Shown here one piece after another: positions 1 through 64,000 of a DNA stretch of 64,000 nt. Below the pieces are notes generated by a model. It worked only from the letters and a program-made list of their open reading frames with translations. It was not told the DNA's origin and searched no databases. Made by a program: the position numbers and the translations under genes. Source of the stretch: Thiopseudomonas sp. (GTDB taxonomy: Bacteria; Pseudomonadota; Gammaproteobacteria; Pseudomonadales; Pseudomonadaceae); NCBI GenBank assembly GCA_018384595.1, contig JAHAYO010000043.1, positions 1-64,000 on the forward strand, read 5' to 3'. Numbering within the stretch: the stretch's first letter is position 1; each line of letters begins with the position of its first letter.

Positions 1-147
1 GCCGCAGCACAGACCTTGACCGGCCAGCTACCTACCTACGCGCAACACATCAACAGCAGCCACAGGTATACAGACCTGATTGCTGGGTTACCGCCATAGA
101 ACGGCTTGAGCGAGAGCCCGACTCAGCCCGCCGCCCACTCAGAAAAA

Positions 148-177
148 TTGGCGTTTTGCAGTCGGCTGTGGTATAAA
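148..177 (+). promoter_or_regulatory. sigma70-like rpsB promoter (TTGGCG-N18-TATAAA) with GC-rich discriminator
   Basis: TTGGCG 148-153, 18-nt spacer, TATAAA 172-177, followed by ACGCGCCGC; about 130 nt upstream of rpsB ATG. Confidence 0.6.
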
Positions 178-309
178 ACGCGCCGCTTTGCAGAAAACCT
201 GCCCAGCGACTTAATCCACACACATACCGACACGTTTTTCTGGGTGCCTTTCGGGGTTGAAAAGCGGGGTATGTGGAGGCTTAACCCAAAATTTATTACA
301 GGAAATACC

Positions 310-1050
310 ATGACTCAAGCCGTATCCATGCGCGACATGCTGCAAGCCGGTGTTCACTTCGGACACCAAACCCGTTACTGGAACCCCAAAATGGGCAAGT
401 ACATTTTCGGTGCGCGCAACAAGATTCACATCATCAACCTGGAACAAACCCTGCCTATGTTCAACGATGCCATGCGCGTCATTGAGCAAAAAGCATCCGG
501 CAAGAACAAAATCCTGTTTGTTGGCACCAAGCGTTCCGCCAGCAAAATCGTCCGTGAGCAAGCCCAGCGTTGCGGCATGCCTTACGTAGACCACCGTTGG
601 TTGGGCGGCATGCTGACCAACTACAAAACCATCCGCACCTCCATCAAGCGCCTGCGCGATCTGGAAGTTCAGGCTCAGGACGGCACATTTGAAAAGCTGA
701 CCAAAAAAGAAGCCCTGATGCGCACCCGCGATCTGGAAAAGCTGGAGCGTAGCATAGGTGGTATCAAAGACATGGGCGGCCTGCCTGACGCCATTTTCGT
801 GGTAGACGTTGACCACGAACGCATCGCCATCCAAGAAGCCAACAAGCTGGGTATCCCTGTTATTGGTGTGGTTGACACCAACAGCAGCCCTGCCGGCGTT
901 GACTACATCATTCCCGGTAACGACGACGCCATTCGCGCCGTTCAGCTGTACCTGACCGCCGCCGCCGACGCTGTTGTGCGCGCCCGTCAGAAAAGCGCTG
1001 CTTCCGCTGAAGAGTTTGTTGAAGTAGCCGACGAGGCTGCCGGCGCCTGA
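310..1050 (+). CDS. rpsB: 30S ribosomal protein S2
   Basis: [47 protein letters not shown]...; internal ATG at 310 of the longer ORF is the typical S2 start. Confidence 0.97.
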
Positions 1051-1073
1051 TAAGGCATCTAGGCACCTGAATA

Positions 1074-1096
1074 AAGGGGGCCTAGCCCCCTTTTTT
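1074..1096 (+). terminator. intrinsic terminator/attenuator between rpsB and tsf
   Basis: GGGGGCCTAGCCCCC followed by TTTTTT. Confidence 0.75.
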
Positions 1097-1156
1097 GTCT
1101 GTATTCCGGCGGCATTTTCATGATTGTCGCCATCAACTGATTAACGAGGAAAGACG

Positions 1157-2026
1157 ATGACACAAATTACTGCTGCATTGGTTAAAGAGCTGCGCGAGCG
1201 TACCGGCCAGGGCATGATGGATTGCAAAAAAGCCCTTGAAGCCGCTGGTGGCGACATCGAAAAAGCCATTGACGACATGCGTGCCGCAGGTGCCATCAAG
1301 GCTGCCAAGAAAGCCGGCAATATCGCCGCTGAAGGCTCTGTTGCCATCAAGCTGTCTGCCGACAATAAAACTGCAACCGTTATTGAAGTCAACTCACAAA
1401 CCGACTTCCTTGCTCTGCAAGAAGACTTCAAAAACTTCGTGGCCGAGAGCCTAGAAATTGCTGCCAGCAAAGGCTACACCGATGCTGCCGCACTGATCGA
1501 AGAGCGCGAAACAGCGCGTGAAGAGTTGGTTGCCAAAACCGGCGAAAACGTCAACATCCGTCGCATTGCCCGCATCGAAGGCGACGTTCTGGGCGCTTAC
1601 CAGCACGGCAACCGCATTGGTGTTGTGGTTTCCCTGGAAGGTGGCGACAGCGAACTGGCCCGCGACATCGCCATGCATGTTGCTGCCAGCAACCCGCAGG
1701 TGGTCAATCCTGAAGAAGTTTCCGAAGAGCTGGTTGCCAAGGAAAAAGAAATCTTCATGCAGTTGAACGAAGACAAGATCAAGGGCAAGCCTGAGAACAT
1801 CGTTGAGAACATGGTCAAGGGCCGTATCAACAAGTTCCTGTCCGAGATCAGCTTGGTTGGTCAGGCCTTTGTTAAAGACCCTGAGGTGACTGTTGGCAAA
1901 CTGGCCGAAAAAGCCGGTGCCAAAATCATTGGCTTCACCCGCTTTGAAGTGGGTGAGGGCATCGAGCGCAAAGAAGAAGACTTTGCCGCCGAAGTTGCCG
2001 CCCAGGTTGCCGCTTCCAAGAAGTAA
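1157..2026 (+). CDS. tsf: translation elongation factor Ts
   Basis: MTQITAALVKELRERTGQGMMDCKKALEAAGGDIEKAID...; follows rpsB. Confidence 0.97.
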   Translation: MTQITAALVKELRERTGQGMMDCKKALEAAGGDIEKAIDDMRAAGAIKAAKKAGNIAAEGSVAIKLSADNKTATVIEVNSQTDFLALQEDFKNFVAESLEIAASKGYTDAAALIEERETAREELVAKTGENVNIRRIARIEGDVLGAYQHGNRIGVVVSLEGGDSELARDIAMHVAASNPQVVNPEEVSEELVAKEKEIFMQLNEDKIKGKPENIVENMVKGRINKFLSEISLVGQAFVKDPEVTVGKLAEKAGAKIIGFTRFEVGEGIERKEEDFAAEVAAQVAASKK

Positions 2027-2040
2027 GCAATTCGCTGCAT

Positions 2041-2079
2041 AAAAAACCGCCCCGGCCGTCTGGTAGGGGCGGTTTTTTT
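2041..2079 (+). terminator. intrinsic terminator after tsf
   Basis: ACCGCCCC-N12-GGGGCGGT-TTTTT. Confidence 0.85.
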
Positions 2080-2396
2080 GTGGCTGGCAAAGCGGGGTAG
2101 CTGCCGTATTGGCACGTTGGCAGAGCCGCTATCCAGGGTTCAGCAACGGCAGGGTGATGCCAAGCGACTGGGGCAGTTTACCGGTTACCGTGCAGGGATC
2201 TAGATTGCGCTATATTTGCAAAAGCAAGGCAAAGGATAAGCAGTAATCGCTGGCCATATAGACCGAATGTGCAGCCAGCTAATGGCCTTTTTGGCCAAAG
2301 GCATGATTTAATTTGTTGCAAAAAAATATATTCTGCTGCAACGGAAGGCCGGTGGTTGCCGGTCGCCAGCGCTATAAACACAACAAGGAGATGCGC

Positions 2397-4241
2397 ATGT
2401 CGGTACCCTTCAATCTGCAAACCGTTCCTTTCAGCCTGCTGGACGAGCATGAGCAGGCAAAGCTGCTGGCTACTGTGGAATGTATGGAGTTTGCGCCGGG
2501 CGAGGTGTTGATCGAGGCCGGTGGCCCGCCCCGCGGGGTGTTTGTCATCCATGGCGGCAAGGTGGCGGAGGCTGATCACCGCACCGAAACCGCCAGCGAC
2601 GGCGAAGTGGCGGCGGCCAGCGTATTTATGTACTACGAAACCGAAGAGTACTTTGGCGGCTGGTCGATTTTCAACGGCAAGGCCATTCACCGTTTTTATG
2701 CGGTAGAGCCGACTATCGCCTATTTGCTGCCTTCACAGATCTTGTTTGAACTGATGGACAGCAATGCGCAATTTGCCGAGTACTTCCAGCAAAACCTAAG
2801 CGCCAAGCGTGAAATTGTTGCCCAACATACGCAAAACCAGGATATGGCCGAGTTTATGCTGGCGCGCATCGAAGACAGCACTGTGCGTGATCCGCTGGTG
2901 GTGGAGCAGGGTACCAGCATTGAGGCCGCCACTCGCCTGATGCGTGAGGAAAAGGCCGACTGCTTGCTGGCGCGCAAGGGCAAGCGTTACGGTATGGTAA
3001 CGGGCACCGACCTGCTGGACGCGGTGATTCTCAACAAGCTGCCGCTGGACACGGATGTGGCTGACATAGCCAGTTATCGCCTGATCAGCATCCGCCCAGA
3101 TGATTATTTGTTTAACGCGCTCATTATCATGACCCAGCAGCATATTGAGCGGGTGGTGGTAAAAGATGAGCAGGGCGAGCTGTGTGGGGTGATTGAGCTG
3201 ACTGATGTGCTCAGTTATTTCTCCAGCCATTCGCACGTTATTGGCTTGCGGGTTGAGCGGGCACAGACCATCGAAGAGCTACGCGAGGCATCGTTTGGGC
3301 TGTTTGATTTGATCAAGGCGTTGCTGTCATCGGGGGTAAAAATCCGTTTCACCATGGAATTGCTGGCAGCGGTCAACAGCCGCATTCTGGGTAAGCTGTT
3401 CGAGCTGATCGTACCCAAGGAAGTGCATCCGCATGTGTGCCTGATTGTCATGGGTTCGGAAGGCCGTGGCGAGCAGATCATGAAAACCGACCAAGATAAC
3501 GGCCTGATTTATCGCGATGGCCTAGACTGGCCCGACATGCACAAAGTGATGCAGGAATTTAGCGACACGTTGATTTCGTTCGGTTTTCCGCCTTGTCCTG
3601 GCAATATTATGGTGTCCAATCCCGAGTGGGTAAATTCGGTGCGTGCTTGGACTGGCAAGTTGACCCGTTGGAGCCGCAGCAGCGACGGTACGGCCAAGAT
3701 GAATCTGGCAATTGCTGCCGACAGTAAACCGGTGGCGGGTAATCCGGCGTTGTTTAAGGTGTCACGTAATGCCTTTATGCGTGATATTCACAGTAATCAG
3801 GTGTTTTTCTCATTCTTTGCCCGCGCCGCGCTGGATTTTGAAACGCCACTGACGTTTTTTGGCCAGCTTAAAACCAGTAGCGGATTGGATATAAAGAAAG
3901 CGGGTATTTTCCCGATTGTGCACGGTATTCGTACCATGGCGCTGGAACATCGGATTCTGGAAACCAATACCTTCAAGCGGCTGGAAATTTTGACCGAACG
4001 CAAGGTGTTAGAGCGCGAAACCGCAGCCAACCTGAGCGAGGCGCTAAGCTTCTTTGTGCAGTTGCGTCTGCAGCAGCAAATTGAGCGGGCGAGCGATAGC
4101 GGTCAGCCTCACGATGAAACGCCCAACGAGATCGACTTCAAGCGGCTGAATAAGTTTGAGCGCGAGCTGCTGCGGGATTCGTTGGCGGTGGTTAAGGACT
4201 TTAAAAAGTCACTTACGCATCGGTATCACATTACGCTGTAG
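2397..4241 (+). CDS. cNMP-binding/CBS/DUF294 nucleotidyltransferase-like signal transduction protein
   Basis: N-terminal cyclic-nucleotide-binding-like region, CBS pair, GSEGRGEQIMKTDQDNGLIY nucleotidyltransferase motif; AAGGAG 6 nt upstream of ATG 2397. Confidence 0.85.
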   Translation: MSVPFNLQTVPFSLLDEHEQAKLLATVECMEFAPGEVLIEAGGPPRGVFVIHGGKVAEADHRTETASDGEVAAASVFMYYETEEYFGGWSIFNGKAIHRFYAVEPTIAYLLPSQILFELMDSNAQFAEYFQQNLSAKREIVAQHTQNQDMAEFMLARIEDSTVRDPLVVEQGTSIEAATRLMREEKADCLLARKGKRYGMVTGTDLLDAVILNKLPLDTDVADIASYRLISIRPDDYLFNALIIMTQQHIERVVVKDEQGELCGVIELTDVLSYFSSHSHVIGLRVERAQTIEELREASFGLFDLIKALLSSGVKIRFTMELLAAVNSRILGKLFELIVPKEVHPHVCLIVMGSEGRGEQIMKTDQDNGLIYRDGLDWPDMHKVMQEFSDTLISFGFPPCPGNIMVSNPEWVNSVRAWTGKLTRWSRSSDGTAKMNLAIAADSKPVAGNPALFKVSRNAFMRDIHSNQVFFSFFARAALDFETPLTFFGQLKTSSGLDIKKAGIFPIVHGIRTMALEHRILETNTFKRLEILTERKVLERETAANLSEALSFFVQLRLQQQIERASDSGQPHDETPNEIDFKRLNKFERELLRDSLAVVKDFKKSLTHRYHITL

Positions 4242-4358
4242 CTGTTTGTTTGGCACTGTGGAGTTTGGGGCAGTTAGGATGCTGTTTGGTGTTTTGCACT
4301 GCGGCGGTTGGGTCAGACAGGACGCTGCGTCCGGCTGTCGCTGCGCACTTAACCGAGA

Positions 4359-4637
4359 CTACCCAGCCAGTTTGCTGCGCAGGTGCACTTTGAGTTTGAG
4401 AGGTTCGGTGACGGTGCAGCAGCAGGGCAGTATTTCGCCGCGGCGCAGTAGTGCCAGAGGTGGTTTAGAGTACTCGACACGGCCAGTTTTGAGCGGGATG
4501 CGGCAGGCGCCGCAGTAGCCGCTGCGGCACTGATATTCGACTTGGTGACCGGTGCGTTCTAGGGCATCGAGCAGGGTTTCGTCGTCACCCAGCTCGAACA
4601 CCATGTCTTCGGTCATGATTTGCACGCCGTGGCTCAC
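4359..4637 (-). CDS. yfaE: 2Fe-2S ferredoxin, YfaE-like (class Ia RNR cofactor maintenance)
   Basis: [16 protein letters not shown]...CCC cysteine pattern; overlaps the end of nrdB. Confidence 0.85.
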
Positions 4638-5767
4638 AGCTCGAATTCACCCAGGTCGTCAACGGAGACGGACGCGTCAATCTGACCAACAAGGTACGAA
4701 CTGACTTCCACTTCTTGCGGCGCTACCTGTACGTTGTCTGACACTAACCAAGCATTGATCCAAGGAATCGGATTTTGGCTGGCATTCTTAAACAGCGGCT
4801 CCAGACCAACGGCAGTCATACGCAGGTTGGTGATGTACTCGACATATTGGCTGAGAATGTCGTAGTTCAGGCCAATCATCGAGCCGTCCTTGAACAGGTA
4901 TTTAGCCCATTCCTTTTCCTGTTGTGCAGCATGACGGAAAATTTCCACACACTCTTCGTGACAGGATTTGGCTACCTCGGCCATTTCTGGATCGTCCTGA
5001 CCGTTTTGCATGATGTTGAGGATGTGCTGGGTACCCGTTAGGTGCAGCGCCTCATCACGGGCAATCAAGCGGATGATCTTGGCGTTGCCTTCCATTAGGC
5101 GGCGCTCGGCAAAGGCAAATGAGCAGGCGAAGCTAACGTAGAAGCGGATGGCTTCCAGCACGTTGACGCTCATCATGCACAGATACATTTTGCGCTTGAG
5201 TTCAAACAACGAAATTTCGTAGGTTTTGCCTTTCAGTTCGTGTTTGCCTTCACCCAGCTTCAAGTAAATCAGTGTGTCGTGAATCAGCGCATCGTAATAC
5301 TTGGAGATATCACCGGCACGCTCGATGATGTGCTCGTTGCGCACGATGTCGTCAAACACCACCGATGGATCATTCACAATGTTGCGAATGATATGGGTGT
5401 AGGAACGCGAGTGGATGGTCTCAGAGAACGACCAAGTTTCAATCCAAGTTTCCAGCTCTGGGATCGACACCAGCGGCAAGAAAGCCACGTTTGGACTGCG
5501 GCCCTGAATCGAATCAAGCAAAGTCTGATACTTCAGGTTGCTGATGAAAATATGCTTTTCGTGCTCAGGCAGATTCTGGTAGTCGATACGGTCTTGGGTG
5601 ACATCCACTTCTTCTGGACGCCAGAAAAACGACAGCTGCTTTTCGATCAGTTTTTCAAAAATAGGAAATTTTTGCTGATCGTAACGCGCCACGTTGACCG
5701 GCTGGCCGAAAAACATCGGCTCTTTAAGCTGGTCATTGTCTTTTTGCGAAAACGTACTGTATTTCAT
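4634..5767 (-). CDS. nrdB: class Ia ribonucleotide reductase beta subunit
   Basis: [55 protein letters not shown]... Confidence 0.97.
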
Positions 5768-5779
5768 TCTAGTCTCCGA

Positions 5780-8056
5780 TCAAATCTTGCAAGCACCACC
5801 GGCACACCCGTCATCCAGATCGTTCTGGCTGTCTTCGGCACCATCACGGGTATTCTGGTAGTAGAGGGTCTTTAGGCCGTACTTGTAAGCCGTGAGCAGG
5901 TCTTTGAGTAGCTGGCGCATCGGTACACGTCCACCTTCAAAGCTCTGCGGATCGTAATTGGTGTTGGCTGAGATAGCCTGATCGACAAACTTCTGCATGA
6001 TACCGACCAGCTGCAAATAGCCGTCATTGTTGGGCATGCTCCACAGCAGTTCGTACTGGTCTTTCAAGTTTTCGTAGTCAGGCACCACTTGCTTGAGGAT
6101 GCCATCCTTGGATTGCTTGATGGATACCAGACCACGTGGCGGTTCAATACCATTGGTGGCGTTGGATATTTGACTGGAGGTCTCGGACGGCATCAGAGAA
6201 CTCAGGGTAGAGTTACGCAGGCCATGCTCGACAATCTCGTGGCGCAGAGCTTCCCAATCCAGGTGCAGCGGCTCCTGTACGATGGCGTCCAAGTCCTTCT
6301 TATAGGTATCAATCGGCAGGATGCCCTGTGCGTAGGTGGTTTCGTTGAAACCCGGGCAGGCACCAAACTCACGAGCCAGCTTGTTGGAGGCTTTCAGCAG
6401 GTAATACTGAATCGCTTCAAACGTGCGGTGGGTGAGGCAGTTAGCGGAACCGTCAGAGTATTTCACGCCGTTCTTAGCCAGATAGTAGGCATAGTTGATG
6501 ACGCCAATGCCGAGGGTACGACGCTTCATGGAGGCGTTTTTGGCGGCGGCAATCGGGTAGTCCTGATAATCCAGCAGTGAATCCAGCGCACGTACAGCCA
6601 GTTCGGCCATTTCTTCCAGCTCACTCAAATCCTCGATAGCACCAAGGTTGAAGGCAGATAGCGTGCAGAGGGCGATTTCCTTATCGGCGTCGTGGATGTC
6701 TTCCAGCGGACTGGTCGGCAGGGCGATTTCCAGACACAGGTTGGATTGACGAATCGGCGCAACTTTAGGATCGAACGGACTGTGTGTGTTGCAGTGGTCA
6801 ACGTTCTGGATATAGATGCGACCGGTGCTGGCGCGCTCTTGCATCATCAGCGAGAACAGCTCGACTGCTGGGATGGTGCGCTTACGAATGCTCTCATCTT
6901 GCTCATACTTGGTGTACAGACGCTCAAACTCGTCCTGATCGGCAAAGAAGGCGTCGTACAGGCCAGGCACTTCATGCGGCGAGAACAGGGTAATGTTTTC
7001 GCTTTTGATCAGGCGCTGATACAGCAGCTTGTTGATCTGCACACCGTAGTCCATGTGACGTACACGGTTTTCTTCTACACCACGGTTGTTCTTCAGTACC
7101 AGCAATGACTCCACTTCAAGGTGCCACAGCGGATAGAACAGGGTAGCAGCACCACCCCGTACACCGCCTTGCGAGCAGGACTTAACTGCCGCTTGGAACA
7201 GCTTGAAGAACGGAATGCAGCCGGTGTGTTGAGCTTCGCCGCCACGGATTGGGCTGCCTACTGCACGGATACGGCCAGCGTTGATGCCGATGCCAGCACG
7301 CAGGGACACGTACTTGACGATGGCGTTGGTGGTGGTGTTGATCGAGTCCAGGCTGTCGCCGCACTCGATCAGTACGCAGGAGCTGAACTGGCGTGACGGC
7401 GTACGTACACCGGCCATGATGGGTGTAGGCAGGGAAATCTTGAACAACGAGATGGCATCGTAGAAGCGCACGATGTAATCCAGTCGCGTGTCTTTGGGGT
7501 AGTTAGCGAACAGGCACATGCCGATCAGCATGTAGAGCATCTGCGGGCTTTCGTAGACCTCGCCGGTGACGCGGTTTTGTACCAGATACTTGCCTTCCAG
7601 CTGTTTAACTGCCGCGTAAGAAAAATTCATGTCACGGCCATGGTCAATGGCATCGTTGAGCACATCGAACTCGGTACGACTGTAGTCTTTAAGGATGTGT
7701 TCATCGTAGCGCTTGCCTTCGGTTTGACGCACCACGTGGTCGTACAAATGGGGCGGCTCGAACTCGCCGTAGGCAATCTTGCGCAGGTGGAAAATGGCCA
7801 GACGGGCAGCCATATACTGGTAGTCGGGCGTATCGGCACTGATTAGGTCGGCAGCCGCCTTGATGATGGTTTCGTGGATGTCTTTGGTACGGATACCGCT
7901 GTAAAACTGAATGTGGGATTTCAGCTCAACCTGAGAAACGGAGACATTGTTTAAGCCCAGCGCGGCCCAGTCGAGCACGCGGTGGATCTTGTCCAGATTA
8001 AGGGGTTCCTGGCGGCCATCACGTTTGTTGACCAGAATGGTGCTGGGGTCTGTCAT
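5780..8056 (-). CDS. nrdA: class Ia ribonucleotide reductase alpha subunit
   Basis: ATP-cone N-terminus (ILVNKRDGRQEPLNLDKIHRVLDWAALGL), NATNGIEPPRGLVSIKQSKDG; start at 8056 (AAGGA upstream) preferred over 8116. Confidence 0.96.
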   Translation of the reverse strand: MTDPSTILVNKRDGRQEPLNLDKIHRVLDWAALGLNNVSVSQVELKSHIQFYSGIRTKDIHETIIKAAADLISADTPDYQYMAARLAIFHLRKIAYGEFEPPHLYDHVVRQTEGKRYDEHILKDYSRTEFDVLNDAIDHGRDMNFSYAAVKQLEGKYLVQNRVTGEVYESPQMLYMLIGMCLFANYPKDTRLDYIVRFYDAISLFKISLPTPIMAGVRTPSRQFSSCVLIECGDSLDSINTTTNAIVKYVSLRAGIGINAGRIRAVGSPIRGGEAQHTGCIPFFKLFQAAVKSCSQGGVRGGAATLFYPLWHLEVESLLVLKNNRGVEENRVRHMDYGVQINKLLYQRLIKSENITLFSPHEVPGLYDAFFADQDEFERLYTKYEQDESIRKRTIPAVELFSLMMQERASTGRIYIQNVDHCNTHSPFDPKVAPIRQSNLCLEIALPTSPLEDIHDADKEIALCTLSAFNLGAIEDLSELEEMAELAVRALDSLLDYQDYPIAAAKNASMKRRTLGIGVINYAYYLAKNGVKYSDGSANCLTHRTFEAIQYYLLKASNKLAREFGACPGFNETTYAQGILPIDTYKKDLDAIVQEPLHLDWEALRHEIVEHGLRNSTLSSLMPSETSSQISNATNGIEPPRGLVSIKQSKDGILKQVVPDYENLKDQYELLWSMPNNDGYLQLVGIMQKFVDQAISANTNYDPQSFEGGRVPMRQLLKDLLTAYKYGLKTLYYQNTRDGAEDSQNDLDDGCAGGACKI

Positions 8057-8197
8057 CACAAAAGGTCCTTGGACAAGAGTGGAAAGGGCAGGCTCGCTGC
8101 GTTTTGTCGTCGGCAACGCCTATACGCCAAGGCTGCTCGGCGGCAGCGCTCTAACGTAAATGCTGACAAAAGTAAAGAGTAGGGAGCCTTTGATTAA

Positions 8198-8213
8198 ACA
8201 CAATATGCTGTGT
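8198..8213. promoter_or_regulatory. NrdR box 1 upstream of nrdA
   Basis: ACACAATATGCTGTGT, close to NrdR consensus ACACWATATATWGTGT. Confidence 0.8.
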
Positions 8214-8229
8214 TTGCGAGTCATGTGGC

Positions 8230-8245
8230 GCGCAATATAAGGTAA
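8230..8245. promoter_or_regulatory. NrdR box 2 (degenerate) upstream of nrdA
   Basis: GCGCAATATAAGGTAA, exactly 32 bp from box 1, 11/16 match to consensus. Confidence 0.6.
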
Positions 8246-8389
8246 AGGCGGCAGGCATTTCAACCGCAAAGTTTTTAAGGTTTTGCCTTGACAGCGGCAA
8301 AGCCGCATCAGCACTGCACCTGCGCTACAATGACCCCCGGTCGATCCGGGCCGCGTGGGTGCCGGTCAGTACAGATAACAGATGCCGTC

Positions 8390-8644
8390 ATGAGCCAGCT
8401 CGAATTTTTCGATATCCCCAGCCCCTGTATAGGTGTGTGCGAAGTCAACAACAAAGGCTATTGCAAGGGCTGCCTGCGCTCGCGTGACGAGCGCTTGTAC
8501 TGGCTGCAGTTGAGCCCGGCGCAAAGGCGCGAGGTGGTGCGCCTGTGCCACCAACGCAAGGCGCGTATCCAGAAAGCCCGCGAAGCGGCCCTGCAGACAT
8601 CCAGCGCACATGAGCAGGATACGCAGCAGGGCAGCCTGTTTTGA
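8390..8644 (+). CDS. DUF1289 family protein
   Basis: SPCIGVCEVNNKGYCKGCLRSRDERLYW cysteine motif. Confidence 0.85.
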   Translation: MSQLEFFDIPSPCIGVCEVNNKGYCKGCLRSRDERLYWLQLSPAQRREVVRLCHQRKARIQKAREAALQTSSAHEQDTQQGSLF

Positions 8645-8653
8645 ATGACGGGC

Positions 8654-9373
8654 TCAGGACGGCTGACGCCCCAGCAGTGCGCGCATCTGCTCAACCGGAA
8701 TGTGGCGCACGTCCTTGCCTTCGACGAGGTACACCACCTGCTCGCACAGGTTGCGTGAGTGGTCGCCAATACGCTCAAGGGCACGCAGCACCGACATTAC
8801 TTTGAGAATGTGGGTAATTGAGCGCGGGTCTTCCATCATAAAGGTGACCAACGAGCGCATGGCACTGTGGTATTCGGCGTCCACTTCGGCGTCGGCTGCG
8901 GCGACACTGACGGCCTTGTCGGCATCAAAACGGGCAAAGGCATCCAGCGCGTCGTGCAGCATGGCGCGTACACGGGTGCCAATGTGGCGCACTTCAACCT
9001 GACCGGCCGGTTGGGCGCGATCTTGGCTGAGTTCGATGCCCTGAGCGGCAATTTTGGCGGCCTTGTCGCCAATGCGCTCCAGATCGGCGACGCATTTACT
9101 GACGGCCAAAATGGTACGCAGGTCGATGGCAGCCGGCTGGCGCAGCGCCAGCACTCGCGCACATTCTTCGTCGATGCGCTTCTCTAGGGCGTCAACTTCC
9201 TGTTCTGTGACCAGTACCCGCTGGGCTAGCTCGGTATCGGCCTGCAGGAATGACTGCAGCGCATCATCGACCTGCTTTTCCACCAGCCCGCCCATGCGCA
9301 GCAGATCGTTGCGGATGGTTTCCATTTCGTACATGAATTGGCTGGAGCTGTGTTTTCCGAGTTTGAATAACAT
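8654..9373 (-). CDS. phoU: phosphate signaling protein PhoU
   Basis: four-helix PhoU repeats (ERIGDKAAKIA, ERIGDHSRNLCEQVVYLVEGKDVRH); downstream of pstB. Confidence 0.95.
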   Translation of the reverse strand: MLFKLGKHSSSQFMYEMETIRNDLLRMGGLVEKQVDDALQSFLQADTELAQRVLVTEQEVDALEKRIDEECARVLALRQPAAIDLRTILAVSKCVADLERIGDKAAKIAAQGIELSQDRAQPAGQVEVRHIGTRVRAMLHDALDAFARFDADKAVSVAAADAEVDAEYHSAMRSLVTFMMEDPRSITHILKVMSVLRALERIGDHSRNLCEQVVYLVEGKDVRHIPVEQMRALLGRQPS

Positions 9374-9389
9374 GGCAAAACTCCTGTAA

Positions 9390-10181
9390 TCAGCCGAAAC
9401 GGCCGGTGATGTAGGCTTCGGTCAGCGGGTTGTCGGGCTGGGTAAATACCTTGTCGGTGGCATTGACCTCGACCAGTTCGCCCAGGTGAAAATAGGCGGT
9501 GCGGTCGGAGACGCGCGCCGCTTGCTGCATGGAGTGGGTGACAATGGCAATGCTGTACTGGCGCGACAGTTCGGCAATCAGCTCTTCGATTTTGGCGGTG
9601 GCAATGGGGTCCAGTGCTGAGCAGGGTTCGTCCATCAGGATCACCTCGGGGCTGACGGCAATGGCGCGGGCAATGCACAGGCGTTGCTGCTGGCCGCCGG
9701 ACAGGCCGGTGCCGGAACTGTTCAGCCGGTCTTTCACCTCGTCCCACAGGCCGGCACGGCGCAGGCTGTCTTCGACAATATCGTCCAGATCACCCCGGCC
9801 ACGGGCCAACCCGTGAATGCGCGGGCCGTAGGCGACGTTATCGTAAATTGACTTGGGAAAGGGATTGGGCTTCTGGAATACCATGCCGATGCGTGCACGC
9901 AGCATAACCACGTCCACCGACGGGTCTTGGATGTCTTCGCCGTCGAGCAGGATACGGCCCTCCACGCGGCAACCGGCAATGGTGTCGTTCATGCGGTTGA
10001 AGGCGCGCAGCAGGGTGGATTTGCCGCAACCGGACGGTCCGATAAAGGCCATCACCTCGTTTTCCAACAGGTCCAGGCTGATGCCCTTGACGGCCATGTG
10101 TTGGCCATAATAAATGCGCACGTCCTGCGCGCTCATCTTGGTGCGCACGGGCAGCAAGCCCGTGTTGGGTGTCGATGACAT
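9390..10181 (-). CDS. pstB: phosphate ABC transporter ATP-binding protein
   Basis: [52 protein letters not shown]; upstream in-frame ATG at 10196 also possible. Confidence 0.96.
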
Positions 10182-10186
10182 GGCGG

Positions 10187-11566
10187 TTAGCTCCATTGGT
10201 TTTGCAGGCGTTTGCGCAGCCAGATGGCGATGGCGTTGAGGCTGATCATCAGGCTCAGCAGCACAATGATGGCGGCGGCGGTACGGGCTTCAAAAAAGTT
10301 GCGTAGTTCGTGGCCCTGCCACAGGAAAATCTGCACCGACAGGGCGCTGGACTGGTCCAGCGGCGAGGCCGGTACGCTGGCGACAAAGGCATTCATGCCG
10401 ATCAGCAGCAGCGGCGCGGTCTCGCCGAGCGACTGTGCGACCGCCAGAATGGCTCCCGTGAGTACGCCGGGCAGCGCCTGTGGCAGCACATGATGAAACA
10501 CCACCTGGTTGTGCGAGGCACCCATGCCCAACGCCGCTTGGCGCAGCGAATCGGGCACCGCTTGCAGGGCGGCACGGGTGGCAATGATGACCGTGGGCAG
10601 CGCCATCAGGCTCAGTACCAGCCCGCCTACCAGCGGTGCGGACAGGGGCATGCGCAGGGTGTTGATAAACAGGGCCGCACCCAACAAACCAAAGACAATG
10701 GACGGTACGGCTGCTAGGTTGTTGATATTGATTTCAACCAGATCGGTCCAGCGGTTTTTGGGCGCAAACTCTTCCAGATACAGCGCTGCACCCACCCCCA
10801 GCGGCACCGCTACCAGCAGCACAATCAGCAACATGTACAGCGACCCCATAAAAGCCCCCAGCAGGCCGGCAGAGGCCGCCGAGCTACGCGAGTCGGCGCG
10901 GGTAAACAGGCTGCTGTTGAACTGCAGGCTGATGTGACCGTCTGCCTGCAGGCGGTCGGCCAGTTCGCGCACGGCGGAGGGTAGCTGTTGCTGGTGATCG
11001 GGCAGGGTGCGGTCAATGTTGCCGCGCAGCCAGACATCCACATTGGCGTCTGCCAGCAGGTCAATCGTCACGGTTTGGCCCAGCAACTGCGGATCGGCGG
11101 CCAGCATGTCGCGCACGCGGTGACGCTCGGCGGCGGCGAACAGGGCGCGGGCATGGCGAGGCTCAATGCGCTGGTCGGGATACAGCGCCTGTACACCCTG
11201 CACCAGCAGTTGTTGCCAGTTGATGCGGGCCAGCTGGCCATGCCAGGCAATTTCCCGCTGGTGGTAGTCGGCCGGGCTTTCACCCGTCCTGGGCTGTGGC
11301 CGCTCGCCGATGCGAATCAGTTGCGGGTCAAAATGCACCGGCAGGCTCAGGGTGGACTGCCAGAAGGCGGGCAGGCCACGCTGCAGGATGCTGGCAAACA
11401 GCACGAGCACAAACAGCACGGCAGTCGCCACGGCCAGCTGGCCGGTGCGGCGAAAGCGCCGTTCGCGGGCGTGGCGCTGCTGCAGCGTCTTGCCCAGCCG
11501 CGCCAGGTGCATCTGGCGGGCATTGATGCCGGTATCAAGGCGGTCGAGTTCGGAGGGGTTAGTCAT
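10187..11566 (-). CDS. pstA: phosphate ABC transporter permease PstA
   Basis: PstA-type C-terminal permease motifs ([47 protein letters not shown]). Confidence 0.94.
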
Positions 11567-12932
11567 ATTGCTCTCGGTATTTGCGCACAATGTACAGGGC
11601 CACCACGTTCAGCAGCAGGGTAATGGCAAACAGGGTCAGCCCCAGGGCAAAGGCAACCAGTGACTGCGGGCCGGCAAAATCGGTGTCGCCGGTGAGCTGG
11701 TTGACGATGCTGACGGTTACGGTGGAAATGGCTTCCAGCGGGTTGGCGTGCAATTGCGGGCTGTTGCCGGCGGCCAGCACCACAATCATGGTTTCACCGA
11801 TGGCGCGGCTGACGGCCAGCAAAAACGCACCGACAATGCCTGGCAGCGCAGCGGGTAACACCACTTGGCGGATGGTTTCCGAACGGGTGGCACCCAGCCC
11901 CAGCGAGCCGTCACGCAGCGATTGCGGCACGCGCGTGATGATGTCGTCCGACAACGACGACACAAAAGGCACAATCATGATGCCCATCACCACGCCAGCG
12001 GTCAGCGCGCTGGTTGCGCGAACCTGGATGCCCAGCAGCTCGCCGGCGGCGGCAAACAGCGGCCCCACCAGCAGCATGGCAAATACGCCATAGACGATGG
12101 TGGGAATGCCGGCCAGGATTTCGATCAGCGGTTTGGCAATATCACGCACCCGAGCCGGGGCGTATTCGGCCAGATAGATGGCGGTCATCAGTCCCAGTGG
12201 AATGGCCACCAGCATGGCAATAAAACTGACCATCAGGGTGCCCCACAACAGTGGCAGCAGGCCGTACTCGCCGTGGGCGTTACCGCTGCTGCTGAAGGCC
12301 GGGGCCCAGCGGGTGCCAAAGAAAAACTCGGCGGGGCTGACAAAGCTGAAAAAGCGCAGCGTTTCACCCAGCATCGACAGCACGATGCCCAGTGTGGTGA
12401 GGATGGCCAGCGCCGAACAGCCAAGCAGCAACAGCCGCAGTAGGCGTTCGACCTGCTCGCGGGCGCGCAGCTGCAGCGTCATGTGGCGTAGCGTCAATGC
12501 ACTGCCTGCTGCCACCACCAGAGCCACCAGGGTGGTCTTTATCAGGGTGGCGTACTGTTGCAGCTGCTGCAGAAGGGCGGCAGCCTCGTGCTCGTAACCA
12601 GCCACTTCGCCCGTTACGCCATAGCCACTGGCTAGGTTGTGCAGGCGGCGCATCAGCACCACCTGCATGTTGGCGTCCGGCTGCAGTCCGGTGGGGATGC
12701 TGTCCAGCACCAGCCGGCTGATCAGCCAGGGCTCCATCAGCAGCCACAGGCCCAGCAGCAGCAGGGCGGGACCGGCCGTCCAGAATGCCAGCAGGCTGGC
12801 ATGGTAGACGGGCCTGGAGTGCTGGCTTCCACGTGCCATTCCCAGCGCCTGCTGGCGGCTGCGCCAGAAACCGGCGTAGTAGGCTAGCACCATGATGGCC
12901 AGCAGGATCAGCACCAGAGTCGGATTACTCAT
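11559..12932 (-). CDS. pstC: phosphate ABC transporter permease PstC
   Basis: IAIPLGLMTAIYLAEYAPARVRDIAKPLIEILAGIPTIVYGVFA; LGATRSETIRQVVLPAALPGIVGAFLLAVSRAIGETMIV. Confidence 0.94.
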   Translation of the reverse strand: MSNPTLVLILLAIMVLAYYAGFWRSRQQALGMARGSQHSRPVYHASLLAFWTAGPALLLLGLWLLMEPWLISRLVLDSIPTGLQPDANMQVVLMRRLHNLASGYGVTGEVAGYEHEAAALLQQLQQYATLIKTTLVALVVAAGSALTLRHMTLQLRAREQVERLLRLLLLGCSALAILTTLGIVLSMLGETLRFFSFVSPAEFFFGTRWAPAFSSSGNAHGEYGLLPLLWGTLMVSFIAMLVAIPLGLMTAIYLAEYAPARVRDIAKPLIEILAGIPTIVYGVFAMLLVGPLFAAAGELLGIQVRATSALTAGVVMGIMIVPFVSSLSDDIITRVPQSLRDGSLGLGATRSETIRQVVLPAALPGIVGAFLLAVSRAIGETMIVVLAAGNSPQLHANPLEAISTVTVSIVNQLTGDTDFAGPQSLVAFALGLTLFAITLLLNVVALYIVRKYREQYD

Positions 12933-12945
12933 GCCGGATTACCTG

Positions 12946-13974
12946 TCAGCGAAGGGTTTTGCCGCTGGCAAAGGCGGCCTGCGCCTGTTCACGCTCCTGC
13001 GTGCCCAGCGGAATCAGGCCGGCTTCTTCGAGCGGACTGCCCGAACCGGACACCGATTCGTCCATAAAATACTCGACAAACTCCTTCAGGCCGGGCACCA
13101 GATCCAGGTGTTCGCCCTTGACGTAGAAGTACAGCGGGCGGGATACCGGATAGGAACCGTCATCGATGCTGTCCAGGCTAGGCAGCACCTCATCAATGGC
13201 GGCCACCTGCAGGCGGTCACGGTTTTGCTCGTAGAAATTCAGGCCGAATACGCCCAGTGCCTGTGGCTGCATTTGCAGGCGGGCCAGGGTTTCGGTGTAG
13301 TCACCGGCCACTTCGATCACGCGGCCATCGGCGCGCAGGCCGGTGCAGTAGCCTTCACGTTCGCTGTCGGGCAGGGCAGTAATGGCTTCCAGACCCTGGC
13401 AACCCTGCAGCAGCAACTTTTCGGCAAACACTTCACGGGTGCCATGGTTGGAGGCCGGCACCACCAGCACGATCTCGCGGTCGGGCAGGCTGCTGTCCAC
13501 CTGTGACCAGCGGCTATAGGGGTTGTCCACCCACTGGCCGTCCACATTGATCTGTGCGGCAGCGGCCAGATAAATCTGGCGGGCGCTCAGGCTCAGGCTG
13601 GCCTGGTCGTTGCGCGACGCAAATACGATGCCGTCATAACCCACCGGGATTTCCATGATGCGTTTGACGCCCTGTGCGGCGCAGCTGTCAATTTCGCTGG
13701 CCTTGATGGCACGCGAGGCGTTGGCAATGTCGATGGTGTGCAGGCCGGTGCCCTGGCAAAACTGGCGCAGGCCGCCACCGGTGCCGCCGGAGGCCACTAC
13801 GGGTGTGCGAAACTGCATAAACGCCTGGGCAAACTCTTCGGCGGCGATACTGGAAAAGGGGAGCAGGGTCGACGAACCGGCAATCTGGATGGTCTCGCGG
13901 GCGCTGGCCTGGCCGGCAAAGGCCATGGATGCGCAGATCAGTCCGGTAGACAACAGCCTTTGGGTGGGTTTCAT
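12946..13974 (-). CDS. pstS: phosphate ABC transporter substrate-binding protein PstS
   Basis: signal peptide, IQIAGSSTLLPFSSIAAEEFA; first gene of the pst cluster. Confidence 0.93.
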   Translation of the reverse strand: MKPTQRLLSTGLICASMAFAGQASARETIQIAGSSTLLPFSSIAAEEFAQAFMQFRTPVVASGGTGGGLRQFCQGTGLHTIDIANASRAIKASEIDSCAAQGVKRIMEIPVGYDGIVFASRNDQASLSLSARQIYLAAAAQINVDGQWVDNPYSRWSQVDSSLPDREIVLVVPASNHGTREVFAEKLLLQGCQGLEAITALPDSEREGYCTGLRADGRVIEVAGDYTETLARLQMQPQALGVFGLNFYEQNRDRLQVAAIDEVLPSLDSIDDGSYPVSRPLYFYVKGEHLDLVPGLKEFVEYFMDESVSGSGSPLEEAGLIPLGTQEREQAQAAFASGKTLR

Positions 13975-14045
13975 GTGCATATCCTCATTGGGGGAGAAAA
14001 GCGGCCACCACCGGGTGGCTGCTGTGTGAAGTATCCGTGCCCAAG

Positions 14046-14074
14046 GTTACAGTGGTGTGACAAGCCGGCATCAG
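14046..14074 (-). promoter_or_regulatory. Pho box for pstS (minus strand)
   Basis: minus strand CTGATGC-CGGC-TTGTCAC-ACCA-CTGTAAC, 11-bp periodic; first unit weak. Confidence 0.7.
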
Positions 14075-14097
14075 GGCGCAGCGGAAAAAGTCGGCTT

Positions 14098-14126
14098 TTT
14101 TCATTAAACTGTCACAGAGTTGTCAT
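14098..14126 (+). promoter_or_regulatory. Pho box for phoB (plus strand)
   Basis: TTTTCAT-TAAA-CTGTCAC-AGAG-TTGTCAT, three 11-bp-periodic units. Confidence 0.85.
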
Positions 14127-14165
14127 CTAATAGACGCAAGACCGCTAACAGGAGCGACTTGAGTA

Positions 14166-14873
14166 ATGAACGAGCAGACACTACTGGTTGTGGATGATGA
14201 AGCCGCCATTCGCGACATGCTGGCTACCAGCCTGGAGCTGGCGGGGTTTCGTGTGTTGCTGGCAGAAAACGCCATGCAAGCGCTGGTGCAGATTGCCGAT
14301 CACGGGCCAGACTTGGTGTTGTTGGACTGGATGTTGCCGGGCACCAGCGGCATCGAGCTGGCGCGCCGCCTCAAGCGCGAACCGGCCACCGCCGAGCTGC
14401 CGGTGATCATGATCACCGCCCGCAGCGATGAGGACAACAAAATCCAAGGGCTGGATGCCGGTGCCGACGACTATGTGACTAAGCCGTTTTCCACCCGCGA
14501 GCTGGTTTCGCGGGTCAAGGCGGTACTGCGCCGCAGCAATCCACTGGGCGGCGAGCAGCCGCTGGATTGCGCCGGACTGGTGCTGGACCCGGTCGGTCAG
14601 CGCATCACCGCCCATGGCCAGCCGGTCAGCCTGGGGCCAACCGAGTTTCGTCTGCTGGCGTTTTTCATGACCCATGCCGAGCGTGCCTATTCCAGACAGC
14701 AGCTGCTGGACCAGGTGTGGGGCAGTGCGGTCTATGTGGAGGATCGCACGGTTGATGTGCACATCCGCCGCCTGCGCAAAAGTCTGGAACCCCATGGCTT
14801 TGCCGGCCTGCTGCAGACCGTGCGCGGCACCGGCTACCGTTTTTCACAACAGGGGCTGCAGGAGCAGGACTGA
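14166..14873 (+). CDS. phoB: phosphate regulon response regulator PhoB
   Basis: receiver domain (LVVDDEAAIRDML...LLDWMLPGTSGIELARRLK) plus winged helix (VEDRTVDVHIRRLRKSLEPHGF..LQTVRGTGYRFS). Confidence 0.96.
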   Translation: MNEQTLLVVDDEAAIRDMLATSLELAGFRVLLAENAMQALVQIADHGPDLVLLDWMLPGTSGIELARRLKREPATAELPVIMITARSDEDNKIQGLDAGADDYVTKPFSTRELVSRVKAVLRRSNPLGGEQPLDCAGLVLDPVGQRITAHGQPVSLGPTEFRLLAFFMTHAERAYSRQQLLDQVWGSAVYVEDRTVDVHIRRLRKSLEPHGFAGLLQTVRGTGYRFSQQGLQEQD

Positions 14874-14874
14874 T

Positions 14875-16167
14875 TTGAACTTCACCATTGTCAAGGAGCT
14901 GCGCCGGCTGGCGTGGGTGTTGCTGCTGGCCGGTCTGGCTGCCTGGCTGCTGCGCAGTCTGTGGCCGCTGCTGGTCGTGCTGGCGGGTTACACCGTCTTC
15001 AACCTGCTGCAGCTGGTGCGCCTGAACCGCTGGCTGCTGCAGTATCCGGCCGACTGGGAGCCCCCGGAAAGCAAGGGTGCCTGGGGCGACTTGTTCAACA
15101 ACCTGTACCGGCTGCTGCGTAAGGAAAACCTGGCCCGCGACGAGCTGGGCCAGCTGATCCGCCGTACCGAAAGCTCCATGTCGGCGCTGCGTGACGGCGT
15201 GGTAGTGCTGGATCGTCGGCAACAGCTGGAAACCTGGAACCAAGCCGCCGCGCAGGCGCTGGGGCTGCGCGTGGCCAGTGACCGTGGCCAGGCACTGACT
15301 AATCTGGTACGCCACCCAGCACTGGGCGAATACCTGCAGGCCGATGACTTCAGTCAGCCCTTATGCCTGCCAGCCCCTACCGGCAAAGAGCGCATGCTGG
15401 AATACAGCATTACCCGCTTCGGTGCCGGTGAATACTTGATTCTGCTGCGCGACGTCACCCGTCTGCACCGGCTGGAGCAGATGCGCAAGGACTTTGTTGC
15501 CAACGTCAGCCACGAATTGAAAACCCCGCTCACCGTGTTCAAGGGCTATCTGGAAACCCTGCACGACAGCATTCCCGCGGGGCAGACCGCAGTGCACCGT
15601 GCGCTGGCGCACATGACGGCGCAGAGCGAGCGCATGGAATGGCTGATTCGTGACTTGCTGCTGTTATCGCGGCTGGAAAACACCGAAACCGGCAACGATC
15701 CGCAACCGGTCGCCGTTGCCGGGCTGCTGCAGGGACTGGCCGGTACCCTTGAGTTGCTGGTGCAGGGCAAGCAGCAGCACATTGAACTGGATATTCCGCC
15801 CGACCTCCGGCTGCTGGGTGACGAGGGCGAGCTGGCCAGTGCCTTTGGCAACCTGTTGGCCAATGCTGTGCATTACAGCGGGCAGGGTGCACGGATTGAG
15901 GTGCAGTGGCAGGCGGACGGCGAGGGCGGGCGCTTGGTCTTTGCCGATAGCGGCCCGGGCATCGCCGCCCACCACCTGCCGCGGCTGACCGAACGATTCT
16001 ACCGTCCTGATGCCAGCCGCGTGACCGCCACTGGCGGTACTGGGCTGGGGCTGGCCATCGTCAAGCATGTGTTGCTGCGCCACAATGCACAGTTGGATAT
16101 CAGCAGCACGCCCGGCCAGGGCAGCCGTTTTGTCTGCTGCTTCGAGGCGCAGCAGATACAGGCCTGA
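14875..16167 (+). CDS. phoR: phosphate regulon sensor histidine kinase PhoR
   Basis: FVANVSHELKTPLTVFKGYLETL H-box, GTGLGLAIVKHVLLRH; TTG start at 14875 gives LNFTIVKELRRLAWV. Confidence 0.92.
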   Translation: MNFTIVKELRRLAWVLLLAGLAAWLLRSLWPLLVVLAGYTVFNLLQLVRLNRWLLQYPADWEPPESKGAWGDLFNNLYRLLRKENLARDELGQLIRRTESSMSALRDGVVVLDRRQQLETWNQAAAQALGLRVASDRGQALTNLVRHPALGEYLQADDFSQPLCLPAPTGKERMLEYSITRFGAGEYLILLRDVTRLHRLEQMRKDFVANVSHELKTPLTVFKGYLETLHDSIPAGQTAVHRALAHMTAQSERMEWLIRDLLLLSRLENTETGNDPQPVAVAGLLQGLAGTLELLVQGKQQHIELDIPPDLRLLGDEGELASAFGNLLANAVHYSGQGARIEVQWQADGEGGRLVFADSGPGIAAHHLPRLTERFYRPDASRVTATGGTGLGLAIVKHVLLRHNAQLDISSTPGQGSRFVCCFEAQQIQA

Positions 16168-16172
16168 GGCGC

Positions 16173-17042
16173 TCAACGCGTGGACGCGGACGGCTCGACC
16201 TCCTCGTGCTGCAGGCGTAGTTCTTCGTACTCGGCCTGCATGGCCAGCACGGAGCCTTCCGGTGCCACCGAGGTTTCGCCCGCTTCCCAGGGGGCTGATT
16301 CGGGCAACTCCTCGATGTGGATGGTTTTCAGGCTGTAGTCGGGCTGGTAATGCAGGTCGTATTTGGCCGCTTTGATGGTAGAAATCATCAGCAGCACCAT
16401 GATCACGAGCAGCGGTGCGCCGGCAAAGATGGACGCGGTTTGTAGCGTGGACAGCCCGCCCAGAAACATCAGCACCGCCGGCATGATGCACAAGGTAAAT
16501 GCCCAGAACAGCCGGTTCCAGCGGTGCGGCTCGTCGTCTACTTCGCGCTGCACCACCGAGGCCAGAATGTAAGAGATCGAGTCGAAGGTGGTGGCGGTAA
16601 AGATCACTGCCAGCAGGGTAAACAGTGCCATCATCAGCCAGCTCATGGGCAGGGTGCCCAGCACGGCAAAAATGGCCGCCGTGGGGCTTTGTTCGTTGAG
16701 CACCGCCACCACATCCAGCTCGCCGCTCAGCTGCAAGTGCAGGCCGTAGTTGCCCAGAATGATGAAAAACACCGCGCAGCCCAGCAAGCCGAAAAAAATC
16801 GACCCCACCACCATTTCACGAATGGTGCGCCGGCGTGAAATTTTGGCAATAAACAGTCCTACCGTTGGTGCAAAGACCAGCCACCAGGCCCAGTAGAAAC
16901 TTGTCCAGTCGGCTGGGAAACTGGTGGCCTCGAAACCGTATTCGCTAAATGATCCCAGTGACTCGGTCCAGGTCATCATGGTGAACATCTGCGTCAGCGA
17001 GCGGCCCAAACTTTCCAGCCCCGTATTAAGGATAAACAGGCC
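16173..17042 (-). pseudogene. 5'-truncated BCCT-family (betaine/choline/carnitine) transporter, C-terminal half only
   Basis: TSFYWAWWLVFAPTVGLFIAKISRRRTIREMVVG and DSISYILASVVQRE BCCT motifs; about 300 aa versus 500+ aa expected; homology stops near 17040 and is replaced by unrelated MDCSAFLKVPILPQC. Confidence 0.8.
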
Positions 17043-17136
17043 GCACTGAGGTAGGATTGGCACTTTTAAAAATGCGGAGCAATCCATGCATGATGTTTAG
17101 CTGCAGCTTGACAAGCGCTATCGCAACGGTGCGACC

Positions 17137-19032
17137 TTGCCGGGGCGTGCTGGTGACGCGGCCGTGAGCACTGTTTTCCTGAATGTGACCTACGCTGAAA
17201 AAGACAGCGTGAAGGCGTTGGGTGCGCGCTGGAATGTGCAGCTGCGTAAATGGTATGTGCCCGAGGGTACCGAGCTGGCCCCCTTTGCCCGCTGGCTGCC
17301 GGATGGCCTCATCCCCGATGCGCAGGTGCTAGCGGCCACGGCGGAAAACAGCGGCCCCTACGAGGTGGCCGGCATTACCGGTGTGCCGCTGTCGCAGCTG
17401 CTGGGCCGCGTGCGCGGACTGGTGCAGCAGGCGTTTGGCCAAGCGGTATGGACGCTGGTGGATGTGTCGGGCGTGCAGGCGCGCAACGGCCATGTTTATC
17501 TGGAGCTGGCCGAGCGCGACGGCACCGGTGCTGTGCTGGCGCAGGCACGCGGCATCATCTGGGCGGCGCGGGCCGCGCAATTACTGCCTGAGTTTAATCG
17601 CGCCACCGGCATTGAAGTCGCCGCCGGCATCAAACTGTTGGTACGCGCGCGTCCGGTGTTTCATGAACGTTTTGGTTTGAGTCTGGAGATTGATGCGATC
17701 GACCCAGACTACAGCCTCGGTGATCTGGAAGCGCGCAAAAAACAGATTCGTCTGCGTCTGCAACAGGAAGGCGTGTTTACCGCCAATCAGCAGTTACCCG
17801 CGCCTTGGGATTTCAACCATGTACTGGTGCTGTCGCCAGAGCAGGCCGCTGGGCTGGGCGACTTTCGCGCCGAGGCGCAGCGTCTGCAGCACTACGGGCT
17901 GTGCCGTTTTACCTATGTGCACAGTCGTTTTCAGGGTGAGGGGGTAGGCAGCGAGTTGGCCACAGCGTTGCGGGCGGGACTGCAGACCTGCCGCGATGCC
18001 GGTGTCCAGCCGGATGCCGTCGTCATTATTCGTGGTGGCGGGGCAGTCAATGATCTGGCTTGGCTCAACGATTACGAACTGGCCCACGCCATTTGCACGC
18101 TGGGCATTCCGGTATTGACCGGTATCGGTCACGAGCGCGACAGCACCTTGCCGGACGAAGTAGCGCATAGCCGCTTTGACACGCCAAGCAAGGTGATTGC
18201 CGGCATTGAACAGCGGATTGTGCAACGGGCGCGTGAAGCCCGCGATGCCTTCACGCAGACACGCACCCAGGCCATGCAGGCGCTGCAACACAGGCGTCTG
18301 CAGCTGGAGCAACAGCATACGCAGGTGCAACAGGGCGCACAGCGCGTGCTGGCCGAGGCACGGCAGCATAGCGGCCAGTGGTTTGCTGATGTGCGCCTGA
18401 GCGCGTTGGGTCAGGTGCAACAGGCGCGGCGTAGCAGCCAGGGCTATATGGAACAGGCGCGCGCTCAAGCGCAGCAGCAACTCAATGTGGCCCACGGTCA
18501 GGTGCCGATGCTGTTGGCTCAAATTCGCAGCCGCGCCGAGGCGATGCTGGCCGCAGCACGGGCGGGATCGCGCTTGCAGCTGCAGGCCATTGTCGGCCAG
18601 AGTCGCAGCGAGCTGGTTCATGGCCGCCAGCAGGTGCAGGAACAGCTGTCTGCTGTGCGCCACGCAGCCGACCGCCAGCTGCAAACCGCACGCCAGCAGA
18701 GCCATACTCGGCTGGAACAGGTGTTGCAGTTAGGCCGCCAGCACAGCCAGACCTGCAGCGCGCAGATTCATCACGATCTGGACAGTATTCGCCATGAAGC
18801 ACGGCGCAGTTTGGGCCAAGCCCGCCTGCACAGCATGGCGCTGTTTCGTGAAATTGCCGGACAGGGACCGGACAAAACCCTCAGCCGGGGCTTTGCCCTG
18901 ATACGCAATCCGCAAGGCCAGCCGGTCAGCTCCGTCAGCGCGCTGCAACCCGGCCAGCTATTGGACATTGAATTTAAAGACGGCCGCTTCGACGCGCAGG
19001 TGGTCGCCATCAAGGGAGCAATCACCCCATGA
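17137..19032 (+). CDS. DUF5710-like domain + divergent exonuclease VII large subunit-like protein with extended helical region
   Basis: N-term VFLNVTYAEKDSVKALGARWNVQLRKWYVPEGTELAPFARWL; XseA core VVIIRGGGAVNDLAWLNDYELAHAICTLGIPVLTGIGHERDSTLPDEVAHSRFDTPSKV; Gln/Arg/Ala-rich helical C-terminus; TTG start (alternative GTG 17164). Confidence 0.85.
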   Translation: MPGRAGDAAVSTVFLNVTYAEKDSVKALGARWNVQLRKWYVPEGTELAPFARWLPDGLIPDAQVLAATAENSGPYEVAGITGVPLSQLLGRVRGLVQQAFGQAVWTLVDVSGVQARNGHVYLELAERDGTGAVLAQARGIIWAARAAQLLPEFNRATGIEVAAGIKLLVRARPVFHERFGLSLEIDAIDPDYSLGDLEARKKQIRLRLQQEGVFTANQQLPAPWDFNHVLVLSPEQAAGLGDFRAEAQRLQHYGLCRFTYVHSRFQGEGVGSELATALRAGLQTCRDAGVQPDAVVIIRGGGAVNDLAWLNDYELAHAICTLGIPVLTGIGHERDSTLPDEVAHSRFDTPSKVIAGIEQRIVQRAREARDAFTQTRTQAMQALQHRRLQLEQQHTQVQQGAQRVLAEARQHSGQWFADVRLSALGQVQQARRSSQGYMEQARAQAQQQLNVAHGQVPMLLAQIRSRAEAMLAAARAGSRLQLQAIVGQSRSELVHGRQQVQEQLSAVRHAADRQLQTARQQSHTRLEQVLQLGRQHSQTCSAQIHHDLDSIRHEARRSLGQARLHSMALFREIAGQGPDKTLSRGFALIRNPQGQPVSSVSALQPGQLLDIEFKDGRFDAQVVAIKGAITP

Positions 19033-19286
19033 CTCACACCAGTTTCAAACAGGCTTACCACACCCTGCAGCAGCACGCCGAAACCCTGCGCAATCAGCAG
19101 GAACCCAACATTGACGACCTGCTGACGCTGGTCACCGAGTCGGTCACTGCTTACAACGTCTGCAAAGAGCGCATCGACGCGGTAGAAAAAGCCATGGAGC
19201 AGGCGCTGAGCGGCGCAGTGGCCGCTGAAGTTCCGTCTTTCGCCCCCCCGCTGGGGGACGATGACGAGTGGGACAGCCCCTTTTAG
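19029..19286 (+). CDS. exonuclease VII small subunit-like protein with acidic C-terminal tail
   Basis: [56 protein letters not shown] aligns with XseB pattern; ATGA overlap with upstream gene; ends ...[10 protein letters not shown]. Confidence 0.75.
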
Positions 19287-20611
19287 CCCTTTGTGCCTTG
19301 GATGCGTGCGCGCCACTGCTTGGCGCGGGCGCGGATGGCTTCGGCATCCATGCGCAGCAGCTGGCGGTTATGTACCAGCTGTTTGCCGCCAACCCAAACA
19401 TGCTCCACGGCGCTGCCATGGCAGGCATACACCAGCTGTGAGACGGGGTCATACACCGGCTGGGTCGCCAGCGCCGACAGGTTGATGCTGACTAAATCAG
19501 CTAGCTTGCCGCTTTCCAGCGAGCCGGTTTTATCCTGTAACCCCAGTGCGCGGGCACCGTTGAGGGTGGCCATACGCAGCGCCTGATGGGCGTTGAGCGC
19601 CGCCGCATTGCCGGATACCGCCTTGGCCAGTAGGGCAGCACTGCGCATTTCCAGTAACACATCCAGCGTGTTATTGCTGGCGGCACCGTCTGTGCCCAGT
19701 GCCACATTAATACCTGCTTGCCACAGCCGGTCTACCGGGCAAAAACCGCTGGCCAGCTTGAGGTTGGACTGTGGGCAGTGCACCAAGCTGCAGTTGTTGG
19801 CCAGCAGTAACTGGATGTCGGCGGTATCCACCTGGGTCATGTGCACCGCCTGAAACAGCGGCCCGAGCAGACCGCGCTCGGCCACCCGCGCCAGTGGACG
19901 CTGGCCATGCAGCTGTAGGCTTTCCTGCACCTCACGGGCGGTTTCATGCAGGTGCATCTGCACGCCGATGTCGAGTTGGTTCAGCAGCGCTGCCAGCTTG
20001 TCCAGATTGGCATCGCTGACCGTATAGGGCGCATGGGGGCCAAAGGCCAAATCAATACGCGGATGCACTTTGAAATCGTCATGCAGCGCCAGTCCCATGC
20101 GCAGCGCCTCATCCACATCGCGAATGCCGGGCATGGGGAAATCGGCCACCGGCATGCAGATTTGCGCACGGATACCGCTGTGATGCACCTGCTGACAGGC
20201 CACCTCTGGGTAAAAATACATGTCCGAAAAGCAGGTCACCCCGGCCAGCAACTGCTCGGCAATCGCAAGGTCGGTGCCGTCGCGTACAAAGTCCTCATCC
20301 ACCCAGCGCGCCTCAGCCGGCCAGATATGATCCTGCAACCAGCTGTGTAGCGGCAGGTCATCGGCCATGCCGCGAAACAGACTCATCGCCGCATGACCAT
20401 GGGCATTGACCAACCCCGGCACCAGCACGCTGTCTGGCAGCTCCAGCACCTGTGCGTAGCTGTATTTCAGCGCCCGCTCACGCGGTGCCAACAGCGCAAT
20501 GCTGTCGCCACGGATGGCCAGGCCGTAGTTTTCCAACACCACGCCGGCCGGTTCCACCGGTACTAGCCATTTGGGTAGCAGTAGGGTGTCGTAATGAATG
20601 GGCTGGGGCAT
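19283..20611 (-). CDS. mtaD: TRZ/ATZ family amidohydrolase, 5'-methylthioadenosine/S-adenosylhomocysteine deaminase-like
   Basis: [80 protein letters not shown]. Confidence 0.88.
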
Positions 20612-20821
20612 GGCAGCATTCCTTTTGTGGGCTAGAGAGTGTGGCACCGGTAGCTGTCTGCATGCCAGCTATTAACAACATGAAGACGCTTTGTTTGCAG
20701 GTGTTTGGAGCAATATACGACAAAATGAACGAACTTGTGCCACAGTTGGGCGGCGCACTGCGCCTGTGCATCCAGCGTTGGCGGCAAAACTTTGCTTAGA
20801 ATTTGTATGGAGAGAACGGCT

Positions 20822-21820
20822 ATGAACTGGTTTGAACGCTTAACGGGCTTTGCTGAAAAATCGCCTGAACAGGTGCGCGAGCTATTGCGCATGGAGGATA
20901 ACTGGCTGCATTCCAAGGTCAACGGGCAGCGCTGGTACTGTGGTGAGTTTCGTTCTCCCTTGCTGCATCAGTTGCGCATGGGTAAGCAGCCGTCTGCCGA
21001 TGATTTGCCCAGGCTTCGGGTGCGTGAACGGGTTGCTGATGTGCAGCAATTACACGCCGATCCAGACAATGCCGGTGCCATTTTTCAGGTGGCTTCGCAG
21101 TTCAATATGCTGGAAATGGTCGGCCCTGAGCGCACCCCAGAACTGGGCGTTGGTATGTATGAGCATGATCCTACCCAAGGGCCGGCCTGCGCCATAGCGG
21201 CGGGTGCTGGAACTATCTGGCGCAATTATTTTATGCCGCTGTTAGGGCAGATAGGGCAAAGCGAACAGGTACAGTTTGACGCCCTGAGCGCACTTGGTCT
21301 TGAACTGGGCAACCACAACGGCGAGCTGTGGCAAATGCGCAATGGTTATGCGCTGGCCAGCCAGCAGGGAGTTGAGCAAATCAACAAGCGCATTCAGGCC
21401 GCCAGTGCAGAGCAGCGTGAACAGCTAAAAGGCTTTTTACGCATTGGCTGGCAGGCTGACACTCAAGTCACTTTGCCTGGCTGTACGCATTGGGTACACC
21501 AGCTGTATTGCAGCGCATTGCCGGTGGCCTATTCCACGCATCCGGCTGACCTGTGGGAGCCGTTTGCACGGTTAATTCTGGAAGCCGCTTACGAGGCAAC
21601 CTTTGCCATCGCCTACCAGCAGTCGGTCGAGCAGGGCCGCACTAAGCTGTATCTGACGCTGCTTGGCGGCGGCGCTTTTGGCAATGCAACCCCGTGGATT
21701 ATTGATGCCATTGAACCCATGCTGCACCAATACGCCAGCGCCGATTTGGATGTGGCGATTGTTAGTTACGGCCAGTCCAATCCGGCGGTGAAGACGTTGG
21801 TAGATGAGGGGGTGAGCTAA
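20822..21820 (+). CDS. uncharacterised protein, macro-domain-like motifs (332 aa)
   Basis: ATG 20822; QVASQFNMLEMV, DPTQGPACAIAAGAGTIWRNYF, LYLTLLGGGAFGNATPWIIDAI, VAIVSYGQSNPAVKTLV. Confidence 0.65.
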   Translation: MNWFERLTGFAEKSPEQVRELLRMEDNWLHSKVNGQRWYCGEFRSPLLHQLRMGKQPSADDLPRLRVRERVADVQQLHADPDNAGAIFQVASQFNMLEMVGPERTPELGVGMYEHDPTQGPACAIAAGAGTIWRNYFMPLLGQIGQSEQVQFDALSALGLELGNHNGELWQMRNGYALASQQGVEQINKRIQAASAEQREQLKGFLRIGWQADTQVTLPGCTHWVHQLYCSALPVAYSTHPADLWEPFARLILEAAYEATFAIAYQQSVEQGRTKLYLTLLGGGAFGNATPWIIDAIEPMLHQYASADLDVAIVSYGQSNPAVKTLVDEGVS

Positions 21821-21876
21821 AGCAGTCAGATTCATTTAACGCACATGGACCTAACTGCTTGGATAGCTTTTACGCA

Positions 21877-22672
21877 TTATTGGATGACTTCTTCCAGCGT
21901 ATGGGCAAAGAGTACGCGCTCGGCCCAGAGATCCAGCTCTTCGGCGTTGGTGCTATGTAGGCGCTGGATTATTGAGTTGTCTAGGCCGTTAAATTTCAAG
22001 CGCAGCAGCTTTTCTAGCAGAGCGGCGCGCCCGCTCAGTTCGCCGTGTTGCAGACCCTGTTGCAGGCCTTTTTCACGTCCTTGCTCCAAGCCTTGTTGTT
22101 TCCATTCTTCAAACCGGCTTTCAACACGGTTGGCTAACATGGGCGGTATCTCCTGCAGCGTTTCTACTGCTGTGGTGCAAAAGGCGCTTAAACCAGCGTG
22201 TGAGTACCTTATCGATACGCTCGCGTTTTGGGTGTTGGCGGATGCTGTTGGCCAGGACTTGCGCCACCTGCTGCATATCGCTGGCAGTGCGGGCGTTTTC
22301 CACATTAAACACCAGCTGTAGCAGGTTGTTACCGCCGGTGCAGCCGCTCGTGCAATCGCTGACATCCAGTAAGAAATACGCTTGTTGCGGCTGGTAGCGT
22401 TGCAGCATAGCCGGTGCCGGATGCCGCAGGTTGAGCATGTTGGTGTGCGGTGTCCAGCGGCGCTCGCCATTGTAAAGTATCAATGGAAATACCAGTGGTA
22501 AGCCTTCGCGGGTGGTGAATGTTCTTTGCTTGAGTAATTGGTGATAAAAGGCGGCGCTGTAATGCAGCATGCGCAGCGGCATGTTCTGGTCTACGCTGGA
22601 CTGAAACTCCAGAAAAATATGCAGGTACAGGCGTGGCCGTGTGCTTTGGCGGCTGACATCAGCCGGTAACAT
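21877..22672 (-). pseudogene. Rpn-family recombination-promoting nuclease/transposase-like remnant, N-terminally truncated and frameshifted
   Basis: 22672-22121 frame: YLHIFLEFQSSVDQNMPLRMLHYSAAFYHQLL...; continues in another frame (about 22180-21877): LANRVESRFEEWKQQGLEQGREKGLQQGL... Confidence 0.75.
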
Positions 22673-22732
22673 TGTCCTTCTATGATTGTGCTACACCATG
22701 AACATCATGTGGCCGTTGATTAAGGAAAGGAC

Positions 22733-24064
22733 ATGCAGGCAGGTTTTACAGGATTACGCATCCGCTATCAGTACATTGTGCTCGCGGCTTTGCTGGGACT
22801 GACGTTGCACGCGCATGCGCTGGAGCTGACCCTCAAGGGCTCCAACACCATCGGGGCGCTGCTCGCGCCGCGGCTGGCAGAAGGCATGCTCAAGGCGTCC
22901 GGCGCGCGCGATATTCGTGTGCAACTTCATTCTGACGGACGCGAGCACTTGATTAGCGCGACCAGCGCCGAAGGCGAACCCATCACCATACGTATCAGTG
23001 CTCAGGGTTCAAGCACCGGCTTTAGCGGGCTGCTTGACCGCAGTGGCCAGATTGCCCTCGCCTCGCGCCCAATCCGCACCGACGAAGTGCAGGCGCTGGC
23101 TGCGGCTGGCGACCTGCGCAGTCTGCAGGCTGAGCAGGTGATTGGCTTGGACGGGCTGGCGGTTATTGTGCACCCAGACAATCCGCTTGGCGCACTTAGC
23201 GTAGAGCAGCTGGCTGCGATTTTTTCCGGACAAATCAATCGCTGGGAGCAACTGGGCGAGCACAGGGGAGCTATCCGGCTGTATGCCCGTGACAGTCAGT
23301 CTGGTACCTGGGAAACCTTTCGGGATCTGGTGCTGGCCCCGGTACAGCGCGAATTACACGCATCGGCTTACCGTTACTCGTCCAATGCCGCGCTGTCACG
23401 GGATGTCAGTTTTGACGTCAATGGTATCGGCTTTGTGGGCCTCGATAGCATTGGGCGTGCACGGGCGCTGGCCTTGTCCGCCGGCCAGTCGCGGCCCATG
23501 CTGCCCAGCCAGAAACAGGTAGCCACCGAGGATTACCCGCTGGCCCGCCGCCTGTATTTGTACCAGCGTCCCGACGAGCAAAATCCGCTGGCGCAGGCCC
23601 TGATCGACTTTACCCAGAGCCATGCCGGCCAGCAGCTGGTCAGCCAGGTCGGCTTTGTCGGCCAGAACATCGAAGCTGGGCAGGAAGAGGCGCGCAGCGA
23701 TATGCCGGAGGCTTACCGCACCCTGGCGCAGGAGGCGCGTCGGCTGTCGGTCAACTTTCGTTTTGAGGAAGGACTGGCCCGGCTCGACAACAAGGCCATG
23801 CAAGACATCAAACGCCTGGCCGCCTACCTGCGCGAGCATGACAAGACGGACAACAGTGTTGTGCTGGTGGGCTTCAGCGATCCAAGGCGCAGCAACGCCG
23901 GCCTGCTGTCCCGCCTGCGAGCCATGATTGTGCGCACGGAACTGGCCAGGCACGACATCATCATCAGGGATGTGCTGGGCGTGGGTGACCAGCTGCCGGT
24001 CGCCACCAACTCGGGTCTGGAAGGGCGCTACAAAAACCGTCGGGTAGAGGTGTGGGTGTATTAG
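22733..24064 (+). CDS. PstS-like periplasmic binding protein fused to OmpA-like C-terminal domain
   Basis: N-term LTLKGSNTIGALLAPRLAEG ... GLDGLAVIVHPDNPLGALSVEQLAAIFSGQINRWEQLG; C-term VNFRFEEGLARLDNKAMQDIKRLAAYL...GFSDPRRSNAGLLSRLRA...RYKNRRVEVWVY. Confidence 0.85.
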   Translation: MQAGFTGLRIRYQYIVLAALLGLTLHAHALELTLKGSNTIGALLAPRLAEGMLKASGARDIRVQLHSDGREHLISATSAEGEPITIRISAQGSSTGFSGLLDRSGQIALASRPIRTDEVQALAAAGDLRSLQAEQVIGLDGLAVIVHPDNPLGALSVEQLAAIFSGQINRWEQLGEHRGAIRLYARDSQSGTWETFRDLVLAPVQRELHASAYRYSSNAALSRDVSFDVNGIGFVGLDSIGRARALALSAGQSRPMLPSQKQVATEDYPLARRLYLYQRPDEQNPLAQALIDFTQSHAGQQLVSQVGFVGQNIEAGQEEARSDMPEAYRTLAQEARRLSVNFRFEEGLARLDNKAMQDIKRLAAYLREHDKTDNSVVLVGFSDPRRSNAGLLSRLRAMIVRTELARHDIIIRDVLGVGDQLPVATNSGLEGRYKNRRVEVWVY

Positions 24065-24212
24065 CCTGAGCGGCCGGGGCAGGCCGCAACCTTGGGCAAC
24101 CCGGGGGCTGCTAAATCGGGGAGAGGCCCACGCTTCGCCTGAATCTAAACACGCGGTTGAGCGCTATTTATTCAAAGGCGAGGTGTAGAAAAAGCTTTAT
24201 TTTGATGGGGGA

Positions 24213-24289
24213 TGGCGCGCCCAGGTGGATTCGAACCACCGGCCTCACCCTTAGGAGGGGTGCGCTCTATCCAGCTGAGCTATGGGCGC
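24213..24289 (-). tRNA. tRNA-Arg(CCT)
   Basis: minus strand GCGCCCATAGCTCAGCTGGATAGAGCGCACCCCTCCTAAGGGTGAGGCCGGTGGTTCGAATCCACCTGGGCGCGCCA; loop CTCCTAA, encoded CCA. Confidence 0.95.
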
Positions 24290-24404
24290 TACACGATGCG
24301 AGGGCCGCGCATTATGCCAAAGCAGCCGTGTTTTCGGCAACCGCAGGGCGCGCAAATTAACGGAGCGCGGCTTTGTCCCAATAATGGATGAATGTGCCAT
24401 ATCC

Positions 24405-24433
24405 TTGACAAAGAAGCAGAAAGGCGGATAATT
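24405..24433 (+). promoter_or_regulatory. sigma70-like promoter upstream of thrS (TTGACA-N17-ATAATT)
   Basis: TTGACA 24405-24410, 17-nt spacer, ATAATT 24428-24433. Confidence 0.7.
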
Positions 24434-24440
24434 CCGTCGC

Positions 24441-24464
24441 GGTCGCACTTATGCGGCCTTTTTT
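24441..24464 (+). terminator. hairpin + T-tract just downstream of the thrS promoter (candidate attenuator)
   Basis: GGTCGCA-CTTA-TGCGGCC-TTTTTTATTTATT. Confidence 0.6.
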
Positions 24465-24526
24465 ATTTATTTCCGCAGCTTAGCTGCGTCCAGTGACTAC
24501 GAATTGCCACGCTAGGGGTTTCCCGT

Positions 24527-24543
24527 CTGCCACCGTAGGGCAG
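24527..24543 (+). promoter_or_regulatory. thrS leader hairpin resembling tRNA-Thr anticodon arm (CGU)
   Basis: CTGCC-ACCGTAG-GGCAG, 5-bp stem, 7-nt loop with CGT at anticodon positions. Confidence 0.65.
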
Positions 24544-24583
24544 GAGGCTAGCAGTTCGCTCTTACTGGCTCATCCCAACCCAT

Positions 24584-24604
24584 GTGACCTTTGGTAGGGG
24601 TCAC
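24584..24604 (+). promoter_or_regulatory. thrS leader hairpin resembling tRNA-Thr anticodon arm (GGU)
   Basis: GTGACCT-TTGGTAG-GGGTCAC; loop UUGGUAG versus E. coli tRNA-Thr(GGU) loop UUGGUAA; just upstream of the SD. Confidence 0.75.
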
Positions 24605-24623
24605 CACTAGGAGAGGAGGCGCC

Positions 24624-26540
24624 ATGCCCGTTATTACCCTTCCTGACGGAAGTCAGCGTAGTTTTGAACATCCCGTATCCATCATGCAGGTTGCCGAGTC
24701 TATCGGTGCTGGCCTGGCCAAGGCCACGGTCGCTGGCCGCGTCAATGGCCGTTTGCTGGATGCCTGTGACCTGATCACCGAAGACTCCGAGCTGCAAATT
24801 ATTACGCCCAAAGATCAGGAAGGTCTTGAAATTATTCGCCACTCCTGTGCGCACCTGATTGGTCATGCGATCAAACAGTTGTACCCAGAGGTCAAAATGG
24901 TCATTGGGCCGGTGATTGATGAGGGTTTTTATTACGACGTTTTCAGCGAGCGTCCGTTTAATCCTGAAGATTTGGACGCCATCGACAAGCGTATGCGCGA
25001 GCTGATTGCCCAAGATTATGACGTGATCAAAAAGCTGACTCCACGCGCTGAGGTAATCAAAACCTTCCAAGAGCGTGGCGAAGCGTACAAATTACGCCTG
25101 ATTGATGACATGCCCGATGAAACCGAAATGGGCCTGTACTATCACCAAGAATATGTGGATATGTGCCGTGGTCCGCACGTACCCAATACTCGTTTTCTAA
25201 AGCATTTCAAACTGACGCGTTTCTCCGGTGCTTATTGGCGCGGCGACTCGAAAAACGAGCAATTACAACGTATTTACGGCACTGCTTGGGCGGATAAAAA
25301 GCAACTGGCCGAGTATATCAAGCGGATCGAAGAGGCGGAAAAGCGCGATCACCGTCGTTTGGGTAAGCGTCTGGATCTGTTCCACACCCAAGAGGAAGCG
25401 CCGGGCATGGTGTTCTGGCACCCCAAAGGCTGGACGCTATATCAGGTGCTTGAGCAGTACATGCGCAAGGTGCAGAACGACAACGGCTATCAGGAAATCC
25501 GCACGCCGCAGGTGGTGGATCGCATCCTGTGGGAAAAGTCAGGTCACTGGGCTAACTACGCTGACAACATGTTTATTACTGAGTCAGAAGCGCGCGACTA
25601 CGCCATTAAGCCGATGAACTGCCCCTGTCACGTGCAGGTGTATAACCAAGGCTTAAAAAGCTACCGCGAGCTGCCGCTGCGTTTGGCCGAGTTTGGTGCT
25701 TGTCACCGTAACGAGCCGTCCGGTGCACTGCACGGCATTATGCGCGTGCGCGGCTTTACCCAAGATGATGCGCATATTTTCTGTACTGAAGAGCAGATGC
25801 AGTCTGAGTCAGCGGCGTTTATTAAGCTGACGCAGCAGGTTTATCGCGACTTTGGTTTTGAAGATATTGAGCTCAAATTGTCCACTCGCCCTGAGCAGCG
25901 TATCGGCTCGGACGATCAGTGGGACCTAGCGGAAAAAGCACTGGAAGAAGCGCTTAAAGAAGCTGGGCTTGAGTACGAGTTACAGCCAGGCGAGGGCGCT
26001 TTCTATGGTCCGAAAATCGAGTTCTCCCTACGCGATAGCCTAGGCCGTGTCTGGCAGTGCGGAACGCTGCAACTGGACTTTAACTTGCCGGTTCGCTTGG
26101 GTGCTGAATTTGTCACCGAGGACAACAGCCGTGCTCATCCGGTGATGTTGCATCGCGCTATTCTTGGCTCGTTCGAGCGCTTTATCGGTATTCTGATCGA
26201 GCATTACGAAGGTGCTTTCCCTGCTTGGCTGGCGCCAGTACAAGCTGTGGTGATGAATATCAGTGAAAAACAGTCGGACTTTGTTCGTGAAGTGCAGCGT
26301 AGCTTGCAGGAGCGTGGTTATCGAGTTAAGACTGACCTGCGTAACGAAAAAATCGGCTTCAAAATCCGCGAACATACTTTGCAGAAAATACCTTTCTTGC
26401 TGGTGGTTGGGGATAAAGAAGTAGAAAATCGCCAGGTTGCCGTGCGTACTCGCGGCGGTGAAGATCTGGGCTCTTTGAGTCTGGATGACTTTGTAGCGCT
26501 GCTGGATGTGGCGATTGCCAAGCGTGGGCGTCAGGACTGA
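24624..26540 (+). CDS. thrS: threonyl-tRNA synthetase
   Basis: [28 protein letters not shown]..., [57 protein letters not shown]. Confidence 0.97.
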
Positions 26541-26562
26541 TTTTAATCTGGATGAGGTAAGC

Positions 26563-26599
26563 AAAAGCGCTAGGGGTTATGCCTCTGGCGCTTTTTTTT
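26563..26599 (+). terminator. intrinsic terminator after thrS
   Basis: AAAAGCGCTAGGGGTTATGCCTCTGGCGCTTTTTTTT. Confidence 0.85.
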
Positions 26600-26627
26600 G
26601 CCTGCATGTTTAGCCAGTGTCGGCCGG

Positions 26628-27113
26628 TTATGGAGCCTGCCGCTCTTTTGCCACAAAATTGCGAATAAGCCGTGCAAAACCCCACGGAATGGAGCCCAGT
26701 ACAAGCAGTACCAGACTACTGGGCAGGTCGGGCCCAGTACGCAGCACGCTGATGGATGGTATGGCATTCAGTACATATACCGGCACAGCAGTGTTGGGGT
26801 CGATAGTTTCAAAAATCCCAATGGGCAGGCAGAAGCAGGGCAACCAGCTGTTGTAGGTCTTGCCCTGGTAGTGATAGCGATACTGAATCAGTTGAACGTT
26901 TACTGAGTGGGCCTTGGTTGCGCGCGGCGTGTTATAGCCGCCGCCGGAACTGCGTATGCTGCCTTGTTGCATAATTGTGCCGGGGACGGCTGGCCAATAC
27001 ACACTATAGATACCCAGTGCGAAAATCAGGATAGTGGCCAAACCCATTGATCGGGCTAGCAGATCAAGCCAAGAGGCCAATTTGAGCAAAGAGCGGGTAT
27101 CCGAAGAGGGCAT
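26628..27113 (-). CDS. DUF3592-like membrane protein
   Basis: two hydrophobic segments flanking VQLIQYRYHYQGKTYNSWLPCF; DUF3592-type layout. Confidence 0.6.
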   Translation of the reverse strand: MPSSDTRSLLKLASWLDLLARSMGLATILIFALGIYSVYWPAVPGTIMQQGSIRSSGGGYNTPRATKAHSVNVQLIQYRYHYQGKTYNSWLPCFCLPIGIFETIDPNTAVPVYVLNAIPSISVLRTGPDLPSSLVLLVLGSIPWGFARLIRNFVAKERQAP

Positions 27114-27167
27114 GTGCCGAGTCCTTTCACAGACAGCGAGTGAGCAACCAATACGATCAGGACAGGC

Positions 27168-27662
27168 TTATGCGTAGCCAAGCTGCTGTTCAGCCGCTGC
27201 TTGCCCCAAACTTTCCACCGTACGCCAGAGCCATTGGGGCAGGCTTTCCGGGTCCAGACTGTCGATCAGGTTTTTCACAGCCAGACCCAGCTCGGTGTCG
27301 CCATCAATTTGCAAACGGCGGCGGAAGAACAGGGTGTCAGGGTCTTCCTGGCGGCTGGCCAGCAACAAAAATTCACGCCAGTTGCCGCCAATGGTCACTT
27401 CCACCGGAGCTTGCCGGGCCACTTGCAGCTGGTTGCTGCGTGGGCTTTTGGTGATGCACCATTGCAGCCCCAGGTCATGGATGTGCAGCTGTACCCAGCG
27501 GTCATCAAGGATGTCAAACAGGCCGTCTGCAATGGCTTCGGCAAATACCTTGTTTAGGCCTCTCTGCACGGCCAGACGCTGGGCGGCATAGGGTGTATGG
27601 CGGGCCAGCGGCAGTACACGATCACCAGCCGACAGCAACAGGGGTAGGGTTTTCTTTAGCAT
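27168..27662 (-). CDS. ubiT: SCP2-domain ubiquinone biosynthesis accessory factor UbiT
   Basis: SCP2-like VEVTIGGNWREFLLLASRQEDPDTLFFRRRLQIDGDTELGLAVKNLIDSLD; adjacent to ubiU/ubiV. Confidence 0.88.
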   Translation of the reverse strand: MLKKTLPLLLSAGDRVLPLARHTPYAAQRLAVQRGLNKVFAEAIADGLFDILDDRWVQLHIHDLGLQWCITKSPRSNQLQVARQAPVEVTIGGNWREFLLLASRQEDPDTLFFRRRLQIDGDTELGLAVKNLIDSLDPESLPQWLWRTVESLGQAAAEQQLGYA

Positions 27663-28546
27663 AGTCCGGCCTCCTCGGCGGTTACCATTCCGGGACGTCC
27701 GTGCCAATAGCCGTTACAGCCCTGCACGGCCAGCGGCGGTTGCTCACCCTGGCGGACGCGGTCCCAGGACTGGATGATGTCGCCCATACCACGTGCGCGC
27801 GGGCTAAGGCGGGCAATGTCGGCACCCTGCTGTTTGAGCGAAGGGAAGTCAGCCAGCAGGTTGTTGACCTCGGCAGACATGGTTTGAATGCCGTTGATGG
27901 TAAACAGCGGCTGTCCTTCCTGGCTGGCCAGGGGGATGCCTTCTTCATAGTTGATGCAGCAAAATTCGCATTCGTCTTTGGGACGGTTTTCCGCGCGGGC
28001 GGTAAAGCAGCGGGCCGAATAAGCCAGCGGCAGGTGGCCATAAGCAAAGACTTCGACTTCGGGCCGCTGAATGCCCATGTCGTCCAGTTGCTCCAGGGTG
28101 TTCTTGATCATGCTGCCGGCGCACTCGACCGGTGGTGCCCAGCGGATCAGGCCACTGTCAATGAACTCGGCCAGTGCGCGTCCGCTATAGATGTTCAGCG
28201 CCGGGCCGCCGGCAAACGGCAGTTTGCGTTCGGACAGGAACTGTACGGCAGCGATGTCGTTGGCTTCCACCATGAAATCGCCGTTGTCGCACAGGCGCTT
28301 GAGGCTGGAGACTTCGGAGTTGGCTTCAATCAGGGTCAGGCCGGACAGCACGATTTGTGCCTTGGTGGCCTGCTGCAGTTCGCGAGCCAGACCGACCCAG
28401 CCGTCAAGGTTGAACTCGCGCCGTTTCGAGCACACGGTTTCGCCCATGTAGATGATGTCGAGTGGCTGTTCGGCCATGTCGGCATAAAACCGTGTGACCT
28501 GGTCGCGGGGCCAGAAAAACAGGATGGGGCCCAGGGATAGTTTCAT
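27656..28546 (-). CDS. ubiV: U32 family peptidase-like UbiV (O2-independent ubiquinone hydroxylation)
   Basis: MKLSLGPILFFWPRDQVTRFYADMAEQPLDIIYMGETVCSKRREFNLDGWVGLAREL. Confidence 0.92.
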   Translation of the reverse strand: MKLSLGPILFFWPRDQVTRFYADMAEQPLDIIYMGETVCSKRREFNLDGWVGLARELQQATKAQIVLSGLTLIEANSEVSSLKRLCDNGDFMVEANDIAAVQFLSERKLPFAGGPALNIYSGRALAEFIDSGLIRWAPPVECAGSMIKNTLEQLDDMGIQRPEVEVFAYGHLPLAYSARCFTARAENRPKDECEFCCINYEEGIPLASQEGQPLFTINGIQTMSAEVNNLLADFPSLKQQGADIARLSPRARGMGDIIQSWDRVRQGEQPPLAVQGCNGYWHGRPGMVTAEEAGLC

Positions 28547-28560
28547 TGTTTAATCAACTC

Positions 28561-29556
28561 CTATTGCCAGGCGCGGTGGTAGGCACCCAGGGTGGTCTGG
28601 CTGCCTTCGGACAGGCCGGCCAGGGTCTGGCGCCAGTTGTCTTCGACACGGAAGCCGGACGGGTTGCGTTTGTAGCTGTCCAGCGCTTCGCGCCAGGCAC
28701 GGGTGACCTGCTCGGTATAGGCCGGGCTGCGCTGGCGGCCTTCGATTTTCACCGCGCTGACGCCAATCTTGGCCAGCTCGGGGATCAGGTCCATGGTGTC
28801 CAGGCTGGTCGGCTCTTCCAGTGCGTGAAATTTCTTGCCGTTGACGATGAAACGGCCTTTGCACAGGGTGGGGTAGCCGGCAGACTCGCCTTCTTCGTAG
28901 CGGTCGATCAGGACTTCGTTCAGGCGCGAGCTGAGTTTGCCGTCTTCGTTGCTCCAGCGCACCGCTTTGGCTGGCGAGCAGACGCCGCACAGGTTGGGAG
29001 ACTCGCCGGTCATGTAGGATGACAGGTGGCAACGGCCTTCGGCCATGATGCACAGGCTGCCAAAGGCAAAGACTTCAATGGGTACAGTGGTGCTTTCTGC
29101 AACCTGTTTGACCTGGGCCAGTGACAGCACCCGTGGCAGTACCGCCCGCTTGATGTTGTAGCGCTGCTGGTAGAAGGACAGGGCCGGGCCGTTGGTGGCC
29201 GAGCCCTGCACCGACAGGTGCAGGTTGAGGTCGGGGTGGTTCTTCGCCGCGTAGGAAAGCACCGCCGGGTCGGCGGCAATCAGGGCATCGACACGCAGCG
29301 CGGCGGCCTGGTCCACGGCACGCTGCCAGCGTTCCCAGCCATCAGACTGGGCGTAGGTGTTGACGGCAATATAGAGTTTTCTGTTGTTTTTTCGGATCAG
29401 GTCGATGCCTTCGGCCAGTTGTTTGTCGGTCAGGTTGAGGCCGGCAAAGTGGCGGGCGTTGGTGTCGTCCTTGAATCCTACATAGATGGCGTCGGCGCCT
29501 TGGCGCACGGCGGCTTTCAGTGCCGGCAGGCTGCCAGCAGGACAAACCAGTTGCAT
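28561..29556 (-). CDS. ubiU: U32 family peptidase-like UbiU
   Basis: MQLVCPAGSLPALKAAVRQGADAIYVGFKDDTNARHFAGLN; GRCHLSSYMTGESPNLCGVCSPA. Confidence 0.92.
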   Translation of the reverse strand: MQLVCPAGSLPALKAAVRQGADAIYVGFKDDTNARHFAGLNLTDKQLAEGIDLIRKNNRKLYIAVNTYAQSDGWERWQRAVDQAAALRVDALIAADPAVLSYAAKNHPDLNLHLSVQGSATNGPALSFYQQRYNIKRAVLPRVLSLAQVKQVAESTTVPIEVFAFGSLCIMAEGRCHLSSYMTGESPNLCGVCSPAKAVRWSNEDGKLSSRLNEVLIDRYEEGESAGYPTLCKGRFIVNGKKFHALEEPTSLDTMDLIPELAKIGVSAVKIEGRQRSPAYTEQVTRAWREALDSYKRNPSGFRVEDNWRQTLAGLSEGSQTTLGAYHRAWQ

Positions 29557-29730
29557 GGGGACTCCCGTAAACCAGTGGTTTAATAAGGAGGCCGACAGTC
29601 AAAACAGGCGCACGGGCCTCCGAGAGCAGGCCATGTACAGGTAGGGAAAAACAGCAGTTGAGCGCTGTCTGCCTTGCCGGAGGGCCATGGCTGCAGCGGC
29701 TCAATCTAGGCGCTTTAGGTAGAAATGGCC

Positions 29731-29744
29731 TTGACAGAAGTCAA
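29731..29744. promoter_or_regulatory. FNR/ANR-type palindrome upstream of ubiUVT
   Basis: TTGACAGAAGTCAA; candidate minus-strand -10 TAGATT (29708-29703) puts the site centre near -41. Confidence 0.65.
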
Positions 29745-29778
29745 CGCGCGAAGGGGCAGCGCACTGCCCCTAGGCGGC

Positions 29779-30621
29779 TTAGGCTTGCAGCATCTTGGTG
29801 GCTGCTTCCATGGATGCGGTGAGGTCTTCGTCGGCATCCAGCGACTGTTCGTTGACTTCAAGACCCAACTTGGCAAAGGCTTCGACCTGGGTCCAATCAA
29901 CTTGGCCGAGTGGGTGTTCGCTGCCGGCATAGAACTGCAGGATGGAGACCTGCACAATATCAACGTAATCAACGGTATCGCTGTGACGCTCGAAGTCGAG
30001 GTATTCCAAAGGCACGTTGATTAGGGCGGGCGGGAAATCCCAGGTTTGAAGGATGCGCTGGCCGAGAATGGGGTGCAGGCGCTCAATCACTTGCTCTAGG
30101 GTGAAGGAGTCGTTGAGCAGTTGGCCGTTTTCTTCGGCGTAGCTGAGAATGGGCAAAATGCCGATCTGGTGTACCAGTCCGGCTAGGGCCGCTTGGTCCG
30201 GCTTAAGGCGACTAAAGTGGCGGCAGAGCACATGACTGATACCGGCCACTTCGGTGCTGGTGGCCCAGACATCACGTAGGCGGCGGTCGATGACGTCCGA
30301 GGTGGCTTGGAACATCTGCTCCATGGCCAGCCCCATGGCGAGGTTGGCGGTATAGCTCATGCCCAAGCGGTTGACTGCCATGTTGAGGTCGCTAATTTCG
30401 CTATTGCTGCGCAATAACGGGCTGTTGACCACTTTAATGATGCGGGCGGTTAGGGCAGCGTCACTACTGATAACCTTGCTCAGTTCATTGAGTCCGACGT
30501 CCGGGTCTTCGGCTGCTTCCCGTACTTGCAGCGCAACTTCTGGCAGGGTTGGCAGTATGAGCTCGTCATTGTCGATGGCGGCCAGCAATTCGGACTGTAC
30601 GGTTTCAATCAATGCACTCAT
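29779..30621 (-). CDS. HDOD domain-containing protein
   Basis: LPTLPEVALQVREAAEDPDVGLNELSKVISSDAALTARIIKVVNSPLLR. Confidence 0.88.
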   Translation of the reverse strand: MSALIETVQSELLAAIDNDELILPTLPEVALQVREAAEDPDVGLNELSKVISSDAALTARIIKVVNSPLLRSNSEISDLNMAVNRLGMSYTANLAMGLAMEQMFQATSDVIDRRLRDVWATSTEVAGISHVLCRHFSRLKPDQAALAGLVHQIGILPILSYAEENGQLLNDSFTLEQVIERLHPILGQRILQTWDFPPALINVPLEYLDFERHSDTVDYVDIVQVSILQFYAGSEHPLGQVDWTQVEAFAKLGLEVNEQSLDADEDLTASMEAATKMLQA

Positions 30622-30649
30622 GGCAACTCCAGTGGGATAAGTAGGGTTG

Positions 30650-31594
30650 TCAACGCTGGATTTCGCGTTCGACATCAATTTCGTAGGGTAGGGTGGCCAA
30701 TGTCAGAGGTGGCTGGCCGGCTATATCCAGTACGAGCGGGTGTTCGCTGGCGCTATCGGTCTGCACCACGGCCAGCATTTCTATGCCTTCGGCGCTGCGT
30801 GCTGCATTGACCACCTCGCCGGCCTTGCTGCTGTCTGCAGCTTGCAGCAGGGCGGTGCCGCTGGCTGGAACGGGGTACTCGCCCTGTGCAACAAAGCGCT
30901 GCATCTGACGTTTTTGTTTGCCAAGATACTGCATGCGGGCAACGATTTCCTGGCCTGTATAACAGCCCTTTTTAAAACTTACGCCATCCAAGGCCGGCAA
31001 GTTTATCAGTTGTGGAATAAAACTTTCGTATAGGTTTTCGGTAATGTGACCGATCCCACAGCGAATCATTTCCAGTTGCCAGTCATTGGCCGGCTTTTCT
31101 TCGATGTGGCTAGACAGCTTACGCAGGGTGCAGCCGCCATCGGCGGCAGGAATCCACAGCTCGGCCAATGAGTCACTGATACGGATGGCTAGCAGACCGT
31201 TATGTTGCACCAGGCTGCCGCTGTCTGCCGGCAGCTCGATACCTAGCGCTTGTAGCGTGGTTTCGGCGTTGATCAGGCCCAATTGCAGCCAATCGGCACT
31301 CTCATCCAACAGCACCGATTTGGAAAACACGGCAAACTTCTTTAAATCAGCCAGCTGACGCTCAACCAGTTCGCGCGCCATCGACAGCAAAAAGCCGTCG
31401 CCTTGCAGGGCCAAGCGGAAGCTGGACTGCATGCGCCCCTTGGGGTTGCAACGTGCACCCAGGCTGCTACGGTCGTGCGTGACATAGTTGAGGTTGCAGG
31501 TCAGCTGGCCCTGCAGGAATTTGGCGGCATCTACGCCCCGTACCGAAAGCATGCCTTGGTGGTCAAGCACGGTAAACGCTGGCATCTGGCTCAT
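30650..31594 (-). CDS. ygfZ: folate-binding protein YgfZ
   Basis: DAAKFLQGQLTCNLN, KGCYTGQEIVARMQYLGKQKRQMQRF. Confidence 0.92.
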   Translation of the reverse strand: MSQMPAFTVLDHQGMLSVRGVDAAKFLQGQLTCNLNYVTHDRSSLGARCNPKGRMQSSFRLALQGDGFLLSMARELVERQLADLKKFAVFSKSVLLDESADWLQLGLINAETTLQALGIELPADSGSLVQHNGLLAIRISDSLAELWIPAADGGCTLRKLSSHIEEKPANDWQLEMIRCGIGHITENLYESFIPQLINLPALDGVSFKKGCYTGQEIVARMQYLGKQKRQMQRFVAQGEYPVPASGTALLQAADSSKAGEVVNAARSAEGIEMLAVVQTDSASEHPLVLDIAGQPPLTLATLPYEIDVEREIQR

Positions 31595-31715
31595 GGGGTT
31601 GTCTCGCTAATCTGTAAACGGGTCAGCATGATAGAGCTTTAGCGCCGGCTTGTCAGTGGATGCTTAATGCCGGCGACTGCCTTATACTGGCCGCCGCTTA
31701 ACCGGAGACTATCCC

Positions 31716-31976
31716 ATGACAACAGAAACAGAACTCAACCGCCTGTTCTGGCACAGCCGCCGCGGCATGCTGGAGCTGGACGAACTGCTGGTACCCTTTG
31801 TGCGCGAGGCATACAGTGCACTGGCTGATGATGACAAGGCACGCTACGAACAGCTGCTAAGTTGCGAAGATCAGGACATGTTTGCTTGGTTTATGCGCCG
31901 TGATCAGCCAGACGATCAAGGCCTGCAGATCATCATTGAAAAAATCCTGGAACACAGCCGCGCCCGTCGCGCCTGA
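31716..31976 (+). CDS. sdhE: FAD assembly factor SdhE
   Basis: LNRLFWHSRRGMLELDELLVPFVREAYSALADDDKARYEQLLSCEDQDMFAWFM. Confidence 0.92.
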   Translation: MTTETELNRLFWHSRRGMLELDELLVPFVREAYSALADDDKARYEQLLSCEDQDMFAWFMRRDQPDDQGLQIIIEKILEHSRARRA

Positions 31977-31983
31977 CTGAGCC

Positions 31984-32463
31984 ATGGACGCCTGTTTCTG
32001 GCATCCATCCCCCATCCTTTACCGGCTGCACATGTTGCTGGCTGTGCTGGCGCTGGCGGCTCTGACTGCCAGCAGTCTTCCGGCTGTGCCCTGTGCCGGC
32101 CTGATCGTCTGGCTGGCAGGCTGGGCGGGCTGGCGCAGCTGGCAGCAACGCCAGGGCGTGCAGGCGGGTTATCGGTACGGGTTACGCTATCTGCCGCGCC
32201 AGGGCTGGCAGCTGTGGCAGGCGCGCAGCGGCTGGCGGGCGGTGCGCATCATGCAGGGCACGCTGGTGACGCCGCAGCTGGTGGTGCTGCGCTACCGGCT
32301 GGCCGGCCAGTACCGTACCCGTTCACTGGCTGTCAGTGCTGACATGCTGCCAGCCGACAGCCACCGCCGCCTGCGCGTTCGGCTGCGCCTTACACCGCTG
32401 CAGGATCAGGCCGCAGTACCGTTTCCAGCGCCTCGGGCAGTTGCTCTGGATAATCTAGGGTAA
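31984..32463 (+). CDS. YgfX-like (CptA) membrane protein
   Basis: short two-TM protein directly downstream of sdhE. Confidence 0.6.
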
Positions 32464-34006
32464 AATGCAGCCCCCGGCTTTCTTTGCGCTGCATCGCGCA
32501 GCGGATCATCAGCTCAGCCACCTGCGCTAGGTTGCGCAGTTCCAGCAGGTCGGGGCTGACCTTGTAGTTGCTATAAAATTCTTCGATTTCTTTGTGTAGC
32601 AAAAGAACACGATGCAGTGCGCGCTGCAGACGCTTGTCAGTACGCACGATGCCAACATAATTCCACATGAAACGGCGCAGTTCGTCCCAGTTGTGTGAAA
32701 TCACCACATCTTCGTCTGAGTCGCGCACTTGGCTTGAGTCCCAGACCGGCGGCTGGTCCGGCATGACGACAGTATCCAGCCGCGCATTGATGTGTTCGAC
32801 GGCCGACTGGGCATAGACAAAACACTCCAGCAGCGAGTTACTGGCCATACGGTTGGCGCCGTGCAGGCCGGTGTAGCTGGTTTCGCCGATGGCGTAGAGG
32901 CTCTCCAGATCGGTGCGTCCGTTCTGATCAACCATGACGCCGCCGCAGGTGTAGTGGGCGGCAGGCACCACAGGAATGGGCTCGCGGGCGATGTCCAGAC
33001 CAAACTTCAGACAACGCCGATAGACGGTGGGAAAGTGCTCGCGGATAAAGGCTGCTGGCTTGTGGCTGATGTCCAGATAAACATGATCTAGGCCCAATCG
33101 CTTCATTTCATGGTCGATAGCGCGGGCGACGATGTCGCGCGGCGCCAGCTCCAGACGCGAGTCATAGCGCTCCATGAAGCGCTCGCCGTTGGGCAGGGTG
33201 AGGATGGCACCTTCGCCGCGCAGGGCTTCGGTAATCAAAAAACTTTTGGCTTGTGGGTGGTAAAGGCAAGTGGGGTGGAACTGGTTGAACTCCAGATTGG
33301 CCACTCGGCAGCCGGCGCGCCACGCCATGGCAATGCCGTCACCGCAGGCGCCGTCGGGGTTGCTGGTATAAAGATAGACCTTGGCTGCACCGCCCGTGGC
33401 CAGGATCACGAAGCGGGCGGCATGGGTTTCAACTTCGCCGCTTTCGGTATTGAGCACATAAGCGCCGGTGCAACGGTTGCCTAGCTGGCCGGTGCGCGGT
33501 TGCACAATCAGATCGACGGCAACTTGATGTTCAAGCAGATGAATGTTGCTGCGCTGACGAGCGTGGCGCAGCAGGGTGTCGAAAATGGCCGCGCCGGTGG
33601 CGTCGGCGGCGTGGATGATGCGCCGGTGGCTGTGGCCGCCTTCGCGGGTCAGGTGGTAGGCGTAATGCTGTTCCAGCGCCTGCTCGGGCGTGTTACGGGT
33701 AAAGGGCACACCCAGCTCCAGCAGCCAGTTGATGGCCTCGCGGCTATTGGCCACGGTGAAGTGCACAGCATCCTCGCGACACAGGCCGCCGCCGGCGTCC
33801 AAAGTGTCGCTGACATGGGCTTCGATACTGTCGGTTTCGTCCAGCACGGCGGCCACGCCGCCTTGGGCAAAATAGGTGGAGCCGTTGTTGAGGCGTCCTT
33901 TGCTGAGTACGGCAATATTGAGGTGGGCAGGCAGCTTGAGGGCGGCACTGAGGCCGGCAGCACCGCTACCGATAATAAGAACATCATGCCTGTGGGGTTG
34001 ACTCAT
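32390..34006 (-). CDS. nadB: L-aspartate oxidase
   Basis: [79 protein letters not shown]. Confidence 0.96.
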
Positions 34007-34074
34007 GGTGGGGCGTCCGTCATCAAATGGCGGGCGCTAGTATAACGCTGCAAACAGGATAAAATGCACTCTGC

Positions 34075-34102
34075 GGAACTTTTTCTGCAGGGACGGCTCA
34101 AT
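34075..34102 (+). promoter_or_regulatory. candidate sigmaE/AlgU-dependent promoter upstream of rpoE
   Basis: GGAACTT (34075-34081)-N16-TCAAT; -35 matches ECF sigmaE consensus. Confidence 0.5.
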
Positions 34103-34242
34103 AGACACATTCCGTCCCCCCATCTTTGAATACAGAACGATAACCAAGTACCGGATCTTCCCGGTAAATAGCCAGCGGGGCGCAGGGAAAACCTAATGAA
34201 CGATAAAAATCAGGGCAGCAACGGCCAGACCGGACATGCCCG

Positions 34243-34821
34243 ATGACTGCAGATAACGACAAGTTGTTGGTGGCACGTGTCCAGAAAGGCGACAAACGTG
34301 CATTTGATTTGCTGGTGCTGAAATATCAGAGTCGTATTATGGCGCTGGTCATGCGTTTTGTGCAGGATGCCCACGAAGCTCAGGATGTAACCCAAGAGTC
34401 CTTTATTAAAGCGTACCGCGCACTGGGTAATTTTCGTGGAGAAAGCGCGTTTTATACCTGGCTGTACCGGATTGCCATCAACACCGCTAAAAATTATTTG
34501 GTGTCACGCAACCGCCGTCCGCCCAGTGCGGATGTTGATGCCGGTGACGCCGAGTTTTATGACGGCGACCATGCGCTGAAAAGCGTAGAAACTCCCGAGC
34601 GCCTGTTGTTGCGTGATGAAATTCAAACAACCATTGAAAACAGCATCGCCAAACTTCCCAATGATCTGCGTGTGGCACTGACCTTGCGCGAATACGATGG
34701 GCTGAGTTACGAGGATATTGCTCAGGTGATGCAATGTCCGGTGGGTACGGTGCGTTCGCGCATTTTTCGTGCCCGTGAGGCGGTTGATAAAGCGTTACGG
34801 CCCCTGCTGCAAGACAGCTGA
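34243..34821 (+). CDS. rpoE: ECF RNA polymerase sigma factor RpoE/AlgU
   Basis: LVARVQKGDKRAFDLLVLKYQSRIMALVMRFVQDAHEAQDVTQESFIKAYRALGNFRGESAFYTWLYRIAINTAKNYL. Confidence 0.96.
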   Translation: MTADNDKLLVARVQKGDKRAFDLLVLKYQSRIMALVMRFVQDAHEAQDVTQESFIKAYRALGNFRGESAFYTWLYRIAINTAKNYLVSRNRRPPSADVDAGDAEFYDGDHALKSVETPERLLLRDEIQTTIENSIAKLPNDLRVALTLREYDGLSYEDIAQVMQCPVGTVRSRIFRAREAVDKALRPLLQDS

Positions 34822-34844
34822 GTTTTTATCTGAGGAATGCTTAC

Positions 34845-35438
34845 ATGAGTGAACACAGCCTTGAACACGCCTTGTCCGCACTGATGGACGGTGAGGCCAG
34901 CGAGCTGGAGCTGCAGCGCATACTCAAGCAGCTGGACGATCCAGCTGTGCGTCAGGCTTGGCAGCGACTGAATCATGTGCGTCATGCGATGCGCCGCGAG
35001 CCGCTGATCCAGGTCGATGTATCCCAAGCGGTGCGCGCAGCGCTGACCGCTGATCAGCCGGCAGATAGCACGTCTGCAGTAGCTTCCGTGCCTGCCCGCC
35101 GAGGTTGGCAGTCGGCGGCCATTGCCGCCTCGGTGATGTTGGCGGTACTGGGTGGGGTGCGCATGTTCAATCAGGACAGCTCGCAGCCCGTGTTAGCACA
35201 GGCCCAAGCACCGGCTGCGCCAGCGCCGATGGCGGCTACCTCTTATGTACGCGAACGCCCCGTAGTGCTGGCCAGTTACGGCGGGCTGGACACGCGTGAA
35301 GAACCGGTAGACAGCCAACGCTCCGCGCGTTGGCAGCGCGAAGAGTTACCGCGTTATCTCAAACAGCATGCCCAACAGTCAGGTGCAGCCAGCAGTATGC
35401 TGCCCTATGCGCGCACTGCCAGCATGGAAAGGCGCTAG
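34845..35438 (+). CDS. mucA: sigmaE anti-sigma factor RseA/MucA
   Basis: EHSLEHALSALMDGEASELELQRILKQL; single TM; follows rpoE. Confidence 0.88.
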   Translation: MSEHSLEHALSALMDGEASELELQRILKQLDDPAVRQAWQRLNHVRHAMRREPLIQVDVSQAVRAALTADQPADSTSAVASVPARRGWQSAAIAASVMLAVLGGVRMFNQDSSQPVLAQAQAPAAPAPMAATSYVRERPVVLASYGGLDTREEPVDSQRSARWQREELPRYLKQHAQQSGAASSMLPYARTASMERR

Positions 35439-35441
35439 CCC

Positions 35442-36410
35442 ATGCTCTGTCGTCTGGCATGGGTGTTGCTGCTGGCTGCGTTGTGGGCATTTGGGCGTGG
35501 AGCCAGTGCGCAGCCGGTTCCACAACCATCGCTTGAGCAGCAGCTGTTGCACTGGCAGTCGTTGCAGTCAGTCACCAGTTACCAAGGCAGTTTTGTCTAT
35601 GAGCGCACGGGTGTTTTTTCAACTCACCAAGTGTGGCGTAAGGCGCTGGGCAACTCCCGCTACCGTGAACGCTTTTTGCGCCTGAATGGTAGCCGGCTGG
35701 AGGCCCTGAGCGAAGATGGCCAGTTGCTCTGTATCACTCGTACAGGTGATGATCCGGCTTCCGTAGCTTGGCACACGAGCCTGTCTTCATTGCAGCGGCT
35801 GGAGCTTAAGCATCTAGCCGACAGCTATGAGACTCAGTATTTAGGGCCAGGGCGCGTGGCAGACCGCGCAACCATGGCGGTGCTATTTGCCCCGCGTGAC
35901 ACATACCGTTACCCGCTAGAAATCCACTTTGATCAAGACACCGGCGTGGTGCTGAAGTCGATGCTGCTTAACGAACAGGGTGAGTTGCTGGAGCGTTTTC
36001 AGTTTGTCACCTTTGCTACCAGCCCGTTGGATGATATGCAGCTGCAGGTAAATGGCTGCCAGCCATTGGCGCTGGTAGAGAGCGCCCCAGCGCAGGGGCC
36101 TGAGTGGCAAGCTGAGTGGATTCCGTCCGGCTTTGCCCCTGTTTCTAGCGACCCGCTGCGCCATGCTGGCGTAAGTAACCAGTTGTTTTTTGATGGGCTT
36201 GCGCATTTCAGCGTATTTGTCGCCCGTCAGGATGGCGAGGCCAATGCCATGGAGCACCGTCAGCTGGGGCCAACGGTAGTGATCTCGCGCCCGCTGGCAG
36301 CTAACGGAGAGGAATACAGAGTTACAGTGCTGGGCGAAATCCCAGTCGCTACCGCGCAGCGGATCGCACTCTCCATTAGCCTTGACCTGGGAGTCGAATC
36401 GGATGATTGA
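35442..36410 (+). CDS. mucB: sigmaE regulator RseB/MucB
   Basis: SVTSYQGSFVYERTGVFSTHQVWRK, PRDTYRYPLEIHFDQDTGVVLKSMLLNEQGELLERFQF; position. Confidence 0.9.
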   Translation: MLCRLAWVLLLAALWAFGRGASAQPVPQPSLEQQLLHWQSLQSVTSYQGSFVYERTGVFSTHQVWRKALGNSRYRERFLRLNGSRLEALSEDGQLLCITRTGDDPASVAWHTSLSSLQRLELKHLADSYETQYLGPGRVADRATMAVLFAPRDTYRYPLEIHFDQDTGVVLKSMLLNEQGELLERFQFVTFATSPLDDMQLQVNGCQPLALVESAPAQGPEWQAEWIPSGFAPVSSDPLRHAGVSNQLFFDGLAHFSVFVARQDGEANAMEHRQLGPTVVISRPLAANGEEYRVTVLGEIPVATAQRIALSISLDLGVESDD

Positions 36411-36864
36411 AGAGCGTGGGCAGGTCTTGGCAGTTGCTGGTGACCGGGTGCGGGTGGCCGTGGAGCGGCACAGCACGTGCGGCAGCTGCAAGGCCCGTGC
36501 TGCTTGCGGGCAGGGAATGATGCAGGCGCTGCGCCGCGAACGCTGCCATGAGGTAGAGGCGCGCTGCAGTCTGCCGGTGCAAGTCGGTGACCTGGTTGTG
36601 GTGGGTGTGGCCGAAGAGCTGGCGGTGCGCAGTGCGCTACTGGTGTACGTGCTGCCTTTGCTGGCGCTGTTGGCTGGCGCGCTGCTGGCTGATGCGCTGG
36701 GGCTGAATGAAGGGTGGAGTATTTTGGCCGCGCTGGGCGGTTTTGCGCTGGCAGTTGCCGGCCTTTATCTATACAACCGCCGGTTGGCAGTCACCTGTGA
36801 GCCGGTGGTGGTGCTGCGTGTGGAGCCCTTGCTCGCCAGCACAGCCGTGCGCTGGCAGCCTTAA
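36403..36864 (+). CDS. mucC: SoxR-reducing/RseC family protein MucC
   Basis: MIEERGQVLAVAGDRVRVAVERHSTCGSCKARAACGQG; two TM helices. Confidence 0.88.
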   Translation: MIEERGQVLAVAGDRVRVAVERHSTCGSCKARAACGQGMMQALRRERCHEVEARCSLPVQVGDLVVVGVAEELAVRSALLVYVLPLLALLAGALLADALGLNEGWSILAALGGFALAVAGLYLYNRRLAVTCEPVVVLRVEPLLASTAVRWQP

Positions 36865-36965
36865 TGGTCGGGAACTTGCGTGGGGTCTCTGTGTCCTAGG
36901 AACGTGATTTTTCATCCAGCGGTCTGCCAGCCTGTTAGCAGTCCGAATGTACCTCTAACCATAGA

Positions 36966-38411
36966 ATGGAGCTAAAACGTATGCGTGCAGCAAAAGCAAT
37001 GTTTGCCGGACTATGCGCCGCTTTTTTTATCGCGGTAACCCCAGCTGCCCAAGCGCAGCTGCCCGACTTTACCGTGCTGGTGGAAGACGCTTCCCCAGCG
37101 GTAGTCAACATCAGTACCCGCCAAAAGCCCAGAGCCACCCGCTCGGGACGTGAGCAGCTGATGCTGCCTGAACTGGACGGACTACCCCCCATTTTTCGTG
37201 ATTTCTTTGAGCATGCCATTCCCATGCCACGTTCGCCCAACGGCCAACGCCAGCGTCCAGAGGCGCAGTCATTGGGTTCGGGGTTTATTATTTCTGCCGA
37301 TGGCTATGTGCTGACCAATAACCATGTGGTGGCTGATGCGGATGAAATCATCGTGCGTCTGTCGGACCGTAGCGAGCTGGTCGCTGAGTTGATCGGTACC
37401 GATCCTCGCACTGATGTGGCGCTGTTAAAAGTAGAGGGCAAAGGGCTGCCGGTGGTGCGTACCGGCAAGTCGCGTGACCTTAAAGTGGGCGAATGGGTGT
37501 TGGCCATTGGCTCGCCGTTTGGTTTTGACCACTCGGTCACTGCCGGTATCGTCTCTGCCAAGGGGCGTAACCTGCCCAATGACAACTATGTGCCCTTCAT
37601 TCAAACCGATGTCGCCATCAATCCAGGTAACTCGGGCGGCCCGCTGTTTAACCTGAAGGGCGAGGTGGTAGGCATCAACTCGCAGATTTTCACCCGCTCT
37701 GGCGGTTTTATGGGACTGTCCTTTGCTATCCCCATGGAAGTGGCGATGGATGTGGCCGACCAGCTTAAGCAGAACGGCCGTGTTGAGCGTGGCTGGTTGG
37801 GTGTGGTTATTCAGGAAGTGAATAAGGACCTGGCTGAGTCTTTTGGGCTGGACAAGCCGGCGGGTGCACTGGTGGTGCAGATCATGGAAAACAGCCCTGC
37901 TGGCAAGGCGGGGGTCAAGCTGGGTGACGTCATTTTGGCCATGAACGACAAGCCTGTGGTGATGTCGGCGGATCTGCCGCATCTGGTCGGTGCGCTCAAA
38001 CCCGGTGCCAGCGCACGGCTTGACATTATGCGTGACGGCAAGCGTCAGGTGCTCAATGTTAAAGTGGGTGCCGCACCGAGTGACGATGATGATGCTTCTG
38101 ATCGTGCCGCAACTGGGCAGGGCAGTCGCAGCGAAAACCCGCTGGGGGTCAGCGTGACCGAACTGAGTGCCGAGCAGAAAAAAATGATTGATCTGGAAAC
38201 CGGCGTGTTGATTCAAGACGTCTACGAAGGGCCGGCTGCCATGATTGGTCTGCGCCCGGGTGACGTCATTACACACCTCAATAATCAGCAGGTTGATTCG
38301 GTCAAGTCGTTCAACAGCATTGTGCGCAAGCTGCCACGCGAGCGTTCGCTGTCAATGCGGGTGTTGCGCCAAGGACGCGCCAGCTTCATTACCTTCAAGC
38401 TGGGCCGCTAA
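36966..38411 (+). CDS. mucD: periplasmic DegP-like serine endoprotease MucD
   Basis: LGSGFIISADGYVLTNNHVV, TDVAINPGNSGGPLFNLKGEVVGINSQI, two PDZ regions. Confidence 0.95.
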   Translation: MELKRMRAAKAMFAGLCAAFFIAVTPAAQAQLPDFTVLVEDASPAVVNISTRQKPRATRSGREQLMLPELDGLPPIFRDFFEHAIPMPRSPNGQRQRPEAQSLGSGFIISADGYVLTNNHVVADADEIIVRLSDRSELVAELIGTDPRTDVALLKVEGKGLPVVRTGKSRDLKVGEWVLAIGSPFGFDHSVTAGIVSAKGRNLPNDNYVPFIQTDVAINPGNSGGPLFNLKGEVVGINSQIFTRSGGFMGLSFAIPMEVAMDVADQLKQNGRVERGWLGVVIQEVNKDLAESFGLDKPAGALVVQIMENSPAGKAGVKLGDVILAMNDKPVVMSADLPHLVGALKPGASARLDIMRDGKRQVLNVKVGAAPSDDDDASDRAATGQGSRSENPLGVSVTELSAEQKKMIDLETGVLIQDVYEGPAAMIGLRPGDVITHLNNQQVDSVKSFNSIVRKLPRERSLSMRVLRQGRASFITFKLGR

Positions 38412-38435
38412 CGCCAACACGAATCTGCACAACCT

Positions 38436-38466
38436 AGAACCGGGGCATGCCCCGGTTCTGTTTTTT
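38436..38466 (+). terminator. intrinsic terminator after mucD
   Basis: AGAACCGGGGCATGCCCCGGTTCT then TTTTTT. Confidence 0.85.
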
Positions 38467-38588
38467 GTGGCAGAGTGTCGAGGGCAGGCGGGCAACAGGG
38501 TGGATGACGCAGCGGCTCGATATCAGGTAAACTTGCGCACTATTTTTCCGGCCTGCGGCCGCGATTCCCTTATGTAGAGTGAAGTTCT

Positions 38589-40388
38589 GTGAGTGATCTG
38601 AGTCATATCCGTAATTTTTCCATCATTGCCCATATTGACCATGGCAAGTCCACCTTGGCGGATCGGCTGATCCAGCTGTGCGGTGGCCTGAGCGATCGCG
38701 AAATGGAATCGCGGGTGCTGGACTCCATGGATCTCGAACGCGAACGCGGCATCACCATCAAGGCCCACAGCGTTACGCTGAACTACAAGGCCGCTGATGG
38801 TAAGACCTATCAGCTGAACTTTATTGACACACCCGGCCACGTTGACTTTACCTACGAAGTCAGCCGCTCGCTGGCCGCTTGTGAGGGCGCGTTGTTGGTG
38901 GTGGACGCCGGTCAAGGGGTTGAGGCGCAGTCGGTGGCCAACTGTTATACCGCCATTGAACAGGGCCTGGAAGTGATGCCGGTGCTCAACAAAATCGACC
39001 TGCCGCAGGCCGAGCCGGAGCGGGTGCAGGAAGAAATCGAAAACGTAATCGGTATTGATGCCACCGATGCTGTGCAGTGCAGCGCCAAGACCGGCTTGGG
39101 CGTACAGGATGTGGTCGAGCGTCTGATTGCTCAAATTCCGCCGCCCGAAGGTGAAATTGACGCGCCGCTGCAAGCATTGATTATCGACTCCTGGTTCGAT
39201 AACTATCTAGGTGTGGTATCGCTGGTGCGGGTCAAGCACGGCAAGGTTAAAAAGGGTGACAAAATTCTGGTTAAGTCCACTGGCAAGATTCATCAGGTGG
39301 ACAGCGTGGGTGTGTTTAACCCCAAGCACACGCAGACCGATCATCTCAAGGCCGGCGAAGTGGGCTTTGTGATTGCCGGTATTAAGGATATTCAGGGCGC
39401 GCCGGTGGGCGATACTCTGACCCTGTCCAACACGCCAGATGTTGATATGCTGCCCGGCTTTCAGCGCATCAAACCACAGGTGTATGCCGGTCTGTTTCCG
39501 GTCAGTTCTGATGATTTCGAAGATTTTCGTGACGCACTAGAAAAACTCACTCTCAACGATGCCGCGCTGCAATACGAGCCAGAAAGCTCCGAAGCGTTGG
39601 GCTTTGGCTTTCGCATTGGTTTCCTTGGCATGCTGCACATGGAGATCATCCAGGAACGCCTTGAGCGCGAGTACGACCTAGACCTGATTACCACAGCGCC
39701 CACGGTTGTGTTTGAAACCGAGCTGAAAAACGGCGAGGTAATTTATGTCGATAACCCCTCACGCATGCCCGATCCGTCGGTTATTCAGGAAATGCGCGAG
39801 CCAATTGTCAAGGCCACCATTCTGGTGCCGCAGGATCATCTGGGTAACGTCATAACCCTGTGCATTGAAAAGCGTGGCGTGCAGGTGGACATGAACTTCC
39901 TCGGCAGCCAGGTACAGGTCATTTACGAGCTGCCCATGAACGAGGTGGTGCTGGACTTCTTTGATCGTCTGAAGTCGGTCAGCCGTGGCTATGCCTCGCT
40001 GGAATACAGCTTTGACCGCTTTCAAGCCGCCAACTTGACGCGCCTTGATATCCTGATCAACGGCGACAAAGTGGATGCGCTGGCCCTGATCGTGCACCGT
40101 GACCAAGCCGCCAACAAGGGGCGGGTGCTGACCGAAAAAATGAAAGAGCTGATCCCGCGCCAGATGTACGACGTGGCCATTCAGGCGGCGATCGGCGGCC
40201 AGATTGTGGCGCGTACCAACGTGAAAGCGCTGCGAAAAAACGTACTGGCCAAGTGTTATGGCGGTGACGTCAGCCGTAAAAAGAAACTGCTGGAAAAACA
40301 AAAAGCCGGTAAAAAACGTATGAAACAGGTAGGCAACGTAGAAATTCCACAAGAAGCCTTCCTCGCCGTCTTGCGGGTGGATGACTGA
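38589..40388 (+). CDS. lepA: elongation factor 4 (LepA)
   Basis: [53 protein letters not shown]. Confidence 0.97.
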
Positions 40389-40390
40389 TC

Positions 40391-41242
40391 ATGAATCTGG
40401 ATTTTCCACTGCTTCTGGTCATTGCTGTTGCTGTGAGCGGCGCTCTGGCGCTGGCTGACCGGCTGTGGTTCGCCGCCCGTCGCCGCCAGGCTGTAGAGGC
40501 TTATACGCAGCAGGTGGCTACACCCGATGAAAGCACCCTGGCCAAACTGCAAAAAGAGCCGCTGGCCATCGAGTACGGCAAATCGCTGTTTCCGGTGTTG
40601 GCTATTGTTTTCGTGCTGCGTTCGTTTTTGTTTGAGCCGTTTCAGATTCCGTCTGGCTCAATGATTCCCACTTTGCAGGTGGGCGACTTTATTCTGGTCA
40701 ATAAATTTGCTTACGGTGTGCGTCTGCCGGTGGTGGATCTAAAAATCATTCCACTGGGCGACCCGCAGCCGGGCGATGTCATGGTGTTCAAGTATCCAGA
40801 AGATCCGCGCATCAACTACATCAAGCGCGTGATTGGCGTGCCGGGCGACATCATTACTTACAGTTTTGATAAGCGTATTTATATCAACGGTGAGCCGGTG
40901 CCCGAGCGCTGGCTGAAGGATGAAGTTGGTGGGCTGGGACGTTCCTCGCTGTTTGCCGAGCAGCTGGGTGAGCACAGCTATCAGATCCGCAAAGAAAACA
41001 ACCGCCGACTGGAGCCAACCCGTGAATGGATTGTCCCCGAAGGCCACTATTTTATGCTGGGCGATAACCGCGATAACTCCAAAGACAGCCGTTACTGGAA
41101 TGATCCGCATATTGAGCGCGAATTTATGGGGATGGTTCCCGACTCGTACATCGTTGGCAAAGCCAATATGATTTGGCTAAGCTGGCCGTCGCCCAAGTCA
41201 GGGCATCTGCCCAACTTTTCACGCGCCGGCTTCATTGACTGA
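40391..41242 (+). CDS. lepB: signal peptidase I
   Basis: FVLRSFLFEPFQIPSGSMIPTLQVGDFILVNKFAYGVRLPV; GDNRDNSKDSRYW. Confidence 0.96.
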   Translation: MNLDFPLLLVIAVAVSGALALADRLWFAARRRQAVEAYTQQVATPDESTLAKLQKEPLAIEYGKSLFPVLAIVFVLRSFLFEPFQIPSGSMIPTLQVGDFILVNKFAYGVRLPVVDLKIIPLGDPQPGDVMVFKYPEDPRINYIKRVIGVPGDIITYSFDKRIYINGEPVPERWLKDEVGGLGRSSLFAEQLGEHSYQIRKENNRRLEPTREWIVPEGHYFMLGDNRDNSKDSRYWNDPHIEREFMGMVPDSYIVGKANMIWLSWPSPKSGHLPNFSRAGFID

Positions 41243-41287
41243 CCGGCCTGCTATTTGACTCCAACAACTGTTTGCAGAGGGAAATAC

Positions 41288-41668
41288 ATGAAAAACATTG
41301 CAAAACAACAGGGCATCTCCGTAATGGGCGCGCTGTTTGGCCTGGTGCTGGTCGGCTTTTTTGCCAGTATTGGCTTTAAGGTGCTGCCGCATTACATGGA
41401 CAATAAAGCACTGGTTAAAATGATCAATGCCGTTGACCGTGACTCAGGCGGCGTGCAGATTCGCAGCGTTGGCGAGTTTTATACTCACCTGAACAAGAAT
41501 ATGAGTGTTAATAATATTCGCGATCTTAACGCCGCTGACATCGTGGAAATTCGCTCCGAAGGCCCAGACTTCTATGTGGATATGAAGTACGAAGTGCGCG
41601 AGCCGATTCTCAAAAACATCGACCTAGTGGTTAAATTTGAACAAAAATTCCGCGTGCGTAACCAGTGA
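41288..41668 (+). CDS. DUF4845 domain-containing protein
   Basis: [42 protein letters not shown]; between lepB and rnc. Confidence 0.85.
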
Positions 41669-42360
41669 GTAATCCTCTAGCAAGCCTACAGCGCAAGCTG
41701 GGCTATCAGTTCAAAGACAGCACCCTGCTGACGCTGGCGTTGACCCATCGTAGCTATTCCGGCCGTAACAACGAGCGCCTAGAGTTTCTGGGCGATGCTG
41801 TACTCAATTTTGTCGCCGGCGAAGCGCTGTACCATCATTTTGACCAAGCGCGCGAAGGGCAATTATCACGCCTGCGCGCACGGTTGGTTAAGGGTGAAAC
41901 CTTAGCTGTGCTGGCCCGCGCTATGGACCTTGGCGAGTATTTGCGTTTGGGTTCCGGCGAGCTAAAAAGTGGTGGTTTTCGGCGGGAGTCCATTTTGGCT
42001 GATGCCACCGAAGCCATCATCGGCGCCATCTATCTGGACGCCGGCATGGATGTGGCGCGCGCGCGGGTGCTGGCTTGGCTGGAGCAAGAATTTGCCAGTC
42101 TGACGCTGGTGGATACCAACAAAGACTCGAAAACCCGTCTGCAAGAATTTTTACAGTCGCGTGGTTGTGAGTTGCCGCACTATGAGGTGGTGGATATTCA
42201 GGGCGAGCCACACTGTCGCACCTTCCACGTTGAATGCGAAGTCAAATTGTTAGAGCAGAAAACACGAGGGCAGGGTGGCAGTCGCCGCATTGCCGAACAG
42301 GTTGCCGCTGCCGCCGCACTGATGGCGCTGGGCATTGAAAACGGTAATTCCCATGACTGA
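41665..42360 (+). CDS. rnc: ribonuclease III
   Basis: [22 protein letters not shown]-terminal dsRBD. Confidence 0.96.
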
Positions 42361-43252
42361 ACCTCAGACCAGCCGCTGCGGCCACGTAGCCGTGGTTGGC
42401 CGGCCCAATGTCGGCAAATCGACGCTGATCAACCATATTCTCGGCCAGAAGCTGGCGATTACTTCGCGTAAGCCACAAACCACCCGTCACAACATGCTCG
42501 GCATCAAGACCGAAGGCGCGGTGCAGGCCATCTACATTGACACCCCCGGCCTGCATACCGGCGGTCAGACGGCACTCAACCGCTATATGAACCGTAGCGC
42601 CATTACTGCCCTGCGCGACATTGATGTCTGCGTATTTGTGGTGGACCGCATGCGCTGGACCGAAGAAGATGAAATGGTCTGGGAGCGGGTTAAGGATTTA
42701 CGCTGCCCGCTGATTGTTGCGGTCAACAAGTCCGACCGTCTAGAAGACAAAACCGACATGCTGGAACATCTGCAATGGCTGCATGAAAAGCTGCCACACG
42801 CAGAAATCGTGCCTATCTCGGCCTTGCACCAGCACAATCTGGAGCGTTTGGAACAGCTGATTGGCGAGCGCCTGCCAGAAAACGAACATTTTTATCCCGA
42901 AGATCAGATTACCGACCGCTCCAGCCGCTTTCTTGCCGCTGAGTTGGTGCGTGAAAAAATCATGCGCCAACTGGGTGCCGAGCTGCCGTACCAGATGACG
43001 GTAGAAATCGAAGAATTTAAATATCAGGGGCGCATCCTGCATATTCATGCGCTAATTTTGGTTGAGCGTGACGGGCAGAAAAAAATCCTGATTGGCGACA
43101 AGGGCGACCGCATCAAACTAATCGGCCAGGAAGCCCGCAAAGACATGGAAACCCTGTTCGACACCAAAATAATGCTCAACCTCTGGGTCAAGGTCAAAAA
43201 GGGTTGGTCGGATGATGAACGAGCCCTGCGCTCGCTCGGTTACCAGGACTAA
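42353..43252 (+). CDS. era: GTPase Era
   Basis: [43 protein letters not shown] 42353 overlaps rnc stop. Confidence 0.97.
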
Positions 43253-43267
43253 CGCTACAGGTCCAGC

Positions 43268-43960
43268 ATGCAGCCGGATAGCGCTTTTGTCCTGCATGTG
43301 CGCCCCTACAAGGAAACCAGCGCGCTGCTGGACCTTTTCAGCCGTGAGCAGGGGCGTATCCGTGCCGTGTTGCGTGGTTACCGCAGCAAAAAAGGCAGTG
43401 TGGCCCGTCCTTTTAACCGGCTTGAGGTCGAGTTTGCCGGCCGTGGCGAGCTGAAAAGCCTGGCGAGGCTGGAGCCCTCTGGCGGCTTTTTACTGCTGGA
43501 AGGCCAGCGATTGATGTGTGCCCTCTACCTCAATGAGCTGTCCATGCGTCTGCTGCCACAGGCTGACCCCTTGCCGCTAGTGTTTGAGCACTATGAACTG
43601 ACGCTGCAGGCACTGGCTGCCGGGCAGGCGGTGGAACCGTTGCTGCGTAGTTATGAATGGCGATTGTTGGAGCAGCTGGGTTACGCTTTTGCGCTGGAGC
43701 ACGATTGTCAGGGGCAGGCGCTGGACCCCGCGCGCTGGTATCAGTTGCAACCTGAGCTGGGGCTAGTCGCCGGTGACCGTTTTCAGCCCGGTGCTTTTCT
43801 GGGTGCTGATTTGCAAGCGCTGGCCGAGGTGCAGTGGCATCAACCTAATGTTTTGCTGGCTGCCAAGCGCCTGATGCGCCAAGCGCTGGCCCCCCATCTG
43901 GGCAGCCGCCCGCTAATGAGCCGCGGACTTTTTCTGCGGCACAAGGAGACTTCTGCATGA
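43268..43960 (+). CDS. recO: DNA repair protein RecO
   Basis: [38 protein letters not shown]. Confidence 0.93.
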
Positions 43961-44697
43961 ACCTGAAACAACGCATCCTGCTGGGCGTCAACATCGACCA
44001 CATCGCCACCCTGCGTCAGGCCCGTGGTGGCCATGAGCCTGAGCCGGTCAAGGCTGCGCTGCTGTGCGAGCAGGCCGGTGCTGACGGCATCACCATCCAT
44101 CTGCGCGAAGACCGTCGCCATATACAAGACCGTGATGTCGAGCTGCTGCGCCAGTTGATGCGCACACCGATGAACTTTGAAATGGGTGTCACGGACGAGA
44201 TGCTGGCCATTGCCGAGCGCATCCGTCCGCAACATGTTTGCTTGGTGCCGGAAACCCGTGAAGAGCTAACCACCGAAGGCGGGCTGGATGTGGCCGGCCA
44301 AGAAGGCCGTATTACCGCTGCGGTGGAGCGTCTGCAAAAAGTGGGGATTCAGGTGTCTATTTTTCTGGATGCCGACGAACAGCAAATCCAGGCCGCCAAG
44401 CGGGTGGGTGCCACCACCATTGAATTGCATACCGGCCATTATGCCGCTGCTGAAAACGCTCAACAGCAAGCCATTGAATTAGAAAAAATTCGCAAGGCTG
44501 CCGCTTTGGCTCACAAAACAGGTTTGATCGTCAACGCCGGTCATGGCCTGAATTACCAGAACGTGGAAGCCATCGCCGCCATTCCAGGCATCAACGAACT
44601 GAATATCGGCCACGCCATTATCGCCCATGCGTTGTTTGTTGGCCTAGAAAACGCCGTGGCTGAAATGAAGGCGCTCATGCTGGGTGCGGCTGGCTAG
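43957..44697 (+). CDS. pdxJ: pyridoxine 5'-phosphate synthase
   Basis: [53 protein letters not shown]. Confidence 0.97.
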
Positions 44698-44712
44698 GCA
44701 GGAGGGCAAGGC

Positions 44713-45792
44713 ATGCGCGAGCAGCTGCTGGCGACAGAACGGATCATACCGCTTGAGTGGAAACAGGGCGTGCTGCGCCTGTTGGATCAGCGCCTGTTGC
44801 CACTGCAGCAACGCTGGCTGGAGTGCCGTGATGCAGCGCAAACCGCTGCCGCCATCCGTGACATGGTGGTGCGCGGCGCACCGGCCATCGGCATTGCCGC
44901 GGCTTATGGTGTGGTGCTGGCTGCCCGGCAACATGGCAGCAAAAGCCTGGCCAGCTGGCGCGACTTGCTGGCCGGTGACATGCAGTTGCTGGCGGCGTCA
45001 CGACCAACGGCGGTCAATCTGTTTTGGGCGCTTGAGCGCATGCAGCAAGTGCTGGACAACAGCAGTGGCGATACCTGCCCTTTGTCAGAGTTGGAGGCAA
45101 CCGCGCAGGCGATCCACCAGGCCGACCGTGAAGCCAATCTGGCTATGGCGCAGTTGGGGATGGAAATCATCCGCCGTCACTGTGATGCGCCGCAGCACCT
45201 GCTGACCCACTGTAATGCCGGCGCGCTGGCCACGGGCGGCTTTGGCACTGCGCTGGGAGTGATCCGCGCTGCTCATCTGGCCGGGCTGGTGGCCCATGTC
45301 CACGCCGATGAAACCCGACCCTGGCTGCAAGGCTCGCGGCTGACGGCCTGGGAGCTGGCCTGCGACGGTGTGCCGGTGTCGGTCAATGCCGATTCGGCGG
45401 CTGCGCACCTGATGCGTGAAGGGGACATTACCTGGGTGATTGTCGGTGCCGATCGCATTACCGCCAACGGAGATGTGGCCAACAAGATCGGCACCTACCA
45501 GCTGGCGGTGCTGGCACGCTTTCACGATGTGCGTCTGATGGTCGTGGCGCCCAGCTCCACCATTGACATGCAGCTGGCCAGCGGCGCGGACATTCCCATT
45601 GAGCAACGCAGCGCTGACGAGCTATTGCAGGTCGGCGGTCAGCCAGTGACCACGCAGCTGCCGGCATTTAACCCAGTGTTTGACGTAACACCCGCCAGCC
45701 TGGTGGACGTAATCGTGACCGAGCTGGGTGTGGTCGAGCAGCCCGATGCCGCCAAAATGCGTCAGCTGATGCAGACGGGAGTATTGCATTAA
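44713..45792 (+). CDS. mtnA: S-methyl-5-thioribose-1-phosphate isomerase
   Basis: [76 protein letters not shown]. Confidence 0.95.
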
Positions 45793-45793
45793 G

Positions 45794-45827
45794 CAAAATC
45801 CCGTCTGCTCAGGCAGGGGCTTTTGTG
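45794..45827 (+). terminator. probable terminator after mtnA
   Basis: CAAAATCCCGTCTGCTCAGGCAGGGGCTTTTG hairpin. Confidence 0.5.
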
Positions 45828-45903
45828 CTATACTCCGGCGATTCTGGAAAGGGCCAAACCGGCCTTTTTCTAGCCCCTTGTCTGATTAAGGAACACCGCT
45901 TCC

Positions 45904-48651
45904 ATGGGTGAACTCGCCAAAGAAATCCTGCCGATCAGCATCGAAGACGAAATGCGCCAGTCCTACCTTGATTACGCCATGAGTGTAATTGTGGGACGTG
46001 CACTGCCCGATGCCCGAGACGGTCTGAAACCAGTCCACCGCCGCGTGCTCTTTGCCATGAAAGAGCTGGGCAACGACTGGAACCAGCCCTACAAAAAATC
46101 CGCTCGCGTGGTCGGTGACCTCATCGGTAAATATAACCCGCATGGTGACATCGCCGTATACGACACCATTGTGCGTATGGCGCAGCCGTTTTCGCTGCGT
46201 TACATGCTGGTGGATGGGCAGGGTAACTTTGGTTCGGTGGATGGCGATAACGCCGCCGCCATGCGATACACCGAAGTGCGCATGGCCAAACTGGCGCACG
46301 AGCTGCTGGCGGACCTAGAAAAAGAAACCGTGGATTGGGTGCCCAACTATGACGGCACCGAGCAGATTCCCGAAGTACTGCCAAGCAAGGTGCCCAACCT
46401 GCTGATCAACGGTTCTTCCGGTATTGCCGTGGGCATGGCGACCAACATTCCGCCGCACAATCTGAATGAAGTCATCGATGGCTGCCTAGCGCTGATTGCC
46501 AATCCGCAGCTGTCGGTCGATGAGCTGATGCAGTTCATTCCCGGCCCAGATTTCCCCACCCACGGCATCATCAATGGCCGTGCCGGCATTATCGAGGCCT
46601 ATCGCACGGGCCGTGGTCGCGTGCACATCCGCGCCCGTGCTGAAATCGAGAATATCGATAAGGCCGGCGGACGTGAGCAGATCGTTGTCACCGAAATCCC
46701 TTACCAGGTCAACAAGGCTAAGCTGATCGAAAAAATCGCCGAGCTGGTCAAGGAAAAGAAAATCGAGGGCATCAGTGAGCTGCGTGACGAGTCCGACAAG
46801 GACGGCATGCGCATTGTAATTGAGCTGCGCCGTGGCGAAGTGGCTGAGGTTGTATTGAATAACCTCTATGCCCAAACGCAGATGCAAACCGTGTTTGGCA
46901 TTAACAACGTGGCGCTGGTGGATGGCCAGCCGCGTCTGCTCAACCTCAAGGACATGCTTGAGGTGTTTGTGCGTCACCGCCGTGAAGTGGTCACCCGCCG
47001 TACCGTGTACGAGCTACGCAAGGCGCGTGAGCGTGGTCATATTTTGGAAGGCCAGGCAGTTGCGCTGTCCAACATTGACCCAGTGATTGAGCTGATTAAA
47101 AACTCGCCAACCCCAGCCGAGGCGAAAGAGCGTCTGATTACCACTGCATGGGAATCCAGCGCTGTGGCGGCGATGGTTGAGCGTGCCGGTGCCGAGTCCT
47201 GTCGTCCTGAAGGGCTGGACGAACAGTACGGCATGCGCGAGGGTAAATATTATCTGTCGCCAGAACAGGCCCAAGCCATTCTTGAGCTGCGTCTGCACCG
47301 TCTGACCGGCCTTGAACATGAGAAGTTGCTGGCCGAATATCAGGAAATCCTGCAGCTGATTGGCGAGCTGCTGATTATTTTGGGCAGCGAAGAGCGTTTG
47401 CTGGAAGTGATCTGTGAAGAGCTGCAACAGGTCAAGGCCGATTTTGGCGACGTCCGTCGTACTGAAATCGTTGCCTCTCAGGTAGACCTGACCATTGCCG
47501 ACCTGATTCCCGAAGAAGAGCGCGTGGTAACCATTTCCCATGGCGGCTACGCCAAGAGCCAGCCGCTGGAAACCTACCAGGCACAGCGCCGTGGCGGTCG
47601 CGGTCGCTCGGCCACCGGCGTCAAAGATGAAGACTATGTCGAGCATTTGTTGGTAGCCAACAGCCATGCCACGCTGTTGTTGTTCTCTAGCAAGGGCAAG
47701 GTGTACTGGCTGCGCACCTTCGAGATTCCCGAGGCGTCGCGTGCTTCCCGTGGCCGGCCGATGGTCAATCTGCTGCCGCTGGAAGAAGGTGAACGCATCA
47801 CCGCCATGCTGCAAATCGACCTAGACGCCTTGAAAGCCCAAGCTGATGCCGAGGGTTTGAATGACGAGGATATGCCGGAACTGGCGGATGCAGTGGAAGA
47901 GGTGGAGAGCGACGAAGCCGATGACGGTATGGAGTACGACGAGGCGGACGGTGCCTACATCTTTATGGCCACCGCTAAGGGTACGGTGAAGAAAACCCCG
48001 TTGATCCAGTTTAGCCGCCCGCGCACCTCCGGCCTGATTGCCCTGCGTTTGGAAGAGGGCGACACCCTGATTGCCGCTGCCATCACCGATGGCTCCAAAC
48101 ACGTGATGCTGTTTTCCGATGGCGGCAAGGTTATTCGCTTCAAGGAAAGCAAGGTACGCCAGATGGGTCGTACCGCGCGCGGCGTGCGTGGTATGCGCCT
48201 GCCCGTCGAGCAGCAATTGATCTCCATGCTAATTCCTGAGAGCGATGCCTACATTCTTACGGCCTCTGAAAACGGCTATGGCAAGCGTACGGCGCTGGAC
48301 GAATTCCCGCTGCGTGGGCGTGGTGGTCAGGGCGTGATTGCCCAAGTACAGAACGAGCGTAACGGCAAGCTGGTGGGTGCGGTTCAGGTACAGGACGGCG
48401 AAGAAATCATGCTCATCACCGACCAAGGCACACTGGTGCGCACCCGCGTTGATGAAGTCTCCAGCCAGTCGCGCAATACCCAGGGGGTGACCCTGATCCG
48501 CCTGACCAAGGGTGAAAAGCTGGTGGGTCTGGAGCGGGTGCAGGAGCCTTCCGGTGGGGACGATGACGACTTTGACGCCGAGGCTGAAGCCAGCGGTGAC
48601 CACGACAGCAGTAACGACAACAGCACAGATGCAACCGAAAATCAGGAATAA
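45904..48651 (+). CDS. gyrA: DNA gyrase subunit A (Ile83)
   Basis: [77 protein letters not shown]. Confidence 0.98.
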
Positions 48652-48657
48652 ACAGCC

Positions 48658-49743
48658 ATGACCACACGAGCCTACAATTTTTGTGCGGGACCGGCAGCGC
48701 TGCCGGAAGAAGTACTGAAACAAGCGCAAGCAGAACTGCTGGACTGGCAGGGGCGCGGCCTGTCGGTCATGGAAATGAGCCACCGCAGTAGCGATTATGT
48801 GGCCATTGCCGAAGCCGCCGAACAGGATTTGCGCGACCTGATGCAGATTCCCGCGCACTATAAAGTGATGTTTGTACAGGGCGGTGCCAGTCAGCAGTTT
48901 GCCCAGATTCCGCTCAATTTTCTGCCAGAAACTGGCGTGGCTGACTATGTAGATACCGGTATCTGGTCCAGAAAAGCCATTGAAGAAGCGCGCCGTTTCG
49001 GCAACATCAACATTGCTGCCAGCGCCAAAGCGCAGGATTACTTTGCCATTCCCGGCCAGAACGACTGGCAGTTGCGTCAAGATGCCGCTTACCTGCATTA
49101 CTGCACCAACGAAACCATTGGTGGCCTGCAATTTGACTGGGTTCCGCAAACCGGCTCCGTGCCGCTGATTGCCGATATGTCGTCCGATATTCTGTCGCGC
49201 CCAGTCGATGTCAGTCAGTTCGGCATGATTTATGCCGGCGCGCAGAAGAATATCGGCCCCAGCGGGCTGGTGGTGGTGATTGTGCGTGAAGACCTGCTGG
49301 GCCATGCCCGCAGCAGCTGTCCAACCATGCTGGATTACAAAACCGCCGCTGATAATGGCTCTATGTACAACACGCCGGCGTGTTTTTCTTGGTACCTGTC
49401 CGGCTTGGTGTTCAAGTGGCTGAAAGCCCAAGGCGGGCTAGAGGCCATGGCCAAAATCAACCACGAAAAACAGCGCCGTCTGTATGCATACATCGACAGC
49501 AGCGATCTGTACAACAACCCGGTCAGTCAGAGCGCGCGCTCGTGGATGAACGTGCCTTTCACCTTGGCGGATGCCGCGCTGGACAAAGCGTTTTTGGCCG
49601 GTGCCGAAGAGCGTCGCCTACTCAACCTAAAAGGTCACCGTTCAGTGGGCGGCATGCGTGCCTCCATCTACAACGCGGTGCCGCTTGCGGCCATCGACGC
49701 ACTGATTGATTACATGAAAACATTTGAAAAGGAACGCGGCTGA
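48658..49743 (+). CDS. serC: phosphoserine aminotransferase
   Basis: RAYNFCAGPAALPEEVLKQAQAELLDWQGRGLSVMEMSHRSSDY. Confidence 0.97.
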   Translation: MTTRAYNFCAGPAALPEEVLKQAQAELLDWQGRGLSVMEMSHRSSDYVAIAEAAEQDLRDLMQIPAHYKVMFVQGGASQQFAQIPLNFLPETGVADYVDTGIWSRKAIEEARRFGNINIAASAKAQDYFAIPGQNDWQLRQDAAYLHYCTNETIGGLQFDWVPQTGSVPLIADMSSDILSRPVDVSQFGMIYAGAQKNIGPSGLVVVIVREDLLGHARSSCPTMLDYKTAADNGSMYNTPACFSWYLSGLVFKWLKAQGGLEAMAKINHEKQRRLYAYIDSSDLYNNPVSQSARSWMNVPFTLADAALDKAFLAGAEERRLLNLKGHRSVGGMRASIYNAVPLAAIDALIDYMKTFEKERG

Positions 49744-50837
49744 TGAGCGAACAGGAACTGCAAGCACTGCGCATGCGCATTGACTCGTTGGACGGCAAAA
49801 TTCTAGAGCTGATCAGCGAGCGTGCTCGATGTGCGCAAGAAGTGGGCAGGGTCAAGCTGACTGGGCTTAAAGAAGGCGAGCAAGCGGTATTTTACCGCCC
49901 CGAGCGCGAAGCCCAAGTGCTCAAGCGCATCATGGAGCTAAACAAAGGGCCTTTGGGCGACGAAGATATGGCGCGACTGTTTCGCGAAATCATGTCTGCC
50001 TGTCTAGCGCTGGAGCAGCCTCTGCAGGTGGCTTATCTGGGGCCAGAGGGCACCTTTTCCCATGCCGCCGCGCTCAAGCACTTCGGTCATGCGGTCAAGG
50101 CCAAGCCGATGGCGGCGATTGACGAGATCTTCCGTGAAGTGGTGGCGGGTGCCGTTAGTTATGGCGTAGTGCCAGTGGAAAACTCTACCGAGGGTGCCAT
50201 CAATCACACGCTGGACAGCTTTCTGGAGCATGACATCGTCATCTGTGGCGAGGTCGAGCTGCGTATTCACCACCACCTGCTGGTGGGTGAAAACACCAAG
50301 ACGGATCGGATCACCCGCATCTATTCCCATGCCCAGTCACTGGCTCAGTGCCGCAAGTGGCTGGATGCCCATTTCCCTAATGTGGAGCGGGTAGCCGTGG
50401 CCAGTAACGCCGAAGCGGCACGCCGCGTAAAGGGCGAGTGGAACAGCGCTGCTATTGCCGGTGATATGGCCGCCCAGCTGTACGAACTGAGCATACACGC
50501 CGAAAAAATCGAAGACCGTCCCGACAACTCCACCCGTTTCCTGATCATCGGCGGTCGCGACGTACCGGCTTCTGGCGACGACAAAACCTCGGTGATTGTC
50601 TCGGTTAGCAACAAGCCGGGCGCCTTGCACGAGCTGCTGATCCCGTTCCATGAAAATGGCGTTGACCTGACCCGTATCGAAACGCGTCCGTCGCGCAGCG
50701 GCAAATGGTCGTATGTGTTCTTTATCGACTTTTTGGGCCACCAGAACGACCCGTTGGTTAAGGATGTACTGGAGAAAATTGTCAGTCAGTCCAGCGGTGT
50801 CAAGGTGCTGGGCTCCTATCCTAAAGCTGTTCTTTAA
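49743..50837 (+). CDS. pheA: bifunctional chorismate mutase/prephenate dehydratase
   Basis: N-terminal chorismate mutase (LRMRIDSLDGKILELISERARCAQEVG), VAYLGPEGTFSHAAALKHFG, ACT domain. Confidence 0.96.
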   Translation: MSEQELQALRMRIDSLDGKILELISERARCAQEVGRVKLTGLKEGEQAVFYRPEREAQVLKRIMELNKGPLGDEDMARLFREIMSACLALEQPLQVAYLGPEGTFSHAAALKHFGHAVKAKPMAAIDEIFREVVAGAVSYGVVPVENSTEGAINHTLDSFLEHDIVICGEVELRIHHHLLVGENTKTDRITRIYSHAQSLAQCRKWLDAHFPNVERVAVASNAEAARRVKGEWNSAAIAGDMAAQLYELSIHAEKIEDRPDNSTRFLIIGGRDVPASGDDKTSVIVSVSNKPGALHELLIPFHENGVDLTRIETRPSRSGKWSYVFFIDFLGHQNDPLVKDVLEKIVSQSSGVKVLGSYPKAVL

Positions 50838-50852
50838 GCGCGAGAAACTTGC

Positions 50853-51977
50853 ATGAGCTGTGATTTCCTGCAACAGGCCCGCACCCCGGTGCAAAAACTG
50901 TCGCCTTATGTGCCTGGCAAACCGGTCGATGAACTGGCCCGCGAGCTGGGCCTGAACCCAGCCGACATTATCAAGCTGGCCAGCAATGAAAACCCGCTGG
51001 GGCCCAGCCCTTTGGCGCTGGACGCCATTGAAAAGGCACTGCCTGAGCTGACCCGCTACCCAGATGGCAATGGTTTTGAACTCAAGCAGGCACTGGCCGG
51101 CCACTACGGCCTAGATGCTGCTCAGGTGACCTTGGGCAATGGCTCCAACGATGTGCTGGAACTGGTGGCCAAGGCTTGGCTGGAGCCTGGAAACAACGCA
51201 GTCTTCAGCCAGTACGCCTTTGCCGTGTACCCGATTGCCACGTTGGCAGCCGGTGCCGAGTGCCGTGAAGTGCCGGCCAAAGAGCATGGCCATGATCTGG
51301 ACGCTATGCTGGCGGCGATGGATGCCAATACTCGGGTCGTGTTTATTGCTAACCCCAATAATCCGACCGGCACTTGGTTTGATATCAATGCGCTGGAGCA
51401 GTTTCTGGCTGCCGTACCCGAGCAGGTGCTGGTGGTGCTGGATGAGGCCTATATCGAATACGCATCCAGCTCCGAGTTGCCGGACGGGGTGAAATACCTC
51501 GCGCGCTACCCCAACCTGATTGTGTCGCGCACCTTCTCCAAGGCCTACGGTTTGGCGGCACTGCGGGTGGGTTACGCCTTATCGTCGCCGCAGGTGGCGG
51601 AGGTGTTAAATCGCGTGCGCCAGCCGTTCAACGTTAATAGCCTAGCGCTGGCGGCGGCCTGTGCGGCGCTGAACGACGAGGACTACCTGTTCCGTAGCCG
51701 GTTGGCCAACGATCAGGGCATGGCCCAGCTGGAATGCGGGCTGGAAGCACTGGGACTGGAGTGGATTCCATCCAAAGGCAATTTTATTGCCATCAACTTC
51801 AAGCGCGATGCCGCTGCCATCAACCAAGCGCTGCTGGAGCGCGGCGTGATTGTGCGGCCGGTGGCGGGTTACGGCATGCCGGAGTTTTTGCGGGTTTCCA
51901 TTGGCACCCACGAAGAAAATGCACGTTTTCTCGGTGTGCTGCGCCAGGTGCTGACTGATGCAAGCGCAACCCACTGA
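50853..51977 (+). CDS. hisC: histidinol-phosphate aminotransferase
   Basis: LASNENPLGPSPLALDAIEKALPELTRYPDGNGFELKQAL; SRTFSKAYGLAALRVGYAL. Confidence 0.95.
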   Translation: MSCDFLQQARTPVQKLSPYVPGKPVDELARELGLNPADIIKLASNENPLGPSPLALDAIEKALPELTRYPDGNGFELKQALAGHYGLDAAQVTLGNGSNDVLELVAKAWLEPGNNAVFSQYAFAVYPIATLAAGAECREVPAKEHGHDLDAMLAAMDANTRVVFIANPNNPTGTWFDINALEQFLAAVPEQVLVVLDEAYIEYASSSELPDGVKYLARYPNLIVSRTFSKAYGLAALRVGYALSSPQVAEVLNRVRQPFNVNSLALAAACAALNDEDYLFRSRLANDQGMAQLECGLEALGLEWIPSKGNFIAINFKRDAAAINQALLERGVIVRPVAGYGMPEFLRVSIGTHEENARFLGVLRQVLTDASATH

Positions 51978-54192
51978 GACGCCGCTGACCGGCCAGTTGA
52001 CGGTTGTCGGCCTGGGACTAATTGGCGCGTCCTTTGCTAAAGCGGCGCGCGAGCTGGGTTTGTGTCGCGAAGTGGTGGGTGTTGATAGTAATGCCGGCAC
52101 CTGCCGCACTGCGCTGCAATGCGCGGTTGCCGACCGCACCACCAGCAGCTTGCAAGAAGGCTGCGCAGGCGCGGATGTCATTTTGCTGGCTGTGCCTGTG
52201 TTGACCGCCGGCGGCATACTGCAGCAACTTGCCGGCTTGCCCGAGGCCCGCACCGCCGTGATCAGCGATGTGGGCAGCGTCAAGGGCGTATTTGAGCGGG
52301 CAGCGCGGCAGGCATTTGGTGAATTACCAGCCGGACTGGTGCCGGGGCACCCCATTGCTGGCTCCGAGCGCAGCGGTGTCACGGCAGCCAATACCGGTTT
52401 GTTTCGCCAGCACAAAGTAATCCTTACCCCGCACGCCGGCAGCAGCACACAGGCGGTTACGCTGATTACCCAGTTGTGGCAGCGCATGGGTGCGGATGTC
52501 GAGCACATGAGTGTGCAACAGCACGACCGCGTGCTGGCAGCCACCAGCCACCTGCCACATCTGCTGGCCTTTGGTCTGGTGGATTCGCTGGCGCGACGCG
52601 ACGAAAATCTCGACATTTTCCGCTACGCAGCCGGTGGCTTTCGCGACTTTACTCGCATCGCCGCTAGCGATCCGCAAATGTGGCACGACATTTTTCTGTC
52701 CAACCGCGATGCCGTATTGCAGCAGCTGGACGCCCTGACCGACGACTTGGCCACCTTGCGCCAAGCGATGGAGCAGGGCGATGGACGATACCTGATGGGG
52801 GTCTTCACCCGTGCCCGCGTGGCGCGTGAACACTTCAGTACGATTTTGGCTCAACGGGCTTATATGCAAACCATGGATAAAGAACTGATTTTTGTGGCAC
52901 AGCCGGGCGGTAGCGCCAACGGCACCATTCGCGTGCCGGGCGACAAGTCGATTTCCCACCGCACCATCATGCTGGGCTCGCTAGCCAAGGGCACCACAGA
53001 AGTGGACGGCTTTTTGGAAGGCGAAGATGCACTGGCCACCATCCAAGCGTTTCGCGATATGGGTGTGGTTATCGAAGGGCCGGTCGAAGGTCGGGTAGTG
53101 ATCCATGGCGTTGGCCTGCACGGCTTGCAGCCACCGCCGGGCCCCATCTATGTGGGCAACTCGGGCACCACCATGCGCCTGCTGTCCGGTATTTTGGCCG
53201 GCCAAGCATTCGACACCACCCTGACGGGCGATGCGTCATTGAGCAAACGGCCGATGAACCGCGTCGCCCAGCCGTTGCGCGACATGGGCGCGGTGATCGA
53301 AACCGGCCCTGAAGGCCGTCCGCCGCTGACCATTCGTGGCGGCCAATCGCTGACCGGCATGCACTATGACATGCCGATGGCCAGCGCCCAGGTTAAGTCC
53401 TGCTTGCTGCTGGCGGGCCTGTATGCCGCCGGTAGTACGTCAGTCAGCGAGCCTGCGCCCACCCGCGATCACTCCGAGCGCATGCTGCAGGGGTTTGGCT
53501 ATCCGGTGGAGGTGCACGGTTCTGTGGCCAAGCTGGAAAGCGGACACCAGCTGTCGGCTACTCGCATCGAGGTGCCGGCTGATATTTCTTCGGCAGCCTT
53601 CTTTTTGGTTGCGGCCAGTATTGCCGAAAATGCCGATGTCACCCTGGAGCACGTTGGCATTAACCCGACCCGTACCGGCGTGATCGACATACTCAAGCTA
53701 ATGGGTGCCGATATCAGCATCGAGCGGGTGCGCGTGATCGGTGGCGAGCCGGTGGCCGATCTGCGCGTGCGCAGTGCGCAGCTCAAGGGCATCGAAATTC
53801 CCGAAGCGCTGGTACCGCTGGCGATTGACGAATTTCCGGTGCTGTTCATTGCTGCTGCCTGCGCAGAAGGGCGCACCATTCTGCGCGGTGCCGAAGAGCT
53901 GCGGGTTAAAGAATGCGACCGTATCGAGGTGATGGCCGATGGTCTGCGTACTTTGGGTGTGCAGGTAGAAACCCTGCCCGACGGCATCATTATTGAGGGC
54001 GGCCCCATGGGCGGTGGCGAAGTTTGGGCCCATGGCGACCATCGCATTGCCATGTCGTTTAGCGTGGCTTCGCTGCGTGCCAGCCAGCCGATTCGCATTC
54101 ATGGTAGTCAGCATGTGGCGACATCCTTCCCCAATTTTCTGCAACTTTGCGCCCGTTTGGGCATGCGCGTGAGCGCGGAGGTCGGCCAATGA
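51958..54192 (+). CDS. tyrA-aroA: fused prephenate dehydrogenase / 3-phosphoshikimate 1-carboxyvinyltransferase (TyrA-AroA)
   Basis: TyrA N-half ([33 protein letters not shown]) in frame with AroA ([39 protein letters not shown]). Confidence 0.95.
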
Positions 54193-54857
54193 GCCAGGTT
54201 CCTGTGATTACCATTGATGGTCCCAGTGGCTCCGGCAAAGGCACGGTGACCGCACTGGTTGCTGCTCATTTTGGCTGGCAGGTGCTGGACTCCGGCGCTA
54301 TCTATCGTGTACTGGCCTTGGCTGCTGAACAAAGCGGCATTGCGCCCACCAACGAAGCCGCCCTGCGCACCATGGCGCTGCAACTGCAGGTGCAGTTTGT
54401 AGACGGCAAAACTTTGCTTAATGGTGCTGACATCAGCCGCGCCATCCGCAACGAAACCGTGGGTGCCTATGCCTCACAAATTGCGGCATTGCCGGGCGTG
54501 CGTGAGGGGTTGTTGCAACGCCAGCGCGATTTTCGCCTAGCGCCCGGTCTGGTTGCTGATGGCCGCGACATGGGGACAGTGGTGTTCGCCGATGCGCAGC
54601 TCAAGGTTTTCCTCACCGCTAGCGCCGAAGAGCGGGCACGCCGCCGTTATTTGCAGTTGAAGAACGCGGGGCATTCTGTTAGTCTCCCCGACCTTGTGGA
54701 AGAGATACGTGCACGCGATGAGCGTGACACCGGTCGTGAAGTGGCTCCGCTCAAGCCGGCCGATGATGCCGTAGTGCTGGATTCAACCACCTTGACGATT
54801 GAGCAGGTTGTAGAACGCATCCTGGCCGAAGCCACCGCAAGGGGCTTGGCAGGCTAA
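54189..54857 (+). CDS. cmk: cytidylate kinase
   Basis: [43 protein letters not shown]. Confidence 0.96.
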
Positions 54858-54871
54858 GCGTTTACAAGTAG

Positions 54872-54912
54872 CACAGGTCACAACCCAGACTCAGTTGGAT
54901 CTGTGTTTTTAT
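54872..54912 (+). terminator. intrinsic terminator between cmk and rpsA
   Basis: CACAGGTC...GATCTGTG followed by TTTTTATTTAT. Confidence 0.7.
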
Positions 54913-54975
54913 TTATAAACCCGCATTGTCTGGAATGTGGATGGGTCAGTCCGACCCTTAAACGCAGGATTAAAC

Positions 54976-56655
54976 ATGAGCGAAAGCTTTGCAGAACTCT
55001 TTGAAGAAAGCCTTAAATCCCTGGACATGCAGCCGGGCTCCATCATCACCGGTATCGTGGTTGATATCGACGGTGATTGGGTAACCGTACACGCCGGTCT
55101 GAAGTCCGAGGGCGTCATCCCCGTTGAGCAGTTCTACAACGAACAAGGCGAACTGACCATCGCCGTGGGTGACGAAGTCAGCGTTGCGCTGGATGCGGTT
55201 GAAGACGGTTGGGGTGAAACCAAGCTGTCCCGCGAAAAAGCCAAGCGCGCCGAATCCTGGCTGGTTCTGGAAGCCTCTTTCAACGCCGAGGAAGTGGTTA
55301 AGGGTATTATCAATGGCAAGGTCAAAGGTGGTTTCACCGTTGACGTCAATGGTATCCGTGCGTTCCTGCCAGGTTCTCTGGTCGACGTGCGCCCTGTGCG
55401 TGACACCACCCACCTTGAAGGTAAAGAGCTGGAATTCAAGGTCATCAAGCTGGACCAGAAGCGCAACAACGTGGTGGTTTCCCGCCGCAGCGTTCTGGAA
55501 GCTGAAAACAGTGCCGAGCGCGAGCAGCTGCTGGAAAACCTGCAGGAAGGCCAGCAGGTCAAAGGTATTGTCAAGAACCTCACCGACTACGGTGCATTTG
55601 TCGACCTGGGCGGCGTAGACGGTCTGCTGCACATCACCGACATGGCTTGGAAGCGCATCAAGCATCCTGGCGAAATCGTCAACGTTGGCGACGAAATCGA
55701 CGTCAAAGTGCTGAAGTTCGACCGCGAGCGCAACCGCGTTTCCCTGGGTCTGAAGCAACTGGGTGAAGATCCATGGGTAGCTATCAAAGCCCGTTACCCA
55801 GAAGGCACCCGCGTCAATGCCAAGGTCACCAACCTGACCGATTACGGCTGCTTCGCTGAGCTGGAAGAAGGCGTCGAAGGTCTGGTACACGTGTCCGAAA
55901 TGGACTGGACCAACAAAAACATCCACCCATCCAAAGTGGTACAGGTGGGTGACGAAGTTGAAGTTCAGATTCTGGACATCGACGAAGAGCGTCGCCGCAT
56001 TTCTCTGGGTATCAAGCAGTGCATTGCCAACCCATGGGAAGAGTTCTCCAGCCGCTTCAACAAGGGCGACAAGATCTCCGGCACCATCAAGTCCATCACT
56101 GACTTCGGTATCTTCATTGGTCTGGATGGCGGCATCGACGGTCTGGTTCACCTGTCCGACATCAGCTGGCACGAAGCCGGTGAAGAAGCGGTACGCAACT
56201 ACAAGAAAGGCGACGAGCTGGAAACCGTCATCCTGTCTGTTGACCCTGAGCGCGAGCGCATTTCCCTGGGTGTCAAGCAGCTGGAAGACGATCCGTTCTC
56301 CAGCTACGCTTCACTGAACGAGAAGGGCAGCGTTGTCCGTGGTACCGTGAAGGAAGTTGATGCCAAAGGCGCTATCGTTGTTCTGGCTAACGATGTTGAA
56401 GCCGTACTGAAAGCCTCCGAAATCAGCCGCGATCGCGTTGAAGACGCCCGCAACGTGCTGAAAGAAGGCGAAGAAGTTGAAGCTAAAATCATCAACATCG
56501 ACCGCAAGTCCCGCGTTATCAACCTGTCCATCAAGTCTAAGGACGTTGAGGACGAGAAAGACGCGATGAAGGAACTGCGCAAGCAGGAAACCGAAGCTGC
56601 CGGTCCGACCACCATTGGTGATCTGATCCGTCAGCAAATGGAAGGCCAGAACTAA
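54976..56655 (+). CDS. rpsA: 30S ribosomal protein S1
   Basis: [53 protein letters not shown]; multiple S1 repeats. Confidence 0.98.
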
Positions 56656-56672
56656 TCTGGGCTGACCATGGG

Positions 56673-56707
56673 TAAAAAAGGGGGTGCCAAGTGCATCCCC
56701 TTTTTTA
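56673..56707 (+). terminator. intrinsic terminator after rpsA
   Basis: AAAAAAGGGGGTGCCAAGTGCATCCCCTTTTTT. Confidence 0.85.
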
Positions 56708-56731
56708 TGCCTGTTATACAGAGGAAGCAAA

Positions 56732-56980
56732 ATGCTTGAATGCAGGCTATACAGCACCTTGGGCTGTCATTTATGCGACGAGGCCGAGCAGGTATTGCAA
56801 CCGCTTCTGAGCCTATTGCCGCTGCAAATCGAATGGGTGGACATTGCTGAGCGTGAAGACTGGGTTGAGCGCTATGGCGTGCACATACCGGTATTGGCAC
56901 GGCTGGACACCGACGCTGAGCTGTTCTGGCCCTTTACCACGCAGCAGGCGTGGGAGTTTTTGGGTGGGGCTGCGCAGTAG
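56732..56980 (+). CDS. glutaredoxin family protein (DUF836-like)
   Basis: MLECRLYSTLGCHLCDEAEQVLQPLLSLLPLQIEWVDIAEREDWVERYGVHIPVLARL. Confidence 0.85.
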   Translation: MLECRLYSTLGCHLCDEAEQVLQPLLSLLPLQIEWVDIAEREDWVERYGVHIPVLARLDTDAELFWPFTTQQAWEFLGGAAQ

Positions 56981-57048
56981 ATGATGCGCTTAGCCAGCAC
57001 AATGCTCAGCTGCACGGCATGACTCTGCCATTGCACGCAGCACAGTCA

Positions 57049-57783
57049 TCAGGCAGCCAGATAAACGAGGGTCAACATGCCGTGAGCATAGGGTGACCAT
57101 AGGCAAGGAAACTCCATGCCGCTGCGATAGATGTCCGATAAGTCGCGCAGTAGCTGTAGCGTTAGTCGGCCATCCTGCGCATAGTTGCTGACCTGCGCGT
57201 CCTTAAACCCGAAATACTGGTCAGTTAGCGGATTCAATGCTTTAAACAGGCTTTCTTTAGCCGAAAAGAGCAGGGTGATCCGCGCTGCCCGCACTTCATC
57301 GGTCAAGCCCTTCAGCTCAGCCTGTTCGGCGGGGGTCAGTATTGCCTGCTGCAGCCGCAAGGCACGCGCCGGTGCAATCATGCGTTCTTGGTCCAGCCCC
57401 AGCGCCTGCCACTGTTTTGTATAGCCGCTGATGCTGGCTGCTACGCCGTGGCTATGGGTAATCGAGCCACATATTCCTTGTGGCCAGAGCGCTCGGCGGG
57501 ATGCAGAGTCCCGTTCTAAGAGCACAGCCGGATGGCCTGCCGCGCGCAGGCTACCTGCGGCACAGAGGCGACCGGCGAGAAACTCGGCCTGTCGTTTTAG
57601 GCTGCCCCCGTCGTTGGCAAGGCCAAACGCCTCTAGGTGCCAAGGGAGACACGCGCCTGCATCAAACTCAGTCGTGACCAGATGGCACTGCGATAACCTT
57701 TGAACAAATGGCCAGCAGGGTGCCGGCGGGCGTATGAAAGCAGGCGTTGCAGATAGATCAGGCATAAATGGACTTGGATACAT
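57049..57783 (-). CDS. EntD/PcpS-type 4'-phosphopantetheinyl transferase
   Basis: ICGSITHSHGVAAS, TLLFSAKESLFKALNPLTDQYFGFKDA PPTase motifs. Confidence 0.88.
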   Translation of the reverse strand: MYPSPFMPDLSATPAFIRPPAPCWPFVQRLSQCHLVTTEFDAGACLPWHLEAFGLANDGGSLKRQAEFLAGRLCAAGSLRAAGHPAVLLERDSASRRALWPQGICGSITHSHGVAASISGYTKQWQALGLDQERMIAPARALRLQQAILTPAEQAELKGLTDEVRAARITLLFSAKESLFKALNPLTDQYFGFKDAQVSNYAQDGRLTLQLLRDLSDIYRSGMEFPCLWSPYAHGMLTLVYLAA

Positions 57784-57915
57784 GGAGGTTTCGTTATAAG
57801 ATCGCTTTTTTTATACGGTTATCATTATAAGCGCTGCTGACGAGGGCTTATGGTAGGGCACAACCCTGCCGGTCACAACCGATGAGCGGATTCGGCAGCC
57901 AACACGAGGTAAACC

Positions 57916-58890
57916 ATGAAACTGCAACAACTGCGCTACATCTGCGAAGTCGCCCGCAACGGCCTCAACGTATCGGCAACGGCTCAGGTGCTGTACACCT
58001 CGCAACCGGGTATCAGCAAGCAAATTCGCCTGCTTGAAGACGAGTTGGGGGTAGAGATTTTTGCCCGTAGCGGCAAGCACCTGTCCCATATCACGGCAGC
58101 CGGCGAGCAGGTTATCAGCGTGGCAGAAGAAATTTTGCACAAATGCGAAAAAATCAAACAAATTGCCAACGAATTTTCCAATGAACGCGAAGGCGTGCTG
58201 ACGGTCGCGACCACCCACACCCAAGCGCGTTATGCGCTGCCGCCGGTGATTAGCCGCTTTATGCAGGAATATCCCGACGTTTCACTACACATGAATCAGG
58301 GCACGCCGGCTCAGATTGCCGAAATGGCCGCCGACGGCAGCGTGGATTTTGCCATTGCTACTGAAGGGTTAGAGGCTTTTCCTGAGCTGATTAGCATGCC
58401 CTGCTATCGTTGGAACCGCAGCGTGGTGGTGCCCCACGACCATCCGCTGGCCGCTGTTGAAAAGCTGAGTTTGGAGCAACTGGCGGATTATCCGATTGTT
58501 ACCTATGTGTTCGGTTTTACCGGACGCTCGAAACTGGATGAAGCCTTTAGTTTGAAAGGCTTGACGCCCAAAGTAGTGTTTACCGCCGCCGATGCTGACG
58601 TGATTAAAACCTATGTGCGGTTGGGGCTGGGCGTGGGCATTGTCGCTGGCATGTCGATTGATGCGCGCCAAGATGATGACCTCGTGGTGCTGGATGCCAG
58701 CCATCTGTTTGAGTCCAGTGTGACCAAAATCGCCTTTCGCCGTGGCACCTTTCTGCGCGGCTACATGTCCGCCTTTATCGAACAGTTTGCTCCACACCTG
58801 ACCACCCGCATTCAGCAGCAGGTTATTCAGTGTCGGGACCAGAAAGAGCGTGATGCTTTGCTGGCCGATATACAGTTGCCAACCTATTAA
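57916..58890 (+). CDS. cysB: LysR-type regulator CysB
   Basis: MKLQQLRYICEVARNGLNVSATAQVLYTSQPGISKQIRLLEDELGVEIFARSGKHLSHITAAG. Confidence 0.96.
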   Translation: MKLQQLRYICEVARNGLNVSATAQVLYTSQPGISKQIRLLEDELGVEIFARSGKHLSHITAAGEQVISVAEEILHKCEKIKQIANEFSNEREGVLTVATTHTQARYALPPVISRFMQEYPDVSLHMNQGTPAQIAEMAADGSVDFAIATEGLEAFPELISMPCYRWNRSVVVPHDHPLAAVEKLSLEQLADYPIVTYVFGFTGRSKLDEAFSLKGLTPKVVFTAADADVIKTYVRLGLGVGIVAGMSIDARQDDDLVVLDASHLFESSVTKIAFRRGTFLRGYMSAFIEQFAPHLTTRIQQQVIQCRDQKERDALLADIQLPTY

Positions 58891-58897
58891 GAGTGAA

Positions 58898-58928
58898 ACA
58901 AAAACGCAGCCAGATGGCTGCGTTTTTG
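58898..58928. terminator. bidirectional intrinsic terminator between cysB and the SCP2 gene
   Basis: ACAAAAACGCAGCCAGATGGCTGCGTTTTTGT. Confidence 0.85.
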
Positions 58929-58946
58929 TGAGTGTGGGCAGGTTGA

Positions 58947-59261
58947 TTAGCCTGGGAACAGCTCGTTCAGTTTCATGGCCAGCATCATGTCGCCATCGGC
59001 GCGCAGCTTGCCCATCATGAAAGCCTGCATGCCGTCGGTTTCACCGCTGGCCAGACCCTCAAAGGTTTCCGCATCCATGCTCAGGGTTACGTTGGCATCG
59101 GCGTTTTCGCCTTCCTGCACGGCACAGCTGCCGTCCTTGACCACCAAGTTGTAATTGCCGGCACCTTCGATGTTGAACTGGAATACCAAGTCAAGACCGG
59201 CTGCGGCATCGGCATTAAAGCGGGACGTATAGGTTTTGATATGTTCGGCTACTGCGCTCAT
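58947..59261 (-). CDS. SCP2 sterol-binding domain-containing protein
   Basis: NADAAAGLDLVFQFNIEGAGNYNLVVKDGSCAVQEGENADANVTLSMDAETFEGLASGETDGMQAFMMGKLRADGDMMLAMKLNELF. Confidence 0.9.
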   Translation of the reverse strand: MSAVAEHIKTYTSRFNADAAAGLDLVFQFNIEGAGNYNLVVKDGSCAVQEGENADANVTLSMDAETFEGLASGETDGMQAFMMGKLRADGDMMLAMKLNELFPG

Positions 59262-59500
59262 TTTGTTATCCTTTTTGCTGAATAAAAGGCCATGTGGGGT
59301 AGGGCCGGTAATGTCCACCCGCATCAGGCCGGGTGGCAGACAGGCCAAGAGTAGGGGCTGTCTGCATGGCTGTCAAATTTTTTCATACAGCCGTTTGAAA
59401 GCGCTGGCCGACGGCTCTAATTTCCCGCATTGTTTTAACCCGATGGTCTGTAAACGGGTACAATCAGCGGGTATTTTTCGTGATAGCGCCGGGAGGCTCA

Positions 59501-60520
59501 GTGGATTTTTTACTCGATTATGTAGGTTTTTTATTGCGCGCGGTGACAGTGCTGGTTGTGGTGGTTATTGCCTTGCTCACGATTGCTGGCCTCAAAGGAC
59601 GCGGCGCAAGCAAAGAGGGCGAGCTGGAAGTACGCTCGCTGAATGAAGCGTTTGCAGCGATCCGTGACGGTATGGAAGCCGCCGTTCTTGAAAAAGTCGA
59701 ATTGAAAACACGTGCAAAAGAGCGCAAACAGCAGCTCAAGCAAGACAAAAAACACCCCACTGACAAACCCCGCGTGTTTGTACTGGATTTTGACGGCGAT
59801 ATTCGCGCCTCGGCCACTGACAGCCTGCGCCAAGAAGTCACCGCTGTGCTGAGCCTGGCCACTGCGCAGGATGAGGTGGTGGTGCGTTTGGAAAGTGGCG
59901 GCGGCATGGTGCACAGCTACGGGCTGGCATCGTCGCAACTGGCACGCATTCGTGATGCCGGTATTCCGCTGACCGTCTGCGTGGACAAGGTTGCTGCCAG
60001 TGGCGGCTATATGATGGCCTGTATTGGCAACCGAATTTTGAGCGCGCCCTTTGCTGTGCTGGGCTCGATTGGCGTGGTGGCGCAAATGCCCAACATCCAC
60101 CGCTTGCTGAAGAAAAACGATATTGACGTTGAAGTGCTTACTGCCGGTGAATACAAGCGCACTCTGACCTTGCTGGGTGAAAATACCGAGCAGGGACGTG
60201 CTAAGTTTATGCAGGATTTGCAAACCACCCATGACCTGTTCAAACACTTTGTGGCCCGCTACCGGCCTCAACTGGATATTGACGGCGTGGCCACCGGAGA
60301 AGTCTGGCTCGGCACAGACGCGCTGGCCAAACAGCTAGTAGACGAAATCAGCACCAGTGATCAGTATCTGGTCGATAAAGCTAAGAACGCTAACGTGTTT
60401 CAGGTCAGTTATCACTTTAAAAAAACGCTGCAAGAACGCTTCGGCCTCGCCGCTGCCAGCACGGCTGACTCATTGGTCGCCCGCCTTTGGCAACGGCTGC
60501 AGCAGGGCTTCTGGCACTGA
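59501..60520 (+). CDS. sohB: protease SohB
   Basis: RVFVLDFDGDIRASATDSLRQEVTAVL, VDKVAASGGYMMACIGNRILSAPFAVLGSIGVVAQ; GTG start with GGGAGG upstream. Confidence 0.92.
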   Translation: MDFLLDYVGFLLRAVTVLVVVVIALLTIAGLKGRGASKEGELEVRSLNEAFAAIRDGMEAAVLEKVELKTRAKERKQQLKQDKKHPTDKPRVFVLDFDGDIRASATDSLRQEVTAVLSLATAQDEVVVRLESGGGMVHSYGLASSQLARIRDAGIPLTVCVDKVAASGGYMMACIGNRILSAPFAVLGSIGVVAQMPNIHRLLKKNDIDVEVLTAGEYKRTLTLLGENTEQGRAKFMQDLQTTHDLFKHFVARYRPQLDIDGVATGEVWLGTDALAKQLVDEISTSDQYLVDKAKNANVFQVSYHFKKTLQERFGLAAASTADSLVARLWQRLQQGFWH

Positions 60521-60571
60521 GCATAGATACCGGCCTGCACCCGCAGGTACGGCAACCAAAGAGGAACAGAT

Positions 60572-61555
60572 ATGACAGCCTACCGCGCATTATGGGTGAC
60601 CGAAGAGTCCGGCTTCAGCCCGAACGTGGTTGAACGCAACCTAGCTGACCTGCCGGCAGGCGAGGTTCTGGTTCGGGTTCATTACTCTTCACTCAATTAT
60701 AAGGATGCCCTGTCGGCCAGCGGCAACCGTGGTGTCACCCGCAACTACCCGCACACACCTGGCATTGATGCCGCCGGCATCGTCGAGCATTCCGACGCCG
60801 AAGGCTTTGTTGCAGGCGATGAGGTCATCATTACCGGCTATGACCTGGGCATGAACACCTTTGGCGGGCTAGCCGACTACATCCGTGTGCCAGCCAGCTG
60901 GTTGATCAAGCGCCCAGTCGGACTGGGGCTGCGCGAAGCGATGATTCTGGGTACGGCAGGCTTTACTGCCGGGCTGTGCGTCCACAAGTTGCTGCGCGCA
61001 GGCATACAGCCAAGCGATGGCGACATAGTGGTAACCGGCGCAACCGGTGGGGTAGGCTCGGTAGCGGTTAAGCTGTTGTCGCAGCTGGGTTATCGTGTGG
61101 TAGCTGCCACCGGCAAAGCCGAAGAAGGGCCTTTTCTGCAACAACTGGGTGCCGCTGAAGTCATTGATCGCGCGCTATTAACTGAAGGTGCGAACAAACC
61201 CATGTTGAAATCCCGCTGGGCAGGTGCGGTTGATACCGTGGGCGGCGAGATTCTGTTTAATGTCATCAAGTCGCTCAACTACGGCGGCAGCGTTGCCTGT
61301 TGCGGCCTGACCGCCGGCACCGATTTTGCCGGCAACGTCTTCCCGTTCATCCTGCGTGGCGTCAACCTGCTGGGGGTCGATTCGGTCGAGCTGCCGCTGG
61401 TGGCTAAGGCCTCCATGTGGGACATGCTCTCTCTGCAATGGAAAATGGATCTGGAAGCGTTGGTTGAGGAAATCAGCCTGGAACAGGTTCCGCATGCCAT
61501 AACGCAAATCCTTGCTGGCAAGCAAAAAGGCCGAGTTCTGGTGCGCATGATTTAA
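60572..61555 (+). CDS. acuI: YhdH/AcuI-type acrylyl-CoA reductase (zinc-free MDR quinone oxidoreductase family)
   Basis: YSSLNYKDALSASGNRGVTRNYPHTPGIDAAGIV; VVTGATGGVGSVAVKLLSQLGYRVVAATGK. Confidence 0.92.
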   Translation: MTAYRALWVTEESGFSPNVVERNLADLPAGEVLVRVHYSSLNYKDALSASGNRGVTRNYPHTPGIDAAGIVEHSDAEGFVAGDEVIITGYDLGMNTFGGLADYIRVPASWLIKRPVGLGLREAMILGTAGFTAGLCVHKLLRAGIQPSDGDIVVTGATGGVGSVAVKLLSQLGYRVVAATGKAEEGPFLQQLGAAEVIDRALLTEGANKPMLKSRWAGAVDTVGGEILFNVIKSLNYGGSVACCGLTAGTDFAGNVFPFILRGVNLLGVDSVELPLVAKASMWDMLSLQWKMDLEALVEEISLEQVPHAITQILAGKQKGRVLVRMI

Positions 61556-61759
61556 GCGCATGCCCATGCCGCCTATCGGGGGCATGGGCGGCTTCACTGC
61601 AACGTGGGTTTGGGATGCGGTCAAGACCAAAATAAAGCTACGCACCCGTCAATGATAATGTCGGTTGTTATTTTCAGAGAGGCAGTGCAGGGCGCTGCTG
61701 CGCCAAGTTACAGCACTCGCAGCCAAACAGAAGACACACAGCCTCCAAAAACAGGGCAC

Positions 61760-61788
61760 AAAAAACCCGCTGCAAGCAGCGGGTTTTT
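61760..61788 (-). terminator. intrinsic terminator after fabB
   Basis: AAAAACCCGCTGCAAGCAGCGGGTTTTT. Confidence 0.85.
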
Positions 61789-61809
61789 GCGTGTTACCAC
61801 TCAGAGTAA

Positions 61810-63027
61810 TTAACCCTGATAACGCTTCAGCACTAGGGTGGCGTTGGTGCCGCCAAAGCCGAAGCTGTTGCTCATTACGGTATTGAGCTTCACGCCCTCT
61901 TCGGTTTTGGTGACGATGGGCAGGCCTTGGGCGGCTTCATCCAGTTCGTCAACGTTGACCGAGCCGGCAATGAAGTCATTTTCCATCATCAGCAGTGAGT
62001 AGATGGCTTCTTGTACGCCGGTGGCACCCAAAGAGTGCCCAGTCAGGCTCTTGGTTGAGCTGATTTTGGGGGCCTTGTCACCAAATACGGCACGGATGGC
62101 TTTCAGCTCGGCCACATCACCCACAGGGGTGGAGGTGCCGTGGGTGTTGATGTAGTCGATGGGCGCATCCAAGCCGGCCATGGCCTGCTGCATGCAGCGT
62201 TCGGCACCTTCGCCGCTGGGGGCAACCATGTCATAGCCGTCTGAAGTGGCACCGTAGCCGACGATTTCGGCGTAGATTTTGGCGCCGCGCTTGAGGGCAT
62301 GCTCCAGCTCTTCGACCACGATCATGCCGCCGCCGCCGGCGATGACAAAACCGTCACGCTTGGCGTCATAGGCACGGGAAGCTTTGTCTGGGGTGTCGTT
62401 GTACTGAGTTGACAGCGCGCCCATGGCGTCGAACAGGCAGCTTTGGCTCCAGTGCTCTTCTTCACCGCCACCGGCAAACACGATGTCTTGCTTGCCCAGC
62501 TGGATCTGCTCTAGCGCTTGGCCAATGCAGTGCGCGCTGGTGGCGCAGGCGGAGGACACGGAGTAGTTGACGCCCTTGATTTGAAACGGAGTGGCCAGAC
62601 AGGCGGAAACGGTGCTGCCCATGGTGCGGGTAACGCGGTAGGGGCCAACACGCTTGACGCCTTTGTCGCGCAGGGTGTCGATGGCTTCCATCTGGTTTTT
62701 GGTGGAGGCACCGCCGGAGCCTGCAATCAGGCCGGTGCGCGGGTTGGATACCTGCTCGGGGCTCAGGCCGCTGTCGTCAATGGCGCTTTGCATGGACAGG
62801 TAGGCGAATGCCGCGGCATCCCCCATGAAACGCAGAATCTTACGGTCAATAACCTCTTCAAGGTTGAGGTCGATGGAGCCTGATACCTGGCTGCGCAGGC
62901 CCATTTCTGCATAGTCTGGATTGTGACGGATACCGGATGTTCCGTTACGCAGGTTTTCAGTGACAGTGGCCTTGTCGGTGCCGATACAGGAAACAATGCC
63001 AATACCGGTAATAACTGCACGACGCAT
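61810..63027 (-). CDS. fabB: beta-ketoacyl-ACP synthase I
   Basis: [68 protein letters not shown]. Confidence 0.97.
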
Positions 63028-63039
63028 ACGTTTTATCCC

Positions 63040-63555
63040 TTAAAAAGAGTCAGTGGAAGTAAACAGGCCCACTCGCAGGCCTTCAGCGCTGTAGATTTCG
63101 CGGCCATCAACGCTAACGGTGCCGTCGGCAATGGCCAAGATCAGCGAGCGGTTGATGGTGCGCTTGATGTGAATGTTGTAGGTCACTTTCTTGGCGGTCG
63201 GCAGCACCTGACCGAAGAATTTGACTTCGCCCGAGCCCAAGGCACGACCACGGCCGGGGTTGCCTTGCCAGCCCAGATAAAAGCCGACCAGCTGCCACAT
63301 AGCGTCCAGACCCAAGCAGCCGGGCATGACCGGATCGCCTTCGAAGTGACAACCAAAAAACCACAAGTCTGGATTGATATCCAGTTCGGCAACGATTTCG
63401 CCCTTGCTGTATTTTCCGCCGGTGCTGCAAATGTGGGTAATACGGTCGATCATGAGCATATTGGGCGCCGGCAGCTGTGCATTACCCGGCCCGAAGAGTT
63501 CGCCACGACTGCACTTGAGCAGCTCTTCGTAGGTAAATGAATTCTGTTCGCTCAT
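63040..63555 (-). CDS. fabA: 3-hydroxydecanoyl-ACP dehydratase/isomerase
   Basis: [65 protein letters not shown]. Confidence 0.97.
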
Positions 63556-63586
63556 GTTTGCTCCTCGTTTGCACCTAGCAAATGAT

Positions 63587-63649
63587 GGGTAATGCCGCCG
63601 GTTGAAAAAGGGCGGGGATTTGAAACCGCAGATGGTAACGGCATTACCC
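63587..63649. repeat. 11-bp perfect inverted repeat in the fabA upstream region
   Basis: GGGTAATGCCG (63587-63597) and CGGCATTACCC (63639-63649). Confidence 0.85.
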
Positions 63650-63837
63650 TGAATAAATCCATAGAACTTAAGACGCCGTTACGGGCGGCTCAAGTTCCCT
63701 GTTCAGAACACATAGACAGCGGGCCCATCCTGCAGGTCACATTCCTGCGATAAAGCCTGCTTGCTGGTCAACACCTGTGCAAACCGCTAGGCTAGCGGCT
63801 TTTGCGCCGAGGCCAGATGCTCGGTAACGGAGCCAGT

Positions 63838-64000
63838 ATGCCCTCTGTCCTGATTGCCCTGTGGCCGACCTTTGCCCTGATCATTATGGGTTACGTGCTG
63901 CGCCGTGGCGGTTTTGCTGGGCAGGCGTTTTGGGAGGGGGCGGATCGGCTCAACTACTTTCTGCTGTTTCCAGCTTTGCTGGTGGGCAGCATGACTCACT
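63838..64000 (+). CDS. AEC (auxin efflux carrier)-like transporter, N-terminal fragment cut by window end
   Basis: MPSVLIALWPTFALIIMGYVLRRGGFAGQAFWEGADRLNYFLLFPALLVGSMTH. Confidence 0.75.
   Translation, partial: MPSVLIALWPTFALIIMGYVLRRGGFAGQAFWEGADRLNYFLLFPALLVGSMTH

Follow-up and report, generated by a model that had tools for sequence, protein, structure and literature searches.

A mobile-type, DUF5710-bearing exonuclease VII with a long helical arm probably stands in for the housekeeping enzyme of a Thiopseudomonas genome

Introduction

Is the exonuclease VII (ExoVII) encoded at this locus the housekeeping enzyme of its genome, an additional paralog, or a version of a different kind that has taken its place? 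The pair of genes in question lies in the window analyzed here, which is the whole stretch of 64,000 nucleotides from a Thiopseudomonas contig (called C104 below), and a reading of the sequence alone had already singled it out. What ExoVII does in the cell, and why it has a large arm coated with XseB, are so far poorly understood.

Results

The large subunit is read from positions 17137-19032 of the forward strand. The sequence-only reading gave its length as 631 aa, and an open reading frame of that size does exist if the TTG at 17137 is used, but alignment with relatives (which begin M-S-A-T-Y-L-D-V-P-F...) points to the GTG at 17164 (M/V-S-T-V-F-L...) as the likely start, which makes a length of 622 aa (17164-19032) the more probable one. 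It belongs to the XseA family, with 240.8 bits against TIGR00237 xseA where the cutoff is 180, and its domains follow the order of ExoVII, namely an OB fold, a catalytic core, a coiled-coil arm, and a C-terminal beta element, with DUF5710 placed in front of them.

The DUF5710 domain, which had been proposed for the N-terminus, is borne out by Pfam and by the model (17173-17301; PF18974 at residues 13-55, E 9e-18, 64.1 bits against a gathering threshold of 26.5), and a genome search found it to be the sole DUF5710 in its own genome. It is followed by a tRNA_anti_2 OB-fold DNA-binding domain (17389-17700; Pfam residues 85-188, E 3e-11, with strands at model residues 95-180) and by an Exonuc_VII_L match (Pfam residues 213-476, E 4e-54). 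Within the catalytic core (17773-18186), D233, R290, H323, and D326 (622-aa numbering) align with D155, R205, H238, and D241 of the E. coli protein, which are reportedly the catalytic positions (Poleszak 2012), and all four are invariant in the 12 aligned rows of the DUF5710 group. The core signature of this clade reads GLGDF / RGGGAVNDLAWLND / GIGHERD....DEVA...FDTPSKV. The family scores, together with the separate clade described below, bear out the suspicion of a core that is of ExoVII type but divergent.

An AlphaFold model, built from nine own and related rows without plasmid rows, has a single strong fold match, the E. coli ExoVII structure in which H238A is named (PDB 8TXR, E 1.7e-22; the next match is at 1e-3). 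In this model DUF5710 is a small beta-alpha-beta-beta-alpha unit (pLDDT 75-89), the arm (18187-18876) is a near-continuous helix at residues 341-564, predicted with low confidence (pLDDT 44-62), and the C-terminal beta element (TLSRGFALIRN..., 18877-19029), also placed by alignment, comes after it.

The small subunit (19029-19286, forward strand, 85 aa) overlaps xseA by ATGA at 19029-19032, as had been noticed from the letters, and this overlap would couple the synthesis of the two proteins. It is indeed XseB-like, but of the mobile type, reaching 103 bits against NCBIfam NF045605 'xseB_Acin_var' (cutoff 40) and staying below the canonical cutoffs of TIGR01280 (28 bits, cutoff 35) and PF02609 (22 bits, cutoff 24).

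The C-terminus of this XseB (region 19200-19286) is DDDEWDSPF. Bacterial SSB has the tip DDDIPF, the Ile of which is missing from the window tail. Acidic ends closing in ...DDIPF occur in the DUF5710 group on the XseBs of seven loci (L034, L035, L038, L039, L043, L107, and L109), variant ends are ENDIPF at L037 and DDDxPPF at L040 and L041, and the XseBs of L108 and L110 are without an SSB-tail-like end. Canonical XseBs of the sister species G001-G003 also look like the SSB tip (SDDIPF, DDDIPF, and SGDIPF); with one other they make up the 4 of 36 canonical XseBs examined that end in this way. A PF end was found on three of the 610 longest open reading frames in all loci collected, one of the three being such an XseB. 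We hypothesize that the XseB tails mimic the SSB tail, in many copies per ExoVII: disordered, acidic, and closed by Pro-Phe, they would present SSB-tail-like peptides and thereby recruit SSB-binding repair proteins. Separately, a hypothetical protein near a mobile xseA on a Vibrio vulnificus plasmid (L156, 8252-8956) ends in KDDIPF.

To place the large subunit we used a maximum-likelihood tree of 39 XseAs, made of 15 canonical rows (two species of the same genus included) and 24 mobile-type rows. The canonical proteins split from all others with a support of 100/100, and the window protein lies apart from the canonical XseA of its relatives; whether it would cluster within housekeeping XseA, a point that the sequence-only reading had raised, is thus settled by a place outside. 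It belongs instead to a single clade of 12 DUF5710-XseAs (100/100) within the mobile-type rows. The neighbors of this clade are Acinetobacter plasmid XseAs and that of Moraxella phage Mcat6, then plasmid XseAs of Pseudomonas, Burkholderia, Vibrio, and Aeromonas; the depth of the mobile-type branching is uncertain because the branches are long. The other DUF5710-XseAs come from Burkholderiales, among them Polaromonas (pPNAP03 and P1-6), four Variovorax replicons, Caballeronia, Acidovorax, and Hydrogenophaga. Elsewhere than in this genome, the branch is carried for the most part by plasmids and genomic islands. On the plasmid of Polaromonas sp. P1-6 (L164, 5001-10064) the DUF5710-XseA gene is split by an insertion of ~3 kb, with xseB downstream.

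A draw of 399 genomes across the phylum returned DUF5710-XseA once, from its own genome. A search of IMG/VR with the full XseA protein gave no relative, and a literature search on DUF5710 found only the Rep_3-DUF5710 plasmid replication proteins. Since the window copy branches first in the DUF5710 clade, a single old transfer is plausible on the shape of the tree, perhaps into the host lineage.

A mis-binned or contaminating contig would also be expected to bring a gene whose relatives are Burkholderiales and whose intact fusion occurs in none of 298 further genomes from the host family. The rest of the contig, however, belongs to the host genus, as indicated by the identity of its tsf (94%) and mtaD (81%) to sister species G002; phoBR is 85% identical at the DNA level to sister genomes, and both flanks match. 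Contamination is very improbable on this evidence, and we rejected it. A truncated DUF5710-XseA remnant was seen in a member of another genus of the family (G143, contig C101, ~31.2-31.7 kb, L080/L133).

The module itself sits among pst/phoBR, the remnant of a BCCT transporter, mtaD, and thrS, a housekeeping neighborhood. Its left junction is at 17041, where the homology of the BCCT remnant (C-terminal half, 16173-17041, reverse strand) to sister species G003 stops, and on the right the stop codons of xseB and mtaD overlap. Around the module no integrase or target repeats were seen, only short repeats at chance level, and neither a sigma-70-like promoter nor a terminator was found for it. In its codon usage the module does not stand out as recently transferred, the GC3 of xseA (0.70) being within the range of its neighbors. 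Further along the window, 22733-24064 encodes a 443-aa protein with a PstS-like phosphate-binding part and an OmpA-like C-terminus.

What has become of the canonical pair is answered by the rest of the assembly, which comprises 2.25 Mb in 124 contigs and is 90.7% complete. HMM searches of the whole assembly found one xseA and one xseB, both within the window; the canonical genes, absent from this assembly, are present in 57 of 57 relatives. In sister species G002 the order is ispA-xseB-ppa (ispA, ppa, hrpA, mscS, and rpsB are named here from their translations), whereas contig C91 of the own genome has ispA and ppa adjacent in unbroken sequence with the xseB segment missing, which demonstrates at the level of gene order that canonical xseB has been lost between them. 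Canonical xseA in three sister species adjoins mscS and has rpsB-tsf on its other side. In the own genome hrpA precedes mscS on contig C16, and rpsB-tsf begins contig C104. The ends of these two contigs share an exact overlap of 15 bases that falls within an inverted repeat; the most likely order is therefore rpsB-hrpA-mscS, where the sister species have rpsB-xseA-mscS. We regard the loss of canonical xseA as likely, on grounds that include this 15-base contig overlap in a genome that is 90.7% complete. The inverted repeat at the two contig ends has the form GGCCGGTCAAGGTCTGTGC ... GCACAGACCTTGACCGGCC (window 1-25; L119 1-80).

With the canonical pair apparently lost at two unlinked loci, the mobile-type pair is left as the sole ExoVII of the genome, and the module has replaced that pair instead of joining it as a paralog. 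The sequence-only reading had proposed that it may be a specialised paralog, distinct from the housekeeping enzyme, and had suggested a search for a second, canonical pair, holding that the absence of any other xseA would make this gene simply the local housekeeping version. There is no second xseA or xseB, so the paralog falls; the distinction from housekeeping XseA stands, on the 100/100 separation of the mobile branch. An accessory paralog would still be in place if the canonical genes had been missed in an incomplete assembly, an idea that gains from the number of contigs and from the presence of canonical xseA in 6 of the 11 genomes that carry the DUF5710 form. Yet the contig that would hold canonical xseB runs without a break from ispA to ppa and does not contain it, the sequence on the mscS side of the xseA locus is likewise continuous and carries hrpA, and neither canonical gene turned up in the whole-assembly HMM searches; we leave this explanation a slim chance.

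A sole XseA in a housekeeping neighborhood might suggest a housekeeping XseA that diverged and grew in place. Against this are the tree, in which even the canonical XseAs of sister species are separated from it at 100/100, the position of the gene away from the rpsB-xseA-mscS locus of the genus, the mobile-type XseB partner, and DUF5710. Divergence in place is extremely improbable, and we rejected it on tree and synteny.

The replacement enzyme carries an arm of 230 residues. Autocorrelation of the arm (BLOSUM) peaks at lags of 11, 22, 33, 44, and 55 (z 5.0-7.6; none of 2000 shuffles reached the observed value at any of these lags), and its hydrophobic residues recur with a period of 3.66, or 11/3, as in a hendecad coil. 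The "loosely repeated blocks" that had been described in the helical extension are thus part of a long repeated arm, as claimed, but the repeats are regular rather than loose. Written in 22-mers (double hendecads), the arm has ten units, and its length equals 10 + 10 x 22.

We measured arm lengths between the anchors GHExD...TP and TLxRGY/F, excluding 7 open reading frames in which no C-terminal anchor was recognizable; a few of the counted arms come from partly cut loci. This gave 64 distinct arms. Most of them belong to Pseudomonadota; Fusobacteriota, a Bacteroidota plasmid, and a phage contribute one row each. A length of 10+22n holds exactly in 54 of the 64, and the rest depart from it by between -2 and +3 residues; the arms are related in part (29 are canonical rows with n = 6) and do not amount to 64 independent events, and the other values of n come from several lineages. 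Over canonical and mobile XseAs n runs from 4 to 10, the window protein at n = 10 being the longest among the 64, and the E. coli arm of ~144 residues corresponds to n = 6. Insertions and deletions in the alignment follow the same steps, with a difference of exactly 44 residues between the window and most relatives and of exactly 22 more for L040 and L041.

E. coli ExoVII reportedly has six XseB per XseA. The PDB entry 8TXR contains 4 XseA and 16 XseB chains, and some XseB may be unmodelled. If one XseB is bound per 22-mer of the hendecad arm, n = 10 predicts about ten XseB per XseA here, against six in E. coli.

Discussion

The window pair is an ExoVII of the mobile type that carries DUF5710, has become domesticated, and has the longest arm among those measured. 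Read from its genes and their relatives, it is probably a working ExoVII-type ssDNA nuclease from a mobile clade and fills the place of a housekeeping ExoVII that has been lost. It provides a case in which a core DNA-repair enzyme appears to have been displaced by a plasmid-type version, with a possible SSB-tail mimic on the small subunit.

We infer both the role of DUF5710 and the physiological role of the pair. Carried on a flexible linker beside the OB fold, DUF5710 would add a DNA- or protein-binding contact. XseA would pair through its arm and C-terminal element, as in E. coli ExoVII, and each 22-residue unit of the arm would hold about one XseB, so that the spindle would be longer, its active sites lying at the center. 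If so, XseB copy number and spindle length would evolve in whole steps. We tentatively go further and suggest that ExoVII is a modular ruler, with one XseB per 22-residue unit (n = 4 to 10), and that the mobile DUF5710 versions, with their long arm and SSB-tail-like XseB ends, might compete, as an array, with SSB for partners and be able to permanently replace the host enzyme; this is a speculative picture that we hold to be possible rather than probable. A literature search found nothing on ExoVII with hendecads or SSB tails, and earlier notice of the arm periodicity is possible. The 10+22n rule nevertheless offers a handle on the XseB-coated arm, in that natural proteins of 4 to 10 units predict 4 to 10 XseB per XseA.

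The mobile setting of the relatives raises the question of whether the module is a component of anti-phage or anti-plasmid defense, carried as mobile defense cargo, and not a repair enzyme. DUF5710-XseAB adjoins Zorya II ZorA-ZorB-ZorE at L039, is near Gabija GajAB at L036 and near BilD and a JetD-like gene at L109, and shares a plasmid with Lamassu LmuB at L107; Wadjet-like genes lie beside the G143 remnant. However, other copies are surrounded by ordinary chromosomal genes or plasmid backbone (L037, L040, and L041, and in the wider clade IncP-7 pCAR1), the only constant partner gene of xseA in the relatives is xseB, and the window neighbors phoBR, mtaD, and thrS are all housekeeping genes. 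Nothing in the window assigns the module to a known defense system, defense neighbors being confined to some of the relatives, and a literature search found no paper linking ExoVII to defense. We consider a defense role unlikely, and a repair-type nuclease that has replaced the housekeeping ExoVII is the reading that we retain.

Two of these surroundings deserve description in their own right. The truncated remnant in G143 lies between an McrC-like gene and a set that looks Wadjet-like by eye, in an apparent defense island. On conjugative plasmids of Caballeronia/Burkholderia (L154 and L155), an xseA without DUF5710 is followed by xseB and then directly by a gene for a 5'-3' exonuclease (H3TH).

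Comparison with known systems

The window enzyme shares with E. coli ExoVII (8TXR; TIGR00237/TIGR01280) the OB fold, the D/R/H/D core, the helical arm, the C-terminal beta element, and a small subunit. It differs in the additional N-terminal DUF5710, in an arm of 230 rather than 144 residues, and in the core, which reads GIGHERD...DEVA...DTPSKV where canonical ExoVII has AVGHETD...DFVAD.RAPTP. Its XseB falls below the canonical cutoff, and its xseB is coupled to xseA, whereas canonical xseB is located at ispA.

The plasmid and phage XseAs of Acinetobacter, Pseudomonas (IncP-7 pCAR1), Burkholderia, Vibrio, and Moraxella phage Mcat6 resemble it in belonging to the same wider clade, in the core signature, in a related small subunit (NF045605), and in the coupled pair, but they are without DUF5710 and have shorter arms (n = 4-6, with one n = 9). 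The DUF5710-XseAs of Burkholderiales (for example pPNAP03 WP_011798313.1, Variovorax WP_068675160.1, and Caballeronia) have the same architecture and type of XseB and are 45-53% identical. All of these are annotated as ordinary xseA, a name under which current annotation hides such variants. Their arms have n = 7 or 8 (one, truncated-looking, has n = 4) against n = 10 in the window, and they often accompany a canonical gene as an additional copy, whereas the window pair is the only ExoVII that its genome was found to encode.
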